Part shown: piece by piece, positions 1 through 64,000 of the stretch
How the letters are laid out: each line of letters begins with the position of its first letter
Position numbering within the stretch: position 1 is the stretch's first letter
Assembly (NCBI RefSeq): GCF_026283925.1
Contig: NZ_JAPDPF010000005.1
Span: 62,001 to 126,000, forward strand
Length of the DNA: 64,000 nucleotides
DNA from: Dyella halodurans
Lineage (GTDB): Bacteria > Pseudomonadota > Gammaproteobacteria > Xanthomonadales > Rhodanobacteraceae
Reading direction: 5' to 3'
Notes under the pieces: model-generated
Database searches by the model: none
What the model was told of the DNA's origin: nothing
What the model saw: only the letters and a program-made list of their open reading frames with translations
Translations under genes and position numbers: made by a program

Positions 1-417
1 CGCTCCTGGCGCGCCGTGGTGGTCGCGGTGGTGCCGCTGATGCTCACGTCGATCCTCTGCGAAGCACTGATGGTTGCGCTGGGCATTGGAGTGAAAGTCG
101 CTACGCTGCCAGTGATCGCGCTCGGTGTAGGCATTGGCGTCGACTACGCGCTGTACCTGCTGTCGATCCAGCTCGCCCAGCAGCGCGCCGGCGTGCCGTT
201 GGAGGATGCCTACCGCCATGCCGTGCAGTTCACCGGCAAGGTCGTGGCCCTGGTCGGCGTCACGTTGGCGGCGGGCGTGGTGACGTGGGCCTTCTCGCCA
301 ATCAAGTTCCAGGGCGACATGGGCATCCTGTTGACCTTCATGTTCCTGTGGAACATGGTCGGCGCCCTCGTCCTGATCCCGGCGCTGTCCCATTTCCTGC
401 TGCGCAAGGCGACTTGA
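1..417 (+). CDS. MMPL/RND-family exporter, C-terminal end (partial)
   Basis: The reading frame is open from the first base of the window, so only the last 138 residues of a larger protein are present. They contain hydrophobic helices (the segment around VALGVGIGVDYALYLLS is the typical RND/MMPL helix with an acidic residue, here D, in a glycine-rich setting) and end just after a final membrane helix with a short basic tail (LLRKAT). This matches the last membrane domain of proton-driven RND superfamily exporters of the MMPL/HAE3 type, which move lipids or other hydrophobic compounds out of the inner membrane. Substrate cannot be told from this fragment. The true N-terminus lies outside the window. 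Confidence 0.85.
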   Translation, partial: RSWRAVVVAVVPLMLTSILCEALMVALGIGVKVATLPVIALGVGIGVDYALYLLSIQLAQQRAGVPLEDAYRHAVQFTGKVVALVGVTLAAGVVTWAFSPIKFQGDMGILLTFMFLWNMVGALVLIPALSHFLLRKAT

Positions 418-685
418 GGCGCGCCGGCTGGACCGAAGGGCTGCGTCGGCGCAGTGGGCGGGCAGTGCCTTCGGGACTTCATCAGGTGTTTGCGGCACAT
501 GCTTCCGATAGCCGATAACGCCACCCGAAGCTGCTGGAATGGAGGCGCTCGCTTCGCAGCGTGGCGAACGCCTCCTCGCCGGCAAACCATCTCCGCCCGA
601 GCGAAGACTCGCCCACCCCACTAGCCCCAGCCGCCATCGGTGGTGTTAAGTTGCGCGACCATTCACTTGCTCGTCGGAGCCCTCC
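418..685. other. Intergenic, no gene seen
   Basis: These 268 bases between the exporter end and the M61 peptidase start contain no convincing coding frame. Open frames on either strand here are continuations of shadows of the neighbouring genes. The downstream gene has a modest GGAG at about 7 bases before its ATG; I could not pick out a convincing promoter. Confidence 0.4.
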
Positions 686-2644
686 ATGTCCCGTGTTCGT
701 CCTGCCGGTTCGCCGGTTGCTGCGTGTCGTAAGTTTTCGTGCCTGGCCTTGGCCGTAGCGGCGGCGCTCGCGGCCGGTGCCGTGACGGCGCAGCAGGCGC
801 GCACCGACGATGTGCCGCCGCCGCAGGACACGCCGTACGTCGGCACGGTGGGCCTCCACGTCGATGCCAGCGACACGGCCCAGGGCATCTTCCGCGTGCA
901 TGAAACGATTCCGGTGAAGCCGGGTGCCTTGACCCTGCTGTACCCGCAGTGGATTCCCGGCGACCATTCGCCCACCGGTCCCGTCGCCATGCTCGCTGGC
1001 CTCTCGCTCAGCGCCAACGGCAAGCCGATCGCGTGGAAGCGCGACAAATACAACGTGTACGCGTTCCATCTCGACGTGCCCGCCGGTGTCTCCTCGATCG
1101 ATGCGGCGTTCCAGTACCTGTCGGGCCGCACCGACAGCGAGGGCTTCGACATCACCGATCGCATGATGGACATGGAATGGAGCAAGGTGGCGCTGTATCC
1201 CGCCGGCTACTACACGCGTGGCATCACCTTCGCGCCCAGCATGAAGCTGCCGCACGGCTGGCAGCTGGGCACGGCGCTTGAGACGGCCTCGAAATCGGGC
1301 GACACCGTCACCTTCAAGCCGGTGACGTTCAACAACCTGGTCGATTCGCCGGTCTATGCGGGCCAGTACTTCAAGCGCGTCGAGCTCAACCCGGGCGGCG
1401 ACGCGCCGGTGTATCTGGACCTCGTCGCCGATGCGCCGAAGTACCTGGAGATGACGCCCGAGCAGCTGAAGGTGCACCGCGCCCTGGTGACGCAGGCGGT
1501 GAGCCTGTTCGGCTCCCACCACTACGACCACTACGATTTCCTGTTCTCGCTGTCGGATCAGCTGGGCGGCAACGGCACCGAGCATCACCAGTCCAGCGAG
1601 GATGGCCTGGGCAGCGACTACTTCGCCGGCTGGAACGACGCGGCGCCCGAGCGCGACTTGTTGGCGCACGAGTACGCGCATTCCTGGAACGGCAAGTTCC
1701 GCCGCCCAGCCGACCTGTGGACGCCGAACTTCAACGTGCCGATGGGCGACTCGCTGCTATGGGTGTACGAGGGGCAGACGCAGTACTGGGGTTTCGTGCT
1801 CACCGCGCGTGCCGGCATGTGGTCGCCGCAGCAGTTCCGTGACGCCCTGGCCATGGTGGCGGCCAACTACGAGCGCAACCGCGAAGGCTTCCAGTGGCGC
1901 ACGCTGGAGGACACCACCAACGACCCCACCATCGCCCGTCGTTCCAGCCTGCCGTACCGCAGCTGGCAGATGAGCGAGGACTACTACAGCGGCGGCCAGA
2001 TGATGTGGCTGGAGGTGGACGCCAAGCTGCGTGCCCTGACCCATGACCAGAAATCGCTGGACGATTTCGCGCGCGCGTTCTTCGGCGTCGACAACGGCAG
2101 CTACGTGACCAAGACCTATACCTTTGACGACGTGGTGGCGGCGCTCAACGGCGTGGCGGCGTACGACTGGGCGAGCTTCCTGCGCGCGCGCGTCGACGCC
2201 ATCAATCCGCCGCTGCAGAACGGCCTCGCGGCCACCGGCTGGAAGCTGGTCTACACCGACAAGGAAAGCGAGTACGAGAAGCAGTACAACAGCCGCTCGG
2301 AACCATCCCGCCACTTGTACAACTTCGCCTGGTCGATCGGCCTGACCATGAACGACAAGGACCAGGTCAACGACGTGCGCTGGAACGGTCCGGCCTTCAA
2401 GGCCGGCGTCAGCACCGGCGCCACCGTGGTTGCCGTGAACGGCCAGAACTATTCCAGCGACGTGCTGAAGGACGCGATCACGGCGGCCAAGGACAGCAAG
2501 GCACCGATCCAGCTGCTGCTGAAATACCAGGGCAGCTACCGCACGGTGTCGGTCGACTACCACGGTGGCCTGCAATACCCGCATCTGGTGCGCGTCGAAG
2601 GTACGCCTGACTACTTGAGCGAGATCATCGCGCCGCGCAAGTAA
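686..2644 (+). CDS. Secreted M61 family metallopeptidase with PDZ domain
   Basis: A 652-residue protein with an N-terminal signal peptide (basic start, hydrophobic core, cleavage expected near AVTAQ-Q). The zinc site HEYAH is at residues 328-332, with the second conserved stretch WVYEGQTQYW holding the third ligand Glu near residue 362. The last ~100 residues form a PDZ-like domain (GPAFKAGVSTGATVVAVNG). This is the arrangement of the M61 'glycyl aminopeptidase' family, periplasmic or secreted enzymes with preference for N-terminal Gly/Ala. The start at 686 is supported by the signal peptide that follows and a GGAG just upstream. It stands alone; the next gene is convergent. Confidence 0.92.
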   Translation: MSRVRPAGSPVAACRKFSCLALAVAAALAAGAVTAQQARTDDVPPPQDTPYVGTVGLHVDASDTAQGIFRVHETIPVKPGALTLLYPQWIPGDHSPTGPVAMLAGLSLSANGKPIAWKRDKYNVYAFHLDVPAGVSSIDAAFQYLSGRTDSEGFDITDRMMDMEWSKVALYPAGYYTRGITFAPSMKLPHGWQLGTALETASKSGDTVTFKPVTFNNLVDSPVYAGQYFKRVELNPGGDAPVYLDLVADAPKYLEMTPEQLKVHRALVTQAVSLFGSHHYDHYDFLFSLSDQLGGNGTEHHQSSEDGLGSDYFAGWNDAAPERDLLAHEYAHSWNGKFRRPADLWTPNFNVPMGDSLLWVYEGQTQYWGFVLTARAGMWSPQQFRDALAMVAANYERNREGFQWRTLEDTTNDPTIARRSSLPYRSWQMSEDYYSGGQMMWLEVDAKLRALTHDQKSLDDFARAFFGVDNGSYVTKTYTFDDVVAALNGVAAYDWASFLRARVDAINPPLQNGLAATGWKLVYTDKESEYEKQYNSRSEPSRHLYNFAWSIGLTMNDKDQVNDVRWNGPAFKAGVSTGATVVAVNGQNYSSDVLKDAITAAKDSKAPIQLLLKYQGSYRTVSVDYHGGLQYPHLVRVEGTPDYLSEIIAPRK

Positions 2645-2663
2645 GCGCCGGCGTGGACGGCAG

Positions 2664-2693
2664 CGCAGGGCGTGGGCATGCCACGCTCCTGCG
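2664..2693. terminator. Possible bidirectional hairpin between convergent genes
   Basis: CGCAGG-GCGTGG at 2664-2675 can pair with CCACGC-(T)-CCTGCG at 2681-2693 with one bulged base and a short loop. It lies between the ends of the convergent M61 and porin genes, where a shared terminator is expected. There is no T tract on either side, so it is only a candidate. Confidence 0.35.
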
Positions 2694-2758
2694 TGTGCTC
2701 GCCAGAGGGATAGACCGTGCGCCAGAGCCTCAGCGACCCTGGCGCACCACGGCACCCG

Positions 2759-4087
2759 CTAGAACTTGTACGTGATCATCAAGCGGTTGTAGGTGAACGA
2801 CTCGTTGCCCGGATTGAGATTGCCGGCGCCACCGACGGAGCGCTCCCAGCGATTGCGCAGGGTCAGGCCCTTCAACACGCTGTCCATGTTGTAGACGATG
2901 TCGAAGTAGACATTGTGGCTGTCGCCACGATATTCCGTGGTGTACTTGGCGTAGGACGCCACCAGTTGCAGCTTGTTGTCGAAGAAGTTGTACGAAGCCC
3001 TGGCCTTCCAGGCGTGGCCGGGACCGGTTTCGACCAGGCCACGGATCATCGACGTCGTGAACAGCGGGTCGGTGGCGTAATTCGTGGTGTACGGGGAGAT
3101 CAAGGCGCCGCCGCCCACCGCGCCCGATTCCTGCTGCAGCTTATTGTAGGCGAAGTCGATACGACCGTTATAGGCCGAGGTGCCGATATCCGCACCCCAG
3201 GCCTCGCTGCGCACGCGCGTGCCCGCCAGGCCAAACAACTTGGTGTGGGTGTCCACCAGGATGTTGTCGTTGCCACCGTTCTCGTTGACGTACTGCAGCG
3301 ACAGGAAGGGATTGAAGTGCGTACCGGTCTTCAGCGTGTACGTACCATCCACGTAGCCCATTTGCGCGAAATTGATGAAGTCGTAATACCAGCCCTGGGC
3401 TTTCACCGCGTCATTCGTGTAAGTCGTACCCGCTGCCCAGACGCCATCGAAACGGGGAGCCGTCCCCGGCAGCGATCCGTTGTTTCCAAACATCGAGTCG
3501 CCATCGAAGTTGGATGGGTAATACAGGTTGTTGTAGTACATGCCGGTAGACGTGCGGCTCTTCCAGCTATAGGTGCGGATGCCGTAGAGGTTCCAGCCGG
3601 TGATCGGCGTGAGCCCAACCAGGATGGCGTTGTACGAGGAAGGAATGACGCGCGAATCGTTCTTGCCCATCCACGGTGTGTCGAGGTACTGGTAGCCGCC
3701 ACGCACCAACAACCAGTCATCCTTGAACTGCGCGTAGGCCTGGCTGAACGCGCCGATGGAGTTGTTCGGCCCCATCAGCGAGGTGTCGATCTTTGCCAGC
3801 GTGTCCGACTGCGTGCCCAGCGAGTTGGCGGTAACGAACGATCCGCCGAAGCTGAAGCCGCCGAGAAAGTCGCCGGTGTGTGCGTTGATCAGTGCCGCCA
3901 GCGAGAACGCACTCGCATTGGGCGTGTTCGGTGTTTCGTACAACCTGTCGAAGTTGTACATGCGCAGCTCGCCGTCGACGTGGCCGTTGGCGAAGATGTC
4001 GTTCGAGTCCTGGTTGTCGGCATGCGTGACGGTGGTAAAGATGCCCAAGAATACCCATGCCACTGCAGCGGCCAGCTTCTGTCGCAT
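2759..4087 (-). CDS. OprD-family outer membrane porin
   Basis: A 442-residue protein with a signal peptide (MRQKLAAAVAWVFLGIFTTV, cleavage near THA-DN). The rest is rich in aromatic residues and alternating strands and ends in YKF, the C-terminal aromatic typical of beta-barrel outer membrane proteins. The content (ELRMYNFDR, AFSLAALINAHTG, FNPFLSLQYVNENG) fits the OprD family of substrate-specific porins for small molecules such as amino acids, peptides or aromatic acids. The start at 4087 is chosen because GGGGAGA sits 7 bases upstream and the signal peptide begins there; the open frame continues a further 83 codons upstream without these signs. Substrate is not predictable. Confidence 0.88.
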   Translation of the reverse strand: MRQKLAAAVAWVFLGIFTTVTHADNQDSNDIFANGHVDGELRMYNFDRLYETPNTPNASAFSLAALINAHTGDFLGGFSFGGSFVTANSLGTQSDTLAKIDTSLMGPNNSIGAFSQAYAQFKDDWLLVRGGYQYLDTPWMGKNDSRVIPSSYNAILVGLTPITGWNLYGIRTYSWKSRTSTGMYYNNLYYPSNFDGDSMFGNNGSLPGTAPRFDGVWAAGTTYTNDAVKAQGWYYDFINFAQMGYVDGTYTLKTGTHFNPFLSLQYVNENGGNDNILVDTHTKLFGLAGTRVRSEAWGADIGTSAYNGRIDFAYNKLQQESGAVGGGALISPYTTNYATDPLFTTSMIRGLVETGPGHAWKARASYNFFDNKLQLVASYAKYTTEYRGDSHNVYFDIVYNMDSVLKGLTLRNRWERSVGGAGNLNPGNESFTYNRLMITYKF

Positions 4088-4334
4088 ACGATCTCTCCCC
4101 AGAGTGTCAACACGCCATGGCGTTCCCGCCATTCGGATTTCGCGTATTTCACCAAAATCCCACGCCCCGTTGCGCGGATTGTAACCAAATTGAAATAAAT
4201 GGCGACGTTGCCGAGCCGCGGTCCAGCTTGCGCGCACCGCCCGGAAGCTCCCCGGCAGTACGCTTGGGGCGGGCTCGTCCAGGAACACATCATCGACCAG
4301 GCATAAAACGTCTCGGCCAAGAGGTAGCTCTGCC

Positions 4335-4715
4335 ATGCACCACTCACGACTCTGTGCTGTGCTGATCGACTGCCATGTTGCGGATCTTGACCAGGCCGCC
4401 CGCTTTTGGGCCGAGGCGCTGGGCCGCCCCGTCGATCCGGATCATCCCGGCACCCGCGGCAACTACCGCATGCTGGAGACCCCACCCGACGAACCCATCG
4501 TGCAGATCCAAAGAGTCAGCCACGAGAGCCGGGTGCATATCGACATTGAAACCGACGACATCCCGGCCGAGGTAAGTCGCCTCGAGGGGCTGGGCGCCAG
4601 CGTGGTCAGTCGATTGGAGCGGTGGGTCGTCATGCAGGCGCCGACGGGGCAGCGATTCTGCGTCGTACGCCTGCAGCGACCAGGTTTTCCCAAGAACGCG
4701 AACCGCTGGCCGTAA
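4335..4715 (+). CDS. VOC (glyoxalase-like) family protein
   Basis: A 126-residue single-domain protein with the pattern of the vicinal-oxygen-chelate superfamily: CHVADLDQAARFWAEALGRPV at the N-terminus, a central RVHIDIETDD strand and a final MQAPTGQRFCVVR strand. Such proteins are metal-dependent dioxygenases, isomerases, lyases or resistance proteins; the exact reaction cannot be assigned. The variant with a VHIDIETDDIPAEVSRLE segment is common in small uncharacterised actinobacterial and proteobacterial VOC proteins. It is divergent from the porin and separated from the pyroglutamate operon by 384 bases. Confidence 0.75.
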   Translation: MHHSRLCAVLIDCHVADLDQAARFWAEALGRPVDPDHPGTRGNYRMLETPPDEPIVQIQRVSHESRVHIDIETDDIPAEVSRLEGLGASVVSRLERWVVMQAPTGQRFCVVRLQRPGFPKNANRWP

Positions 4716-5099
4716 GGCGTTTGATGGGAGTCGGCGTGCGTGACAGGGTGGGCCATGGCGCCTGGTCATGGTTCGGCCCGGGCGCCTGGCATACCAGCAA
4801 GTCTGTTGATGCCGCTTCCATTCCTTGGTGCGCCCTCCCTTTTGAGGCGTCCTGCATTCGGTGCATGATGAAACGCACGGGTCGCTGCCTTGGGCGGGTG
4901 CTCCCATCTATCGACCAAGGCGGCCATCTGTCGGCCATTGCCAGATCCCTATGCCAAAAATCGAACGATTTCTGCTTCAAGCCGCCGCTTTACCAACGTC
5001 CATAGGCATCGGCGCCGCAAGCCCGGCACGGCGCACGCCGGCTCCATATGCGCAACGGGACCCGTTGCGCGCATCTCGCGTCGTCGTCGCTTGAACCCT
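4716..5099. other. Intergenic upstream of pxp operon; possible operator
   Basis: No credible gene is seen in these 384 bases; the open frames on both strands lack family features and good ribosome sites. At 4958-4971 there is an inverted repeat AAATCG-AA-CGATTT, in the most AT-rich part of the interval and about 130 bases before pxpB, a sensible place for a regulator site. No convincing -35/-10 pair was found. Confidence 0.35.
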
Positions 5100-5807
5100 A
5101 TGTGGCCCGCTCCGCACATCGAGACTCTTGCGGAAGACGCCCTGCTGCTGCGTTTCGGCGAGACCATCGACGCAGCGGTCAATGCGCGTGTGCACGCGGC
5201 GGCAGCCCGCTTGCGCGAGCGGCTCGCCGGCGTCGAGTGCGTGCCGGCTTATGCGAGCCTGCTGCTGCGCTTCGATCCGGCGCAGTGGGAAGTCAGCGGC
5301 GCGATGGCGCCACATCACCGGATGGGCGAGCGGGTGATGGCGGCGTTGCAGGATCTGCCGGAAGGCGCCAACAGCGACCGCGAAATCGATATTCCTGTCT
5401 GCTACGGCGGTGAGGCGGGGCCGGATCTGGCAGCGCTCGCTGCCCATGCGAGGCTCACTCGCGACGAGGTGATCGCCCGCCACTGCGCGGCGACGTATCG
5501 CGTCGCCATGCTTGGATTCGCCCCCGGCTTTCCTTATCTGCTTGGGCTTGACCCGACCTTGGCGATGCCGCGTCGGAGCGATCCGCGCATCAGCGTGCCG
5601 GCCGGCAGCGTGGCCATCGGTGGCGAACAGACCGGCATTTATCCAGAAGCCTTGCCGGGCGGGTGGCAGCTGATCGGGCGCACGCCACTGCGCCTGTTCG
5701 ATCTTCGCGCGGCTTCGCCGTCGCTGTTGCAGCCGGGAGATCGCGTGCGCTTCCGCGCCATCGGTGAAGACGAGTACCAACGGCTCGCCGCCGAGGCGCG
5801 CCGGTGA
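5100..5807 (+). CDS. pxpB: 5-oxoprolinase subunit PxpB
   Basis: A 235-residue protein of the KipI/PxpB family, one subunit of the three-part ATP-dependent 5-oxoprolinase (PxpABC) that opens pyroglutamate to glutamate in the cytoplasm. Family signs are the N-terminal DALLLRFGETIDAAVN, the core FAPGFPYLLGLDP and the downstream PRRSDPRISVPAGSVAIGGEQTGIYP. The start ATG at 5100 matches the family N-terminus; the frame is open further upstream but without family similarity. It is the first of six genes in one direction; its stop overlaps the pxpC start by 4 bases. Confidence 0.95.
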   Translation: MWPAPHIETLAEDALLLRFGETIDAAVNARVHAAAARLRERLAGVECVPAYASLLLRFDPAQWEVSGAMAPHHRMGERVMAALQDLPEGANSDREIDIPVCYGGEAGPDLAALAAHARLTRDEVIARHCAATYRVAMLGFAPGFPYLLGLDPTLAMPRRSDPRISVPAGSVAIGGEQTGIYPEALPGGWQLIGRTPLRLFDLRAASPSLLQPGDRVRFRAIGEDEYQRLAAEARR

Positions 5808-6787
5808 GCGTGATCGTCATCAAGCCGGGCCTGCTGAGCAGTCTGCAGGACGGCGGGCGCGTGGGTTATGCCGCACTCGGCGTGGGCAGGGCTGGCGCAG
5901 CGGACTGGCCTGCCTGGCGGTTGGCGAATGCACTGGTCGGCAATACCCGCGGCGAAGCCGCCTTGGAGTTCACCTTGATCGGTCCGACGCTGCGCTTCGA
6001 GCAGGCGACAGCGATCGCCCTGACCGGCGCACCGGTGGACGCGCGCGTCGGCGATCAGCGCCTACCGGGCTGGACGTGTTGCGTCCTGCCCGCTGGCAGC
6101 GTGCTGCACTTGGGCGGCATGCGACACGGTTGTCGCGGTTATCTGGCGGTGCGGGGAGGCTTCGCGGCGACGGCCGTGCTTGGCAGCCAGAGCACGGACT
6201 TGAATGCACGCATCGGCCCGCTCGACGGACGCGCCCTGCAAGCCGGCGACCGGCTTGAGCTGGGCGTCGCTGATCCCGCGCCGCTGCCTGGTTCGGCAGG
6301 GGCGCTGCGGGTGCTGCGCTGGGGAATCGATCCGCAACCCTGGTTCGACTACGGCCAGGTACGCTTGGCGCTGTCGCGTGGTCACCACTTCGACCGGCTC
6401 GACGACAACGCGCAGCAGGCGCTGTTCAAGGCGTCCTTCACCCTCAGCAAGGACAGCAACCGCGTCGGCAGCCGCCTGGATGGCCAGCGTCTGCATCTGC
6501 GTCAGCCGCTGGAGCTGATTTCCGAGGCGACCCTGCCGGGCACCCTGCAGCTGCCGCCTTCCGGCCAGCCGATCCTGCTGCAGGCCGAGGCGCCAGTCAC
6601 CGGGGGCTATCCCCGTATCGGCCAGCTGGCGGCGGTGGACCTGCCACGGCTGGCGCAGCGACGGCCCGGCGATACCGTATGCTTCCGGGAGACCACCCTG
6701 GACGAGGCGGCGCAGCGGCTGGCCGCGCGCCGCTTGCGGCTGCAGCGCCTCCTCGACCACATCGAACGACGGTTGGATTTCGCATGA
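5804..6787 (+). CDS. pxpC: 5-oxoprolinase subunit PxpC
   Basis: A 327-residue member of the KipA/PxpC (biotin-dependent carboxyltransferase-like, allophanate hydrolase subunit 2) family. The N-terminus IKPGLLSSLQDGGRVGYAALGV is highly typical, as are the internal GYLAVRGG and RVGSRLDG stretches and the late GGYPRIGQL. It partners PxpA and PxpB in ATP-driven hydrolysis of 5-oxoproline. Translation starts with GTG at 5804, inside the pxpB end (GTGA overlap), which implies translational coupling. Confidence 0.95.
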   Translation: MSVIVIKPGLLSSLQDGGRVGYAALGVGRAGAADWPAWRLANALVGNTRGEAALEFTLIGPTLRFEQATAIALTGAPVDARVGDQRLPGWTCCVLPAGSVLHLGGMRHGCRGYLAVRGGFAATAVLGSQSTDLNARIGPLDGRALQAGDRLELGVADPAPLPGSAGALRVLRWGIDPQPWFDYGQVRLALSRGHHFDRLDDNAQQALFKASFTLSKDSNRVGSRLDGQRLHLRQPLELISEATLPGTLQLPPSGQPILLQAEAPVTGGYPRIGQLAAVDLPRLAQRRPGDTVCFRETTLDEAAQRLAARRLRLQRLLDHIERRLDFA

Positions 6788-7575
6788 CGCCTGACGTATT
6801 CAAGACCATCGACCTCAACAGCGACCTCGGCGAATCCTTCGGCGCATGGCGGATGGGCGACGATGCCGCCCTGCTCGCCGTGGTCAGCTCGGCCAATATC
6901 GCCTGCGGTTTTCATGCCGGCGATCCGGACATCATGCGGCACACGGTGTCGCTCGCAGTGGAGCACAACGTGGCGATCGGCGCCCACGTCTCGCTGCCCG
7001 ACCTGCAGGGCTTTGGCCGCCGCGAAATGGCGGTGACGCCAAACGAAGCCTATGCGATGACGCTGTACCAGATTGGCGCCCTGCATGGATTCACCCGGGC
7101 CGCCGGCACGCGTCTGCGCCACGTGAAGCCGCATGGCGCGCTGTACAACATGGCCGCGCGCGACGCCGCGCTGGCGGACGCGATCGCACAGGCAACGCGT
7201 GATTTCGATCCCAGCCTGTGCCTGTTCGGCCTGGCCGGTTCCGCCCTGCTCAAGGCCGGCCGCGATGCAGGCTTGACGGTGGCCGCCGAAGCGTTCGCCG
7301 ATCGCAGCTATCGCGCCGATGGCTCGTTGCAGCCGCGTCGCGAACCCGGTGCCGTGATTAGCGAGAGCGACCAGGCCATTGCCCAGGCCATGGCGATCGC
7401 GCGCGAGGGCAGCGTGCGTGCCGTCGATGGCCAGATCATCACGCTGCAGGCCGATACGTTGTGCGTGCATGGCGATGGCGCGCATGCGGTGGCATTCGCG
7501 CGCAGCCTGCATGCGGCACTGGAAGCCGCCGGCATGGTCGTCGCGGCCCCGCATCTCTCGGGCGCTCGTGCATGA
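6784..7575 (+). CDS. pxpA: 5-oxoprolinase subunit PxpA (LamB/YcsF family)
   Basis: A 263-residue LamB/YcsF family protein. Conserved segments visible are DLNSDLGESFG (residues 10-20), ACGFHAGDP (40-48) and RHVKPHGALYN (112-122). PxpA is the third subunit of the prokaryotic 5-oxoprolinase. The ATG at 6784 overlaps the pxpC stop by 4 bases (ATGA); the open frame extends upstream to 6679 but that part overlaps pxpC and is not family sequence. The three subunits are in the order B-C-A and are followed at once by the membrane pair, so transport and hydrolysis are coupled in expression. Confidence 0.95.
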   Translation: MTPDVFKTIDLNSDLGESFGAWRMGDDAALLAVVSSANIACGFHAGDPDIMRHTVSLAVEHNVAIGAHVSLPDLQGFGRREMAVTPNEAYAMTLYQIGALHGFTRAAGTRLRHVKPHGALYNMAARDAALADAIAQATRDFDPSLCLFGLAGSALLKAGRDAGLTVAAEAFADRSYRADGSLQPRREPGAVISESDQAIAQAMAIAREGSVRAVDGQIITLQADTLCVHGDGAHAVAFARSLHAALEAAGMVVAAPHLSGARA

Positions 7576-8267
7576 ATTACTGGCCCTTGCTTGGCGTCGC
7601 GGTGATCGTGATCGGCTTCGCCTTGCGCTTCAATCCGGTGCCGGTGGTGGTGTGTGCGGCCCTGGTCAGTGGCCTGCTGGCCGGCATGCACGTGCCCGAC
7701 CTGCTGGCGCTGCTCGGCAGGAGCTTCGTGTCCAGCCGCATGCTGATGCTGTTCGTGCTGACCCTGCCAGCCATCGGCCTGCTCGAACATGCAGGCCTGC
7801 GCGAACACGCCCAACGCTGGATGGGGCGCTTGCGCGGACTGACCCTGGCGCGACTGTTGATCGGCTATCTGCTGGTGCGCGAGCTGTTGGCCATGCTCGG
7901 CCTCACCGGCGTCGCGGGCCACGCCCAGACCGTACGCCCGTTGCTGGCGCCGATGGGCGAGGGCGCGGTGGAGAAAATCCTGCCGATGGTGACCGACGCC
8001 GACCGTGACGAATTGCGTGCGGTGGCGGCGGCGACGGACAACATCGGGCGCTTCTTCGGTGAGGATGTCTTCATCGCGCTCGGCGCCGTGCTGCTGATCC
8101 AGGGCTTCTATGCGCAACACGGCATCGATCTGACGCCACTGTCGATCGCCTTGTGGGCTTTGCCCACGGCCATTGCCGCCTTTGTCATCCAGTCCGTGCG
8201 CGTTTGGCTGTACCAGCGTCGGCTGCTGCGTCGCGCGGCCCGCATGCGCGACGAGCAGGCCGCCTGA
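7572..8267 (+). CDS. DUF969 membrane protein, probable 5-oxoproline transporter subunit
   Basis: A 231-residue integral membrane protein with about six hydrophobic segments and the DUF969 pattern (RFNPVPVVVCAALVSGLLAGM at the start, LLVRELLAMLGLTGVAGHAQTVRPLLAPM in the middle, ATDNIGRFFGEDVFIALG after it). Its ATG overlaps the pxpA stop by 4 bases. DUF969 and DUF979 proteins occur as neighbouring pairs next to pxpABC, and have been named as subunits of a putative 5-oxoproline transporter; that function is from gene context as far as I recall, not from this sequence. The protein probably works with the next gene product in the inner membrane. Confidence 0.85.
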   Translation: MNYWPLLGVAVIVIGFALRFNPVPVVVCAALVSGLLAGMHVPDLLALLGRSFVSSRMLMLFVLTLPAIGLLEHAGLREHAQRWMGRLRGLTLARLLIGYLLVRELLAMLGLTGVAGHAQTVRPLLAPMGEGAVEKILPMVTDADRDELRAVAAATDNIGRFFGEDVFIALGAVLLIQGFYAQHGIDLTPLSIALWALPTAIAAFVIQSVRVWLYQRRLLRRAARMRDEQAA

Positions 8268-8269
8268 GC

Positions 8270-9238
8270 ATGTTGCGCATCGAATACGCCTACTGGCTGA
8301 TCGCGGCCCTGCTCGCCTACACCGGGCTGCGCAATCTGCGCGAACGGCACGGCTGGCGCGCAGCCTTCTGGCTGTTGCTGGGCGCGTTGTTCGGTGGCGG
8401 CGACTATGTGCTCGCGCAGCAGGCGGCGGGCAACCCGCTGCCGGCGCAAATCGCGGGCGTTAGCGTGATCGTGCTGGCCTTGCTGGCGCCACGGCTGCAT
8501 CGACAGGCGCACGCGGACGGTGGCGATGCCCAGGCGCGCCTGCAATCCGCGCTACGCCTGGGCCACAAGCTGTTCGTGCCCGCGCTGTTGATTCCGCTGG
8601 TGACCTTGCTGGTGGCGCTGTTCGGCGCGTATCTGTCGATCGCCGGCCACGCGTTGTTCGCCAAGGCGCAGATGACCCTGACCGGGCTGGCGCTGGCTTG
8701 CGTGGTGGCCTTGCTGGCCGCGGCGAGGGTGGCGCGTGTGCCCGTGCGCCAAGGCATTGCGGAAGGCCGTCGCCTGCTCGATGCGATCGGCTGGGCGGCC
8801 TTGCTGCCGCTGCTGCTGGCAGCCCTCGGCGAGGTATTCACGCACAGCGGCGTGGGCGCCGCCATCGCCGCCCTGGCCAGCAACAACCTGCCCACCGGCA
8901 GCGCGCTCGCCTGCCTGCTGGTATTCGCGCTGGGCATGGTGTTGTTCACCGTGATCATGGGCAACGCGTTTGCGGCGTTCCCGGTGATGATGGCCGGCAT
9001 CGGCTTGCCGCTGCTGATCCATCAGCACGGCGCAAACCCGGCGATCCTGGGCTCGATGGGCATGCTATGCGGCTATTGCGGCACCTTGCTGACGCCGATG
9101 GCCGCCGACTACAACCTGGTGCCGGCCGCACTGCTGGAGCTGCGCAACCCTTACGGGGTGATTCGCGCCCAGGTGTGGAGCGCCGTATCCATCTTCATCG
9201 TCACGTTTCTGATGATGTGGATGCTGGTATTCCGTTGA
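8270..9238 (+). CDS. DUF979 membrane protein, probable 5-oxoproline transporter subunit
   Basis: A 322-residue polytopic membrane protein of the DUF979 family, with about nine hydrophobic stretches. Typical are YWLIAALLAYTGLRNLRERHG at the N-terminus, FGGGDYVLAQQ, the FTVIMGNAFAAFPVMMAGIG helix and GMLCGYCGTLLTPMAADYNLVPAALLEL near the end. The start ATG at 8270 lies 2 bases after the DUF969 stop; the longer open frame from 8153 overlaps DUF969 and is not used. Pairing with DUF969 inside a pxp-pcp operon makes import of 5-oxoproline the most likely role. Confidence 0.85.
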   Translation: MLRIEYAYWLIAALLAYTGLRNLRERHGWRAAFWLLLGALFGGGDYVLAQQAAGNPLPAQIAGVSVIVLALLAPRLHRQAHADGGDAQARLQSALRLGHKLFVPALLIPLVTLLVALFGAYLSIAGHALFAKAQMTLTGLALACVVALLAAARVARVPVRQGIAEGRRLLDAIGWAALLPLLLAALGEVFTHSGVGAAIAALASNNLPTGSALACLLVFALGMVLFTVIMGNAFAAFPVMMAGIGLPLLIHQHGANPAILGSMGMLCGYCGTLLTPMAADYNLVPAALLELRNPYGVIRAQVWSAVSIFIVTFLMMWMLVFR

Positions 9239-9257
9239 TGGGCAGAGACCGGCCACG

Positions 9258-9911
9258 ATGAGCAAGCCACCACGTATCCTGCTGACGGGCTTCACCCCGT
9301 TCGGCAACGAAGTCATCAATCCATCCTGGGAAGCCGTGCGCCTGTTGCACGACCAGCGCATTGCGGATCACCGCGTCGTTGCGCATCTGCTGCCGACGGC
9401 CTTCGAGGACTCGCGCCGCGAGCTGGAAGCGGTCGTGCACGAGGTGGAGCCGAGCATCCTGCTTGGCGTCGGCCAGGCCGGTGGCCGCAGCCGCTTGTCG
9501 ATCGAGCGGGTGGCCATCAACGTGCAGGATGCGCGCCTGCCGGACAACACCGGTGCGCAGCCGATCGACGAAGCCGTGGTTCCGGGCGGGCCGGCGGCGT
9601 ACTTCAGCACCTTGCCGATCAAGGCCATGCTCGCCGCGCTGCAGGCCGAAGGCCTGCCGGTGGAGATCTCGAATACGGCCGGCACCTTTGTCTGCAACCA
9701 CATCGCCTATCTGATGTTGCATGAGGCGGCTCAACGCCAGGGCATGCGCGCGGGCTTCATGCATATTCCCTATCTGCCGGAACAGGCCGTGCGCCTGCCG
9801 CAGGCGCCGAGCATGGCCAAGGACGACGTGGTGCGCGCCCTGACCGTGGTCCTGCGCGTCGCGGCCCGCCAGGTCATCGATGACCGGCTCGGCGCAGGCA
9901 CGCTGGACTGA
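9258..9911 (+). CDS. pcp: Pyroglutamyl-peptidase I
   Basis: A 217-residue C15 cysteine peptidase that removes N-terminal pyroglutamate from peptides in the cytoplasm. The catalytic triad is visible: Glu83 in SIERVAIN, Cys146 in NTAGTFVCNH and His169 in GFMHIPYLPEQ. The N-terminal LLTGFTPFGNEVINPSWEAV is a family signature and the length is normal. It follows the transporter genes by 19 bases and supplies free 5-oxoproline to PxpABC, which yields glutamate. This closes a pathway from pyroglutamyl peptides to glutamate within one operon. Confidence 0.96.
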   Translation: MSKPPRILLTGFTPFGNEVINPSWEAVRLLHDQRIADHRVVAHLLPTAFEDSRRELEAVVHEVEPSILLGVGQAGGRSRLSIERVAINVQDARLPDNTGAQPIDEAVVPGGPAAYFSTLPIKAMLAALQAEGLPVEISNTAGTFVCNHIAYLMLHEAAQRQGMRAGFMHIPYLPEQAVRLPQAPSMAKDDVVRALTVVLRVAARQVIDDRLGAGTLD

Positions 9912-9944
9912 TGACTCGACCTCATGCCGGCGTCGGCCACGCCA

Positions 9945-11144
9945 TCAGCATGCGTGATGCACTGAAGCCCCATGCTGCAGTCGAAATACGAACCGGGTCG
10001 CCAATGGATCCGACGTTGCCATCAGGGTGCCGCCGTGCGCCTTGGCAATTTCCGACGAGATGAACAAGCCCAGCCCGAGGCCCGGCCTCGGTTCGGCGAA
10101 GGTGCCTCGCGTGAACGGCTGGAACAGGCGGCCCAGGGTCTCCGGCGCAATCGGCGCGCAGGCATTTTCCACCGCGACCTCAAAGGCGGACGCGTCGCTG
10201 CTCAAGCTGACCTTGACCGGTGCATCCGCGATGCCGTGAACGAGTGCGTTCGACAGCAGGTTGCACAGAAGTTGGGCCACGCGCTGGCGATCGCACAGGA
10301 CCGGATGCCGTAGCGAGATGGTCAGCTCGATGCGGCGATCCGGATAGATGCTGCGCACCTCGGAGACCACATGTTCCAGGGACACGGCCAGCTCGTCGCT
10401 GACTTCGGGCTGGACGGCGATGCCTTCGCCGAGACGGCCCCTGGCGAAATCCAGCACGTTGTGGGTGAGTTCGCCGATGCGCCGGCACGTCGCCAGGATA
10501 TGCCGCGTCAGCCGCAGGTCGCTGTCACTGACCAGGGTGGAACTGAGGTGTTCCGCGCACACGATGATCGATTGCAGCGGATTGCCCAGGTCATGCCCGA
10601 GGACGGCGACAAACTGCTCGCGCAGCTTGGCCGTCTCCTGCGCATCCAGCAACGCGGCTTCCGCCCGGTGACGCCGCAGCTCCGCTTCGAACTGCGCGGC
10701 GATCAGCGTAGTGAACAGCTCGAATGTCTTGAGGATATTAGGGTCGTCCAGCTTGGCCGGGGCCGGATCGATGGCGCAGAGCGTTCCAAAAAACGAGCCA
10801 TCGGAAAGGATGATGGGTATCGAGACATAGCTTTCGAAGCCATACATCTTCGGCGTCGGGTGGCCGGAAAAATAGGGATGTTCGCTGGCGCGGCCAAACA
10901 CCACCGGTCGCTGGTGCTCGCGGATTTCGTTGCAGATGGTGGTGCCCAGATCCAGCTCGTCGCCCGGCTTCAGGCCGAAATCCATGCGGTCGTAGACCGC
11001 ACACGCGGTCCAGCTTCGATCGGTGACCCGGGCCACCGCGGTGAATCCCATGCCGGTGGTGTGCGCCACCACCTCGAGGATCCTGGGTATCGCCTCCAAT
11101 CGTCCAATCAGCGCTACGGCGTGATCGGCGTCGATAGACTGCAT
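9945..11144 (-). CDS. GAF-domain sensor histidine kinase
   Basis: A 399-residue soluble kinase without membrane segments. Order of parts: a GAF domain at about residues 10-155 (FTAVARVTDRSWTACAVYD, SIPIILSDGSFFGTLCAID), a dimerisation/phosphoacceptor helix with the H-box VLGHDLGNPLQSI (His184), and an HATPase domain with NLLSNALVHG (N-box) and PGLGLGLFISSEIAKAHGG (G-box). The ATG at 11144 is chosen because the family sequence begins there; the frame is open for 33 more codons. No response regulator lies nearby, so its partner is unknown. GAF-kinases of this type (H-box GHDLGNPL) often respond to light or small ligands through unlinked regulators; the ligand here cannot be told. Confidence 0.88.
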   Translation of the reverse strand: MQSIDADHAVALIGRLEAIPRILEVVAHTTGMGFTAVARVTDRSWTACAVYDRMDFGLKPGDELDLGTTICNEIREHQRPVVFGRASEHPYFSGHPTPKMYGFESYVSIPIILSDGSFFGTLCAIDPAPAKLDDPNILKTFELFTTLIAAQFEAELRRHRAEAALLDAQETAKLREQFVAVLGHDLGNPLQSIIVCAEHLSSTLVSDSDLRLTRHILATCRRIGELTHNVLDFARGRLGEGIAVQPEVSDELAVSLEHVVSEVRSIYPDRRIELTISLRHPVLCDRQRVAQLLCNLLSNALVHGIADAPVKVSLSSDASAFEVAVENACAPIAPETLGRLFQPFTRGTFAEPRPGLGLGLFISSEIAKAHGGTLMATSDPLATRFVFRLQHGASVHHAC

Positions 11145-11415
11145 AACATGGCCCCCGGCGCAGGTTTGCCGGAGTCTAGCGCTTTGTTCAGGCGCTGCCG
11201 ATGCGACTTTCGATAGTCCCGGCAAGCGGATTTGCGCTTTCACACAGGCGGCACAGAGTTGCCTTTAGGTTGTGGCGGTGACGGCCCCAGGGCGGGACCG
11301 CGCATCAAACACGCAGGGGAGGACAGGTTCGCGCCGATGGCCGTTCAGGCGGGCCGGGCGACCATGCCATGACCTGTTCGAGTGCGAGAAGAACACCTTG
11401 GCCGAGGAGGTTCGA

Positions 11416-12585
11416 TTGCCCCGTTCCACCGCCAGAGTCCGCCGCCTTGTTGCACCGACGACGGCGTGGGTGCTTGCGCTCGCCTGCGTGGCATGCAGCA
11501 GGACGGAGCAGACGCCGGGAGGCGCGGGCCAGCCCGTGACCGTCCTGGTCACCACCGTCACCGCGTCGCCGACGCCCAATATCGTGGAGCTTCCGGGCCG
11601 CATCGAGGCTGTGCGCACGGCGGAAGTGCGTGCGCGCGTCGACGGCATCGTCGAACGCCGGCTCTACCAGGAAGGTACCGACGTGGCCGCCGGGGCGCCG
11701 TTGTTCCAGATCGACGCACGCGACTACCGCGCCCAGTTGCAGCAAGCCCAGGCGACCTTGCAACGCACCGAGGCGGTACAGGTCAATGCTGCCGCGGTGG
11801 TCGCGCGCTTCAAGCCGCTGGTGCAGCGGCAGGCAGTGAGCGCGCAGGAATACGAGGAGGCCGTGGCCTCGCTGCAGCAAGCCCAGGCCAATGTGTCGGA
11901 CGCGCACGCCCAGGTGGACCTGGCGCAGTTGCGCCTCGATCGTTGCATCGTCACGGCGCCGATCGCCGGCCGCGTGGGGCGTGCCCAGGTGACCGAGGGC
12001 GCCCTGGTCAGCGGCAGCGCAGCGACCCTGCTCACCCAGGTCAATCAGCTGTCGCCGATCAGCGCCGTGTTCACCCAGTCGAATACGTCGCTGCTCGACT
12101 TCCAGCAGCTGGTGGCGTCGGGCGCGCTCAAGGCGGCCGACCGCAAGCATGTCGAAGTGCAGCTGATACTGGCGAACGGGCAGGAGTACGGCGAGCGCGG
12201 GTTCCTGGACTTCACTGACCTGGTAGTTGAGCCGTCCACCGGCACGCAGACCGTGCGCGCCCAGTTCGCCAATCCGGCACGCACTCTGCTGCCGGGTCAG
12301 TTCGTACGCGGACGCATCGTCACCGGCACGCTCAAGTCGGGTATTCGCGTGCCCGAACGGGCTATTCAAATCGACAACGGCGCAGCCAGCGTGGCCATCG
12401 TCGCCGACGATGGCTCGGTGGTGCGCCGAAACGTGGAACTGGGGGCGCAGGACGGCGGCGAGTGGATCATTCTCGATGGCTTGAAGACCGGTGAGCGCGT
12501 CATCGTCGACGGCTGGCACAAGGTCCAGCCGGGGATGCGCGTGAACGCCCAGCCGGCACCGGCTTCGCCGCCGCCCACGCACTGA
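11416..12585 (+). CDS. RND efflux periplasmic adaptor (AcrA/MexA type)
   Basis: A 389-residue membrane fusion protein. The N-terminus has a hydrophobic signal with cysteines (ALACVACS), so it is probably a lipoprotein anchored in the inner membrane. The barrel/lipoyl/hairpin pattern follows: VELPGRIEAVRTAEVRARVDG, a Gln/Ala-rich coiled-coil hairpin at about residues 85-150, and IVTAPIAGRVGRAQVTEGALV. The start is a TTG at 11416, chosen because GAGGAGG lies 5 bases upstream and the signal peptide starts there; there is no ATG in a suitable place. First gene of a pump operon; the permease starts 13 bases after its stop. Confidence 0.93.
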   Translation: MPRSTARVRRLVAPTTAWVLALACVACSRTEQTPGGAGQPVTVLVTTVTASPTPNIVELPGRIEAVRTAEVRARVDGIVERRLYQEGTDVAAGAPLFQIDARDYRAQLQQAQATLQRTEAVQVNAAAVVARFKPLVQRQAVSAQEYEEAVASLQQAQANVSDAHAQVDLAQLRLDRCIVTAPIAGRVGRAQVTEGALVSGSAATLLTQVNQLSPISAVFTQSNTSLLDFQQLVASGALKAADRKHVEVQLILANGQEYGERGFLDFTDLVVEPSTGTQTVRAQFANPARTLLPGQFVRGRIVTGTLKSGIRVPERAIQIDNGAASVAIVADDGSVVRRNVELGAQDGGEWIILDGLKTGERVIVDGWHKVQPGMRVNAQPAPASPPPTH

Positions 12586-12598
12586 GCGGACGCCGCCG

Positions 12599-15500
12599 AT
12601 GAATCGCTTCTTCGTCTACCGCCCGGTGTTTGCCTGGGTCATCGCCTTGTTCGTGACCCTGTTCGGCGTCATCGCCATCATGCTGTTGCCGGTCGAGCAA
12701 TATCCCGATGTGGCGCCACCCTCGCTCACGGTGTCGGCCAGCTACAGCGGCGCCGACGCACAGACGCTCGACCGCTCCGTCACCTCGATCATCGAAAACG
12801 AGATGAACGGCATCGAGAACTTTCTCTACATGTCCTCGACCAGCCGCTCCAACGGCACCGTGCAGATCACCGTCACGCTGCAGCCAGGAACTGATCTCGA
12901 CACCGCGCGTTCGCAGGTGCAGGACCGCCTGAGCCGGGTCGAGCCGCGCCTGCCGCAGGAGGTGCGCCAGCTCGGCATCACCGTGACCAAGTCCTCGTCC
13001 GGCTTCCTCATGTTGATCGCACTGCAATCGACGGATGGCACGACCGACGCCGTGGAAATGGGCAACTTCGCCTCCAACAACATCGTCAACGAACTACGCC
13101 GCATTGGTGGCGTGGGCGATGTGCAGTTGTTCGGCTCGTCCTACGCGATGCGCATCTGGCTTGATCCGAACAAGCTGGCGGGGCTCGGCCTGTCGGCCAG
13201 CGAGGTGCTGACCGCCGTGCGCGAACAGAACAGTCAGACCGCGGGCGGTGGACTGGGCGACCAGCCGATTGCGCCAGGCTCCGAATTCAATGCCCAGATC
13301 GTCACCCAAAGCCGCTTCACCACACCCGAGCAATTCCGCCAGATCATCGTGCGCGCGAACCCGGATGGCTCGACCGTGCGGGTAGGCGACGTCGCGCGGG
13401 TGGAACTGGGCAACGACAGCTACGGCTTTCGGCTGACGGTGAACGGCAAGGAGTCCGCCGGCATGGCGATCCAGCTCGCCAGTGGCGCCAATGCGTTGGC
13501 GGTGGCGACCCAGGTACGCCGGCGCATGACGGAATTGCAGCCGATCTTTCCGCGTGGCGTGGTGTGGGCGGTGCCGTTCGATACCACGCCCTTCATCACC
13601 ACCTCCGTGCACGGCGTGCTGCGCACGATGGTCGAGGCGCTGCTGCTGGTAACCGTGGTGGTGTTCCTGTTCCTGCAGACCTGGCAGGCCACGTTGATTC
13701 CCACCCTGGTGGTTCCGATCGCGCTGATCGGCACCTGCTGCGGCCTGTATCTGTTCGGTCTGTCGATCAACATCCTCTCGCTGTTCGGCATGGTCGTGGC
13801 CATCGGCATCCTCAACGACGACGCCATCGTGGTGGTGGAAAACGTGTCGCGCGTGATGCGCGAAGAAGGCCTCAATGCACGCCAGGCGACGGTCAAGGCG
13901 ATCGGGCAGATCTCCGGTGCCGTGATCGGCAGCACCCTGGTGCTGGTCGCGGTATTCGTGCCGATGGCATTTTTTCCGGGTTCCACCGGCGGTATCTACC
14001 GGCAGTTCTCGGTCACGTTGACCGTGTCGATTTTCCTTTCCACCGTGCTCGCGCTGACCCTTGGTGCGGCCTTGTGTGCGGCCCTGCTCAAGGGTGAAGC
14101 GGAACCCACGCCGAACGCCGCGCCAGCCCCGCGCAACGCAGCGGCGCGGATGCTGCAGCGGGTGTTCGGCGCGTTCAACCGTGGCCTGGATGCGGCGACG
14201 GTGACGTATGTCCGTGGCGTCGACGTCATGCTGCGCGCGCCGGTGCGCTGGCTGCTGGTGTTTGTCATCGCGTGCGTGGTCACGGTGTTCCTGTTCATGC
14301 GGCTGCCAGGAGGTTTCCTGCCTACCGAGGACCAGGGGCATATTTTCGTCTCCTATACCGGCGCGCCAGGTTCCACCGTGGGGCGCACCCAGCACGCGGT
14401 CGACCAGGTCGAGGCGTTCCTGCGCCGGCAGCCGCAGGTCCGCAACATCGCCACGGTGACCGGCTTCAGCTTCTTCGGCCAGGGCCAGTCGGCGGCGCTC
14501 TCGTTCGTGGACCTGCAACCCTGGGACGAGCGCCCCGGCGTCGAAAACTCGGCGAGCGCCCTGGTCCAGCGCAGCAACGCGGCGTTCCGGCAAATCCCCG
14601 AGGCGATGATTTTCGCGCTGGACCCTCCGGCGATTCCGTCGCTGGGCAACGCGACCGGCTTCACCATGAAGATCCAGGATCGCGGCGGGGCCGGCGCCGC
14701 CGCCCTGCAGCAGGCAGCCATGCGCATCATGATGGAGGCGGCGCAGAGCCCCGTGCTGATGGGCGTGCGCTCGGAGGGCCTGCCCGCGGCGCCGCAGCTC
14801 TATGTCGAGATCGATCGGGTCAAGGCGCGTGCGCTGGGACTGCAGATTGGCCAGGTGAACCAGGCCCTGTCGCTGGCGTTCGGCTCCAACTACGTCAACG
14901 ACTTCCTCTACGAAGGCAATGTGCTGCGCGTGTTTCTGCAGGCCGATGCGGCGCAGCGCATGCGCCCGGAGGACGTGAGCGCGCTGCGGTTGCGTAACGA
15001 CCACAACGAGATGGTGCCGTTTTCGGCATTCACGCGGGTGCACTGGATTTCCGGACCGCAACAGCTCGAACGCTATAACGGCTTTCCCTCCGCCACTATT
15101 TCGGGCCAGGCCGCGGCCGGCCAGTCGAGCGGCGCGGCGCTTGCCGAGATGGAGCGCATCGCCAAACGCGTGCTGACCGGCAACCTCAGCTACGAATGGA
15201 CCGGCACCGCCTTTGAGGAGCAGCAGGCGGCCGGGCAGATCGGCATGCTGCTGGGGCTGTCCTTGATTGTGGTGTTCCTGCTGCTGGCGGCGCTTTACGA
15301 AAGCTGGGCGATCCCGGCGGCAGTACTGCTGATCATTCCGTTCGGCGTGATGGGCGCGGTGCTGCTGACCATGGCGCGCGGCATGTCCGCCGACGTCTAT
15401 TTCAATATCGGCCTGATCACCATCATCGGCCTGGCGGCAAAGAACGCCATCCTGATCGTCGAGTTTGCGATCAAGGAAGAGGCCGAGGGCAAGGACCCGA

Positions 15501-15808
15501 TCACGGCGGTGAAGAACGGTGCACAGCAGCGCCTGCGTCCGATCCTGATGACCAGCATCACCTTTGTGCTTGGCATGATGCCGCTGGTGCTGGCGACTGG
15601 GGCGGGTGCGGCAAGCCGGCGGGCGGTCGGTACCGGCGTGATGGGCAGCATGCTCACCGCCACCTTGTTCGGCATCTACTTCACGCCACTGTTCTACGTG
15701 GCGGCGCGCCAGTGGCTGAGCCGCAAAAAGCGCTACAGCGAGGAGGACGATCTGGCGGCACTTCCAGCGGAGCCTCCCGGGCCGCGTGGAGGTCCGGGCG
15801 ATGCGTAG
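12599..15808 (+). CDS. RND efflux permease (AcrB/MexB, HAE1 type)
   Basis: A 1069-residue inner membrane trimeric drug/proton antiporter. The N-terminus MNRFFVYRPVFAWVIALFV, the proton-relay pair Asp407-Asp408 in GILNDDAIVVVEN, the loop FLPTEDQGHIFVSY and the second membrane block (AAKNAILIVEFAIKEEAEG) are all present at AcrB-like positions. Length is normal. It takes amphiphilic compounds from the periplasm and passes them to the outer membrane channel encoded next. Its stop lies 5 bases inside the next gene, indicating translational coupling. Confidence 0.97.
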   Translation: MNRFFVYRPVFAWVIALFVTLFGVIAIMLLPVEQYPDVAPPSLTVSASYSGADAQTLDRSVTSIIENEMNGIENFLYMSSTSRSNGTVQITVTLQPGTDLDTARSQVQDRLSRVEPRLPQEVRQLGITVTKSSSGFLMLIALQSTDGTTDAVEMGNFASNNIVNELRRIGGVGDVQLFGSSYAMRIWLDPNKLAGLGLSASEVLTAVREQNSQTAGGGLGDQPIAPGSEFNAQIVTQSRFTTPEQFRQIIVRANPDGSTVRVGDVARVELGNDSYGFRLTVNGKESAGMAIQLASGANALAVATQVRRRMTELQPIFPRGVVWAVPFDTTPFITTSVHGVLRTMVEALLLVTVVVFLFLQTWQATLIPTLVVPIALIGTCCGLYLFGLSINILSLFGMVVAIGILNDDAIVVVENVSRVMREEGLNARQATVKAIGQISGAVIGSTLVLVAVFVPMAFFPGSTGGIYRQFSVTLTVSIFLSTVLALTLGAALCAALLKGEAEPTPNAAPAPRNAAARMLQRVFGAFNRGLDAATVTYVRGVDVMLRAPVRWLLVFVIACVVTVFLFMRLPGGFLPTEDQGHIFVSYTGAPGSTVGRTQHAVDQVEAFLRRQPQVRNIATVTGFSFFGQGQSAALSFVDLQPWDERPGVENSASALVQRSNAAFRQIPEAMIFALDPPAIPSLGNATGFTMKIQDRGGAGAAALQQAAMRIMMEAAQSPVLMGVRSEGLPAAPQLYVEIDRVKARALGLQIGQVNQALSLAFGSNYVNDFLYEGNVLRVFLQADAAQRMRPEDVSALRLRNDHNEMVPFSAFTRVHWISGPQQLERYNGFPSATISGQAAAGQSSGAALAEMERIAKRVLTGNLSYEWTGTAFEEQQAAGQIGMLLGLSLIVVFLLLAALYESWAIPAAVLLIIPFGVMGAVLLTMARGMSADVYFNIGLITIIGLAAKNAILIVEFAIKEEAEGKDPITAVKNGAQQRLRPILMTSITFVLGMMPLVLATGAGAASRRAVGTGVMGSMLTATLFGIYFTPLFYVAARQWLSRKKRYSEEDDLAALPAEPPGPRGGPGDA

Positions 15809-17219
15809 AAGCCTCGTACTGGTCGTCGCCTGCGGCGTGCTGGCGGCCTGCAATCTCGCGCCGACCTATCGTCAGCCCGAGTTGCCGGTGGACGACCATT
15901 TCGACGCGAGCGAGGCGCCCACGCCCGACGGTGGCCATCTCGCCACGGAGATTGGCTGGCAGGCGTTCTTTGGCGATCCCCAGCTGAAGTTTCTTATCCT
16001 CGCGGCGCTCGAGCACAACCGCGATCTCGCCGCCTCGGTGGCGCGCATCGAGCAGGCACGCGCGCTGTATCGCATCCAGCAGGCCCAGCGCCTGCCGCAG
16101 GTCAACGCCAGCGGCGGGGTTACCAGGACGGAAGCGCCCTTGGGTTCGTTCGATCCGGAATTTGCAGACAGTCGCGCGACGGTGATCTTCAACCAGTACA
16201 ACGTGCAGGTCGCGGTGACCTCGTTCGAGCTGGATTTCTGGGGGCGCGTCAAGAACCTGAGCGAGGCCGCGCGCCACCGCTATCTGGCGACGGTGGAGGC
16301 GCAGCAGGCGTTTCGCCTGTCCCTGATCAGCAATGTGGCGGCCACCTATTACGCGATTCGCGCAGGCGAGGAAGGCATCGAGCTGGCCGAGCGCACGGTA
16401 AAGAGTCGCCAGTACGCCCTGGACATCGCCCGGCTCCGCCTCGACGCCGGCGTGACCTCGAAGGTGGATTATGAGCAGGCGGCGATTCTCGTCACGCAGG
16501 CGCAGACGCAACTGGCGGAATTGCAACGAACCACCGGGCAACTGCGCAACCAGCTGATGATCCTGGTCGGCGGCCCAGTCGCCGGCCCGCTGCCCGCCGG
16601 GCGTTCAATCGAGGACCCTGGTCAGTTCGCCGAACTCGATGCGGGGCTGCCCTCCGCACTGCTCACGCATCGCCCGGACATCCGCCAGGCGGAGCAGCAA
16701 CTGCGCGCCGCCGACGCCGACATCGGGGCTGCACGTGCCGATTTCTTTCCGCGCATCGCGCTCACCGGCAGTTACGGTTATGCCTCGTCCGAACTCAGCG
16801 AGCTGTTCTCGCGCGACAAGCGGTCATGGTCCGTCGGAGGCTTGATCAGCCTGCCCATCTTCGATGCGGGCCAGCGGCGGGCGCAGCTCGGCCAGGCCCA
16901 GGCGCGACGGGATGAACTGGTGGCGACCTACCAGCGGGCCGTGCAGACCGCCTTCAGCGAGGTATCCGACGCGCTGATTGGCCGGCAGCGCTACAAGGAG
17001 CAGATCGCGGCGCAGGAACGGGCGGTGGAAGCGCAGCGACGGCTGGCGGAAACCGCCGAGCTTCGCTACCAGAACGGTATCTCGATCTACCTCGAAGTGG
17101 TCGATGCGCGACGCAACCTGTTCTCCGCCGAGCAGGAGCTGATCCAGCTGCGCGCGACCGCGCTGCAGAACGGCGTCTCCCTCTACGTCGCCCTGGGCGG
17201 TGGCTCGGAGGCGCCGTGA
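15801..17219 (+). CDS. RND efflux outer membrane lipoprotein (NodT/OprM type)
   Basis: A 472-residue outer membrane factor. It begins with a lipoprotein signal (lipobox LAAC, Cys17), followed by the NLAPTYRQPELPV stretch typical of the NodT/OprM family, and two repeats of the outer-membrane-efflux domain (e.g. VTSFELDFWGRVKNLSEAAR; LLTHRPDIRQAEQQLRAADADIGAARADFFP). It completes a tripartite pump with the adaptor and permease. The ATG at 15801 has GGAGG 8 bases upstream and overlaps the permease end by 8 bases; the frame is open 5 codons further upstream. Confidence 0.95.
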   Translation: MRRSLVLVVACGVLAACNLAPTYRQPELPVDDHFDASEAPTPDGGHLATEIGWQAFFGDPQLKFLILAALEHNRDLAASVARIEQARALYRIQQAQRLPQVNASGGVTRTEAPLGSFDPEFADSRATVIFNQYNVQVAVTSFELDFWGRVKNLSEAARHRYLATVEAQQAFRLSLISNVAATYYAIRAGEEGIELAERTVKSRQYALDIARLRLDAGVTSKVDYEQAAILVTQAQTQLAELQRTTGQLRNQLMILVGGPVAGPLPAGRSIEDPGQFAELDAGLPSALLTHRPDIRQAEQQLRAADADIGAARADFFPRIALTGSYGYASSELSELFSRDKRSWSVGGLISLPIFDAGQRRAQLGQAQARRDELVATYQRAVQTAFSEVSDALIGRQRYKEQIAAQERAVEAQRRLAETAELRYQNGISIYLEVVDARRNLFSAEQELIQLRATALQNGVSLYVALGGGSEAP

Positions 17220-17363
17220 GGCGTGGAACGGCGCGGCCGTCCCAAGGCACGGGGCCATGGATCGAGGCGGCTGGGTGTGCAAGCCGGACGCAGGAAGCGC
17301 AGCATGTTCGACATCGTTCCGGATATCTCGTCCGGTGCGATCAATCACTTGAGGAGACATCCC

Positions 17364-17714
17364 ATGTTGGATTGGCCTGAATACCGCAACGAACTGATGG
17401 GTCGGATTGGCGAGATCGGCAAGCTGAGTCCGGGCACGCTGGCTGGCTATCAGACGCTTTCCAGCGCCGGCCAGAAGACCGGGCACCTGGATGCGAAGAC
17501 GCGAGAGTTGATCGCACTTGCTGTGGCCGTCACCACGCGCTGCGATGGGTGTATCACGGTGCATACGGCGGAAGCGCTCAAGCATGGCGCCAGCAAGGAA
17601 GAGATTGCCGAAGCCCTCGGTGTCGCCGTGGCGCTGAACGCCGGCGCAGCGCTGGTCTATTCGGCCCGCGTCATGGACGCCGCGGCCGCATATGGCCGTG
17701 CCGCAACCGCTTGA
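17364..17714 (+). CDS. Carboxymuconolactone decarboxylase / AhpD-like protein
   Basis: A 116-residue protein of the CMD/AhpD superfamily. The redox motif CDGCITVH (Cys60, Cys63, His67) is intact and preceded by DAKTRELIALAVAVTTR, followed by the helical KHGASKEEIAEALGVAV. AhpD-like proteins act as alkylhydroperoxidase partners in peroxide defence, but many small homologues have unknown substrates. The ATG at 17364 has GAGGAGA upstream; the open frame begins earlier without family similarity. It follows the pump operon by 144 bases and is convergent with the sigma factor gene. Confidence 0.88.
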   Translation: MLDWPEYRNELMGRIGEIGKLSPGTLAGYQTLSSAGQKTGHLDAKTRELIALAVAVTTRCDGCITVHTAEALKHGASKEEIAEALGVAVALNAGAALVYSARVMDAAAAYGRAATA

Positions 17715-17783
17715 TGGCTGGCATCGCCGATCGGCCAGGCCGACGGTTTTGCCTTGGCGAGGGCGGTAGCGGCATCGATGCGG

Positions 17784-19061
17784 TCAGCGCGTGCTCGCCG
17801 AGCGCGCGCTGGTGGCTGCGCGCTGCAATAGCAGGTTGCGTTCGCGCGTGTTGCGGGTGAGCGACGCGGCGCGCTCGAATTCCTCGCGTGCCTCGGCATG
17901 GCGACCCAGCTTGCCGAGCAGGTCGCCGCGCACGCTGGGCAGCAGGTGATAGTGGCGCAGCAGGGGTTCGTCGCGCAGTTCATCCGCCATCGCCAGGCCT
18001 GTAGCGGGCCCGAACGCCATGGCGTGCGCAACCGCGCGATTCAATGCGACCACCGGTGAAGGCAGGCGTTGGGCCAGGATGTCGTACAAGCCGGCGATGC
18101 GCGACCAGTCGGTTTCGTCGGCCGAGCGCGCCCGCGCGTGACAGGCGGCGATGGCGGCCTGCAAGGTGTAAGGGCGTTCGGCCCCGCCCAGGCTTTCGGC
18201 ACGCGCGAGCGCGTCGAGCCCGCGCCGGATCAGCAACTGGTCCCAGCGCCCGCGGTTCTGCTCGCCGAGCAGGATCGGTTCGCCGCCAGGCCCCGTGCGT
18301 GCCGCCGTGCGCGAGGCCTGGATCTCCATCAAGGCCAGCAGGCCGTGGACCTCCGGTTCGGCGGGTGCCAGGCCAACCAGCACGCGGCCCAGGCGCATCG
18401 CTTCCTCGCATAGGGTCGGGCGCATCCAGTCGTCGCCAGCGGTGGCGGCATAGCCTTCGTTGAAGATCAGGTAGACGACTTCGAGCACGGAGGCGAGGCG
18501 CACACTCAACTCGTCGCCGCGCGGCACCTCGAACGGCACCTGGGCCTGGCTGAGCGTGCGTTTGGCGCGCACGATGCGCTGCGCCACGGTGGGCTCGGGC
18601 ACCAGATAGGCGCGCGCGATTTCCGTGGTGGTCAGGCCCCCGAGCAGGCGCAAGGTCAGCGCCACGCGCGCCTCAGTGGACAGCACCGGATGACACGCCG
18701 TGAACACCAGGCTCAGCAGGTCGTCACCAATCGGGTCGTCGAGCATGACATCGGGGTCCACGATGGACGCTTCCAGCTGCGCCTCGATTTCCTGCGTCAG
18801 CGCATATGCCTTGCGCTGATGCAGGGCGTGGCGACGCAACTGGTCGATCGCGCGGTGCTTGGCCGTGGTCATCAGCCAGGCCCCGGGCTTGTGCGGCACG
18901 CCGATCGTCGGCCATTGCTCCAGGGCGGCGACCAGGGCGTCCTGCGCCAGTTCCTCCGCCAGGCCCACGTCGCGCACGATGCGGGCGAGGCCGGCAATCA
19001 ACCGCGGCGATTCGATGCGCCAGACCGCGTCGATGGTGCGATGGATGTCGGTGGTCGTCAT
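17784..19061 (-). CDS. ECF sigma factor with long C-terminal extension (ECF42 type)
   Basis: A 425-residue sigma-70 family protein, about twice the usual ECF length. The first ~180 residues hold region 2 (VGLAEELAQDALVAALEQWP, HKPGAWLMTTAKHRAIDQLRR) and region 4 (ARVALTLRLLGGLTTTEIARAYLVPEPTVAQRIVRAKR). The remaining ~240 residues are an Ala/Arg-rich helical extension resembling TPR repeats (YDILAQRLPSPVVALNRAVAHAM). This architecture plus DGPF/YCII neighbours is the ECF42 group, where no anti-sigma factor is used and the tail is thought to control activity. I use the ATG at 19061; a GTG two codons upstream (19067) is also possible. Last gene of a three-gene minus-strand cassette. Confidence 0.92.
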   Translation of the reverse strand: MTTTDIHRTIDAVWRIESPRLIAGLARIVRDVGLAEELAQDALVAALEQWPTIGVPHKPGAWLMTTAKHRAIDQLRRHALHQRKAYALTQEIEAQLEASIVDPDVMLDDPIGDDLLSLVFTACHPVLSTEARVALTLRLLGGLTTTEIARAYLVPEPTVAQRIVRAKRTLSQAQVPFEVPRGDELSVRLASVLEVVYLIFNEGYAATAGDDWMRPTLCEEAMRLGRVLVGLAPAEPEVHGLLALMEIQASRTAARTGPGGEPILLGEQNRGRWDQLLIRRGLDALARAESLGGAERPYTLQAAIAACHARARSADETDWSRIAGLYDILAQRLPSPVVALNRAVAHAMAFGPATGLAMADELRDEPLLRHYHLLPSVRGDLLGKLGRHAEAREEFERAASLTRNTRERNLLLQRAATSARSASTR

Positions 19062-19122
19062 GGCCACCGATCACAGCACCGCCTCATCGACAACGCAAGT
19101 TCACGCGCAGGTCCCGGCCAGC

Positions 19123-19533
19123 TCAGGGAGGCGACATCACCATCCAGTGCACGCCGAAGCGGTCTTTCAACATGCCGAAGCCGGAGGAGAAGAAGGTCTT
19201 GCTCAGCGGCATCACGATCTCGCCGCCCTCCGCCAGCGCATGGAAGCTGCGCTTTGCTTCGGCGGCGTCGGCGACGGTGAGCGACAGCGAGAAACCGCCG
19301 AAATGCGCCTCGCCCTTGCACTCGCCATCCGAGGCCATGAACGCCGTCTCGCCGACCTCGACATGGGCATGCATGATCTTCTGTGCATTGGCCGGGTCGA
19401 TCGTGGGAGGACCGTGCCCTTCCGGACTTTCACTGAAGCGCATCAAGCGTGACTTGGCGCCGATGGCCTTCTCGTAGAAAGCCAGCGCCTCCTCGCAGCG
19501 ACCGTCGAAGAACAGATAGGGCTGTACGAGCAT
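19123..19533 (-). CDS. PhnB-like VOC family protein
   Basis: A 136-residue protein of the PhnB/DUF1428-like branch of the VOC superfamily: LFFDGRCEEALAFYEKAIGA at the N-terminus, an acidic glycine-rich middle and FGMLKDRFGVHWMVM at the C-terminus, which is the usual PhnB ending. The ATG at 19533 has AGGAGGAAG close upstream. It sits between a DGPF protein and the ECF sigma factor, all in the same direction, so it is likely part of that regulatory cassette. Its reaction is not known. Confidence 0.9.
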   Translation of the reverse strand: MLVQPYLFFDGRCEEALAFYEKAIGAKSRLMRFSESPEGHGPPTIDPANAQKIMHAHVEVGETAFMASDGECKGEAHFGGFSLSLTVADAAEAKRSFHALAEGGEIVMPLSKTFFSSGFGMLKDRFGVHWMVMSPP

Positions 19534-19606
19534 GATCTTCCTCCTGCTGACATTTGAGCCTGTCCCACTCCCCCGCCTGGCTGGCGTCGGGCGGGGGAAC
19601 AAGCGG

Positions 19607-20035
19607 CTAGGCGCGGTCGCCGATCTGTTCGCGCATGCGTGCTTCCTGCTCGCGCAGCTCCGGCGTGCATTCGACGCCGAAATCCTCGGCCTCGAAGACC
19701 TGGCGGATTTCCACGTCCGAATCGATGCCATCAAACGGATTGGGCGCACGCTTCAGCCACTCGATCGCTTCTTCCAGCGACGCGACCTGGATCAGCCAGA
19801 ATCCGGCAATCAGCTCCTTGGTTTCGGCGAAAGGTCCATCGATCACCGTGCGCTGGTCGCCCGCATAGCGGATGCGCACACCGCGGGCGCTCGGATGCAA
19901 GCCTTCCGCGGCCAGCAGCACGCCAGCCTTGACCAGTTCCTCGTTGAAGCGGCCCATGTCTGCCAGCAGTTTTTCGCTTGGCATCTCGCCGGCTTCGGAG
20001 CTCTTGGTCGCACGTACCATCACCATGAATCGCAT
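19607..20035 (-). CDS. YCII/DGPF-domain protein
   Basis: A 142-residue protein of the YCII-related family that carries the name-giving motif in IDGPFAETKELIAGFWLIQV and the N-terminal MRFMVMVRATKSSEAG. Genes of this family are the conserved neighbours of ECF42 sigma factors and may be their targets; the biochemical role is not established. The ATG at 20035 has a GGAGA about 7 bases upstream, and the open frame further upstream lacks family similarity. It is the first gene of the DGPF - VOC - sigma cassette. Confidence 0.9.
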   Translation of the reverse strand: MRFMVMVRATKSSEAGEMPSEKLLADMGRFNEELVKAGVLLAAEGLHPSARGVRIRYAGDQRTVIDGPFAETKELIAGFWLIQVASLEEAIEWLKRAPNPFDGIDSDVEIRQVFEAEDFGVECTPELREQEARMREQIGDRA

Positions 20036-20260
20036 CGTCGTCTCTCCATCGGGTTGCAGGGCGAGCCACCGCCAGCCTTGGGGGCCAGACCCCGCGGGAC
20101 TCTCACCTGATCGTCGAACGAGGTGAGCCGGAATCGACATCGACCCATGACTTTCGACATCGCCATCACCGGCGACCGGCACAGGTGGGCCCGGCCGCAA
20201 CCGGCGGAGCATGCACCCGCCACCGTCAGCGGGTCGTGAGATGCGGGTTGTGGATGGGCT

Positions 20261-21286
20261 TCAGCGCACGGCCAAGGCCAGCACGATGCCGATCCACAGG
20301 ACCATGCCCAGCCAGTTGTTGTTGCGGAATGCCGTAAGGCAGGCATCGCGCTCGCGCTTGCGGATCATCCACAACTGGTGGCCGAACTGGCCCGCCGCGG
20401 CGACCAGGCTCAGCCAGTACGGCCAGCCCAGCGCGGCGCGCTGGCCGACAAACAACATCGCCAGCAGGAAGGTGGCCATCAGGATGCCGAGGATGGGCAG
20501 GTCCGCATCGCCAAACAGGATCGCGGTGGATTTGGCGCCGGCCTTGAGGTCGTCGTCGCGATCGACCATGGCGTACTCGGTGTCGTAGACCACCGACCAC
20601 AGGATATTGGCGATGAACAGCAGCCAGCCCACGGGCGGCACAGTGTGGGAAACCGCGGCAAACGCCATCGGTATCGACCAGCCGAAGGCCGCACCCAACA
20701 CCACCTGGGGCAGGTGGGTGTAGCGCTTGGTGAATGGGTAGATCGCGGCCAGCGCAGCGCCGGCAAAGGACAGCTTGATGGTCAGCGCATTGGTGAACAG
20801 CACCAGCACGAACGACAGCGCCAGCAGGCTCACGAAGATGATCAAGGCTTCGCGCGGCGTCACCCGTCCCGAGGCAATCGGTCGGCCCGCCGTGCGCGCC
20901 ACCTGCGGGTCCAGCTTGCGGTCCGCGAAATCGTTGATCGCGCAGCCGGCGGCGCGCATGGCGAACACACCCAGGGTGAAGATCACCAGCAGCTTCACCG
21001 GCGGAAAATCAGACGCGGCGAGCCATAGCGCCCACCAGGTCGGCCACAGCAGCAAGAGCGCGCCGATGGGGCGATCCATGCGGGTCAGCACCAGGTAGTC
21101 GCGCGCCTTGCTGCGATAGGCCTCAGGCAACTTCTGCAGGATCCAGTCGAGCACGCGCGTGGCACGCGTGGAGCTGTCCGCCGGGCGTGGTGGCACGGCG
21201 GCCTTCACCGGCGTGACGGGGCGCTGCCGTGGACCGGTCGACTGAGACGGGTTGCGCCGCTGGCGCTTGCGTGAGGAAGAAGCCAT
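20261..21286 (-). CDS. ubiA: 4-hydroxybenzoate polyprenyltransferase UbiA
   Basis: A 341-residue membrane prenyltransferase of ubiquinone synthesis, joining the polyprenyl chain to 4-hydroxybenzoate. The two Mg-diphosphate motifs are NDFADRKLD and [15 protein letters not shown]. The helix [22 protein letters not shown] is typical of the family's first membrane segment. About 45 residues at the N-terminus are a basic, low-complexity extension not found in E. coli UbiA (about 290 residues); either the start is later or the extension is lineage-specific. No strong ribosome site is seen at 21286. A 225-base gap without a gene separates its end from the DGPF gene. Confidence 0.93.
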
Positions 21287-21428
21287 TGCCCAAGTTTAGC
21301 GTGGCCTGCCCGGCGCCGTGGCGTGACGCAGCACCGATTTGCCAGCGATCGCTGCACGATTTTGTCGTCGCCTTGTCACATGCGGACCTACACTCGGGGC
21401 TTCCCGTGGACCGGACCCAGGTCGTGCC

Positions 21429-21785
21429 ATGCCCCAGATGCTCAGCCATATTGCCCTGATCGTCGCCGATCCCCTGCGCACGGCGCATCTGCTTACCGGG
21501 GTATTCGAGGATGCCCGCATCACGCGTGAGCTGGACGCCGAGGACAGCCACCCCTCGATGACGGTGCGCCTGGCCGGCCTGGATTTCGAGCTGATCCGTG
21601 GCGCTGGTCCGGCCGCGCGCAATGGTGACCATATCGCGTTCCAGGTCAGCAAGGCGGAACAACAGGCCTGCGCGGAGCGGCTGACGGCCCTGGCCCTGGA
21701 TTTCGACATGGCGCGGCGGGATACGGCGCTGTACTTCAGCGACTACGACAACCATGTGTTCGAGTTGGACGTGGTTGAGGCGTGA
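21429..21785 (+). CDS. VOC family protein (FosX-like)
   Basis: A 118-residue single-domain VOC protein: MLSHIALIVADPLRTAHLLTGVF at the N-terminus, DHIAFQVSKAEQQACAERL in the middle, and ALYFSDYDNHVFELDV at the end, which carries the metal-ligand Glu. The look is closest to small FosX/glyoxalase-like proteins, but substrate is unknown. The start could be 21429 or the Met three codons later (21438). It is divergent from ubiA. Confidence 0.8.
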   Translation: MPQMLSHIALIVADPLRTAHLLTGVFEDARITRELDAEDSHPSMTVRLAGLDFELIRGAGPAARNGDHIAFQVSKAEQQACAERLTALALDFDMARRDTALYFSDYDNHVFELDVVEA

Positions 21786-21838
21786 TGGGCGAGGCAAGTT
21801 GTTAGCGGCCCTCATCAGGCCGTCACCCCTCCAAACAT

Positions 21839-21981
21839 CGTCATCCCCGCGAAAGCGGGGATCCAGCGCCTCTCGTCGTAGCCACCAAAGTCACGGGATG
21901 ACTTGCTGCGCTCGCCCCTTCGGGGCCGCCCTACGTGCGTTCTGCGCGCTTCGCGCTTGTCCCGCTTTCGCGGGGATGACG
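21839..21981. repeat. Inverted intergenic repeat with GCGAAAGC hairpin arms
   Basis: The sequence CGTCATCCCCGCGAAAGCGG at 21839-21858 (continuing GG) recurs inverted at 21961-21981 as CCCGCTTTCGCGGGGATGAC. Each arm is itself a hairpin (CCCCGC-GAAA-GCGGGG). The two arms bracket about 100 bases of non-coding sequence, so the element as a whole is a ~143-base mirror structure, as expected for a REP doublet or small MITE-like element. It lies in the space between the convergent VOC gene and ilvA and may also help terminate transcription from both sides. Confidence 0.75.
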
Positions 21982-22018
21982 GTACTAACAGGTTATGAAG
22001 TACTGAAGCGGCACCAAA

Positions 22019-23581
22019 TCACGCTCTCAACAACAACCGATACGCCGCATTGTCGCTCTCATCCCGAAACGGATATCCAAGCGCGTCGAGGAAGGATTGG
22101 AATAGCGGCCGCTCGTCGCTCGGTACCTGAATGCCAACCAGGATGCGCCCGTAGTCGGCGCCCTGGTTGCGGTAATGGAACAGGCTGATATTCCAGTCCG
22201 GATGCATATGGCCGAGAAAGCGCGTGAGTGCGCCGGGCCGTTCGGGAAACTCGAAGCGATAGAGCAGTTCATCGTTCGCCAGCGGCGTGCGCCCGCCAAT
22301 CATATGGCGCAGGTGCAGCTTGGCCAGTTCGTCGTCGGTGAGATCGAGCACGCCAAAACCATGTTCGCGAAACGCGTCGATCAGGGTCCCGCGCTCATCC
22401 CCACGGGTGGTCTGCACGCCGACGAAGATATGCGCTTCAGCGGCATTGCCGATGCGGTAATTGAATTCGGTGATGCTGCGCTGGCCCAATGCCGCGCAGA
22501 AGCGACGGAAACTGCCGCGCTCCTCGGGAATGGTGACGGCAAACACCGCCTCGCGTTGCTCACCCACCTCGGCGCGTTCCGCCACGAAGCGTAAGCGATC
22601 GAAATTGAGGTTCGCGCCGGAAACGATGGCCACCATCGGCTCCGCCGAGGCGCCGTGCGTCGCCACGTACTGCTTGAGACCGGCCAGGGCCAGCGCGCCG
22701 GCGGGTTCCGGCACGCTGCGCGTGTCCTGGAACACGTCGCGAATGGCCGCGCAAATTGCGTCGGTATCCACCCGCAGCATGGCATCGACATACTGGCGGC
22801 ACAGCTCGAAGGTGAGATCGCCCACGCGCTTCACTGCCGTGCCATCGGCGAACAAGCCGACCTCGGCCAAGCTGACGGGCGTGCCGGCTTCAAGTGACTG
22901 CGCCATGGCGTCGGAATCGCAGGTCTGCACGCCAATCACTTTCACATCGGGCCGCAATGCCTTGATATAGCCGGCAACGCCGGCCAGCAAACCGCCGCCG
23001 CCCACCGGCACGAACACCGCATGCAGCGGGCCCGGATGCTGGCGCAGGATCTCCATGCCCACGGTGGCTTGTCCCGCGATCACCGCCGGATCGTCGAACG
23101 GATGCACGAAGGTGTAGCCGTGTTGCGCCTGCAGCTGCGCGGCGGCGGCCTGCGCATCGCTATACGAATCGCCGACCAGCACCACTTCGACCTGGGCGCC
23201 GCCGAGACGACGCACAGCATCCACCTTGACTTGCGGCGCCGTCACCGGCATCACGATCACTGCGTGCACGCCAAGCCTCGCGGCGGCCAACGCCACGCCT
23301 TGCGCATGATTGCCGGCCGACGCCGCGATCACGCCACGCGCGCGTTGCGCTGCGTCGAGGCCGGCCATGCGGTTGTAGGCACCGCGCAGCTTGAACGAGA
23401 ACACCGGCTGCTGGTCCTCGCGCTTGAGCAGCACGCGCTGGCCGAGCCGGGCGGACAGCAACTGCGCCGGTTGCAGCGCGGTTTCGCGCGCCACGTCGTA
23501 GACGCGCGCACCCACCGTCTGGCGCAGCAACTCGTGCTCGCCGAACGTGGTCGGTGTCACCTGTTCGGCGAGGACGCTCAT
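22019..23581 (-). CDS. ilvA: Threonine dehydratase, biosynthetic
   Basis: A 520-residue PLP enzyme making 2-oxobutanoate from threonine, the first step of isoleucine synthesis. The N-terminal catalytic domain has the PLP lysine in FSFKLRGAYNR (Lys64), ASAGNHAQGVA and the phosphate-binding VPVGGGGLLAG. The C-terminal part (about residues 340-520) carries two ACT-like regulatory domains (EERGSFRRFCAAL; EFPERPGALTRFLGHM), so feedback control by isoleucine/valine is expected. The ATG at 23581 overlaps the ilvM stop by 4 bases; it is the last gene of the ilv-leu cluster. Confidence 0.97.
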   Translation of the reverse strand: MSVLAEQVTPTTFGEHELLRQTVGARVYDVARETALQPAQLLSARLGQRVLLKREDQQPVFSFKLRGAYNRMAGLDAAQRARGVIAASAGNHAQGVALAAARLGVHAVIVMPVTAPQVKVDAVRRLGGAQVEVVLVGDSYSDAQAAAAQLQAQHGYTFVHPFDDPAVIAGQATVGMEILRQHPGPLHAVFVPVGGGGLLAGVAGYIKALRPDVKVIGVQTCDSDAMAQSLEAGTPVSLAEVGLFADGTAVKRVGDLTFELCRQYVDAMLRVDTDAICAAIRDVFQDTRSVPEPAGALALAGLKQYVATHGASAEPMVAIVSGANLNFDRLRFVAERAEVGEQREAVFAVTIPEERGSFRRFCAALGQRSITEFNYRIGNAAEAHIFVGVQTTRGDERGTLIDAFREHGFGVLDLTDDELAKLHLRHMIGGRTPLANDELLYRFEFPERPGALTRFLGHMHPDWNISLFHYRNQGADYGRILVGIQVPSDERPLFQSFLDALGYPFRDESDNAAYRLLLRA

Positions 23582-23826
23582 GGAGTCGTCGTCACCGCGG
23601 GGTGACTGACCTCGATCACGTCGACCAACTTGCGCGTCTGCTTGATGATCTGCTCCACCGTCTCGTCGGCGCCGTGCATCACCAGGGTGAGTTGCGATAC
23701 CGCGGGGTCCTGCGTGGCGGCGACGGTCAAGGTATCGATATTGCAATGACGCGCGGCAAACAGGCCGGCCACGCGCATCAGGGCGCCGGATTCGTTCTGC
23801 AGCAGGATGGAAAGCGTGTGTTTCAT
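23578..23826 (-). CDS. ilvM: Acetolactate synthase small (ACT) subunit
   Basis: An 82-residue single ACT domain (MKHTLSILLQNESGALMRVA, LTVAATQDPAVSQLTLVM). It is the size and type of the short regulatory subunits IlvM/IlvN rather than the ~160-residue IlvH. It should bind the large subunit and activate it or give feedback sensitivity. The ATG at 23826 has CGGAG upstream. It lies 56 bases after ilvB and is coupled to ilvA by an ATGA overlap. Confidence 0.92.
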   Translation of the reverse strand: MKHTLSILLQNESGALMRVAGLFAARHCNIDTLTVAATQDPAVSQLTLVMHGADETVEQIIKQTRKLVDVIEVSHPAVTTTP

Positions 23827-23882
23827 GGCGGTGCTCCGTGAGCCTGAGTACGCGTCATACCGATGTTTGCCGGGACGACGGT

Positions 23883-25754
23883 CTAGAACATGTCGGATGG
23901 CGAATCTCCAGGCGTTTCCGCCACCGCGCGCGACGGAATGAAGTCGCCGGTGATCATTTGCGCATACGTCGCGCCCGGCCCCACCATCGGGTAGACGCCG
24001 GCATCCGTATCGATCATCACCTCGAGGAAGGCTGGGCCATCGAAGGCCAGGAAGTCGGCGATCGTGTCCGCCAGCTCTTCCTTGCGCTCCAGGCGCCTGG
24101 CCCATTCGAAGCCATCGGCCTGCGCGGCCTTGATGAAGTCCTTCTTGTGCAGGCTCTTGTCGGACGAGGCAAAGCGGCCGCGGAAAAACAGCTTCTGCCA
24201 CTGCCGCACCATGCCGTCGCCGATGTTGTTGAGCACCACCACCTTCACCGGCAGGCCATAGGTGGTGACGGTTTCCAGCTCGCCCAGGTTCATGCGGATG
24301 CTGGCATCGCCATCGATATCGATGACCACCGCATCGCGTCGCGCAAACTGGGCGCCGATCGCGGCCGGCAGGCCGAAGCCCATCGTGCCCATCGAGCCGG
24401 AGGTGAGCCAATGGCGCGGCTCACGGAAATCGAAGTACTGCGCCGCCCACATCTGGTGCTGGCCCACGCCGGTACTGATGATGGCGCGGCCCTGGGTGTG
24501 GTGGTTGATCGCCTCGATCACCGCCTGCGGCTGGATCAGCGCGCTCGCGCGATCGTAATTGAGTGCGTGCGTTTGCTTGAGTGCGGCGATATGCGCATGC
24601 CACGGGGCGTAGCGGCCATCCGCGGCAAAATGCAGTCCGTGGCGCGCGCCGTACTGTTGCAGCCGCGACAGCGTGCGATCCAGGTCGCCATGGTGGTGCC
24701 ACTGCACGGTCTTCACCTTGCCGATCTCGGCTGGGTCGATGTCGATCTGCGCGATGAAACGTGCATTCGGCGCGAAGCGATCCGGCACGCTGGCGACGCG
24801 ATCGTCGAAGCGCGCGCCCAGTGCCAGCAGGAAATCACAATCTTCCACAGCGTAGTTCGCATACGCCGTGCCATGCATGCCGAGCATGTGCAGGGCCAGC
24901 GGCTCGGTGGTGTCGAACGCGCCGATGCCCATCAGCGTGGTCGTCACCGGCAGGCCGAACTGCTGCACGAAGGCGCGCAAGGTCGCCGCCGACTCGCCTG
25001 CGATGATGCCGCCGCCGGCATAGATCAGCGGACGCTTCGCTTTCGCCAGCGCGTCGAAGAACGCCGCGCACTGGGCGTCTTCGAGCCTTGCGTGCTCAAT
25101 TGCATGCTGGCGGGCGCGGTAGCCGGGAATCGGCAGGCGACCCTCGCCGGCGAAGGTCAGCGCGGTGTTCTGCACGTCCTTCGGGATATCCACCACCACC
25201 GGACCGGGACGGCCACTGCGCGCGATCTCGAACGCGGTGCGCAGCGTCTCCTCCAGACGTGCGGGCTCGGTGAGCAGGAAGACGTGCTTGGCGCAGGCAC
25301 TCATGATGTTGCTGACCGGCGCCTCCTGGAAGGCATCGCTGCCCAGCGCCGCGGTGGCGACCTGGCCGCAGATCACCACCATCGGCACCGAATCGGCCAT
25401 GGCGTCGCGCACCGGCGTGACCATATTGGTGGCACCGGGACCGGAAGTGACGATGGCCACGCCCACCGTGCCCGACGCGCGTGCGTAACCCGCCGCCATG
25501 AAGCCTGCACCCTGTTCGTTCGCGGGCACGATCAGCGGCATCGGTTCACCGCCATTTGGCGACAGGTGGGTGGCGTTGTAACGGAACACCGCGTCGTACA
25601 CCGGCAGAATCGCGCCGCCCGAATAGCCGAACAGCACGTTGACGCCTTCGTCGGCAAGTACCTGCACCACCACCTCCGCGCCGCTCATGGTCTGGCCGGA
25701 GAGCGGGTGGGTGGAGTCCGGCGCGGGAATCTCCTTTTGCAATGGCAGGTTCAC
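23883..25754 (-). CDS. ilvB: Acetolactate synthase large subunit
   Basis: A 623-residue ThDP enzyme (IlvB/IlvG type) condensing two pyruvates, or pyruvate and 2-oxobutanoate, in branched-chain amino acid synthesis. Visible are the ThDP-activating Glu80 in VPANEQGAGFMAAGYARA, the FAD/pyruvate region and the ThDP-Mg motif IDGDASIRMN...VVVLNN, where GDA replaces the usual GDG. The start is a GTG at 25754 with AAGGAAG about 10 bases upstream; an ATG 22 codons later (MSGAEVVVQV) is the alternative. It is separated from ilvC by a 214-base gap that contains a strong terminator-like hairpin. Confidence 0.96.
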   Translation of the reverse strand: MNLPLQKEIPAPDSTHPLSGQTMSGAEVVVQVLADEGVNVLFGYSGGAILPVYDAVFRYNATHLSPNGGEPMPLIVPANEQGAGFMAAGYARASGTVGVAIVTSGPGATNMVTPVRDAMADSVPMVVICGQVATAALGSDAFQEAPVSNIMSACAKHVFLLTEPARLEETLRTAFEIARSGRPGPVVVDIPKDVQNTALTFAGEGRLPIPGYRARQHAIEHARLEDAQCAAFFDALAKAKRPLIYAGGGIIAGESAATLRAFVQQFGLPVTTTLMGIGAFDTTEPLALHMLGMHGTAYANYAVEDCDFLLALGARFDDRVASVPDRFAPNARFIAQIDIDPAEIGKVKTVQWHHHGDLDRTLSRLQQYGARHGLHFAADGRYAPWHAHIAALKQTHALNYDRASALIQPQAVIEAINHHTQGRAIISTGVGQHQMWAAQYFDFREPRHWLTSGSMGTMGFGLPAAIGAQFARRDAVVIDIDGDASIRMNLGELETVTTYGLPVKVVVLNNIGDGMVRQWQKLFFRGRFASSDKSLHKKDFIKAAQADGFEWARRLERKEELADTIADFLAFDGPAFLEVMIDTDAGVYPMVGPGATYAQMITGDFIPSRAVAETPGDSPSDMF

Positions 25755-25817
25755 GATGGTCGCGCTTCCTTGGATATCGCCGCTGGCGCGGCGCTTGGAA
25801 TATTTGAATGGCTTGTC

Positions 25818-25875
25818 AAAAAAGCTCCCTCCGCTGCACGTCCCGAACGAGGGAATCCCTTCGGGCGCAGGGAGG
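25818..25875 (-). terminator. Terminator-like hairpin between ilvC and ilvB
   Basis: On the minus strand a GC-rich stem (CCCTCCCTGC ... GCGGAGGG, with an inner CCCGAA/TTCGGG pair) ends directly in TTTTTT (25818-25823). This is a good rho-independent terminator by structure. It lies inside the cluster, so it either divides ilvB-ilvM-ilvA from the upstream genes or acts as an attenuation point. A TTGACA immediately follows the T run, but I found no convincing -10 box for it. Confidence 0.6.
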
Positions 25876-25920
25876 GTTGACGAGAGGCAACAGCCTGCGG
25901 GAACAGCACCCCCTCCTAAG

Positions 25921-25957
25921 CTCCCCCTGCACGACCCGCATGAGACGGGCAGGGGGA
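25921..25957. terminator. Second hairpin downstream of ilvC
   Basis: CTCCCCCTGC at 25921-25930 pairs perfectly with GCAGGGGGAG at 25948-25957 (10 bp), with an 17-base loop that can itself fold. It lies about 12 bases after the ilvC stop. No T tract follows on the minus strand, so it may be a 3'-end stabilising structure or half of a longer signal with the T-tailed hairpin 45 bases on. Confidence 0.5.
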
Positions 25958-25968
25958 GGACACAACGA

Positions 25969-26988
25969 TTAACCGACCTTTTTCAGCGGCTCGGCAGCTG
26001 ACTTGGGCGCGTTCGCCTGCAGCCACGGCATGCGCGCACGCAGCTTGGCGCCGACCTGTTCGATTGGATGCTCGAGATCGGCCTGCTTGAACTTCTTGTA
26101 GTTCGGCAGGCCGGCCTGGTGCTCGGCAATCCAGTTGCGCGCGAAGGTGCCGTCCTGGATGTCCTTGAGCACGTCCTTCATGCGCGCCTTGGTGCCGGCG
26201 TCGATCACGCGCGGGCCGCTGACGTAGTCGCCGTACTGCGCCGTCTCGGAGACGAACTCCAGCATGCGGGCGATGCCGCCCTCGTAGAACAGGTCGACGA
26301 TCAGCTTCAGTTCGTGCAGCACTTCGTAATAGGCGATTTCCGGCTGGTAGCCGGCTTCCACCAGGGTCTCGAAACCGGCCTGCACCAGCGAGCTGGCGCC
26401 ACCGCACAACACGGCCTGTTCGCCGAACAGATCGGTCTCCGTCTCTTCCTTGAAGTCGGTCTTGATCAGCAGTGCGCGACCGCCGCCGATGCCGTCGGCA
26501 TAGGCCTTGGCCTTCGCTTCGGCGTGGCCGCTGACGTCCTGATGGATGGCCCAGATCGAGGGCACGCCGCGCCCGATTTCATACTCGCGGCGCACCAGCG
26601 CGCCCGGGCCCTTCGGCGCCACCAGGATCACGTCGATGTCGGCGCGCGGCTCGATCTGCTTGAAGTGCACGTTGAAGCCGTGCGCGAACAGCAGGGCGGC
26701 GCCGGGCTTGATGTTCGGTGCGATGGACTCGCGATACAGCGCCGGCTGCACCATGTCCGGGGTCAGCACGGCGACCAGGTCGGCGTCCTTCACCGCATCG
26801 CCGGGTTCGGCCACGGTGAAGCCTTCGGCGCGGGCCTTTTCCCACGAGGGGCCGTTCTTGCGCAGGCCCACCACGACGTCGAGGCCGGAGTCACGCAGGT
26901 TGAGGGCATGGGCACGGCCCTGGCTGCCGTAGCCGAGTACGGCGATGCGGGCCTTGGCGAGTGCGTCGTTCGAGGTCTGGCTGGTCAT
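25969..26988 (-). CDS. ilvC: Ketol-acid reductoisomerase
   Basis: A 339-residue class I (short) NADPH-dependent enzyme converting acetolactate and acetohydroxybutyrate to the dihydroxy acids. The Rossmann motif is [21 protein letters not shown], followed by LRKNGPSW. The C-terminal knotted domain contains [21 protein letters not shown] and [19 protein letters not shown] with the catalytic acidic residues. Its ATG overlaps the ilvD stop by 4 bases. Length and motifs are normal. Confidence 0.97.
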
Positions 26989-28706
26989 GCGGTGACTCCT
27001 GCGTTCGTGTCTTCGTGGACGGTGTTGGAAGGATGGGCTGCGGAGGTGCTGCGTGATGCGGAGAGCTGGGTGACGGCGCCGTCCGAAGCGGAGCCGACCA
27101 GGCGCGCGTACTTGGCCAGTGCGCCACGGGTGACCTTGGGTGCCGGCGGCTGCCAGCTGGCGCGGCGCGCGGCGAGATCGGCGTCGGTGCTGATCTCGCG
27201 CGTATCGGCATCGATACGGATGCGATCGCCGTCGCGCAGCAAGGCAATCGGGCCGCCACGTACAGCCTCGGGCGAGATGTGGCCGACCATGTAGCCGTGG
27301 GTGGCGCCGGAGAAGCGGCCATCGGTGATCAGCGCGACGTCGTCGCCCAGGCCGCGGCCGACCAGCGCGGCGGTGACGCCGAGCATCTCGCGCATGCCAG
27401 GGCCGCCCGCGGGACCTTCGTTGCGGATGACGATGATGTCGCCCTTGGCGATGCTGCCACCCTGCACGGCGGCGAACGCCTGCTCCTCGCTTTCGAACAC
27501 GCGAGCGCGCCCTTCGAAATGATTGGCGCCCTTGCCGGCGAGCTTGAGGATGCAGCCTTCCGGCGCGAGGTTGCCGTACAGGATCGAATAGCCACCGCGC
27601 GGCTTCAGCGGCTGCGTCACTGCATGCACCACGTCCTGCTGCGCGGCACGCGGCGCGGCCGCGGCTTCTTCGAACAAGCTGCGGCCGGTGATGGTGGGGG
27701 CATCGTCGAGCATGCCCGCGGCGATCAGTTCCTGCGCCACGCGCGCGCTGCCACCGGCACCGAACATTTCGACGGCGGTATAGCGGCCACCAGGCAACAG
27801 GTCGGCGACCACCGGCGTGTGCTTGGAGGCGGGCTCAAAATCTTCCAGCGTCCACGGCGTGCCGGCTTCGCGGGCGATTGCCAGCAGGTGCAGCACGGCA
27901 TTGGTGGAGCCTGCGGTGGCGGCAACCATGCGTGCCGCATTGCGGAACGCCGTGGTGGTAAGCATGGCGCGTGGCGTGCGGCCTTCCTTAAGACATTCCA
28001 TCACCAGCTCGCCGCAGCGATACGCGGCCGCGGTCTTGGCCGGATGCGTGGCCGGAATATCGTTGAAGCCCATCGGCGACAGGCCCAGCGTGGACAGCAC
28101 CATCGCCATGGTGTTGGCGGTGAACTGGCCGCCACAGGCACCGGCGCCCGGGCAGGCATCGCGCTCGACCGAGGTCAGCTCCGCGTCGTCGATCTTGCCC
28201 GCGCCATGCGCGCCCACCGCTTCGAACACCTGCTGGATGGTGATCGGGTGGTTGTCGTGGGTGCCATGCGCAATGGTGCCGCCGTACAGCGCCACGCTGG
28301 GAATATCCAGGCGCGCCATCGCCATCGCGGCGGCGGGGATGGTCTTGTCGCAGCCGCACAGCACCACCATCGCATCCAGGCAATGGCCATCGACCGCGAG
28401 TTCGATGGAATCGGTGATCACTTCGCGACTGATCAGCGAGGCACGCATGCCCGGCGTGCCCATGGCAATGCCGTCGGTCACGGCAATGGTGTTGAACTCG
28501 ACCGGCGTGCCGCCCGCGGCACGAATGCCGGCGGCCACATGTTCGGCCAGCTCGCGCAGGTTGAGGTTGCACGGGCTGACGTTGGACCACGTATGCACCA
28601 CCGCCACCAGGGGCTTGGCGATGGCGGCATCGTCCATGCCGGTGGCGCGAAGCATGGCGCGGGCGGGTGCGCGATCGGGCCCGGTCTTGATGAGATCACT
28701 GCGCAT
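26985..28706 (-). CDS. ilvD: Dihydroxy-acid dehydratase
   Basis: A 573-residue Fe-S dehydratase of the IlvD/Edd family. The cluster-binding cysteines are in [20 protein letters not shown] and [11 protein letters not shown]; the C-terminal [15 protein letters not shown] and [18 protein letters not shown] are family hallmarks. It makes the 2-oxo acid precursors of valine and isoleucine (and of leucine via 2-oxoisovalerate). The length, near 570 with a compact middle, fits the shorter [2Fe-2S]-type enzymes, but which cluster is bound cannot be told. It starts 63 bases after leuB. Confidence 0.96.
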
Positions 28707-28769
28707 GAGGTTTCCGGGTTGAAGAGAAGGGCAGCATCGGGGCCGCGTTGGTGAAGGAGTCGATGGGTT

Positions 28770-29867
28770 TCATCCGCAGGCGCGCCCCCAGCGCAGGAAG
28801 GCCGCGGCGTGGCAGGCCTGTTCGTCGAGCGCGGACAGCACGGCTTCCAGCACCTCGGTGGTGCTTGCCTGGCCGCCGATGTCGCGCGTGTGCGGGCCGT
28901 GCTCGAGTACCTCGGCCACGGCCGCTTCGACCGCGGCGGCTTCCTGTTCCAGGTCCAGCGAGTGACGCAGCAGCATGGCGGCGGACAGGATCGTGCCAAT
29001 CGGATTGGCCACGCCCTGGCCGGCGATATCCGGTGCCGAGCCGTGGATCGGTTCGTACAGGCCGGCCTTGGCTTCGCCGATCGAGGCGGATGGCAGCAGG
29101 CCCAGTGAGCCGGCCAGCGCCGCCGCTTCGTCGGTGAGGATGTCGCCGAACAGGTTCTCGGTCACCACCACGTCGTAGCGCGATGGCTGGGTCAGCAGCA
29201 GCATGGCCATCGAATCGACCAGCTGGTGCTCCACCTTCACATCGGGATACTCAGCCGCGATGCGCTGCACCGTGCTGCGCCACAGGCGCGAGGTTTCGAG
29301 CACGTTGGCCTTGTCGACCGAGGTGACATGCTTGCGACGACCGCGCGCCAGGTTGAACGCGCGGCGCACGACGCGCTCCACCTCGGCCACGGTGTACTTG
29401 CACTCGTCGATGGCGGTATCGCTGGTGCGCGTCTTGGCGCCGAAGTAGGCGCCGCCGGTGAGCTCGCGCACGAACAGCACGTCGACGTTCTTCAGCTTTT
29501 CGTTCTTCAACGGCGACAGCGCAGCCAGCCTGGGATGCACCTGCAAGGGGCGCAGGTTGGCATACACGCCGAGCGCGGCGCGCAAGGCGAGCAGGCCCTG
29601 CTCCGGACGCACCGGCGCATTCGGGTCCGACCACTGCGGGCCGCCGACGGCGCCGAGCAGCACCGCGTCGGCTGCCTTGCAGGCCTCCAGCGAGGCGGCC
29701 GGCAAGGGTTCGCCGGTGGCGTCGATGGCGCAACCGCCAATCAGATGTTCGTCGAAATGGAAACTGTGGTCGAAGTGGGCGGCCACGGCGTCGAGCACGG
29801 TGACGGCTGCTGCGGTGACTTCAGGACCGACGCCGTCGCCCGGCAGGATGACGATCTGCGCTCTCAT
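28770..29867 (-). CDS. leuB: 3-isopropylmalate dehydrogenase
   Basis: A 365-residue NAD-dependent beta-decarboxylating dehydrogenase. The family pattern is present: [46 protein letters not shown], and the NAD-binding [26 protein letters not shown] followed by [20 protein letters not shown]. The ATG at 29867 overlaps the leuD stop by 4 bases; the long open frame beyond it overlaps leuD in another frame and is not real. The third enzyme of the leucine branch. Confidence 0.97.
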
Positions 29868-30448
29868 GCGGCTTTCTCCGTGCGTTGTTCGAAGGTGGTG
29901 ATGGCATCGGCGTGCTGTTGCAGGTAGCCGAGCTGGTCGACGCCGTTGAGCAGGCAATGGCGCGCGAACGGTTCCATCTGGAAGCGGATGCGCCCGCCGT
30001 CGGGCAAGGCGATGTACTGCTCGCGCACGTCGATGCTCAGCTCGACGCCCGGATTCGCCAGCAGCCAGCGGTGTTCGGCCTCGTCCAGCACGATGGCGAG
30101 CAGGCCGTTCTTCAGCGCGTTGTTGCGGAAGATGTCCGCGATTTCGCTGCACAGCACGGCCTGGATGCCGTAATCGAGCAAAGCCCACGGCGCATGCTCG
30201 CGCGAGGAGCCACAACCAAAGTTGCGTCCCGCGACCAGGATCGAACAGCCGGCGGCCTGCGGCTGGTTCAGCGGAAACGCTGGGTTGTCGCTGCCATCCG
30301 CCTGGTAACGCCAGTCGTTGAAGCACAGCTTGCCCAGGCCGGCACGCTCGGTGGTGGTGAGGAAGCGCGCCGGGATGATGCGGTCGGTGTCGATGTTTTC
30401 GTCCAGCAGCACGGCGGTGCGGGAGTGGAGGCGGGTGATGGGGCGCAT
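29864..30448 (-). CDS. leuD: 3-isopropylmalate dehydratase small subunit
   Basis: A 194-residue swivel subunit that works with LeuC. Typical parts are [41 protein letters not shown] and [16 protein letters not shown]. The start ATG at 30448 has GGAGG 7 bases upstream; the open frame runs back through the preceding palindromic repeat, which is not coding. It follows leuC by 172 bases that hold two inverted repeat units. Confidence 0.97.
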
Positions 30449-30472
30449 TAAAAAACCTCCGTAGCATGAACT

Positions 30473-30603
30473 CCCTCTCCCCTCCGGGGAGAGGGTTGGG
30501 GTGAGGGGCGGGTGCTCGCGGCAGCGCTGATCGAAGCGCGCTTTGAAGTTGGACTGAGGCAAGAGCGACCCCTCACCTCGGTCCTCTCCCCGGAGGGGAG
30601 AGG
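30473..30603. repeat. Pair of inverted CTCTCCCC/GGGGAGAG palindromes
   Basis: A palindrome CCCTCTCCCCTCCGGGGAGA (continuing GGG) is at 30473-30495, and a second, inverted copy CCTCTCCCCGGAGGGGAGAG (plus G) at 30583-30603. Flanking bases (GTTGGGGTGAGGGGC after the first, GACCCCTCACCTCGGT before the second) are also mirror-related. The unit recurs at 36358 and 44544, so it is an interspersed REP-like family. Here it lies inside the leu genes, between leuC and leuD, where it could stabilise or partly terminate the message. Confidence 0.8.
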
Positions 30604-30620
30604 AAGAAAGGCTCGCGCGC

Positions 30621-32030
30621 TCATGCCGCCACCTCCGTCAAATACTCCCGCGGATCCGCAATCCGCCCCGCCAGCGCGGAAGCCGCCGCCGTCGCGGGAC
30701 TGGCCAGCACCGTGCGTGCGCCCTTGCCCTGGCGGCCTTCGAAGTTGCGATTCGAGGTGCTCACGACCAATTGCCCCGGCTGCGCCAGATCGCCATTCAT
30801 GGCGATGCACATCGAGCAACCCGGCACGCGCCACTCGGCGCCGGCCTCGGTGAAGACGTGATGCAGGCCTTCGCGCTCCGCATCGCGGCGCACCGCTTCG
30901 GAGCCGGGCACCACCAGCATGCGCACGCCGTCGGCGACGCGACGGCCGCGCATCACCTGGGCCGCCTCGCGCAGGTCGGACAGGCGCGAATTGGTGCAAC
31001 TGCCGACGAAGACCACGTCGACCGGCGTGCCCTGCATCGGCTTGCCCGCCTCGCTGCGCATATAGTCCAGCGCGCGCTTTTCCTGCGCGTTGCGCGCGGC
31101 CGGCACCGGCGTGTCCATGGCAATTGCCATGCCCGGATGGGTGCCATAGGTGACGGTGGGGCGCACCTTGCTGGCATCGATGCGCACTTCGCGGTCGTAG
31201 CGGGCGCCGTCGTCGCTGCGCAGCGCGCGCCAGCGCGCCACGGCCGCGTCCCATGCCGCGCCTTGCGGCACGCGCGGACGGCCCTTGAGCCAGTTGAAGG
31301 TGGTGTCGTCCGGCGCGATCAGGCCTGCGCGTGCACCGGCCTCGATCGACATGTTGCACACGGTCATGCGCTCATCCATCGACATCGCTTCGATCGCTTC
31401 GCCGCGGTATTCCAGGACGTAGCCGGTGCCGCCATCGACGCCGATCTCGCCGATGATGTGCAGGATCAGATCCTTTGCGCCCACGCCCGCCGGCAGCCGA
31501 CCATCCACGTGGATCGCGAAGGTCTTCGCCTTGCGTTGCAGCAGGCATTGCGTGGCCATCACATGGCCGACCTCGGTGGTGCCGATGCCGAAGGCCAGCG
31601 CGCCGAACGCACCATGCGTCGAGGTGTGGCTGTCGCCGCAGACGATGGTCATGCCCGGCTGGGTAGCGCCCAGCTCCGGACCGAACACATGCACGATGCC
31701 GCGATCGTTGCTGTCCCAGCCGTGCAGTTCGACGCCGAACTCGCGGCAGTTGGTTTCCAGTTGCGTTACCTGGGCCTTCGCTTCGGCGTTGGCGTAGGGA
31801 CGCTCGCCATCGGCACTAGCGGGCAGGGTGGGGGTCGAGTGATCCAACGTGGCCAGCATGCGATCCGGGCGGCGCAGCTTCAGGCCACGCTCGCGCAGTT
31901 CGCTGAAGGCCTGCGGCGAGGTGACTTCGTGCACCAGGTGCAGGTCGATATACAGGATGGCTGGCGTATCGGTGCTTTCCGGCGCGACCACATGCGCGTC
32001 CCACACTTTCTCGAACAGGGTCTTGGCCAT
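30621..32030 (-). CDS. leuC: 3-isopropylmalate dehydratase large subunit
   Basis: A 469-residue aconitase-family enzyme. The [4Fe-4S] ligands are Cys345 (FVGSCTNSR) and Cys405/Cys408 ([10 protein letters not shown]). N-terminal [29 protein letters not shown] and GTVNM-like [12 protein letters not shown] are standard. It isomerises 2- to 3-isopropylmalate together with LeuD. Its start overlaps the ilvE stop by one base (TAATG), so translation is probably coupled. Confidence 0.97.
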
Positions 32031-32968
32031 TACGCGGCCTCCTGTGCGGCTTCGACTTTCACCGGCGACAACCAGCCCCAGCGGTCGGGCGTGGTGCCGT
32101 CGAACAAGCCGAAGAACGCCTTCTGCAGGGCACGCGTGATTGGGCCAGGACGTCCTGCGCCCACCTGCTTGCGGTCCACCGAGCGCACCGGCGTGATCTC
32201 GGCGGCGGTACCGGTCATGAAGATCTCGTCGGCGGTGTACAGCGCTTCGCGCGGCAGGTCGCGTTCTTCCACCGCGATGCCCAACTCGCCGGCCAGGGTG
32301 ATCACCGACTCGCGCGTGATGCCGGCTAGGATGCCGGCGCTGGTCGGCGGCGTCAGCAGCTTGCCGTTCTTCACCAGGAACAGGTTTTCGCCCGCGCCTT
32401 CGCTGAGCAGGCCGTTGTGGCCAAGGGCGATGCCTTCGGCATAGCCGCCGCGACGCGCTTCAAGCGCGATCAGCTGGCTGCTCAGGTAATTGCCGCCGGC
32501 CTTGGCCCAGCTCGGCAAGGTGTTTGGGGCCGGACGATGCCAGGACGACACGCAGACGTCGGCGCCGTGTTCGATCGCGTCGCCGAGGTAGGCACCCCAT
32601 TCCAACGCCATGATCGCCACGTCCACCGGCGAGTCGCCCTTCGGCAGCACGCCGAGGCTGCCGGCGCCGCGGAACACGATCGGCCGCACATAGGCGGACT
32701 TCATGCGGTTGGCGCGAATCAGCTCGTGGCAGGCAGCATTGATCTCGTCTTCGCTGTAGCCGATCTCGATCTCGTAGACGCGCGCGGACTCGAACAGGCG
32801 GCGCGTGTGGTCGCCGAGACGGAAATACGCCGGGCCCTGCGGCGTGGCATACACGCGCTCGCCCTCGAACACCGAGGAGCCGTAATGCAGTGCGTGGGTG
32901 CTGACATGGACGGTCGCTTCGGTCCAGGGTTTGATCTGGCCGTTGTGCCAGAGGAAGGGCGTGGTCAT
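32030..32968 (-). CDS. ilvE: Branched-chain amino acid aminotransferase
   Basis: A 312-residue fold-type IV PLP aminotransferase. The PLP lysine is Lys156 in [33 protein letters not shown] and [18 protein letters not shown] are diagnostic, and the C-terminal [16 protein letters not shown] is close to E. coli IlvE. It performs the last step for Val, Ile and Leu. The ATG at 32968 has AAGGAG 7 bases upstream. Its position between leuA and leuC puts a common-pathway gene inside the leucine genes. Confidence 0.97.
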
Positions 32969-32984
32969 CGCTAGCTCCTTGGAA

Positions 32985-34580
32985 TTACAAACCGGCGACC
33001 GCGGCCGGCTGGGGTGCCGGTGCCTGTCGCTCGATGCGGTTGACGATGGCGAGCGCGGCGTGCGCGGTCGCTTCGATGATGTCGGTGCTGACGCCGTTGC
33101 CGCGCCAGTCGCGTTCGGCATGGCGTGCGGTGAGCTGGGCCTGGCCTTGCGCATCGCCGCCTTCGCTGACGGCGCGCACCTGGAACTGGGTGACGTCCAG
33201 TGCGGTGCCGGTGGCGCGCTCGATCGCACGCAGCACCGCATCCACCGGGCCGTCGCCAATCGCCGCTTCGCCCACTTCGTGGCCGTTGTCGTGGGTCAGG
33301 CGTACCGAGGCCGAGGCGCTGCCGCCCATATGCGAGTTGGTATTGAGCTGGGTGATGCGCCAGGGGCCGGTGGCTTCCGGATCATGGCCCAGCGCAATCG
33401 CCTCCAGGTCCTCGTCATGCACTTCGCGCTTCTTGTCGGCCAGCGCCTTGAAGCGGGCGAAGATGATGTCCATCTCGCCTTCGTCCGGCGTATGGCCCAG
33501 CACCTGGAGTCGCTGGCGCAAGGCGTGGCGGCCGGAGTGCTTGCCCAGCACCAGGCGCGTCTCGCCCATGCCCACGTCCTGCGCGTGCATGATTTCGTAG
33601 GTGCCGCGATGCTTGAGCATGCCGTGCTGGTGGATGCCCGATTCGTGCGCGAACGCGTTCTCGCCCACCACCGCCTTGTTGCGCGGCACGGCCTGACCGG
33701 TGAGCTGGGTCAGCAGGCGCGAGGTGGGATACAGCTTGCGCGTATCGATGCCGGTATCGACACCAAACAGCGGGCGGCGCACGCGCAGCGCCATCACCAC
33801 TTCCTCCAGCGAGGCATTGCCGGCGCGTTCGCCGATGCCATTGATGGTGCACTCGACCTGGCGCGCGCCGGCACTGACGGCGGCCAGGCTGTTGGCGACC
33901 GCCATGCCGAGGTCGTCGTGGCAGTGTGAGGAGAAGATGACGTGCTGGTCGCGACGCACGTGCTTGAGCAGATAGGCAAAGCGCTCGGCGATTTCCGCCG
34001 GGGTCATGTAGCCGACTGTGTCCGGTGCATTGAGCGTGGTGGCGCCGGCGGCTGCCGCAGCGCTGAATACTTCGACCAGGTATTCCGGTTCGGTGCGCAT
34101 GGCGTCTTCGGCCGAAAACTCCACCTCGTGGCTCAGGGTCTTCGCGCGTTCGATGGAGGCGCAGGCAGTGTCGATGACCTGCTGCTTGCTCATGCCCAGC
34201 TTGTGCTCGCGATGCAGCGGGCTGGTCGACAGGAACAGGTGGATGCGCGAGTGGTGGGCACCCTCCAGCGCGCGGCCGGTGCTTTCGATATCGCCGGTCT
34301 GGCAGCGGGCCAGGCCGCAGATGGTGGGACCGCGCAGGGCGCGGGCGATCTCCGCCACCGCGTTGAAATCATCGGGCGAGGCATGCGGAAACCCTGCCTC
34401 GATGACGTCGATGCCCAGCGCTTCCAGCGCATGCGCCATGCGCAGCTTGGCGCGACGGTCCATCGAAAAGCCGGGCGCCTGCTCGCCATCGCGCAAGGTG
34501 GTGTCGAAGATCCGCACGCGTTCGGCCGCTACGTCCGTCACGTCGCTGTTCTCGTCTGTCGGGTTGTGCTGGTGGGTCAT
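32985..34580 (-). CDS. leuA: 2-isopropylmalate synthase
   Basis: A 531-residue enzyme committing 2-oxoisovalerate to leucine. The catalytic TIM barrel shows [49 protein letters not shown] and [18 protein letters not shown]; the C-terminal ~130 residues form the leucine-binding regulatory domain ([36 protein letters not shown]). I take the ATG at 34580 with GGAG 7 bases upstream; a GTG immediately before it (34583) is possible. It is the first structural gene of the cluster, just after the attenuator terminator. Confidence 0.96.
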
Positions 34581-34614
34581 CACTTAGCTCCGCTAGGCGC
34601 GTCGCAGGGGGCAA

Positions 34615-34650
34615 TAAAAAACCCCGCATCCGTTACCGGGTGCGGGGTTC
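34615..34650 (-). terminator. Attenuator terminator of the ilv-leu operon
   Basis: On the minus strand AACCCCGCA pairs with TGCGGGGTT (9 bp; plus-strand arms 34620-34628 and 34641-34649) around a 12-base loop, followed by TTTTT ATTGC. This is a textbook rho-independent terminator placed 45 bases after the leader peptide stop and 36 bases before leuA. Its 5' arm includes CCCGCACC (plus-strand 34639-34646), which is exactly complementary to GGTGCGGG at the end of the leader peptide gene (34699-34706), forming the alternative antiterminator. Confidence 0.88.
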
Positions 34651-34694
34651 TTTGGTCGTATTCAGGTTCTTTCTAGTTACCTGGACACACGCCC

Positions 34695-34832
34695 TCAGCC
34701 CGCACCTCCGTTGGTAATAAGGAGTACGAGTACAAGGGCAAGAAGGAGGTTGTTGCGAAGTCGCAGCAGTCCCGCGACCGTCGGTAGACGGATCGGTTCG
34801 GCTATGCGGTCATGGTTGCTGCGTTGCGACAT
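34695..34832 (-). CDS. ilv-leu operon leader peptide (attenuation), 45 aa
   Basis: A 45-residue open frame starting MSQRSNHDRIAEPIRLPTVA and ending NNLLLALVLVLLITNGGAG. In the stretch LLLALVLVLLI ten of eleven codons are for Leu, Val or Ile, and the leucines use CTC/CTT rather than the CTG that dominates the neighbouring genes; Val uses GTA and Ile ATT. RNA arms fit the attenuation model: ACCTCC in the first Leu codon (34745-34750) can pair with GGAGGT (34704-34709), which overlaps the antiterminator arm. A ribosome stalled at these codons would free GGTGCGGG to pair with the terminator. The ATG sits 7 bases after the -10 box with no ribosome site, so the message should be leaderless. Confidence 0.88.
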   Translation of the reverse strand: MSQRSNHDRIAEPIRLPTVAGLLRLRNNLLLALVLVLLITNGGAG

Positions 34833-34893
34833 GTGATCGAACGTAAAGGGCGTCGCTACGGGTTGTCAACAGTTTCTTTTGAAATTTTTAAGG
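34833..34893 (-). promoter_or_regulatory. Promoter of the ilv-leu operon with AT-rich UP-like element
   Basis: Minus-strand TTGACA (plus coordinates 34864-34869), an 18-base spacer and TACGTT (34840-34845, TAnnnT type) form a sigma-70 promoter. Upstream of it lies an A/T run (34871-34893; AAAAATTTCAAAAGAAA on the minus strand) unusual in this GC-rich DNA and typical of an UP element. The expected transcript start, about 7 bases past the -10, falls at the ATG of the leader peptide. Confidence 0.78.
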
Positions 34894-34965
34894 TGACGCG
34901 TTGACGATCACATTCGGACGTCCAGAAGGCCAGACACTACCAGTGCCTCCAAGGCGCTGTCGGCA

Positions 34966-35589
34966 TCAGGCCTCGGCGAGCGACTTGAGATAGTTCGCCA
35001 GGGCGCGCCGCAGTTGGGCTTGCGCCGCATTTCGCAGGCTCGCCGGTTGCTCGTTCTGCAGTGCCACTGCGGCCTTCATCAACTGCTGTACCACCATGGC
35101 CGCAGGCCGCAGATCACCGGCCGCCAGGCCGGGGGCATGAATAGCCAGGATCTGACACAGATAGTCGCGCATGCGCTGACGTATGGTGCGGGACAGCGAA
35201 GGTGGCAGCGAGCCGGCCGCTTCGGTCAGGGCCACGAAGGAAGGATGCAGGCGGCGATAGTCGGCGAAGGTGCGGATCAAGCGTGCCGCAAGTTCCTCCG
35301 TATCCCAGCCCGAAGCCTGCGCCACCAGGCGCTCCATCCGTGCATTGAGGGCCTCGCCATGCTCGACCATCAACGCTTCGGCCAACAACTCCTTGGTGGG
35401 AAAGAATTGGTACAGCGAGCCGATGGATGCCCCTGCGCGGGCGGCAATTTCGGTCATCGTGGCGGCATCGAAACCCTTTTCGGCAAAGCAGCCGGAGGCA
35501 GCTGACAGCAGCGCCGCGACACGTTCGTGCCCACGCCGCCGTTGCGGCGAGCGTCCGGCCGGGCTTGAATTACGTGAGGCCATCCTCAT
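34966..35589 (-). CDS. TetR family transcriptional regulator
   Basis: A 207-residue regulator. The N-terminal helix-turn-helix is clear: RVAALLSAASGCFAEKGFDAATMTEIAARAGASIGSLYQFFPTKELLAEAL. The C-terminal ligand domain resembles the TetR_C branch often annotated only as 'TetR'. Two ATGs (35589 and 35583) share one AGGAG; spacing favours the second slightly. It is divergent from the isochorismatase-like gene, with a 16-base perfect palindrome at its own transcription start, so autorepression and control of the neighbour are likely. Confidence 0.9.
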   Translation of the reverse strand: MRMASRNSSPAGRSPQRRRGHERVAALLSAASGCFAEKGFDAATMTEIAARAGASIGSLYQFFPTKELLAEALMVEHGEALNARMERLVAQASGWDTEELAARLIRTFADYRRLHPSFVALTEAAGSLPPSLSRTIRQRMRDYLCQILAIHAPGLAAGDLRPAAMVVQQLMKAAVALQNEQPASLRNAAQAQLRRALANYLKSLAEA

Positions 35590-35599
35590 AAACTCCTAG

Positions 35600-35650
35600 G
35601 TGAGGATATCCTCACATTGAGATCTTACCGGGCCGCTTCCAAGGCGTGAA
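35600..35650 (-). promoter_or_regulatory. TetR promoter with palindromic operator GTGAGGATATCCTCAC
   Basis: The minus-strand promoter TTCACG (35645-35650) - 17 bases - TAAGAT (35622-35627) drives the TetR gene. The perfect 16-base palindrome GTGAGGATATCCTCAC at 35600-35615 begins 6 bases after the -10 box, covering the expected transcription start, which is the classic place for an autoregulatory operator. Confidence 0.72.
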
Positions 35651-35755
35651 TCTCCCCTGGCGGAACGGTGCGGCGACAACGCATTAACTTTCACCCTGGC
35701 ATTTTGGGCAAGCCTTGGGCTGCCACGCGATGCCAAACCACGCGGAGTTACGACC

Positions 35756-36325
35756 ATGGACAAGCTAGACCCCGGCACGACAGCGCTGGTGCTGATCGAT
35801 CTGCAAAAAGGCATCGGCCCGTACGCCGGCGGCCCGCATACCGCGCAGGAGGTATTCGAGCGCGGAGGCCGCCTGGCCGCGCGTTTCCGCGAACTGAACG
35901 CCCCGGTGGCGCTGGTGCGCGTGGGCTGGTCTGCCGACGGCGGCGACGCCCCCCGTCAGCCGGTGGACGCGCCGATGGGCAAGGGTCCGCTGCCGGCCGA
36001 CTGGTGGGATTTTGCCGAGCAGCTGGCATTGGCCGATAGCGACATCCTGATCACCAAGCGCCAGTGGGGTGCGTTCTACGGCACCGAGCTCGATCTGCAG
36101 CTGCGTCGCCGGGGCATCAAGCGCATCGTGCTCGGTGGCATCAGCACCAATATCGGCGTGGAATCGACGGCCCGCTTCGGTTGGGAACTGGGTTACGAGC
36201 TGGTCCTGGTCGAGGATGCCATGAGCTCCAGCAGCGCCGAGCATCACCAGTTCGCGGTGGAGAACATCTTTCCGCGCTTGGGCCTGGTGAGGTCGACGGC
36301 GGATGTGTTGAGCGCGCTGGGCTAA
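35756..36325 (+). CDS. Isochorismatase-family hydrolase lacking the catalytic Cys
   Basis: A 189-residue cysteine-hydrolase-fold protein. Asp15 (LVLIDLQKG) and Lys101 ([14 protein letters not shown]) of the usual triad are present, but the position of the nucleophilic Cys is Gly134 in [21 protein letters not shown]. Homologues with Gly here include true isochorismatases that do not use a thiol, and a group of uncharacterised hydrolases sharing the [11 protein letters not shown] motif. GGAG lies 8 bases before the ATG. Divergent from a TetR gene that probably controls it; substrate unknown. Confidence 0.88.
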
Positions 36326-36357
36326 GCGTTGCCGAGCGGCGCGCCCTCGCTTTCACT

Positions 36358-36398
36358 CCTTCTCCCCGGAGGGGAGAAGGTTGGGATGAGGGGCCGTG
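36358..36398 (+). repeat. CTCTCCCC/GGGGAGAG REP-like unit
   Basis: The palindrome CCTTCTCCCCGGAGGGGAGA (continuing AGG) at 36358-36380 is followed by GTTGGGATGAGGGGCCGTG, the same flank as the copy at 30473. It lies between the convergent isochorismatase-like gene and thrC, where it may act as a bidirectional stop. The 114 bases after the palindrome hold nothing else that I recognise. Confidence 0.75.
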
Positions 36399-36494
36399 CT
36401 CGCGATTACAACTCAATTGAGCGTGGCGGCCAGCTTGCCGCCTACGCAAGGGCGGCCGAATCGCTCGCTGGATCACAGCCTTGGGGGGAAGTGC

Positions 36495-37808
36495 TCAAGC
36501 CGCAACCCTTCCCCTCAACCACCCCTTGAACACCTCATCCTCCGCGGCCAACGGCTCCGCCGTAGCCCGCCTCTCCAGCATCGCGGCCAAGGCCGGCGGC
36601 ACCTCCGGCGCGAAGCCCAGCAACGGTTCCAGCACCGTCTCGAACTTGGCCGGATGCGCCGTGGCGACCACCGCCCAGGCGGAGTCGTCTTCGGGCAATC
36701 CGTCCAGTACGTGCATGGCCGTGGCGGTGTGCGGGCACAACAGCTCGTGGTGGTTCCGCGCGTGACGAACGATGGTTTCCGCGATGCCATCGTCATCCAC
36801 GCTACTCGCGTGCAGTTCGGCGCGCAGTTCCGCGTCGTAGGGAAAGGTCCAGCGCAGGCGTTCGAAATTGCTGGGGGCGCCCACGTCCATGGCGTTGGCC
36901 AGGGTGGCGATGGCGGGGCGGGGCAGGTACGGGTCGCCTGCGAAGTAGTCGGGGACGGTCAGGTTGGCATTGCAGGCCAGATGGATCTCGCCGATCGGCA
37001 AGCCCATTTCGCGTACCCACACGCAGGCTAACGCATTGCCCAGGTTGCCGGTGGGCACGATAAAGCTCAGCGGCGTGCGCTGGCGGCGCCACCAGCCCAG
37101 CGCGCTATGCGCGTAATAGCTCATCTGCGGCAACAGTCGGCCCAGGCTGATGCTGTTGGCCGAGGACAGCGGCACCTGCGCTTGCAGGGCCTCGTCGTTC
37201 AGCGCCGACTTCACCATGCGCTGGCAGTCGTCGAAACTGCCGGCCACGCGCAAGGCCTGCACGTTGTCGCCGAAGCAGCCGAGCTGATGCGCTTGTCGCG
37301 GTGAGACACGGCCATCGGGGTAGAGAATCACCACGCGCACGCCAGGCTGGCGATGGAAAGCGGCAGCGACGGCAGCACCGGTGTCGCCGGAGGTGGCGAC
37401 CAGCATCGTGAGCGGTGGCGCGCCCGGCGGGCGCAAGCGCCGAAAGCAGGCCGCCAGGAAGCGCGCGCCAACGTCCTTGAAAGCCGCGCTAGGGCCGTGG
37501 AAGAGTTCCAGCATCGTGGCACTCCTGCGCTGAGGTAGGGGGCGCAAGGGCACCTCGAAATTCAGCGCTTCGTGGCAGATGTCGGGCAGAGCATCGGCCA
37601 AGGCGTTGCCGGCGAAAAACGGGGTGAGCAAGGTCACCGCCGTGTCTGCCAGCGCTCCGTGCGGATCGAAGTTGGCGGGATCGAGGCGGGGCAGTGCCTC
37701 CGGTACATACAGGCCGCCATCGGGCGCCAGGCCGGCCGCGATGACTTCGTTGATGCGGGCAGCGTGATGGCCGCCGCGCGTGCTCCGGTAAAGCAGCGGC
37801 TCCCTCAT
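36495..37808 (-). CDS. thrC: Threonine synthase
   Basis: A 437-residue PLP enzyme converting O-phosphohomoserine to threonine. The N-terminus [11 protein letters not shown] and [13 protein letters not shown] are typical of the long (E. coli-type) branch; the PLP lysine is Lys111 in [15 protein letters not shown], followed by [14 protein letters not shown] and the phosphate-binding [11 protein letters not shown]. The ATG at 37808 overlaps the thrB stop by 4 bases. It is the last gene of the threonine operon. Confidence 0.97.
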
Positions 37809-38779
37809 GCCGCGTTCTCCTCGATGAGATTCGCCGCCGGTCCGTTGATGGGCGAGACGAACGGGTCGCTGGCAATGCCGGCTTCGGCAAACGCGGCAAC
37901 CATCGCGGATGCGGCGTGTTCGGCGTCCTCGCGGCGCTCGTACCAGCCAAACACGCTGGGACCGCCGCCGGAGATGCTGGCGCCGAGGGCGCGGTGATCC
38001 AGTGCCGCCTGCTTTACCCGTGCAAAAGCGGGCACGAGCGGCGCGCGGCGTGGTTCCACCAACACGTCCTTGAGTCCTTCGCGTACCAGTGCGGCATCGC
38101 CGCGATGACAGCCGACCAGAACCAGCGCGAGATTTGCGTGTTGCGCCACCACGTCGCGCAATGCGAAACCGTCAGCCAGCACGGCACGCGACTCCCGCGT
38201 CTCCAGCACCACATGCGGGTGCACCAGGGCGCAATGCCAGGCGTCGGGTACGGGCAGGCGCAACAGGCGCTCGCGCGTGGCCAGTACCAGCCCCCCCAGC
38301 AACATGGGGCCGAGGTTGTCACCATGACGGCTGCCGCTGGCCACCACCTCGCCGTCGAGCGCAAAGCCATACAGCGACTCGCGCGGAAGCGGGCGCTCGA
38401 GCAGCGCGTTGGCGGCTACCAGGGCCGCCACGCATGAAGCGGCGGAGCCGCCCATGCCGGAGCCGAGCGCGATGCCCTTGTAGAGTTCCAGTTCGAAACC
38501 GTGGCGTAGGCCCAGTGCCTTGCGCAGCGAGAGCAGGGCCGCACCGGCCGTGTTGTGGCTCGCTTCCAGTGGAAGGCCAGCGACGCAGCCATGGATGGCG
38601 GCGATACGCACGGTGGGTTCATCGATGCGTCGCACCACCGCACGATCGCCGGCGCCAGCGACGCTATGTCCGAGGATGTCGAAACCTACCGCTACGTTGC
38701 CCACGCTGGCATAGGCCATCGCCTGCGCGCTCAGCGCGCGCTGCGGGGCTGGCATCGGGTCGACCAGTTGCGCATTCAT
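37805..38779 (-). CDS. thrB: Homoserine kinase
   Basis: A 324-residue GHMP-family kinase that phosphorylates homoserine. The N-terminal [18 protein letters not shown] and the ATP loop [19 protein letters not shown] are clear, and the late [14 protein letters not shown] is the third GHMP motif. Its ATG overlaps the hom stop by 4 bases (ATGA) and its own stop overlaps thrC in the same way, so all three genes are translationally coupled. Confidence 0.97.
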
Positions 38780-39927
38780 GCCCGCACCTCGAGCCCTTCG
38801 GCAATACGCAGCAGATCAGCGAACACGCCGGCGGCCGTGACTTCCGGTCCGGCACCAGGGCCCTGCACCAGCATCGGGTTTTCGCGATAGCGATGGGTGG
38901 TGAACTGCACGATGTTGTCGGTGAGTCGCGTATGGGCGAAGGGGTGCGCTGCCGGTAATACAGCGAGCCGCACGCTGGCATGTCCATGCGCATCGAGGCT
39001 GGCGACATGACGCAGTACACCGCTCTGTGCCCTGGCCTTGGCGAGCCGCGCAGCCATCGGCGCGTCCAGGTATTCAAGATGTTCCATCACCGCATCAGCC
39101 GACAGGGTGGCGAGTTCCGGCGGTACCAGGCTTTCCACGTCTACTTCCTCCAACGAGAGCGACCAGCCCGCTTCGCGCGCCAGGATCACTAGTTTGCGCG
39201 CCACGTCCAGGCCAGACAAATCGTCGCGCGGATCAGGCTCGGTGTAGCCCAGCGCATGCGCTTCGCGCACCAGGGCGGAAAACGGGCGGCTGCCGTCATA
39301 ACGATGACAAAGCCAGGCCAGCGTGCCGGAGAACATGCCTTCGACGGCGAGCAAGTCGTCGCCGGTGTCGAGCAGGTCGCGCAGTGTTTGGACCACCGGC
39401 AAGCCAGCACAGACCGTGGCTTCGTAGCGGAAGCGCGTGCCCACGCCGCACGCCGAGCGGATCGCCTGCAGTCGCCGCATCGGGCCGCTGCCGGCCAGTT
39501 TGTTCGGCGTCACCACGTGCAGGCCGGCTGCCAGCCAGTCCGCATAACGTGAGGCCACTGCGTCGCTGGCGCTGCAATCGATCAACAGTGCATGGCGCCC
39601 ATCATTGCCGCGCACATGGGCGGCAAACTCGTCGAGATCGCTGGGGCGCCAGGTCTGCGCGCTGTCATGGCGGCCGTTGAGTTCCGGGTCATCGGCATCC
39701 AGCCACATGCGACGGCTGGCGGCGACACCGCAGAGTTTAAGTTCCAGTCCGGAGCGTGCCAGGCGAGGCTGCGCGGTTCGCAGCTGCTCAAGCAGGGCGC
39801 TGCCGACACGGCCGGGTCCGATCAGGCCCACGGCGAGCACGCGTTGACGTGCGGTGATCGTCGGCAGCGCCCTGGCATGTGGCGGTAGCGACGGTTGTTC
39901 GGCAGATGGCGATGCAGCAAGGTTCAC
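38776..39927 (-). CDS. hom: Homoserine dehydrogenase (ThrA-type, without aspartokinase)
   Basis: A 383-residue NAD(P)-dependent enzyme reducing aspartate semialdehyde to homoserine. It resembles the dehydrogenase half of E. coli Thr[35 protein letters not shown], the core [18 protein letters not shown] and [20 protein letters not shown]. There is no kinase domain and no C-terminal ACT domain. The start is a GTG at 39927, with GGAGG 5 bases upstream; the open frame continues upstream through the attenuator hairpin and is not used. First gene of hom-thrB-thrC. Confidence 0.95.
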
Positions 39928-39977
39928 GGTGGCCTCCAGGTTGGGGCCCGTGCTCGCTGGCGGTCTCGGTGGTGTAA

Positions 39978-40008
39978 CCCGGCCCGCCTCATCGAGGGCG
40001 GGGCCGTT
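39978..40008 (-). terminator. Attenuator-type hairpin of the threonine operon
   Basis: On the minus strand GGCCCCGCC-CTCGATGA-GGCGGGCC (plus-strand span about 39980-40006) forms a strong stem with one bulged C, extendable by AAC/GTT. It lies 13 bases after the leader peptide stop. The leader end GGGTCGGGG (40041-40049) can pair with CCCCGCCC of the 5' arm apart from one bulged T, which would be the antiterminator. Unlike the ilv-leu hairpin, no T tract follows (only GGGTT), so intrinsic termination would be weak; factor-dependent or translational attenuation is possible. Confidence 0.6.
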
Positions 40009-40019
40009 GCGTTGGTTAC

Positions 40020-40166
40020 TTACTCGCGCACGGACTCCCACCCCGACCCGGTGGTAATAGTGGTCGTGGTGGTGGTGGCAAGCGTCATGGTGTCGGCGCC
40101 AAGCAGCATCCGACCGGCGGGAGCCGGACAGAAAACGATGCGTGCTGGTGCGGATAGCGGCGACAT
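40020..40166 (-). CDS. Threonine operon leader peptide (attenuation), 48 aa
   Basis: A 48-residue open frame with a threonine run LATTTTTTITTGSGWESVRE at its end: nine Thr and one Ile in the twelve residues from the second Met (27) onwards. This mirrors E. coli ThrL, which also mixes Thr and Ile codons. The first ATG (40166) lies exactly 7 bases after the -10 box, so it should be the 5' end of the mRNA; the in-frame ATG at 40088 would give a 22-residue version. No ribosome site precedes either. Stop TAA at 40020-40022 is close to the attenuator hairpin and 93 bases before hom. Confidence 0.85.
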   Translation of the reverse strand: MSPLSAPARIVFCPAPAGRMLLGADTMTLATTTTTTITTGSGWESVRE

Positions 40167-40203
40167 GGAACCGACCTTAGGTCGATTGCTGCACTGCAGT
40201 CAA
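40167..40203 (-). promoter_or_regulatory. Promoter of the threonine operon
   Basis: Minus-strand TTGACT (plus coordinates 40198-40203), an 18-base spacer and TAAGGT (40174-40179, TAnnnT type). The ATG of the leader peptide begins 7 bases after the -10 box. Spacer, -10 type and ATG distance are identical to the ilv-leu promoter at 34840-34869. Confidence 0.75.
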
Positions 40204-40261
40204 CAGGTACAAATGAAACTTTGGACGGCCAAGCGCATGGCCTTCGTTCTTCGGTACGCGG

Positions 40262-40507
40262 TCAGTCGCCCCGCCGCCAGCGCGGCGGTTCGCCTTTCAG
40301 CCAGCAGACCAGGGTAAGCAGGACGCAAAGCACCCCGGCGTAGACGAGGAAGTAGCCGTTCGCATGCTGCGGCCGAAAATAAGCGCCGCCTGCTCCCATC
40401 AGCATCACGAAGGCGAGTATCACCAGCCAGCCCTGCCAGGTGGTGGGCAAACCCCAACCCCAGCCGTAACGCTTGGCGGGAAACCAGTACTTTTTTTCGT
40501 CAGCCAT
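40262..40507 (-). CDS. Small inner membrane protein, unknown function
   Basis: An 81-residue protein starting MADEKKYWFPAKRYGWGWG, with two hydrophobic segments (WQGWLVILAFVMLMGAGGAYF and NGYFLVYAGVLCVLLTLVCWL) and a basic Arg-rich tail. The aromatic N-terminus and two-helix hairpin are seen in small conserved membrane proteins of this group; no function is known to me. The ATG at 40507 has a distant AGGA; 40519 is an alternative start. It ends 60 bases before the threonine promoter and may be an independent gene. Confidence 0.75.
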   Translation of the reverse strand: MADEKKYWFPAKRYGWGWGLPTTWQGWLVILAFVMLMGAGGAYFRPQHANGYFLVYAGVLCVLLTLVCWLKGEPPRWRRGD

Positions 40508-40625
40508 GCTGTTGAGCATCCTGGGTTGATAGGTCGCGCGGCGGCGGAGTCTACGCCGACTCGAGGCGGCCACAAGTGCTGGCGAAGCGGCGCGCATAAT
40601 TGCCTTTGCGCGCCGTGGCGTTCAC

Positions 40626-42611
40626 CTAATGAGCGAGATCGATGGCGTAAAGCGCCGTGCCGTCGCCGTTGTCCTTGAGTTCGCGAACGGCGGTGACGCC
40701 GAGCTCGCGTGCCAGCTGCTGCTTGCCGGCGGCGTCCTTGAACACTACCTCGCCGCGCGTCTTCAGCGGCGCGAACTGCCACGACGTCGCCGGCAGGTCC
40801 TTGGCGCCGATATCCTGGCGGGCTTGCAGCCACCTGGCCAGGATCTCGCGGGCGCCGTCCGGTGCCGCCAGCACGATGCTCTTGCCGTCCAGGCCGGGGA
40901 AGTTGCCGCCGCCGCTGGCGCGGTAGTTGTTGGTGGCGACGATGAACTGCTGCTCTGGCGTCACCGGCTTGCCCTTCCAGCTGAGCTTGGCGATGCGCTC
41001 GCCGGCCGGGCGTGACACATCGATGACGTAGGTGATATCGCCCTGGATCTGGTCGAAATTGAAGCCGGGGTAATGCTCATTGAGCAGCCACTGCTGGCCT
41101 TCCTTGCCCGGGTCGATGCGGTTGAAGCGTTCGGCCGACTTCTCCAGCCAGGCCTTGAGGCCGGCGCCGTCGATCTTCACGGCAGCGAGGGTGTTCGGAT
41201 AGAAGTAGAGGTCGGCGGCGCTGCGCAGGGTGAGCGGGCCGGGCGCCACGTCGGTGTAGTCGTCCGGGCCGCCAAAGCCGGTGCGGAACGCAGCGGCAGC
41301 GGACAGTACCGGCAGCTTGGCCAGCTCCGGGTGCGACTTGGGCAGCTCGCGCTGCACGTAGTCACGCATGGCCGCGTTGATCGGCGCCAGCGCGGTCATA
41401 TTGCCCACGTCGGCGAAGTAGCTGCTCATACGCACGCGGGTCTGGCCGATCGGAGTGTTCACGTAGGCCACGGCGGCCCGGTGCGGCTGCGCCACCAGCG
41501 GCGCGATGGCTGGGTCGGCAGGTACACATTCGCCTTTCTTCGGACAAATCGCGCGCACTTCGCTATGCGTCTGGCTCTTGTCGATCACCCAGCGGCCGTC
41601 CTGGCGATCCAGTCCCAGCTGGATGACGCCGAGATCCTTGCCGAAAAAGCCGCCCATCACCGCCGGGACGCCGCGCACGAAGCCACGTTCGGCATCCACG
41701 TCCTGCATGCCGGCATAGCGCGGCCCGGGGAATTCGGTGTGGGCGTGGCCAAGCAGCAGCACGTCGATGCCGGGTACGGCGGCGAGGTGCCAGCCGCCGT
41801 TCTCCATCGACGAGGTATAGGTGTCGCTGTTGAGGCCGCCGTGCAGGATGGCCACGACCAGGTCGGGGTGCTGGGCCTGCAACTCGGGCAAGTATTTCCT
41901 GGCCGCTTCGACCACGCCGGTCACCGTGACCTTGCCGGCCAGGTTCTGCTTGTCCCACTCCATGATCGGCGGCGGCGTGAAGCCGATGATGCCGATCTTC
42001 AGCGGTACGCTATGCGTGCTGCCATCGGGCGCGGTGACGCGGATGTCCTTCTGCACCACCGTCCACGGCTTGAAGAGCGGGGCGCCGTCGCGCGCGCTGT
42101 ACACATTGGCCAGCACCAGCGGGAAGTGCGGGCCGGCGCAGCGCTCGCTGCGGCCGCCTTCCACGTTCATGGGCGTACCGGTGACCTGGGACAGGAAGCC
42201 CAGGCCGTAGTTGAACTCGTGGTTGCCGGCGGTACCGCCGTCGTAGCCGAGCGCGTCCATGGCGCGGTAAATGCCCAGCTCCTCGTCGCAGCCGATGGTC
42301 TTGACCTGGGCCTGGTAGTCCGCCAGCACGCTGCCCTGGATGGTGTCGCCGCTGTCGAACAGGAAGCTGTTGGGGTACTGGGCGCGGGCGCGCCGGATCA
42401 GGGTGGCGGTGCGCTCGTAGCCCATCGAGTCGTCTTCGCGCTGCTTGTAATAGTCGTAGCTGAGCACGTTGGCGTGGACGTCGGTGGTTTCCAGGATGGC
42501 CACCTGCGCCCGACTGCCCTCCATGACGGTGGTCGTCTTGGGCGTCTGGCTGGCGCAGCCGGCCAGCACGGCCACGGTCAGGGCGGCGAGGGGGAGCAAG
42601 CGAGGGGTCAT
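40626..42611 (-). CDS. cpdB: 2',3'-cyclic-nucleotide 2'-phosphodiesterase / 3'-nucleotidase-like lipoprotein
   Basis: A 661-residue periplasmic metallophosphatase. It begins with a lipoprotein signal (lipobox LAGC, Cys19). The metallophosphoesterase domain shows ILETTDVHANV, FDSGDTIQG, GGTAGNHEFNYGLGF and LLLGHAHTEFPG; the second half is the 5'-nucleotidase C domain (ATNNYRASGGGNFPG, LRSAADLYFYPN). The combination and the Tyr-rich DYYKQREDDSMGYERTATLI favour CpdB over UshA. It scavenges nucleotides outside the inner membrane. It is divergent from the LTA-synthase-like gene. Confidence 0.92.
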   Translation of the reverse strand: MTPRLLPLAALTVAVLAGCASQTPKTTTVMEGSRAQVAILETTDVHANVLSYDYYKQREDDSMGYERTATLIRRARAQYPNSFLFDSGDTIQGSVLADYQAQVKTIGCDEELGIYRAMDALGYDGGTAGNHEFNYGLGFLSQVTGTPMNVEGGRSERCAGPHFPLVLANVYSARDGAPLFKPWTVVQKDIRVTAPDGSTHSVPLKIGIIGFTPPPIMEWDKQNLAGKVTVTGVVEAARKYLPELQAQHPDLVVAILHGGLNSDTYTSSMENGGWHLAAVPGIDVLLLGHAHTEFPGPRYAGMQDVDAERGFVRGVPAVMGGFFGKDLGVIQLGLDRQDGRWVIDKSQTHSEVRAICPKKGECVPADPAIAPLVAQPHRAAVAYVNTPIGQTRVRMSSYFADVGNMTALAPINAAMRDYVQRELPKSHPELAKLPVLSAAAAFRTGFGGPDDYTDVAPGPLTLRSAADLYFYPNTLAAVKIDGAGLKAWLEKSAERFNRIDPGKEGQQWLLNEHYPGFNFDQIQGDITYVIDVSRPAGERIAKLSWKGKPVTPEQQFIVATNNYRASGGGNFPGLDGKSIVLAAPDGAREILARWLQARQDIGAKDLPATSWQFAPLKTRGEVVFKDAAGKQQLARELGVTAVRELKDNGDGTALYAIDLAH

Positions 42612-42800
42612 GCGGCAGTCCGTATGGGGCGAGCAGGGCGGGCAAGCTAGCAGATCCGGGTGACGGCTTGCCGGGCGCAACGCCGGCTGAACCGTTCGCT
42701 GCCGCCGCTGGCCGTTGCCTGCGGTTGTGTTTGTGACGACGGCAAGTCCGTAGAATTGCACCCAGATGACACCGGGGCCAAACAGGGGGCCTGTCCGTTT

Positions 42801-44525
42801 ATGCCACGACAATCGCTACGCTTCGTGCGGAAAAGTGCGGCATGGCTGTGTGCAGCAGGCTTCTTCCTGTTCTGCATCAGCATGACTGCCTTGCGCGAGC
42901 CCGACCTGCTACAGCAGGCCTTCGTGATCGCGCTGATGGTATGCGCCTTTGGCATGTTGCTGTTCGCCTTCGCGCGGCCGGCCACGGCGCTGGTGGTCAG
43001 CGGCGGCCTGTTCCTTGGGCTCAACTTCCTGTCGGTACTGAAGCTGCGCTATCTCGATTCGCCGCTGATGCCGGCGGATTTCGTCTATTACGCGCGCAGC
43101 AGCCTGCTGGAGACGTTGGGCCATTACCCGCACCTGTACGGCCTGGCCCTCGTCGTGGGTGTGGTGACGCCGCTGGTGTTGTGGGTTATCTGGCGTGGGG
43201 ATCGCCGCGTACTGGCGCATTTGAGCCCGAGCCGAGCCCTGGTCACTCGCGTCGGTGGCGTGGCGCTATGGGCTTTGGCGTTCTGGGTATGCCTGCTGCC
43301 GAACGGTCCGTTTGCCCAGGTGCACGCAAGGAACGTGTGGGAGAAGCTCTCCGACGATGCCCAGATCACCAACTTCTTCGTCAACTTCAGCGATTCGGAC
43401 GTCCGCCTGCCCGAGCTGGGTGACGATACGGTAGCCGAGCAGGAGTGGGGGCCCACGGCGGCCGTCGAACCTTCGGCCGGCCCGCATTCGGCCGCGGACT
43501 ACCCGGACATCGTGCAGGTGCTGGAAGAGAGCACCTTCAATCCGTCCAACTTCACCCAGTGCAATATCCCCGAGTGCCGGGTCCAGCTGTTCAAGACCGA
43601 TGCGCGTACCCGCGCCACCGGACCGATGCGCGTGCATACCTTTGGCGGCGGTACCTGGGTGAGCGAATTCGCCACCTTGACCGGCATGCCGCAGGACATT
43701 TTTGGCCCGGGCGGCATGTACGCGCCCTATGTGCTCGCGCCGCACGTGCAGGACAGCCTGCCCCGGCAACTGCAGCGGCTGGGTTATCTCACGGTGGCGA
43801 TCTACCCGACCAACGGCAGCTTCCTCAATGGCCGCAACGCGTACACGGCCTACGGCTTCGACCAGTTCTACGACGCCGGCCAATTGGGCCTGACCGAGTG
43901 GGAAGAGAGCGATGCGCAGATGTTCGCCGCGGCCAAGCGCATCTACGACAAGGTGAAGAAGCCGGGCCAGCCGGTCTTCGTGATGATCCTGACCCTGGCG
44001 CAGCATGGCCCGCACGACACCGATCCGCTGTCGTCGCTGCCGGCACCGTTCAACAAGGGCCTGCTGAAAGGCCTGCCGACGCGCGAATCGCTCAACTTCA
44101 ACACCTACCTGTCCAACCTGCACAACTCCGACGTGGCGATGCGCGGGCTGGAGCACGACTTCCTTGATCGTGCGCAGCCGACTGTCATCGTGCATTTCGG
44201 CGACCACCAGCCGTCCTTCAGCGGACTGATTCGCGACATGCCGCGGACCTGGCCAACGGCGCTGGGGCAGTACAAGGACTACCTCACCTATTACATGATC
44301 AAGAGCAATTTCCAGGGCGCGCCGCTGCCGCATTACCCGATGCTCGATATCGCCCTGCTGCCGAGCATGGTGTTGCAGGCTGCCGACTTGCCGACCGACC
44401 CCTACTTTTCCGCGGCGATCGCGCTGCGCACGCGCTGCAACGGGCTATACACGGATTGCGCGCAGCCGGAGCTGGTGAAGTCGTATCACGCGTGGATTTT
44501 TGATCGGCTGCACGTGTATCAGTGA
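42801..44525 (+). CDS. LTA-synthase-like membrane sulfatase / phosphoglycerol transferase family
   Basis: A 574-residue protein with about five N-terminal membrane helices (to residue ~200) and a periplasmic alkaline-phosphatase-superfamily domain. The acidic metal ligand is in VQVLEESTFNPS, the probable nucleophile Thr in GGGTWVSEFATLTGMP, and the C-terminal metal site is VIVHFGDHQPSFSG. In Gram-negative bacteria this family modifies periplasmic glucans or lipopolysaccharide (OpgB, EptA-like) or is uncharacterised. The ATG at 42801 precedes the first helix; the frame is open upstream. Substrate unknown. Confidence 0.88.
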   Translation: MPRQSLRFVRKSAAWLCAAGFFLFCISMTALREPDLLQQAFVIALMVCAFGMLLFAFARPATALVVSGGLFLGLNFLSVLKLRYLDSPLMPADFVYYARSSLLETLGHYPHLYGLALVVGVVTPLVLWVIWRGDRRVLAHLSPSRALVTRVGGVALWALAFWVCLLPNGPFAQVHARNVWEKLSDDAQITNFFVNFSDSDVRLPELGDDTVAEQEWGPTAAVEPSAGPHSAADYPDIVQVLEESTFNPSNFTQCNIPECRVQLFKTDARTRATGPMRVHTFGGGTWVSEFATLTGMPQDIFGPGGMYAPYVLAPHVQDSLPRQLQRLGYLTVAIYPTNGSFLNGRNAYTAYGFDQFYDAGQLGLTEWEESDAQMFAAAKRIYDKVKKPGQPVFVMILTLAQHGPHDTDPLSSLPAPFNKGLLKGLPTRESLNFNTYLSNLHNSDVAMRGLEHDFLDRAQPTVIVHFGDHQPSFSGLIRDMPRTWPTALGQYKDYLTYYMIKSNFQGAPLPHYPMLDIALLPSMVLQAADLPTDPYFSAAIALRTRCNGLYTDCAQPELVKSYHAWIFDRLHVYQ

Positions 44526-44543
44526 AGGTGCCTGCTTCTGCTT

Positions 44544-44564
44544 CCTCTCCCCTCCGGGGAGAGG
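44544..44564. repeat. CTCTCCCC/GGGGAGAG REP-like unit
   Basis: CCTCTCCCCTCCGGGGAGAG (plus G) is the fourth copy of the palindrome in the window. It fills the 49-base gap between the convergent LTA-synthase-like gene and nagA, so it could serve as a stop for both. Confidence 0.75.
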
Positions 44565-44574
44565 GAGCGAGGGC

Positions 44575-45735
44575 TTAGACCTCGTAGCGCACGCCGCCCA
44601 CCCAGGTTTCGCGCGTCACCAGCCCATCATCGAGCACGGCGAAGTCCGCCCGCTGCCCGGCCACCAGGCGACCCTGCGTGCGATCCAGCCCCAACCACGC
44701 GGCGGGATAACTGCTGGCCATGCGCGACGCTTCCGCCAAGGGCAGGCCGACCATGTTCACCAGGTTGCGCACACCCGTCGCCATATCCAGCGCGGAGCCG
44801 GCGAGCACACCGGCGTCACTCTGGCAGATGCCGTCGCGCACAATGATGGTCTGGCCATTGAGCACGTACTCCGGGCTGTCCGAACCGACCGGCGGCATCG
44901 CGTCGGTGACCAGCACGCTCTTGCCGCGCGCCTTCGCCGCGATGGCCACGCGCAAGGCGACTGGATGCACATGATGGCCATCGGCAATCAGCCCGCACCA
45001 ACTGTGCGGATCGTCCAGTGCGGCACCGACTACGCCGGGCTCACGGCTGCCTAGCGGGGTCATCGCGTTATACAGGTGGGTGAAGCCGCACACACCGGCA
45101 TCGAGCGCGGCGCGCGTAGTCGTGTAGTCGGCAGCGGTATGTCCCGCCACCACGATGACGCCGGCCTCACTGAGCTGTCGGATGGTGTCGAGTGGCACTT
45201 CTTCCACCGCCAGCGTCAGCATCACCACGCCACGGCGGTGGCGCGTGATCGCCGCGATATCGTCCGCATCGGGCAGGCGGAACAGCTTGGCGTCGTGAAT
45301 GCCCTTGCGTGCGGTGGCCAGGAACGGGCCTTCCAGGTGGATGCCGAGCACGCCGGGCACGCCTTGCTCGATCGCCGCATCTACGGCGTCGAGCGCCTTG
45401 TGCATGATCTCGGCGGTGTCGGTGATCAGGGTGGGCAGGAAGCCGGTGGTGCCGAACTTGCGATGCGCGGCACCGATCGTCCGCAGTGCATCCACCGTTG
45501 GCTCGGCGTTGAACAGCACGCCGCCGCCGCCATTGACCTGCACGTCGATAAAGCCGGGCACCAACAGCCGACCTCTCAGGTCGTGCGTCTTCGCACTGGC
45601 GACGCGAGGATCGTTCGCGTGCGTGATCGCTTCGATCCGTTCACCGCGCATCAGCACCGCCAGGCCGTCCTGCGGACCGTGATCGGCAAGTACGCGACCG
45701 TTGATAAGCGCAATGAGGGCTTGCGGCGTGGCCAT
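44575..45735 (-). CDS. nagA: N-acetylglucosamine-6-phosphate deacetylase
   Basis: A 386-residue amidohydrolase. Metal and catalytic residues are Glu135 (GIHLEGPF), His199 (VVAGHTAAD), His220 (CGFTHLYNAM) and Asp278 (VTDAMPP). The N-terminal FIDVQVNGGGGVLFN in place of HxH is usual for single-metal NagA. It makes glucosamine-6-phosphate from GlcNAc-6-phosphate in the cytoplasm. Its ATG overlaps the nagB-II stop by one base (TAATG). Confidence 0.96.
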   Translation of the reverse strand: MATPQALIALINGRVLADHGPQDGLAVLMRGERIEAITHANDPRVASAKTHDLRGRLLVPGFIDVQVNGGGGVLFNAEPTVDALRTIGAAHRKFGTTGFLPTLITDTAEIMHKALDAVDAAIEQGVPGVLGIHLEGPFLATARKGIHDAKLFRLPDADDIAAITRHRRGVVMLTLAVEEVPLDTIRQLSEAGVIVVAGHTAADYTTTRAALDAGVCGFTHLYNAMTPLGSREPGVVGAALDDPHSWCGLIADGHHVHPVALRVAIAAKARGKSVLVTDAMPPVGSDSPEYVLNGQTIIVRDGICQSDAGVLAGSALDMATGVRNLVNMVGLPLAEASRMASSYPAAWLGLDRTQGRLVAGQRADFAVLDDGLVTRETWVGGVRYEV

Positions 45736-46769
45736 TACATGGTCTCCGTGACCTTGCGCAGATGCGGCGGGACGTCGGGATCGTAGCCCCGCGCCAGCGA
45801 CAGCGCACTGGCAGCGCGATAGAAACTCTGCACGGCCAGCAGCGGCGCGACGATGGCATCGATACCGGAAGGCAGTGGCAGCGTGCCCGGCTCGGTGCTG
45901 CCTGGCGCGGCCAGCCACACGCGGGCACCGCGTGCGCGGAATTCGCGCGCCACCGCCACGGTGTTCTCGAGCGTGCCGTCATCCTGGGCAAAGAACAGCA
46001 CCGGGAAGCCATCGCCGACCAGCGCCATCGGACCGTGTTTCACTTCGGCGGCGCTGAACGCTTCGGCATGCAGACCGCAGGTTTCCTTAAGCTTGAGCGC
46101 CGCTTCCAGCGCCGCGCCGAAGCCATAGCCGCGACCCACCACGAACAGGTTGCACGCATCGCGCAGGCCATCGGTGAGCGCGCTCCAATCCGAATCCCAG
46201 CCACGACGCAGGTCGTCCGGCAGGCGCGCCACGGCCGCGTGCAGTGAGGCGTCGTCGCTCCAGTGCGCGGTGAGCTGAAGAATTGCCGCGAGCGTGGCGA
46301 GATAACTCTTGGTCGCGGCCACGCTCAGCTCGGGGCCGGCGCGCAGCGGAATCACCGTGTGGGCGAGCGCGGCCAGCGGCGAGTCTTCCACGTTGACCAG
46401 GGCCAGCACCTGCGCACCCGCATCCTTGGCCGCCTGCGCGCTGCGCAGCAGGTCCGGGCTCTTGCCAGACTGCGAGATGGCCACGAACAGGGCGCCTTCC
46501 AGATTCAGGTCGGCATCGTAGATCGACGAGATCGACGGCGACGCCGATGCAGTGATCAGGCCAAGGCGCGTTTCGAACACATACTTGGCATAGGCAGCCG
46601 CATGATCGGAGCTGCCGCGTGCGCAGGTGACGATGAAGCGCGGCGGCTTCGCGCGCAGTTGTTCGCCCAGCGACTTGAGCACGTCGGCGTTTTCACGCAG
46701 CTGGCGCTCGACCACCGCGGCCGACTCGTGAGCCTCGCGGAACATCAGGGTGGAACTGGCTTCTTTCAT
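45735..46769 (-). CDS. Glucosamine-6-phosphate deaminase, SIS type (NagB-II)
   Basis: A 344-residue protein with two SIS domains (IVTCARGSSDHAAAYAKYVFE and SQSGKSPDLLRSAQAAKDAGA in the first; VVGRGYGFGAALEAALKLKETC and AAEVKHGPMALVGDGFPV in the second). It resembles the isomerase half of GlmS without a glutaminase, as in the NagB-II deaminases that replace classical NagB in Xanthomonas, Shewanella and relatives. Reaction: glucosamine-6-phosphate to fructose-6-phosphate and ammonia. It lies between the regulator and nagA in one operon. Confidence 0.93.
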   Translation of the reverse strand: MKEASSTLMFREAHESAAVVERQLRENADVLKSLGEQLRAKPPRFIVTCARGSSDHAAAYAKYVFETRLGLITASASPSISSIYDADLNLEGALFVAISQSGKSPDLLRSAQAAKDAGAQVLALVNVEDSPLAALAHTVIPLRAGPELSVAATKSYLATLAAILQLTAHWSDDASLHAAVARLPDDLRRGWDSDWSALTDGLRDACNLFVVGRGYGFGAALEAALKLKETCGLHAEAFSAAEVKHGPMALVGDGFPVLFFAQDDGTLENTVAVAREFRARGARVWLAAPGSTEPGTLPLPSGIDAIVAPLLAVQSFYRAASALSLARGYDPDVPPHLRKVTETM

Positions 46770-46830
46770 GGCTATCTCGATGGCTTGCGTGTGGGCGCCG
46801 GCCGCGGGAGAGGGCGTGCTGGCGCGCGCC

Positions 46831-47883
46831 TCAACCTTTGCGCGGCGCCGATGTGGGTGGCGGCGCGGTGGAACCGCGAACCACCAGTTCGGGAATGAAG
46901 CATTCGTTGGACGGCATGTCGGCAGCGGTACCGGCCTTGTGTTGCAGCTCGGCCATCAGCTGCAAGGCAGCATGCTGGCCGATCTCGCTGGTCGACTGGC
47001 GTGCGGTGGTCAGCGCTGGCCACGCCTGCTTGGAGAACGGGCTGTCCTCGAAGCCGGCGATGGAAAGATTCCACGGCACGTCCATGCCGCTGGAGCGCGC
47101 GGCCGCGAGCACGCCCGCGGCGATTTCGTCGTTGCTGCCGAAGATCGCGGTCGGCGGATCCTTCAGCGCGAGCAATTTGCGCGCGCCACGAAAGCCATCG
47201 TCGAACGCGTAGCGACCGGGCAGCACCAGCTTCTTGTCGAGTGGCACGCCGTAGTCCTTCAGCGCGTCGGCGTAACCCTGGTAGCGCTCCGGGCTGGAAC
47301 GATGGTGCGGTTCGCCCCACAGGAAGCCGATGCGCGTGTGACCAAGCTGGATCAGGTGTTCGGTGATCGCATACGCCGCACTGCGGTCGTCGATGTAGAC
47401 GCAGGGCGAGCCGTCATGCGGGTCTTCGCGCGAGGAAATGATGCGCACGAAGCTGATGTCGTTCTCGGTCAGCTGGGCGATCAGGTCCGCCTGTTCGGAC
47501 ATCGGCGGCGCCAGCACGAGGCCGGCGAGACGATTGCGCTCGACCAGCGAACAAAGTTCGTCCGCAAGATCCGGTGACGACGCATCGCAGGGATGGATCA
47601 GCAGGCCATAGCCGCGCTGGCGGCAGGCCGACAACACGCCGTCCTGCATGCTGATCACGTAATGCGCGTTGGGGTTGTCGTAGACCAGGCCAATCGCATA
47701 CGCATGCGTGCTGCGCAGGCCGCGCGCCGAGAGATTGGGCTGGTAGCCCAGCGCCTCGATCGCGCGTTCGACCTTTTCACGCGTATCCGCGCGTACCGAG
47801 GCCTCCCGGTTGATCACGCGTGAGACCGTTTTGAGCGAAACGCCCGAACGCTTGGCGACGTCCTTGATGGTGGGGTTGCGCAA
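46831..47883 (-). CDS. LacI family regulator of GlcNAc genes
   Basis: A 350-residue LacI-type repressor. Helix-turn-helix and hinge are at residues 1-60 (TIKDVAKRSGVSLKTVSRVIN, PNLSARGLRS), followed by a periplasmic-binding-like sensor domain (IFGSNDEIAAGVLAAARSSGM). The start is a TTG at 47883, chosen because TIKDVAKRSGVS must be near the N-terminus and GGAG lies 8 bases upstream; no ATG or GTG is available. Context (nagA, nagB-II, nagP) makes it the likely NagR/NagQ-type repressor acting on TGACAACGTTGTCA sites. The inducer is probably GlcNAc-6-phosphate or a relative. Confidence 0.9.
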   Translation of the reverse strand: MRNPTIKDVAKRSGVSLKTVSRVINREASVRADTREKVERAIEALGYQPNLSARGLRSTHAYAIGLVYDNPNAHYVISMQDGVLSACRQRGYGLLIHPCDASSPDLADELCSLVERNRLAGLVLAPPMSEQADLIAQLTENDISFVRIISSREDPHDGSPCVYIDDRSAAYAITEHLIQLGHTRIGFLWGEPHHRSSPERYQGYADALKDYGVPLDKKLVLPGRYAFDDGFRGARKLLALKDPPTAIFGSNDEIAAGVLAAARSSGMDVPWNLSIAGFEDSPFSKQAWPALTTARQSTSEIGQHAALQLMAELQHKAGTAADMPSNECFIPELVVRGSTAPPPTSAPRKG

Positions 47884-47974
47884 CAGGGGAACTCCGGCAG
47901 AACGGGAAGGGCATCGTAGCCCAGCGGATAGGTGCGGGTCGGCGGCGTGACGTCTGGTTCGCCGCCTTGCCCAC

Positions 47975-49261
47975 TCAGGCGAGGTGTTGGCCTACACGAT
48001 GACCCTTCAAACCGTAATAAAGGATGTAGAGGTAGCAGGGCACCATCAGCACCAGGAATACCAGCTGGAAGTTGAAATGCTGTTTCAGGTGCACGAACAG
48101 TTGCGGCACCAGCGCACCGCCGGCGATGGCCATGATGAGCAGGGCCGAACCGCGCTCGGTGAGCTTGCCAAGCCCCTTGATCGCGAGCGGAAAGATCGCC
48201 GGCCACATCATCGCGTTGGCAAATCCCAGGGCGGCAACGAAGGCCACCGAGGCATAGCCGTGGGTGACATAGGCACCGACCGTGAACAGCACGCCCAGCA
48301 CGGCCGATGCGGCGAGATAGCCCTGTTGCGAGATCACGCGCGGGATAAGGGCCAGGCCAGCGAGATAACCCACCAGCATCGCCACCAGGGTGAACGAGGT
48401 GAAGTGCTTGGTCTCATCCAGCGGCAGCCCGAAGCCCTGGCCGTAGGTGCCGATGGCGTCGCCGGCCATCACTTCCACGCCGACATAGAGGAACAGGCAC
48501 AGCACGCCCAGCCATAGATGCGGAAAGCTGAAGATGCCGCCCTTGGCGTGGCCGATCTCCGCTTCGCTGTTGGCACCCGACGGCTTGATCTCCGGTAGCG
48601 ACGAGCGCACCACCCAGATCGCCAGCAGCACCAGCAGGCCCGCCATGATCATGTACGGCATGTGCACCTTGGCGGCGAACGCATTGAGCAGCGCCTCGCG
48701 TGCTTCGGGCGTGGGCGCCGCCTTGACTTGCTGGTCGAACGTATCGATTCCCGACAGCACGAGCGCACCAAAGACGAACGGCGCCAGTGCGCCTGCAATC
48801 TTGTTGCAGATGCCCATGAAGGCAATGCGCTGCGCCGCGCTGTCGATCGGACCGAGGATGCTGATGTACGGGTTGGAAGCCGTCTGCAACAGCGCGAGCC
48901 CCGCGCCAATCACGAACAGGCCGACCAGTGCGCCGTAGAAGACCCGCATGCTGACGAACTGGCCGAACATCACCGCGCCGATGGCCATGACGAACAGGCC
49001 AAGGCCCATGCCCTTTTTCATGCCCGTGCGGCGAAGCACGCTCGACGACGGAATGGCCAGGAAGAAGTACGAGAAGTAGAACACCAGCGGCACCAGGAAG
49101 GCCGACACGTCGTCCACGTTGAAAGCGAGCTTGACGAAGGTGATCAGCGGGCCGTTGAGCCATGTGACGAAGCCGAAGATGAAGAACAGCACGCCGATGA
49201 TCAGCATCGGTACCAGGCTGGAAGAGCGCGACTCGCCGGCGGCGAGCGATGTTGACGACAT
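47975..49261 (-). CDS. nagP: NagP-type sugar MFS permease
   Basis: A 428-residue polytopic transporter of the FucP/GluP/NagP branch of the MFS. Signs are MLIIGVLFFIFGFVTWLNGPL at the N-terminus, SYFFLAIPSSSVLRRTGMKKG, LQTASNPYISILGP and FVAALGFANAMMWPAIFPLAIKGLG. FucP-type carriers bring in fucose, glucose/galactose or GlcNAc with protons; gene context points to GlcNAc. The ATG at 49261 has GGGGAG upstream; the open frame begins earlier but without family similarity. First gene of nagP-lacI-nagB-nagA. Confidence 0.92.
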   Translation of the reverse strand: MSSTSLAAGESRSSSLVPMLIIGVLFFIFGFVTWLNGPLITFVKLAFNVDDVSAFLVPLVFYFSYFFLAIPSSSVLRRTGMKKGMGLGLFVMAIGAVMFGQFVSMRVFYGALVGLFVIGAGLALLQTASNPYISILGPIDSAAQRIAFMGICNKIAGALAPFVFGALVLSGIDTFDQQVKAAPTPEAREALLNAFAAKVHMPYMIMAGLLVLLAIWVVRSSLPEIKPSGANSEAEIGHAKGGIFSFPHLWLGVLCLFLYVGVEVMAGDAIGTYGQGFGLPLDETKHFTSFTLVAMLVGYLAGLALIPRVISQQGYLAASAVLGVLFTVGAYVTHGYASVAFVAALGFANAMMWPAIFPLAIKGLGKLTERGSALLIMAIAGGALVPQLFVHLKQHFNFQLVFLVLMVPCYLYILYYGLKGHRVGQHLA

Positions 49262-49330
49262 GGTGTAAGGACTCCCCGCGGGTTTCCGATGACTGACTGC
49301 ATGGCCGATGGCCATGACTTCCCCGCGCTG

Positions 49331-49360
49331 TTTATCCGCGTTAACTAGCAACGTTGTCAA
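49331..49360 (-). promoter_or_regulatory. nagP promoter overlapped by a LacI-type operator
   Basis: Minus-strand TTGACA (49355-49360), an 18-base spacer and GATAAA (49331-49336) form the nagP promoter. The -35 box is part of an operator-like sequence TAGCAACGTTGTCA (49346-49359), which differs from the perfect site at 49591 at two positions. A further half-site CGTTGTCA is at 49373-49380. A repressor bound here would block the polymerase. Confidence 0.65.
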
Positions 49361-49590
49361 TTACTGTCGCCTCGTTGTCAGGCGCCGTGCTGGCCGTATA
49401 CCCCACATGGTACGCCGACACCTGCCGTCCATGGCGCGCCGCCGCAAACCATTGTCGAGCGCTGTCATTTGGCCGTCAAACCGCGCCAGCCCGGTATTCA
49501 TGCGGTTTTAACAAGTACGTCCTGCATAGCGTCTCAATGCCATTGGTGCACCGCAGCACGCACCTTTGGCGACTAGGAAAAATGTCCTGT

Positions 49591-49604
49591 TGACAACGTT
49601 GTCA
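49591..49604. promoter_or_regulatory. Perfect palindromic operator TGACAACGTTGTCA
   Basis: A 14-base perfect palindrome, 57 bases before the glucokinase ATG and 330 bases from nagP. With one preceding T it also forms TTGACA (49590-49595), so it could overlap the -35 box of the glucokinase-TonB receptor direction, though the -10 region is poor. The sequence agrees with NagR/NagQ-type sites described for GlcNAc genes in other gammaproteobacteria. Nothing else was seen in the remaining 300 bases of this divergent gap. Confidence 0.75.
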
Positions 49605-49660
49605 TCCATTCCCAGACTCCGGCCAAAACAAGCCACGTTTGACAAGGGCGTGACGAACAC

Positions 49661-50731
49661 ATGACGGGAGGGAATGTGGGGGAAGTGGCCAACCACGGCA
49701 GTGCGCGCAAGCTGGCGACGCAGGGCGATGTGTTTCTCGCGGCCGACGTCGGCGGTACGCATGCGCGCATCGGGCTGGTAAGCCAGCACCCGGATGGCCA
49801 GCGGCCCGTCACCGTGCTGCAGTACCACCGTTACGCCTGCGCCGACTGGCCGAGCCTGACCGCGGTGCTGAAGGACTTCGTCGACCAGCTCGATCGTTCC
49901 GTCCATGTGCATCGCTGTGCGGTGGCCAGCGCCGGCTATGTACTGGGCGACGCCATCGTCAACGACAACCTGCCCTGGCCGGTGTCCATCCGGGACATTC
50001 GTGACAGCCTCGGCATCGACCAGCTCGCGGTCATCAACGATTTCGAAGCGGTGGCTTATGCCACGCAGTTCCTGGCCCAGGCCGACACCACGCCGGTGAT
50101 CGAGACCACGGCGGCACCTGCCGTCGGTCCCGTGCTGGTGATGGGTCCTGGCACGGGGCTTGGCTCGGCCGTGCTGCTGCCGGGCCACCCGCGCGCCACC
50201 GTGCTGGCCACCGAAGCAGGGCAGATCGCGCTGGCGCCGGGCAATGAACGCGAAATCGAGATCCTGCGCTATCTCGCGCGCGATCGCGCCTACGTGTCGT
50301 TCGAGCACGCCCTGTCCGGTCCGGGCCTGCTCAATCTTTATCGCGCGATCTGCGACCTGAGCAAACAGGCTCCGACGCTGACCGTGCCCAGCCAGGTGAC
50401 CCAGGCCGCGCTCGATCGCAGCGATGCCGCGGCCGTCGAGGCGCTGGATGTGTTCTGCAGTCTGCTCGGCAGTTTTGTCGGCGACTTGGTGCTGCTTTAT
50501 GGCGCGCGCGGTGGCGTGTTCCTGGCCGGCGGCATCCTGCCGCAGATCCGCGATGTGCTGCTCGCCAGCAACTTCCGGCAGCGCTTCTTCAACAAGGGCG
50601 TGATGCGCGCCTTCTTGCAGCAGGTTCCTGTACGACTGATGGAGCACGGCCAACTCGGCGTGATTGGCGCAGCCGGACTGTATCTGGATGGCCAGCACCC
50701 GAGCTTGGGGGAGAACGCAGCACCAACGTAA
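49661..50731 (+). CDS. glk: Glucokinase-family sugar kinase
   Basis: A 356-residue Glk-family (not ROK) hexokinase. The phosphate loop is FLAADVGGTHARIGLV, the catalytic region NDNLPWPVSIRDIRDSLG and VINDFEAVAYA, and the adenosine motif GPGTGLGSAVLLPG. In a GlcNAc locus it may phosphorylate GlcNAc or glucose after import by NagP. The ATG at 49661 is the open-frame start; GTG codons at 49676 or 49685 follow a GGGAGGG and could be the true start. First gene of the plus-strand half of the regulon. Confidence 0.9.
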   Translation: MTGGNVGEVANHGSARKLATQGDVFLAADVGGTHARIGLVSQHPDGQRPVTVLQYHRYACADWPSLTAVLKDFVDQLDRSVHVHRCAVASAGYVLGDAIVNDNLPWPVSIRDIRDSLGIDQLAVINDFEAVAYATQFLAQADTTPVIETTAAPAVGPVLVMGPGTGLGSAVLLPGHPRATVLATEAGQIALAPGNEREIEILRYLARDRAYVSFEHALSGPGLLNLYRAICDLSKQAPTLTVPSQVTQAALDRSDAAAVEALDVFCSLLGSFVGDLVLLYGARGGVFLAGGILPQIRDVLLASNFRQRFFNKGVMRAFLQQVPVRLMEHGQLGVIGAAGLYLDGQHPSLGENAAPT

Positions 50732-50838
50732 CACCGCAGATTCGTAGCACTGAACCGGGCATTGAGCCCAGACAGCCACGTAGCAGCCGGACGACCCACA
50801 TACATCCGCTGCCGATATGCCTTCGAGGGGAGGAAACC

Positions 50839-53628
50839 ATGTCACACCGCAAAACACTGCTAGCAGTAAGCATCATCACCGGTCTCTGTTTGGCTGGCTC
50901 GCTTCACGCGCAAGACGCCACCAAGCCGTCCGGTCCCGCCGCAGCGCCGGCGCAATCGACCGACCAGCAGGCCAGCGCCGACCAGGCCCAGGCCAAGCAG
51001 CTCGCCACCGTGACCGTGACCGGCATCCGCGCCAGCTTGCAGGCGTCGATGGATACCAAGCGCAACGCCGACGCCATCGTCGACGCCGTTACCGCGCTGG
51101 ATATCGGCAAGTTCCCGGCCAGCAACGTGGCTGAAGCACTGGCGCAGATTCCGGGCGTGACGCTGGACCGCCAGCTCGGTGCGACGCAGCGCGTCAGCAT
51201 CAACGGCATGGACCCCAGCCTCAACCTGACCCTGCTCGATGGCCATCCGGTCGCACAGGCGGTGTGGTTGTACGACGACAGCCCGAACCGCGGCTTCAAC
51301 TTCTCGCTGCTGTCGCCGGAAGTGATCGGCGCCATCGAGGTCTACAAGAGCATCGAGGCTCGCCTGCCGGAAGGCGCGATGGGCGGCCTCATCAACATGC
51401 ACACGGTCAGGCCGCTTGATGCGCCTTCGAACACGGTTTCCGGTTCGGTCGGCATCAACTACAACGACATGGTGGACAGCACCCGTCCATCTGCCTCGAT
51501 CTTCTACAACTGGCACAACGCCGACAAGACCTTTGGTTTCAACGTCTCGGCGCAGCACTTCGAGCAGTTCAACAATCGCGAAGGCCTGGAGAACTACGGC
51601 TATTCCAGCGTTGCTTCGGTGAACACCGCAGCGCTCGCCAAGGGCAACAACGCGATCCAGAACGAGCTGAATGCGGGCACCATCAAGCCCACGGACATGA
51701 TGCCGAACCAGGTTGCCGCCACCAACTTCCAGCAGGTCGAGAAGCGTGACAGCATCACCACGAACTTCGAGTGGGCGCCGACGCAGTCCTTCACCAGCAA
51801 CCTGAACCTGATGTACTCCAGGGACAACCTGGACAACGTCAACCAGTCGATGTATCCGTGGGCCACAAACAGCCCGGCCGGCATCACCTCGCTGACCGAA
51901 GGCCCGAACGGCATCATCACCAGTGGCACCCAGGCTGGTACGCCGTGCCTGAACAGCACCAACTGCACCAGCACTGCACACACCTTCACCGACAACAATG
52001 CGCGCATCTCGCATGTCACCACCAAGGGCGCCGACCTGCAGCTCGATTACAAGGGTGACGGCTGGCAGCTGCACGGTCAGGGCGGCGTAAGCGACTCGCG
52101 CAACCCGATGCAGCAGGCCGTGAAGGAAATCTTCTACGGCGGTGCCTTCAACTGGAGCCTGAGCCAGGGCCCGCAGTTCACCGATCCGTCCACGGCCAAC
52201 AATCCCAACTACTGGGCTGACAACGGCTGGGGCGGCAACCTGGGTAAGGAGCTGTACAAGGCCCGCGACGGCTACGGCCAGCTCGACTTCACCAAGGACT
52301 TCGACAGCTTCCTCAACAGCGTGCAGGTCGGCGCTCGTTATGTTGACCACACCGAAAGCCAGACGCTCAACGTCTACACGGGCGCGCAAACGCTCACCCT
52401 CAACCAGATCGGCTTCGGTGGCCTGAGCAACCTGCAGGGTTCGCGCGATCTGGGCCTGAGCCAGAGCTCGATCGAGCACGTGCAGACCATGGGCCAGCAG
52501 GCGATCTTCGACGCCGTTACCAATTCGCCTGGCTTCGGCTCGGCGACCGATCCGAACTCGTTCTGGGACAACACCTTCGCGGTTCAGCAGAAGAACACGT
52601 CGGGCTACCTGCAGGCGAACTTCGGCAACGACAACCTGCGCGGCAATGTCGGCGTGCGCTACGTGCATACCGAAAACAGCAGCAGCGGCTGGGTCATTCC
52701 GGCTTCGTGCGCCTCTGCAGACGTGTATCCGTGCAATTTCCCGGCTGGCTTCGGCTATATCACCCAGAACAGTTCGCGTAACAACTGGCTGCCGGCACTC
52801 AACATCGCCTATAACGTCACGCCGGACATCATCCTGCGCGGCGCTGGCTCGGAAACCATTGCCTACGCACCGTTCAACCAGATGGCGCCGTACTTCGCCG
52901 CCAACGACACCGTGCTCACGGCCGTCGCTGGTAACCCGAATCTGAGTCCGTATCGTTCGGTCAACTGGGACGGTTCGGCCGAGTGGTATTTCGACCCGCA
53001 CTCCGTCGTGGCCGTGTCGTTCTTCTACAAGAACGTGCTCAACTACATCGTCAATGCAGCGACGATGCAGGAGCGCGTGAACGGCTCCTGGACGCTGCCG
53101 GGTTACCAGATCAATGCCGCGTCGTTGATCGCCACCGGCCAGTGCACCACGGCTGGTATCTGTAACTACAACGTCACCGCACCGGTTGACGGTGGCGGCG
53201 CCACGGTCAAGGGCGGCACCTTGGCCTACCAGCAGGCGTACGCCTACGGCTTCGGTCTGCGTGCCAACTACACGTACTCCGACGCGCATACCAACAACAA
53301 CGGCGCGCTGCCGTACAACTCCAAGAACTCGTACACCATCGCGCCGTATTACGAGGAAGGCCCGTACAGCGCCAGCGTTGCCTACAGCTACCGCTCCAGC
53401 TACCTCGCCGGCGGTTATGTGGCTGGCGCACCGGCGACTTACATCGACGGCTTCAAGGAGCTGGATGCCACCCTGGGTTACCAGATCAACCAGTACCTGT
53501 CGCTCAACCTCAACATGCTCAACCTGCTCAACTCCAAGTACTACGCGTACCTGGGCAGCAAGACGCAGATGTCGGCCGAGTACGTCACGGGCCGCCAGTT
53601 CATGCTGAAGCTGCAGTTCAAGCTGTAA
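50839..53628 (+). CDS. TonB-dependent outer membrane receptor (chitin/GlcNAc oligosaccharides)
   Basis: A 929-residue receptor with a signal peptide (cleavage near LHA-QD), a Gln/Ala-rich linker, a TonB-box-like ATVTVTGIRASLQ, a plug domain (IVDAVTALDIGKFPASNVAEALAQIPGVTLDR) and a C-terminal barrel ending in LKLQFKL. The N-terminal arrangement TVTVTGIRASL is typical of the large carbohydrate-uptake receptors of Xanthomonadales. GAGGGGAGGAAACC precedes the ATG. Its place between a sugar kinase and two hexosaminidase-type enzymes suggests uptake of chito-oligosaccharides; the plug and linker show nothing that proves the substrate. Confidence 0.93.
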   Translation: MSHRKTLLAVSIITGLCLAGSLHAQDATKPSGPAAAPAQSTDQQASADQAQAKQLATVTVTGIRASLQASMDTKRNADAIVDAVTALDIGKFPASNVAEALAQIPGVTLDRQLGATQRVSINGMDPSLNLTLLDGHPVAQAVWLYDDSPNRGFNFSLLSPEVIGAIEVYKSIEARLPEGAMGGLINMHTVRPLDAPSNTVSGSVGINYNDMVDSTRPSASIFYNWHNADKTFGFNVSAQHFEQFNNREGLENYGYSSVASVNTAALAKGNNAIQNELNAGTIKPTDMMPNQVAATNFQQVEKRDSITTNFEWAPTQSFTSNLNLMYSRDNLDNVNQSMYPWATNSPAGITSLTEGPNGIITSGTQAGTPCLNSTNCTSTAHTFTDNNARISHVTTKGADLQLDYKGDGWQLHGQGGVSDSRNPMQQAVKEIFYGGAFNWSLSQGPQFTDPSTANNPNYWADNGWGGNLGKELYKARDGYGQLDFTKDFDSFLNSVQVGARYVDHTESQTLNVYTGAQTLTLNQIGFGGLSNLQGSRDLGLSQSSIEHVQTMGQQAIFDAVTNSPGFGSATDPNSFWDNTFAVQQKNTSGYLQANFGNDNLRGNVGVRYVHTENSSSGWVIPASCASADVYPCNFPAGFGYITQNSSRNNWLPALNIAYNVTPDIILRGAGSETIAYAPFNQMAPYFAANDTVLTAVAGNPNLSPYRSVNWDGSAEWYFDPHSVVAVSFFYKNVLNYIVNAATMQERVNGSWTLPGYQINAASLIATGQCTTAGICNYNVTAPVDGGGATVKGGTLAYQQAYAYGFGLRANYTYSDAHTNNNGALPYNSKNSYTIAPYYEEGPYSASVAYSYRSSYLAGGYVAGAPATYIDGFKELDATLGYQINQYLSLNLNMLNLLNSKYYAYLGSKTQMSAEYVTGRQFMLKLQFKL

Positions 53629-53648
53629 GGCTGCCATCCGCGGTTCGA

Positions 53649-53672
53649 GGGGCCTGGTCTTGGCCAGGCCCC
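53649..53672 (+). terminator. Hairpin after TonB receptor
   Basis: GGGGCCTGG (53649-53657) pairs with CCAGGCCCC (53664-53672) around a 6-base loop, 20 bases after the receptor stop, with flanking GAG/TTC adding a pair or two. TTCG rather than a T run follows, so it could be a weak terminator or a 3'-end stabilising structure. Confidence 0.6.
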
Positions 53673-54032
53673 TTCGAGGAACGGGAACCCGCGGGTGCGA
53701 CCGTGTAAGCGTCGCATCGGTGCCGTCGTCAGGACGGTTGATCGCCACCAGGCGCCAACTGGCCTATCGGAAAGCACACTTCCCATCCTTGGCCTTTCGA
53801 AGACCAGCGGCGTCAATGCCGGTCGTGGACTCGGACCCGCCACGTCCACGATCGACCTGGCACGCAAGTCATCGAGAGGAGAAGTTCGCCACGGAATCAA
53901 GGTGAGCAGCGTGACACTCTTGTCCTGCGACGAGGGCTTACGCGGCAACGGTTCCGTGCTTGATCATCGTTTGCGTTTGCACCACTTCCACGTTTCATCA
54001 GGAACTTTGAAGCCGTTGGCTTCCCTCCCCAC
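53673..54032. other. Non-coding stretch between two similar hairpins
   Basis: About 360 bases without a supportable gene. One plus-strand frame (53695-54078) is open for 127 codons but has no family features, no ribosome site and runs into the terminator. The region is framed by two related hairpins (GGGGCCTGG.. and GGGCCTGGCA..). It could hold a small RNA or the remains of a lost gene; I see no direct proof of either. Confidence 0.3.
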
Positions 54033-54064
54033 GGGCCTGGCAGTCTTGCCAGGTCCGATTTTTC
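54033..54064 (+). terminator. Rho-independent terminator
   Basis: GGGCCTGGCA (54033-54042) pairs with TGCCAGGTCC (54047-54056, one G-U pair) around GTCT, followed by GATTTTTC. This is a good intrinsic terminator on the plus strand, 400 bases beyond the TonB receptor and with no recognised gene between, so some transcript passes through the interval. Confidence 0.75.
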
Positions 54065-54234
54065 TTCCGGGACCCTAATCGACTGAAAGGAGGGCGATTG
54101 CGTGAAGCCATGTCACCAGCGGGTGCTGGTGCCGTCCTCGCTTTCGGTGAACGTGCCGGGTTCGCGCTGATGACGCCCGCTGCTCGTTTACGATCAGCAT
54201 TTCCCATGCCTGGCGCGGCAACTACGAGACACCG

Positions 54235-56112
54235 ATGAGAAAGACTCGCTATCTTCTCTGCTATGCCTTGTGCGGCATCGCCGCGTCCACGCCGAGCGCG
54301 GCCGCAGCGCCAGCGCCTGGCGCGACTCCCGCCGGCGCTTCCGAGTCGAACGTGCTGGTCGATCAGGTGGGTTACGACACGCTCGCGCCCAAACAGGCGA
54401 TGGTGGTCGTGTGGCCGGGAGCATCGTCGCAACGCTTCCTCGTGGTGAACGCCGACACGGGCGCCCAGGCCTGGCAAGGCGAACTGTCGCAAGCCGCCAA
54501 GGTGGCGAACTGGGGCGATGCTGCCTATGCCATTGCCGACTTCAGTGGCATGAAGACACCGGGACACTACTACGTGGCCTTGCCCGGCGACGGCCGTGAG
54601 GCACATTCAGCGGTCTTCGCCGTGCAGGACAATGTACTGGAGCGCAACACGCTCTCGGACGTCATTTATTACTTCAAGGGGCAGCGTTCCAGCGGCCTCC
54701 TGGATCAGGCGGACCGGCATCTGCCGCGTCCGGATGGCCAGGCCGGCACCCTCGATCTGCACGGCGGCTGGTATGACGCCACCGGCGACTATGGCATTCA
54801 CCTGTCGCACCAGAATCTCACCAGCTATTTCAACACCCAGCAGCTTCCGCTGGTCGCGTGGAGCCTGCTGCGCAGCTGGCAGCAACTGGACGCCCGGCAT
54901 GATGCGAATTTCCGCGAGTACCAGCGTCGCCTACTCGACGAGGGCTTGTTTGGTGCCGATTTCCTGGTGCGCGACAAGCGACCCGATGGCTCGTTCTACC
55001 AGTCCATCGACGCGCCCGGTGCCGGCAAGCTGCCGCAGGATCGCCGCGTGGGCGATCCCAACTGGCGTACGCAGATCAAACTCAAGCCGGGCGACCACAC
55101 CGAGCGGGTCGATCAGCCCGCCCGCGGTCCGCATGCCTATGAGGCCAGCTTTCGCGCGGGTGGCGGCATGGCCATCGCCGCGCTGGCGCTGGCCAGCAGC
55201 ATGGGCGTCGATGGCGAGTTTTCCGCACAGGACTACCGTCGCGCCGCCGAAGATGCCTACCGCTTCCTCGATGCGCACAACCGCGAGCTGACCAACGACG
55301 GCAAGGACAACATCGTCGATGACTACAGCGCCCTGCTCGCGGCGGTCGAGCTGTATCGCGCCACGCATGATACGAGCTGGCGCCAGCTGGCCGATGGGCG
55401 CGCCGATCGACTGATGGCTCGCCTGACCAGTCATGATGGGCATCGCGACTACTGGCGTGCCGACGATGGCGTGCGTCCCTTCTTCCATCCGTCGGACGCG
55501 GGCTTGCCGGTGGTTGCCCTGGCCGAATACGCCTCGATCGCGGATCCGGGCCGGCAGTCTGCCGTGCGGGATGCGATCAGGCGTTCGTTGACCGCCGAGC
55601 TGGCCGTCACCGCCGAGGTGGCCAATCCGTTCGGGTACGCGCGCCAGCTGGTGCGCAGCGGCGATGGCCGCGTGCATACCGCTTTCTTCTTTCCCCACGA
55701 CACCGAAGCCTCGCCCTGGTGGCAGGGCGAGAACGCGCGCCTGGCCTCGCTGGCTGCGGCCGCGCGCCTGGCGGCGCCGCTCTATGCCGACGATGCGGCC
55801 TTCCAGGCCAAGCTGCAAGCCTACGCATGGAACCAGCTGCACTGGATCCTGGGGCGGAACCCCTACGACAGCAGCATGCTGATGGGCAGCGGCCATCACA
55901 ACGCGCCTTACATGTTCTTCGACTCCTACGCGTATACCAACGCCCCCGGGGCCATCGTCAACGGCATCACCAGCGGGCTAGCGGATGAGGACGGCATCGC
56001 CTTCAATCTTGGCTACGCGCAGACCGGCAAGGACGAAGACTGGCGCTGGACGGAGCAATGGCTGCCGCACGATGCGTGGTATTTATTGGCCATCAGCCTT
56101 CCCCAACATTGA
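54235..56112 (+). CDS. GH9 family glycosidase, probable exo-glucosaminidase/chitobiase
   Basis: A 625-residue secreted enzyme: signal peptide, an Ig-like N-terminal domain (VLVDQVGYDTLAPKQAMVVV) and a GH9 (alpha/alpha)6 barrel. The catalytic aspartates lie in LHGGWYDATGDYG (Asp181, Asp185) and the acid Glu in WRWTEQWLPHDAWYL (Glu607). GH9 is best known for cellulases, but a branch with this Ig-plus-barrel form in chitin loci cleaves glucosaminides or chitobiose. With GH20 just downstream and a GlcNAc regulon upstream, that role is the better guess. The ATG is 22 bases before the GH20 start codon region on the downstream side (stop at 56112, next ATG 56134). Confidence 0.85.
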   Translation: MRKTRYLLCYALCGIAASTPSAAAAPAPGATPAGASESNVLVDQVGYDTLAPKQAMVVVWPGASSQRFLVVNADTGAQAWQGELSQAAKVANWGDAAYAIADFSGMKTPGHYYVALPGDGREAHSAVFAVQDNVLERNTLSDVIYYFKGQRSSGLLDQADRHLPRPDGQAGTLDLHGGWYDATGDYGIHLSHQNLTSYFNTQQLPLVAWSLLRSWQQLDARHDANFREYQRRLLDEGLFGADFLVRDKRPDGSFYQSIDAPGAGKLPQDRRVGDPNWRTQIKLKPGDHTERVDQPARGPHAYEASFRAGGGMAIAALALASSMGVDGEFSAQDYRRAAEDAYRFLDAHNRELTNDGKDNIVDDYSALLAAVELYRATHDTSWRQLADGRADRLMARLTSHDGHRDYWRADDGVRPFFHPSDAGLPVVALAEYASIADPGRQSAVRDAIRRSLTAELAVTAEVANPFGYARQLVRSGDGRVHTAFFFPHDTEASPWWQGENARLASLAAAARLAAPLYADDAAFQAKLQAYAWNQLHWILGRNPYDSSMLMGSGHHNAPYMFFDSYAYTNAPGAIVNGITSGLADEDGIAFNLGYAQTGKDEDWRWTEQWLPHDAWYLLAISLPQH

Positions 56113-56133
56113 CCGAACGGCTCCGAGACACCG

Positions 56134-58455
56134 ATGACAGCGACACGCCAACTTCTCTGCCTTGCCCTGTACGGCCTTGCCGCTCTCGCCCATGGCGCGG
56201 AGGGGTCGCGAGCGTCCGTCGATGTCATCCCGCTGCCCGCACAGGTCACCCATGCTGGCGAGCCCTTCAGCGTCAGCGCGCAGACAGCCATCGTGGTGGA
56301 AGCCGGGGACGCCGGCGCACGGCGCACGGCTGACTATCTCGCCGCGCTGACCGCCCGCACACGGAACCTGTCGCTGCCGGTGAAGACCGGTCCTGTCGCC
56401 GGGCCGGCGATCGTACTCAGGCGCGATCCACAGGCGCCGGTGGCGAATGCGGAGGGCTATACGCTCGACGTTACCCCGCAAGGCATTCGCGTGGTCGCCC
56501 GCGAGGAAGCGGGTCTCTTCTATGGCGCCATGACGCTATGGCAATTGCTGACACCCGCCCACGGCACCGGCGACGTGAAAATTGGCGCGGTGCATATCCG
56601 CGACGAGCCACGCTTTGCGTGGCGCGGGCTGATGCTCGATTCTGCACGTCATTTCCAGGCCCCGGACGAAGTGCGCACCATCATCGACCAGATGGCGCAG
56701 CACAAGCTCAACGTGCTGCACTGGCATCTCACCGATGACCAGGGCTGGCGCATCGAGATCAAGCGTTATCCCGAGCTGACGGGCATCGGCGCCTGGCGCA
56801 CGCCGCCCGATGCCGGCGAAGGCGGCGAACCCCAGCGCTATGGCGGCTACTACACGCAAGACGATATTCGCGCCATCGTGGCTTACGCGGCCGAACGCCA
56901 TATTACGGTGGTACCGGAGATCGACATGCCAGGCCATGCGCAGGCAGCGGTAGCCGCGTATCCGGAAATCGGTGTCACCGGCCGTCGCCCACCCGTGTCA
57001 CCGGATTGGGGCGTGCACCCTTACCTCTACAACGTCGATGACGCCACGCTGCACTTCCTGCAGAACGTGCTCGACGAAGTGATGGCCCTGTTCCCTTCCA
57101 CCTATATCCACGTGGGCGGCGACGAGGCGGTCAAGGACCAGTGGAAAGCCTCGCCGGCCGTGCAGGCGCGGATGCGCGCCCTGAAGTTGAAGAATGAGAA
57201 CGCGTTGCAGAGCTGGTTCATCGGCCAGATGGGCCAATACCTTGCCGCGCACGGCCGACGCCTGATCGGCTGGGACGAAATCCTCGAGGGCGGCTTGCCG
57301 GCCAGCGCCACCGTGATGTCATGGCGCGGCATCCAGGGCGCCATCGATGCGGCGAAGCAGGGCCACGACGTGGTGCTGTCGCCCGCGCCGCAGCTCTATC
57401 TCGATCAGATGCAGAGCGATCGCGCCGACGAAACCACCGGTCGCCTGCCGGCCATGTCGCTGGAGAGCTACTACGCGTTCGATGCCGTGCCGAAGGCGCT
57501 GGATGCCCGGCAGGCGAGGCACGTGCTCGGCATGCAGGCGAACATGTGGACGGAGCATATGCCTACCCTCCGGCATATCGAGCATGCGGTGTTCCCGCGC
57601 ATGGATGCACTGGCCGAAGCAGCCTGGACACCGGCGGAGGCGCGCGATTGGCATGGTTTCCTCGATCGCTTGCCGGCCCAGCTGGCCCGGTACCGCGAGC
57701 AGGACATCGGCTACGCGGACAGCGCGTTTGCCGCCTCCATTGAGGTGGACCGCAATGCCGCGATAAGCAGCGGACACGCTGCCGTCTCTTTGTCCAACCA
57801 GTCGAAGTACGGCAGCCTGCACTACACCACCGATGGCACGGCGCCCGGGGCTAACTCGCCGTTGTACGTCGAGCGGTTCGTGGTGAAGCTGCCGACGACG
57901 GTGAAGGCGGTGGCCCTCGCCGACGACGGCACGCCGTTGGCCGCCGTGCGTGAGCGATTGCTTGACGTGCCGGCGCTGCGCAGCCGCAGCACCGGCGAGC
58001 TGGACAATTGCCCGGGCAGCGATTTCCGCCTGCGCGTGCAGCCCACGCCGGATGCCACCACGCTGTCGCCGACGTATCTCATCAACGTGTTCGACAACTG
58101 TCGGCTCTACCGTGCCGCCAAGCTGGACGGTATCGCGGCGATCAGCGTCGACATCGCGCGCCTGCCGCGCAACTATCAGCTGGCACATGACGCCAAGCTG
58201 GTGGTGTCGCACAAGGCCACGACGTCGCAGGGTGAATTGGTCGTGCGCCTCGACAGCTGCAAGGGCCGCACGCTGGCCACGCTGCCTTTGCCCAAGGAGG
58301 GTCCGCAGAATTTCACCTTGCAGGGCCCGCTAGCCGCGCAGCCCGGTGTGCACGATCTCTGCCTGGTCTTTACGTCGCCGATCAGCGGGCCGCTCTTCGG
58401 CATCGGCAAGGTCTCGCTATTGCCGGTCGATGTCGCCGTCAGGCCCACGCCATGA
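56134..58455 (+). CDS. GH20 beta-N-acetylhexosaminidase
   Basis: A 773-residue secreted enzyme. After a signal peptide come the GH20 N-terminal domain (IPLPAQVTHAGEPFSVS), the catalytic barrel with FAWRGLMLDSARHFQ, LHWHLTDDQGWRIEIK, EIDMPGHAQAA and the catalytic pair Asp330-Glu331 in YIHVGGDEAVKDQW, then a C-terminal chitobiase-like module and a ~130-residue tail (about 640-773) of beta-rich, carbohydrate-binding look. It releases terminal GlcNAc from chito-oligosaccharides in the periplasm or outside. It ends the plus-strand part of the regulon. Confidence 0.95.
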   Translation: MTATRQLLCLALYGLAALAHGAEGSRASVDVIPLPAQVTHAGEPFSVSAQTAIVVEAGDAGARRTADYLAALTARTRNLSLPVKTGPVAGPAIVLRRDPQAPVANAEGYTLDVTPQGIRVVAREEAGLFYGAMTLWQLLTPAHGTGDVKIGAVHIRDEPRFAWRGLMLDSARHFQAPDEVRTIIDQMAQHKLNVLHWHLTDDQGWRIEIKRYPELTGIGAWRTPPDAGEGGEPQRYGGYYTQDDIRAIVAYAAERHITVVPEIDMPGHAQAAVAAYPEIGVTGRRPPVSPDWGVHPYLYNVDDATLHFLQNVLDEVMALFPSTYIHVGGDEAVKDQWKASPAVQARMRALKLKNENALQSWFIGQMGQYLAAHGRRLIGWDEILEGGLPASATVMSWRGIQGAIDAAKQGHDVVLSPAPQLYLDQMQSDRADETTGRLPAMSLESYYAFDAVPKALDARQARHVLGMQANMWTEHMPTLRHIEHAVFPRMDALAEAAWTPAEARDWHGFLDRLPAQLARYREQDIGYADSAFAASIEVDRNAAISSGHAAVSLSNQSKYGSLHYTTDGTAPGANSPLYVERFVVKLPTTVKAVALADDGTPLAAVRERLLDVPALRSRSTGELDNCPGSDFRLRVQPTPDATTLSPTYLINVFDNCRLYRAAKLDGIAAISVDIARLPRNYQLAHDAKLVVSHKATTSQGELVVRLDSCKGRTLATLPLPKEGPQNFTLQGPLAAQPGVHDLCLVFTSPISGPLFGIGKVSLLPVDVAVRPTP

Positions 58456-58914
58456 AAGCCAAGCTCGTGGCGTGACATCCCAAGGGCGATCCGGGGAGTG
58501 CTTCGAGCGGTTGCAAGCCGACCGCGCGCGAGCGGTGTGGTTGCTTGTTGTCACCAGGCCCCCCGCACTGGCATGCTGACCCGAATCGGTGGGGGCCGAT
58601 GCCCGCATCTCGTTGCAGCAGCCAGGGGGCGACATGCAGCACCAGGAAACCGCGCAATCGCGCGGCGCGGGCGATTGTCCGTCGTCCATGGATCCATTCG
58701 CCGCGGCAGGCAAGCCACGCTTGCCTGAGCCGGGGGCGGATGGCTGTCGCGGCCTCTGGCCCAGATCCGGCCAGGACAATCGCATGTCCACAGAGTTATC
58801 TCATCTGCTCTCTTGGGCGGGAGCAGGCCGCGTCGACCTGGGAGCCACTCGCATCCGGAGACCGTCAACACCGACGTGGCGCCGCAGTGCGAAGCGGCAT
58901 ACAGCGAGGTTGCC
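58456..58914. other. Intergenic, nothing recognised
   Basis: About 460 bases with short open frames on both strands, none with a family pattern or ribosome site. I found no hairpin with a T tract directly after the GH20 gene and no repeat unit. Confidence 0.35.
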
Positions 58915-59121
58915 ATGGGTGAACTGACGCCGGACGACACGAGTTACCCGCTTCAACAGGCGCTGCTGAGCTACCTCGACAGCCGTAGAAAGGCGCTGCG
59001 CCTCTATGGCGAAGCCGTCGATAGCGGTGACGACGCGGTGGCTGCGCAGGCAAAAGCGGCTGCCGAGGATGCCAGCAGGGCGCTCGAGGAGCTGAAGAAG
59101 CTCAGTGCGTCGAATCATTAG
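58915..59121 (+). CDS. Small hypothetical protein
   Basis: A 68-residue acidic, helical, soluble protein (MGELTPDDTSYPLQQALLSY; then Ala/Glu-rich helix DDAVAAQAKAAAEDASRALE and a LKK tail). No family recognised. The ATG at 58915 is favoured by GAGG 5 bases upstream; the frame is open further upstream without coding character. It stands alone between the chitin genes and a minus-strand hypothetical gene. Confidence 0.6.
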   Translation: MGELTPDDTSYPLQQALLSYLDSRRKALRLYGEAVDSGDDAVAAQAKAAAEDASRALEELKKLSASNH

Positions 59122-59389
59122 GCGCTGGCCTAGCACCTTGCTTCGGTATGCCACGAACCGCGACCGATCAGCGGTCGATCGGGTGGCTGCCACGGACGGC
59201 CAGCTTCGCGTCAGCTGGCGGGTTCTGCCGTCCACGCGGATGCGCGAGTGGCGGCAGACTAAGGTGACCGGGCCAGGAAGAACGACTCATGGTGTCCGCA
59301 ATGGCCGAGTCGAACAGGGCTTGCCGCCAGGCCGGGTCGAAAGTCACTGAGCCCGCGCGGCGCGCAGCTTCGCGCCAGCGGGCTTCGCA

Positions 59390-60082
59390 TCAACCCTGGG
59401 ACGCCTTCGTCGGCGTGGCGATGCTGCCGGACATCGAGGCGTTGATTCTCGCGATCAGACTATCGAGGTCACCGGTGGCTTCGCCGGCTACCGTGGCCAT
59501 CTGGTTGACAACATAGAGAAGCTCGCGAGGCTGCACATCGCCTACCTGCAAGTCAGCCAGGGCGTCCATCATGCGTGGCCCGTTCAATACGGTGGGGAGA
59601 TCCTCGGTCATGGTAGCGCTGGTCGAATTCTGCGCCGCATAGACAGCCGTGTATCGACGCAGCTCGTCGTCATCCATCCAGCCGGCGGATTGATTAGCTA
59701 CGGCAACATCCCAGGCTTCGTGGCGCAGCACGGGCCATCGAAAGGCGAGGTAAAACCCGTCCTTGGTCATTGCCCTGAAGTGCTCGTTGATGGCGGCATC
59801 GGACGCATGCGCCTTGATGTCGCTCACCAGCGCGTCGCGAATCTTGCCCAGCTCCTGCCAGCGCGCGAAGTCGTGCGACCGCTCCTTTTGGATTTCCGCG
59901 AGATTGGCGCGGATCTCTGCCTGGATCCTCGCGCTGGCGTCTGACGCCGCGCTTCGGTGATGCGATCGTTCGATCGACGCCTCCATGCCGAGTGCGGTAA
60001 GAATGCTGAGCACGATCATCAGATAGTGCTTGGCGAAGTCTTTCAGCGATTGCAGGTGAACGCGTTCCAGTTCAAGGTGCAT
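59390..60082 (-). CDS. Hypothetical membrane-anchored protein
   Basis: A 230-residue protein with an amphipathic N-terminus (MHLELERVHLQSLKDFAKHY), one membrane helix (YLMIVLSILTALGMEASI) and a cytoplasmic or periplasmic helical domain with many Ala/Glu/Arg residues (IQAEIRANLAEIQKERSHDF) suggesting a coiled coil. I do not recognise the family. It stands alone, divergent from the small gene at 58915 and 192 bases downstream of the aminotransferase gene end; no operon partner is clear. Confidence 0.7.
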   Translation of the reverse strand: MHLELERVHLQSLKDFAKHYLMIVLSILTALGMEASIERSHHRSAASDASARIQAEIRANLAEIQKERSHDFARWQELGKIRDALVSDIKAHASDAAINEHFRAMTKDGFYLAFRWPVLRHEAWDVAVANQSAGWMDDDELRRYTAVYAAQNSTSATMTEDLPTVLNGPRMMDALADLQVGDVQPRELLYVVNQMATVAGEATGDLDSLIARINASMSGSIATPTKASQG

Positions 60083-60274
60083 GCTACGGCTCCCATGATC
60101 GGCACCATATGTACATCGCAGGGTCCCAGGCGGACCCGATTGGATCGAACAAGCGCGTCGCCCAGTCTAGCAGGCCACCCTGACGTCCCTTCACCTGGCG
60201 ATCCACCATGGTGGCGCGCAGCCGACCCGATGAGGCGATGCCGAACGCAGAGAGATCGTTCGCCGGTGCCGTGC

Positions 60275-61414
60275 TCAGGCCGTTCGAGCGTGCAACCAGG
60301 CGGTCATGGCCTGCAGGCCCTCCGGCACAAAGCTCCGCCCGAAGCCTAGGCGGAAGGCGTTCGTCGGCACATCCTGCAGCTCCGAACGATAGACACTGGC
60401 GGGCAGCAGCAGTACGCCAGCCTGTTCGACCAGGTCCTGGGTAAACGACTCCACGCCATCCTCGCCGTGGTAACGGACAAAGCCGATGCATCCGCCGTCA
60501 GGCACTTTCCAGTGGAACAGCCCGGGGAACTGTGCGAAGAACGCGTTCAGCACGGTGATATTGCTGTCGATGATGTCCCGACTGCGCTGAAGTATCGTCG
60601 TGCCCGCCTTCAGGGCGATCAGCGCCAGCTGCTCCGAGGGCGCCGCGTTGCAGATCGAGAGGTAGTGCTTGTAGCGCTCCCACTGCACCAACGCATGGCG
60701 ATCCTTGCAGGCCAGCCAACCGATGCGCAGGCCCGCAAGTCCGTAGGCCTTGGACATCACATTCAACGAGATGCCTTTCTCGTAGGCATCCACGGCCGCT
60801 GGCAGCCGCTTGGCGGGGTCGCGTTCCAGCAGCCGATACACTTCGTCACTGAATAGCCATAGCCCGTGCCGCCGGCACAGATCGACGATCGCATCGAACG
60901 ATGCGCGCGGAATGACATGGCCGGTGGGGTTGTTGGGGAAATTGATCGAGATCAGCTTGGTGTTCGGGCGGATCGCCGCGGCAAGCTTGTCGATATCCAG
61001 CTGCCAGTCGTTCTCCTCATCGAGTGCCACGCCGGTCACCTCGCAGACCGACATAGGGATGGTTTCGGCGGACTGGTAGTTGGGCACGATGACAATCGCA
61101 TGGTCGTGCGCTTCCAGCAGCACTCTCATGGCGATGTAGATGCCTTCCTGCGCGCCGGCAAAGCAGACGATCTGCTCGGCGCTGACGCTGTCATAGGTCT
61201 TGGCGATGGCATCGCGCAGTGCAGGCGAGCCGAAGGTCTCGGTATAGCCCAGGCTGAGGTGCTCGAACGCGGCCCGGTCCTCGGCTGTCGCCAGCTGCAG
61301 GAGGTCGCCGAGCGAGAGGCTTTGTACATCCGAGGCGGCCATGTTGTAGCGCGCCTTGAATTCCCAGCGCGAGAAATGGACTTCCAGGGCGAAATCTCGC
61401 ATGCGTTCGGCCAT
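60275..61414 (-). CDS. PLP-dependent aminotransferase, class I/II
   Basis: A 379-residue fold-type I aminotransferase. The PLP region is SLNVMSKAYGLAGLRIGW (Schiff-base Lys in MSKAYG), with ISINFPNNPTGHV, LWLFSDEVYRLLE and a final NAFRLGFGRSF. It resembles small aspartate-aminotransferase-like enzymes of unknown substrate. Start choice is uncertain: the Met at 61414 (MAERMRDFALEVHF) matches the family's usual N-terminus; an upstream ATG at 61513 adds 33 codons whose first half has non-coding-like third bases. It follows the PEP-mutase-like gene in one direction and is the last gene of a three-gene cassette. Confidence 0.88.
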   Translation of the reverse strand: MAERMRDFALEVHFSRWEFKARYNMAASDVQSLSLGDLLQLATAEDRAAFEHLSLGYTETFGSPALRDAIAKTYDSVSAEQIVCFAGAQEGIYIAMRVLLEAHDHAIVIVPNYQSAETIPMSVCEVTGVALDEENDWQLDIDKLAAAIRPNTKLISINFPNNPTGHVIPRASFDAIVDLCRRHGLWLFSDEVYRLLERDPAKRLPAAVDAYEKGISLNVMSKAYGLAGLRIGWLACKDRHALVQWERYKHYLSICNAAPSEQLALIALKAGTTILQRSRDIIDSNITVLNAFFAQFPGLFHWKVPDGGCIGFVRYHGEDGVESFTQDLVEQAGVLLLPASVYRSELQDVPTNAFRLGFGRSFVPEGLQAMTAWLHARTA

Positions 61415-61533
61415 GTGCGGGTTCTGCTCGAGGTGGGTGAGGGTGTCTTGTGGCGGGCGAAAACACGACGTCGCTGGATTCACCCAAGCAAGAACATCCT
61501 CTCGCTTGGGCATCCACCCGGACGGCTCGATGT

Positions 61534-62307
61534 TCACGCAGCCTGCCGTTCCTCCAGGATATCGCGAGCAGCGCGCTGTATGGTCTCCATGGCCAGCAAG
61601 TAGGCGGAAGGTCCGTAGCTGATGCGGGCGACGCCCGCCTGCGCCAGCTCGCGCACCGCAGGAAGTCCAGGCATCGCCATGACGTTCAGCGGCAGCTCGA
61701 CGGCGTTGGATAGCTCCCGTATCGCCGACAGGTCGACCAGACCCGGAACGAAGTAGCCCGAAGCGCCAGCGCGCGCATAGGCGGCTGCGCGATCCTTGGC
61801 TTCGGCCATGCCCTCGGGCGGCTTGACCCCGGTGCCCAGGAATAGATCGGTCCGCGCATTGATGAACAACGGTACACCACGTGCGTCTGCCATCGCGCGG
61901 ATGGCCGCGATCCGTGCGCATTGCAGCTCGAGACCATGCAGACCCTTGCCGTGGACGATGCGGTCCTCGAAGTTGATGCCGACCACGCCGTGCTCCAGCA
62001 AGCGCGCCACGTTGGCCGCGCAAAGCTGTGGGTCCTCGCTATAGCCGCCCTCGACATCGACCGTCACGGGGACGTCGACCGCGGCGGCAATGCGAGCAAC
62101 GATGAACTCGACCGAGGCGAACGGCATCGACTCGCCATCGCCATAGCCCTGCGCCGCGGCCACGGCCCAGCTGCCCGTCGCGATCGCAGGCGAGCCCGCG
62201 TCGGCAATGGCCTTGGCGCTGCCGGCATCCCAGGCGTTGTACAGGATCAGAGGGCGGTCTTTGACGTGGAGGGAAGCGAACAACTTGGCGCGTTCTTGCT
62301 GCTGCAT
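61534..62307 (-). CDS. Isocitrate lyase / phosphoenolpyruvate mutase family protein
   Basis: A 257-residue member of the PEP mutase/2-methylisocitrate lyase superfamily. Visible are LILYNAWDAGSAKAIADAG, the metal-binding VTVDVEGGYSE and GINFEDRIVHGKGL, and FINARTDLFLG. This short branch lacks the KKCGH motif of true isocitrate lyases; members can be oxaloacetate hydrolases or have unknown substrates. AAGGAG is 7 bases before the ATG. It lies between the saccharopine-dehydrogenase-like gene and the aminotransferase. Confidence 0.88.
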   Translation of the reverse strand: MQQQERAKLFASLHVKDRPLILYNAWDAGSAKAIADAGSPAIATGSWAVAAAQGYGDGESMPFASVEFIVARIAAAVDVPVTVDVEGGYSEDPQLCAANVARLLEHGVVGINFEDRIVHGKGLHGLELQCARIAAIRAMADARGVPLFINARTDLFLGTGVKPPEGMAEAKDRAAAYARAGASGYFVPGLVDLSAIRELSNAVELPLNVMAMPGLPAVRELAQAGVARISYGPSAYLLAMETIQRAARDILEERQAA

Positions 62308-62345
62308 GTCATATCTCCTTGGGTGCTTGGATAGAGCCGGGTGGA

Positions 62346-63350
62346 TCAGATCGCATGAAGCGCGAACGTCAGGTGTTCGGGCCCGAAGGCGCGAAGAAAG
62401 TCGTGGGCATCGAAGGCCTGCCCCAGGGTGAGGGCACCGCTTCGATTGAATGAGGAGTCGAGCAGGCGTGCAGCCGCCTCGACCACGAGAGGTGCGGTCA
62501 CCGCGTAAATGTCTTGTCCGTGAGCCACGGCGCGGCGGGTACCCTCGCGGTCACGTGCGACCACCTCGATGACGAATTTCTGTGCCGATCGCCCCTGCGT
62601 ATCGATGGCCACCGGCTGGGGTGTTGCCGCGTCGCGGATTTCGCTTAGAGACGCCGCGTTGAGATAGGCGCGCAGGTTGCGCACGTGCAGATGGCGCGAG
62701 ATGGTGATGATCTCGCTGAAAGGCATCTGCTCCATGTCCTGCACGCCATGCGGCGCATCGAACGTCCATGCGGTCTTCGGTGCCGGCATCGCCATGGGCA
62801 CCAGACGGCCATGCTCGACCACCACGCGTGGTACCCGATTGCGCTCGCCGGTCTGACGCGTTCCCTTGGTCGGCCACCAGTGATCGAGCGCAATAGCCAC
62901 GGTCATGTCATCGACCGGCTGATCGCCAACCAGTGCGCTGGCCAGCAGATCCGCAAGGCCGCCGTAAAAACCCGCTGCGGGGATGATGGCAACGCCCGCA
63001 GCGCGGGCGCGCTCGTCATAGCGTTCGAAGGTGGAGAGCGCGCTGGCTTGTTCTGCCGTGACATCGATGTAGGCGCAACCCGCCCTCAAGGCAGCTTCCA
63101 CGACAGGCGGCGCCGTATCCAGGAACGGGCCGGCGCAGTTGATGACGACCGCGCAGCCGGCGAACGCCCGCTCGAGGGCCGCCGCATCGTCGATCGCGGC
63201 CAGCCTGGCCGGCACGCCCGCCGGGACGCGTGATACATCGCGGCCCACTGCCACCACCGGCAGACCACGACGCAAAAGCTCAGCGATGACGAAGGCCCCC
63301 GTATGGCCCGAGGCGCCATAGACGGCGACGGCAGTGTGGTTGCTGACCAT
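62346..63350 (-). CDS. Saccharopine dehydrogenase-like NAD(P)-binding protein
   Basis: A 334-residue protein with a Rossmann fold at the N-terminus (VAVYGASGHTGAFVIAELLRRG), then ALERAFAGCAVVINCAGPFLD and CAYIDVTAEQ. This is the pattern of the saccharopine-dehydrogenase-like/trans-acting enoyl-reductase-like group found with diverse small-molecule pathways; a specific reaction cannot be given. GGGAGG precedes the ATG at 63350. It is the first gene of the cassette and is driven by a promoter that overlaps the TetR promoter. Confidence 0.87.
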   Translation of the reverse strand: MVSNHTAVAVYGASGHTGAFVIAELLRRGLPVVAVGRDVSRVPAGVPARLAAIDDAAALERAFAGCAVVINCAGPFLDTAPPVVEAALRAGCAYIDVTAEQASALSTFERYDERARAAGVAIIPAAGFYGGLADLLASALVGDQPVDDMTVAIALDHWWPTKGTRQTGERNRVPRVVVEHGRLVPMAMPAPKTAWTFDAPHGVQDMEQMPFSEIITISRHLHVRNLRAYLNAASLSEIRDAATPQPVAIDTQGRSAQKFVIEVVARDREGTRRAVAHGQDIYAVTAPLVVEAAARLLDSSFNRSGALTLGQAFDAHDFLRAFGPEHLTFALHAI

Positions 63351-63370
63351 GATGATGTCCTCCCAGGACG

Positions 63371-63422
63371 ATACAGACCTGTCTGTTCTTGTAACGCTAC
63401 AGAACGGTCTGTATCATGTCAA
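63371..63422. promoter_or_regulatory. Overlapping divergent promoters with twin TetR operators
   Basis: Minus promoter: TTGACA (63417-63422), 17 bases, TAGCGT (63394-63399). Plus promoter for the TetR gene: TTGTAA (63389-63394), 17 bases, TATCAT (63412-63417). Two operators: ACAGAC-CT-GTCTGT (63373-63386) and ACAGAA-CG-GTCTGT (63399-63412); GATACAGACC (63370-63379) is also the exact inverse of GGTCTGTATC (63406-63415). One operator lies in the spacer of both promoters, the other just downstream of the minus -10. Confidence 0.78.
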
Positions 63423-63445
63423 CACCAAGTCGACCTGCTGCCCCC

Positions 63446-64000
63446 ATGACTACGCACTCATCCGGCAAAACCCCCAAGGCACACGGTGTCGAAGCCTTGG
63501 ACGTGCGCGAGAGAATCCTGGAGTGCGCGTCCAGCCTTTTTTACCGGCAAGGCGTCCGTGCCGTAGGCGTCGACCTGGTGGTCGAGCAGGCCGGCGTGGC
63601 CAAGACGAGCCTGTACCGACATTTCCGCACCAAGGACGACCTGGTCGTCGCCTTCCTGGAACGCGAGGACGTGGATTTCTGGGCGACCTGGGATGAGGTG
63701 GCGGCCGCGCACGCCAGTGATCCGGTCGGCGAGCTGGCGGCCCATATGCGCTGGATCGGCGAGCGGCTGTCGCGTTCGAACTATCGCGGTTGCCCGCAGA
63801 TCAATGTCGCGGCCGAATTCCCGGAGCAGGACCATCCGGCGCGACAGGTGGCACGCGCCCACATGCACCGACTTCGTTCACGCCTGGATGGCATCGCGCG
63901 GCGGCTCGAGGTGGCCAAGCCGGAGATCCTGGCTGCGCAGCTGGCCTTGTTGGTCAATGGTGCCTTCGTCAGCTCGGACCTGCTGGTATCCGACGATGCG
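63446..64000 (+). CDS. TetR family transcriptional regulator (3' end outside window)
   Basis: The first 185 codons of a TetR regulator are present; the frame is open to the window end. The helix-turn-helix is RERILECASSLFYRQGVRAV ... VVEQAGVAKTSLYRHFRTKDDLVVAFL. The sensor domain begins with an acidic helix (EREDVDFWATWDEVAAAH) and holds NYRGCPQINVAAEFP, a segment common in regulators of oxidoreductase genes. It is divergent from the saccharopine-dehydrogenase-like cassette and shares its promoter region, so it most likely represses that cassette and itself. Confidence 0.9.
   Translation, partial: MTTHSSGKTPKAHGVEALDVRERILECASSLFYRQGVRAVGVDLVVEQAGVAKTSLYRHFRTKDDLVVAFLEREDVDFWATWDEVAAAHASDPVGELAAHMRWIGERLSRSNYRGCPQINVAAEFPEQDHPARQVARAHMHRLRSRLDGIARRLEVAKPEILAAQLALLVNGAFVSSDLLVSDDA

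Follow-up and report, generated by a model that had tools for sequence, protein, structure and literature searches.

The leu-ilv cluster and its leader region

Dyella is a soil bacterium placed in the Rhodanobacteraceae (Lysobacterales). The window analysed here, a stretch of 64,000 nucleotides from Dyella halodurans, carries on its minus strand the putative ten-gene leu-ilv operon listed in Table 1, in which leuD and the gene for the small subunit of acetolactate synthase are located between other members of the cluster. All ten genes named in a first-pass annotation of this DNA (leuA, ilvE, leuC, leuD, leuB, ilvD, ilvC, those of the two acetolactate synthase subunits and ilvA) were identified. 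The 5' neighbours are a gene of the TetR type, which ends at 34966 on the minus strand, and, farther up, thrC, thrB and a homoserine dehydrogenase gene. The first-pass annotation had placed a complete attenuation region at 34612-34893; the attenuator does lie inside this interval, but the tandem boxes farther upstream were left out of it, and the putatively leaderless geometry went unremarked.

Table 1. Positions of the genes, leader elements and candidate signals in the window
Feature	Position	Strand	Description
thr leader ORF	40166-40020	minus	48 aa, with ATTTTTTITT; precedes homoserine dehydrogenase, thrB, thrC
Candidate MetJ operator	34939-34916	minus	tandem met-box-like array TAGTGTCT-GGCCTTCT-GGACGTCC, 107 to 84 nt before the leader ATG
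-35 hexamer	34869-34864	minus	TTGACA, read directly; perfect consensus
-10 hexamer	34845-34840	minus	TACGTT; 18-nt spacer, 7 nt before the ATG; common family form TANNNT
Leader peptide ORF	34832-34695	minus	45 aa, translation MSQRSNHDRIAEPIRLPTVAGLLRLRNNLLLALVLVLLITNGGAG; putatively leaderless, first base of ATG the putative transcription start
Control codons 29-39	34748-34716	minus	LLLALVLVLLI; CTC CTT CTT GCC CTT GTA CTC GTA CTC CTT ATT
Segment 1 of predicted protector hairpin	34739-34721	minus	control codons 32-38
Segment 2, protector partner	34709-34691	minus	contains the antiterminator 5' arm GGTGCGGG (34706-34699) and the leader stop codon
Small predicted hairpin between segments 2 and 3	34689-34657	minus	CCAGGU...ACCUG
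Segment 3 core	34646-34639	minus	CCCGCACC; antiterminator 3' arm and terminator 5' arm
Intrinsic terminator	34648-34616	minus	stem 34648-34637/34632-34621, loop GTAA, six T
leuA, first structural gene	32985-34583	minus	ORF called with GTG start; ATG one codon further in
ilvE, leuC, leuD, leuB, ilvD, ilvC, acetolactate synthase large and small subunits, ilvA	22019-32984	minus	rest of the putative ten-gene operon

The 45-residue leader with its LLLALVLVLLI run, as first annotated, is read directly from the DNA, and ten of the eleven control codons specify Leu, Val or Ile (three CTC, four CTT, two GTA and one ATT). Among 20,000 random 45-codon ORFs drawn from the codon usage of 18 hand-chosen window ORFs, 10 Leu/Ile/Val codons within 12 codons occurred three times and more than 10 never. 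The use of CTC and CTT instead of CTG in the control stretch, also remarked on earlier, is general across 82 leaders of relatives. Relative to the 18 window ORFs, their control stretches contain little CTG (5% vs 63% of Leu codons) and much CTT (48.5% vs 4%), CTC (43% vs 21%), GTA (68% vs 5% of Val codons) and ATT (89% vs 14% of Ile codons), counts that are not independent, given the shared ancestry of the leaders. The Ile codons ATT and ATC are possibly decoded by one tRNA; if so, the equally strong bias toward ATT over ATC cannot be an isoacceptor effect and would point to another pressure, e.g., low G + C on the minus strand near segment 2. According to the theory outlined in part of PMC1183508, the sensitivity of a codon depends on isoacceptor supply relative to codon usage, and it is on this balance that the earlier suggestion of a sensor made more responsive to charged tRNA levels by CTC and CTT would depend.

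RNA folding had been proposed as a check, and the fold of 34605-34842 surpasses those of all 200 shuffles (z -4.45). The antiterminator had been described as an 8-of-8 match, and its two arms, GGTGCGGG and CCCGCACC, do pair fully. The terminator likewise exists, but the 9-bp stem and TTTTT attributed to it are too small, the structure really having 11 pairs, one mismatch and six T; as drawn, its stem amounts to -21.6 kcal/mol vs -13.4 kcal/mol for the antiterminator. The proposed protector ACCTCC/GGAGGT is complementary (34750-34745 and 34709-34704), but none of its six pairs is predicted to form (probability 0.00 for each), and it was dropped in favor of a predicted protector formed by segments 1 and 2. 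The arms of the small hairpin predicted between segments 2 and 3 are similar in most of 24 aligned relatives, though not in L024.

The effect of a stalled ribosome was modelled on the transcript up to just before segment 4; the ribosome was taken to cover 12 nt, counted from the first base of its A-site codon. In the ribosome-free RNA, segments 2 and 3 pair with a probability, P(2:3), of 0.16. Stalls at codons 25-28 lower it to 0.03-0.08, those at codons 29-39 raise it to 0.98-0.99, a stall at codon 40 (Thr) gives 0.56, and from codon 41 through the stop it is 0.00. When all 46 codons were scanned with this footprint, only codons 29-40 exceeded 0.5, and footprints of 9-16 nt displaced the permissive window by at most two codons; in the model, the permissive stalls would thus comprise the Leu/Val/Ile run plus one codon. 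Once segment 4 was present, P(2:3) at equilibrium was 0.00 for every scanned stall. Because the terminator wins at equilibrium as soon as segment 4 exists, antitermination would have to be kinetic. By a looser measure, which counts segment 3 paired with anything upstream, 813 of the 2,128 permissive codons in 64 loci were Leu/Ile/Val codons vs 105 of the 826 other positions. Many N-terminal stalls are also permissive by this measure (codons 1-16 at the window's locus), and only the downstream edge of the permissive window is therefore general.

Conservation of the leader and of the antiterminator pairing

A DNA search of 41 genomes matched the leader in 25. With a sequence-only model of the 3' half of the leader (R1), matches were obtained in 127 of 147 Rhodanobacteraceae genomes, representing 25 of 26 genera, and, in a set from the whole order, in 97 of 200 genomes, representing 43 of 69 genera; of these 97, 32 belong to the Rhodanobacteraceae and 65 to the 166 order genomes outside the family. 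No R1 match was obtained in 20 of the 147 family genomes and 103 of the 200 order genomes, with which divergence and absence are both compatible. Two R1 matches occur in one genome in G088 (C61, C63) and in G162 (C6), possibly as duplicated attenuators or assembly pieces.

From the R1 matches, 60 loci in eight families were chosen by hand to spread over genera and opened, 40 in the family and 20 of the 65 outside it. The gene after the terminator is leuA in 41, ilvD in 12, ilvC in 6 and ilvG in 1, so that in all 60 the leader has stayed in place while the first gene of the operon changed. The loci with ilvD, ilvC or (L132) ilvG in place of leuA are L094, L114-L124 and L127-L133, in which the gene order was reshuffled behind a fixed leader. 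Together with 24 loci from the first search, the set comprises 84 loci, which share ancestry and whose counts are not independent; a purpose-made program for finding hairpins reported a terminator-like one in 84 of 84, and in 82 of 84 TTGAC is followed by a branched-chain-rich ORF. According to the first-pass annotation, failure of the leader peptide or of the alternative pairings to be conserved in relatives would have spoken against an attenuator; in the sequence comparison, the leader recurs across the family and much of the order, and the antiterminator pairing outlasts changes in both arms.

Since segment 2 is nearly invariant within the family, a test of the pairing itself needs distant relatives. 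In 27 diverged loci, which include the nearly alike L116 and L117, the mean 2:3 duplex has -18.65 kcal/mol vs -15.87 kcal/mol (sd 0.42) when partners are swapped (0/5,000), and in 20 representatives -18.40 vs -15.68 kcal/mol (sd 0.50), with 0 of 10,000 permutations as good. Both arms have changed jointly in L113 (CGGGAGCGGG/CCCGCTCCCG), L130 (AGGTAGCGGG/CCCGCTACCT) and L125 (CGGGGGCG/CGCCCCCG), as well as, in a shifted register, in L103 and L024. Taken individually, 15 of the 20 representatives beat 95% of the shuffles of their segment 2 window, and L088, L112, L119, L122 and L131 do not rise above shuffles at 0.05. The true partner ranks 13, 18 and 11 of 20 in L111, L122 and L124, where many foreign partners pair better, and 8 of 20 at the window's locus, whose segment is of the commonest type. 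As judged from these comparisons, the predicted antiterminator pairing survives sequence change on both sides.

These observations bear on two other readings of the locus. The strong terminator directly 5' of leuA, together with a TetR-type gene that ends upstream on the same strand, could suggest a plain terminator between the two genes, the short ORF being a chance reading frame; that is extremely improbable, given that a branched-chain-rich ORF and a terminator precede ilv/leu genes in the opened loci even when the first gene differs, and that the Leu/Ile/Val run lies far above chance. Scarcely more credible is an RNA that senses something besides ribosome stalling, i.e., a riboswitch, a T-box or a protein-bound leader. 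In favor of such a sensor, the stretch 3' of the control codons is nearly identical letter by letter within the genus, but segments 2 and 3 vary between families while their pairing is retained in most, and no Rfam family reaches its gathering score anywhere in the window. The Rfam models Leu_leader (RF00512, 15.1 bits vs a gathering threshold of 50) and Thr_leader (RF00506, 20.1 bits vs 55) stay below the cut-off, and these weak scores, far under the thresholds, were not used.

Collectively, a short ORF with a cluster of end-product codons lies 5' of biosynthetic genes, an intrinsic terminator separates it from the first gene, and a mutually exclusive antiterminator has been kept by compensatory change (5 of 20 representatives individually not above shuffles) and is freed in silico by stalls at control codons and not by a stall at the stop codon. 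The anatomy, its conservation, the compensatory retention of the 2:3 pairing and the in silico match of permissive stalls to the control run are established by the analysis. On this comparative evidence, the classical attenuator before the leu-ilv cluster is conserved and very probably real, a further example of a familiar mechanism.

Promoter layout and a candidate leaderless start

The first-pass annotation had described the promoter as strong. This holds for the -35 hexamer, but the -10 hexamer is weak, with 3 of 6 matches to TATAAT, and a consensus scan detected no promoter here; the promoter call rests on conservation. In 82 of 84 loci, TTGAC is found 28-41 nt upstream of the leader's ATG; it is absent in L125 and L126, whose leader ORF sits behind TTGCTG instead. 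In the 82 loci, the most branched-chain-rich ATG frame 28-41 nt past TTGAC was taken as the leader ORF, with ties resolved toward the longer distance; a second in-frame ATG falls in the search range only in L088 and L127, at 32 and 37 nt. The distance from the first T of TTGAC to the ATG is 37 nt in 49 loci, 36 in 19, 35 in 7, 38 in 6 and 40 in 1, and hence 35-38 nt in 81 of 82. Position -1 is occupied by C in 76 of 82, and the commonest bases at -14, -13, -12 and -8 are T, T, A and T. An 18-nt spacer between the -35 and the -10, followed by seven more bases, would put the expected transcription start at the A of the ATG, immediately after a pyrimidine. A conserved A/T-rich stretch, TTTCAAAAGAAAC (34890-34871, minus strand), lies directly above the -35 in close relatives and is a possible UP element or activator site.

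Pairing with the anti-Shine-Dalgarno sequence was computed for a 15-base stretch that ends 4 nt upstream of the ATG. It amounts to +0.3 kcal/mol at the window's leader and -5.8 kcal/mol before leuA, and six gene starts of the window, leuA included, span -3.5 to -10.3 kcal/mol. Over the 82 leaders the median is -3.0 kcal/mol, and that of shuffles is -2.5; 30 of 82 reach -4 kcal/mol or better, as do 22% of shuffles. The example leaders at -4 or better have TAGGG or TAAGG in this stretch. A Shine-Dalgarno reading of these motifs fails at the window's locus, where the pairing is +0.3 kcal/mol; in some relatives they may possibly act as a weak ribosome-binding element.

It is conceivable that the same attenuator operates with a leader translated from a longer transcript, which would carry an ordinary ribosome-binding site and start at an unseen upstream promoter. 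The poor -10 match and the blank consensus scan would agree with such a transcript, as would the many family loci that are G-rich at -11 to -9 (TTAGGGTCG or TAAGG forms), readable as a weak Shine-Dalgarno, and the 30 of 82 loci at -4 kcal/mol in a set whose median is -3.0. However, the window's locus has CGT at -11 to -9, with the unfavorable pairing given above, the median of shuffled upstreams is itself -2.5, and the window's leader lacks any alternative in-frame ATG, GTG or TTG. Furthermore, TTGAC placed 35-38 nt before the ATG (81 of 82) and C at -1 (76 of 82) fit a -35/-10/start arrangement and not a ribosome-binding site. A longer transcript is thus unlikely, though not negligibly so. 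Read from sequence alone, the conserved spacing of -35, -10, C at -1 and ATG, at a locus in the window that has no Shine-Dalgarno, leads us to infer both the transcription start site and a leader ORF that is leaderless.

In 47 family loci, codons 2-7 lean to the nucleotide pattern NCG CAN CGC ANC ANC CAN, while residues 2, 5 and 6 vary among leaders and codon 2 alternates between Ser, Thr and Pro. Because these residues vary while the nucleotide pattern largely persists, a trans function of the N-terminus of the peptide was set aside; if the mRNA is leaderless, patterned first codons are what a ribosome landing site at the 5' end may be expected to display. A comparable layout is found at the thr leader (40203-40020, minus strand), in which TTGACT, an 18-nt spacer, TAAGGT and 7 nt precede the ATG. 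The resulting distance of 37 nt from TTGACT to ATG equals that of the leu-ilv leader, and the layout recurs in Dyella L134 and L145 (37 and 36 nt).

A probable second control layer and the place of the attenuator

The candidate MetJ operator upstream of the promoter is degenerate, one of its three boxes being near consensus, and its three-box score was reached by 0 of 300 shuffles. A somewhat wider interval, 34939-34908 on the minus strand, was also assigned to the met-box-like array. Among the family loci, this score has p<0.01 in 49 of 64 (23 of 24 from the first search and 26 of 40 opened later), with two further loci at 0.017 and 0.033; among loci of other families it reaches p<0.01 in 0 of 20. 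A MetJ gene is present in the window's genome (C19:230948-231202, 125 bits) and in 53 of 200 sampled order genomes, including all 34 of the Rhodanobacteraceae and none of family f2. The MetJ open frames in sampled family genomes are mostly near 200 aa; E. coli MetJ has about 105 aa. Tandem boxes also occur 5' of the gene for a MetX-type homoserine acyltransferase. Of 20 family genomes, taken from a set of 41 for their lower-scoring MetX-type gene, all 20 have them by a two- or three-box score (p<0.02), vs 0 of 30 stretches in a control of coding, not intergenic, DNA. A met-box scan of the window's genome, allowing two mismatches, was noisy, with 30 matches per strand vs 17 for the reversed pattern. 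The combination of tandem AGACGTCT-like boxes with a MetJ gene in the genome points to the boxes as a probable second control layer.

Another palindrome-binding factor might occupy these boxes in place of MetJ, a doubtful alternative that nevertheless deserves appreciable weight. The array ends 46 bases above the -35, an unusual place for a plain repressor; several of the best box pairs in the window's genome do not adjoin methionine genes; 15 of 64 family loci fail p<0.01 though all sampled family genomes carry MetJ; and in G189 (family f12) a MetJ match, interrupted by an internal TGA, is present, yet the locus of this genome, L125, is without a box. Against these points stands the recurrence of the same 8-base tandem unit at the MetX-type gene in all 20 family genomes and in none of the coding stretches, the MetX-type copy of the window's genome being the homoserine O-succinyltransferase MetX.

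The methionine link can be set beside published MetJ regulons (PMC4239095). As in the gammaproteobacterial MetJ regulon described there, the boxes are tandem AGACGTCT units and methionine genes are among the targets; unlike in the parts of Leyn et al. 2014 concerned with MetJ regulons, where no ilv/leu target of MetJ is named, they also stand before a leu-ilv leader (PMC4239095). The table of Leyn et al. 2014 gives no MetJ regulon for four Xanthomonadales genomes, whereas the sampled Rhodanobacteraceae have MetJ, a boxed metX and a mostly boxed leu-ilv leader (PMC4239095). The Rhodanobacteraceae apparently lie outside those four genomes. The same source reports MetR at ilvIH in Shewanella and calls the benefit of coordinating methionine with branched-chain amino acids unclear (PMC4239095). 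In a literature search of partial coverage, which included PMC4239095 in part, a methionine-to-branched-chain link through MetJ was not met; the titles listed include one on the MetJ regulon and IlvA in Salmonella (PMC12188003).

Taken together, minus-strand 34869-34616 is very probably a ribosome-mediated transcription attenuator of the leu-ilv operon with a putatively leaderless leader ORF. In the proposed mechanism, RNA polymerase would initiate on the A of the leader ATG or no more than about two bases away from it, and ribosomes would enter at the 5' end with no need of a Shine-Dalgarno site. With ample Leu, Val and Ile, the ribosome would reach the stop codon inside segment 2 and block 2:3 pairing, whereupon the 3:4 terminator would form and transcription stop near 34616. 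When charged Leu, Val or Ile tRNA is scarce, the ribosome would stall in codons 29-39 and the protector hairpin would open, allowing segment 2 to pair with segment 3 before segment 4 exists, and the polymerase would continue into leuA and beyond. Kinetic control of this kind, and transcription through all ten genes, are what we infer from the layout. In the Rhodanobacteraceae, the MetJ-type operator farther upstream probably adds SAM-linked control of initiation. The first-pass annotation had one leader controlling all ten genes, which may be so. In 21300-35700, a consensus scan gave a single promoter-like site, where 1.3 were expected, and two terminator-like sites, where 8.5 were expected, and it missed the leu-ilv promoter and, on the minus strand, the leu-ilv terminator; because it overlooked a real terminator, its near-silence inside the operon is weak evidence on internal control.

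In E. coli and Salmonella, ilv and leu attenuators have a leader peptide rich in the regulated amino acids and set an antiterminator against a terminator. The ilvGMEDA, ilvBN and leu attenuators are among the operons of these bacteria listed in part of PMC1183508. The Dyella leader shares with these three a leader rich in the regulated amino acids, a stop codon overlapping segment 2 and the competition between antiterminator and terminator. In contrast to the E. coli and Salmonella leaders, it precedes leu and ilv genes jointly, lacks a Shine-Dalgarno at the window's locus, is 45 aa long with its control run at codons 29-39, and has no Rfam match at threshold; its Leu codons are CTC and CTT, whereas the Salmonella leu leader uses CUA. 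A comparative survey, Vitreschak et al. 2004, FEMS Microbiol Lett 234:357, reportedly treats candidate attenuators of proteobacterial amino-acid operons, and the ilv leaders of Xanthomonas and Xylella may well be included. The Dyella attenuator is like those candidates in concerning a proteobacterial amino-acid operon and in its mechanism. The leader ORF of Sinorhizobium meliloti trpL is said to begin at the 5' end of the transcript, which would make trpL/peTrpL another proteobacterial attenuator with a 5'-end leader ORF, although one concerned with tryptophan. For peTrpL of this tryptophan system, a trans role of the peptide is reported in part of PMC7298713. In Corynebacterium glutamicum, the ilvBNC transcription start lies one nucleotide from the leader start codon, and this branched-chain attenuator likewise has an essentially leaderless leader ORF and competing hairpins; unlike Dyella, C. 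glutamicum is an actinobacterium, and its peptide has 15 aa of other sequence (PMC11857589, in part). No publication about the leu-ilv leader was found in a literature search of partial coverage, mostly of top-listed titles and openings of abstracts.

A wider proposal, which we hold to be about evenly balanced, is that leu-ilv expression in the Rhodanobacteraceae combines MetJ/SAM control at initiation with a leaderless attenuator that responds to charged Leu, Val and Ile tRNA, and that the leaderless layout, as in the thr leader, would be standard for the biosynthetic attenuators of the order. The conserved CA-rich first codons would then be the ribosome landing site, and the long spacer before codon 29 would time the ribosome against the polymerase.

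With its fixed leader, changing first gene and co-changing antiterminator arms, the family of loci is a natural data set for the evolution of attenuators, and further interest comes from the apparently leaderless layout across the order and from the family-specific MetJ-like operator. If the leader is indeed leaderless, it could be used to study how the polymerase and a ribosome that loads at a bare 5' AUG stay coordinated; and if the MetJ boxes work, the Rhodanobacteraceae would provide a concrete case of methionine-to-branched-chain coordination.
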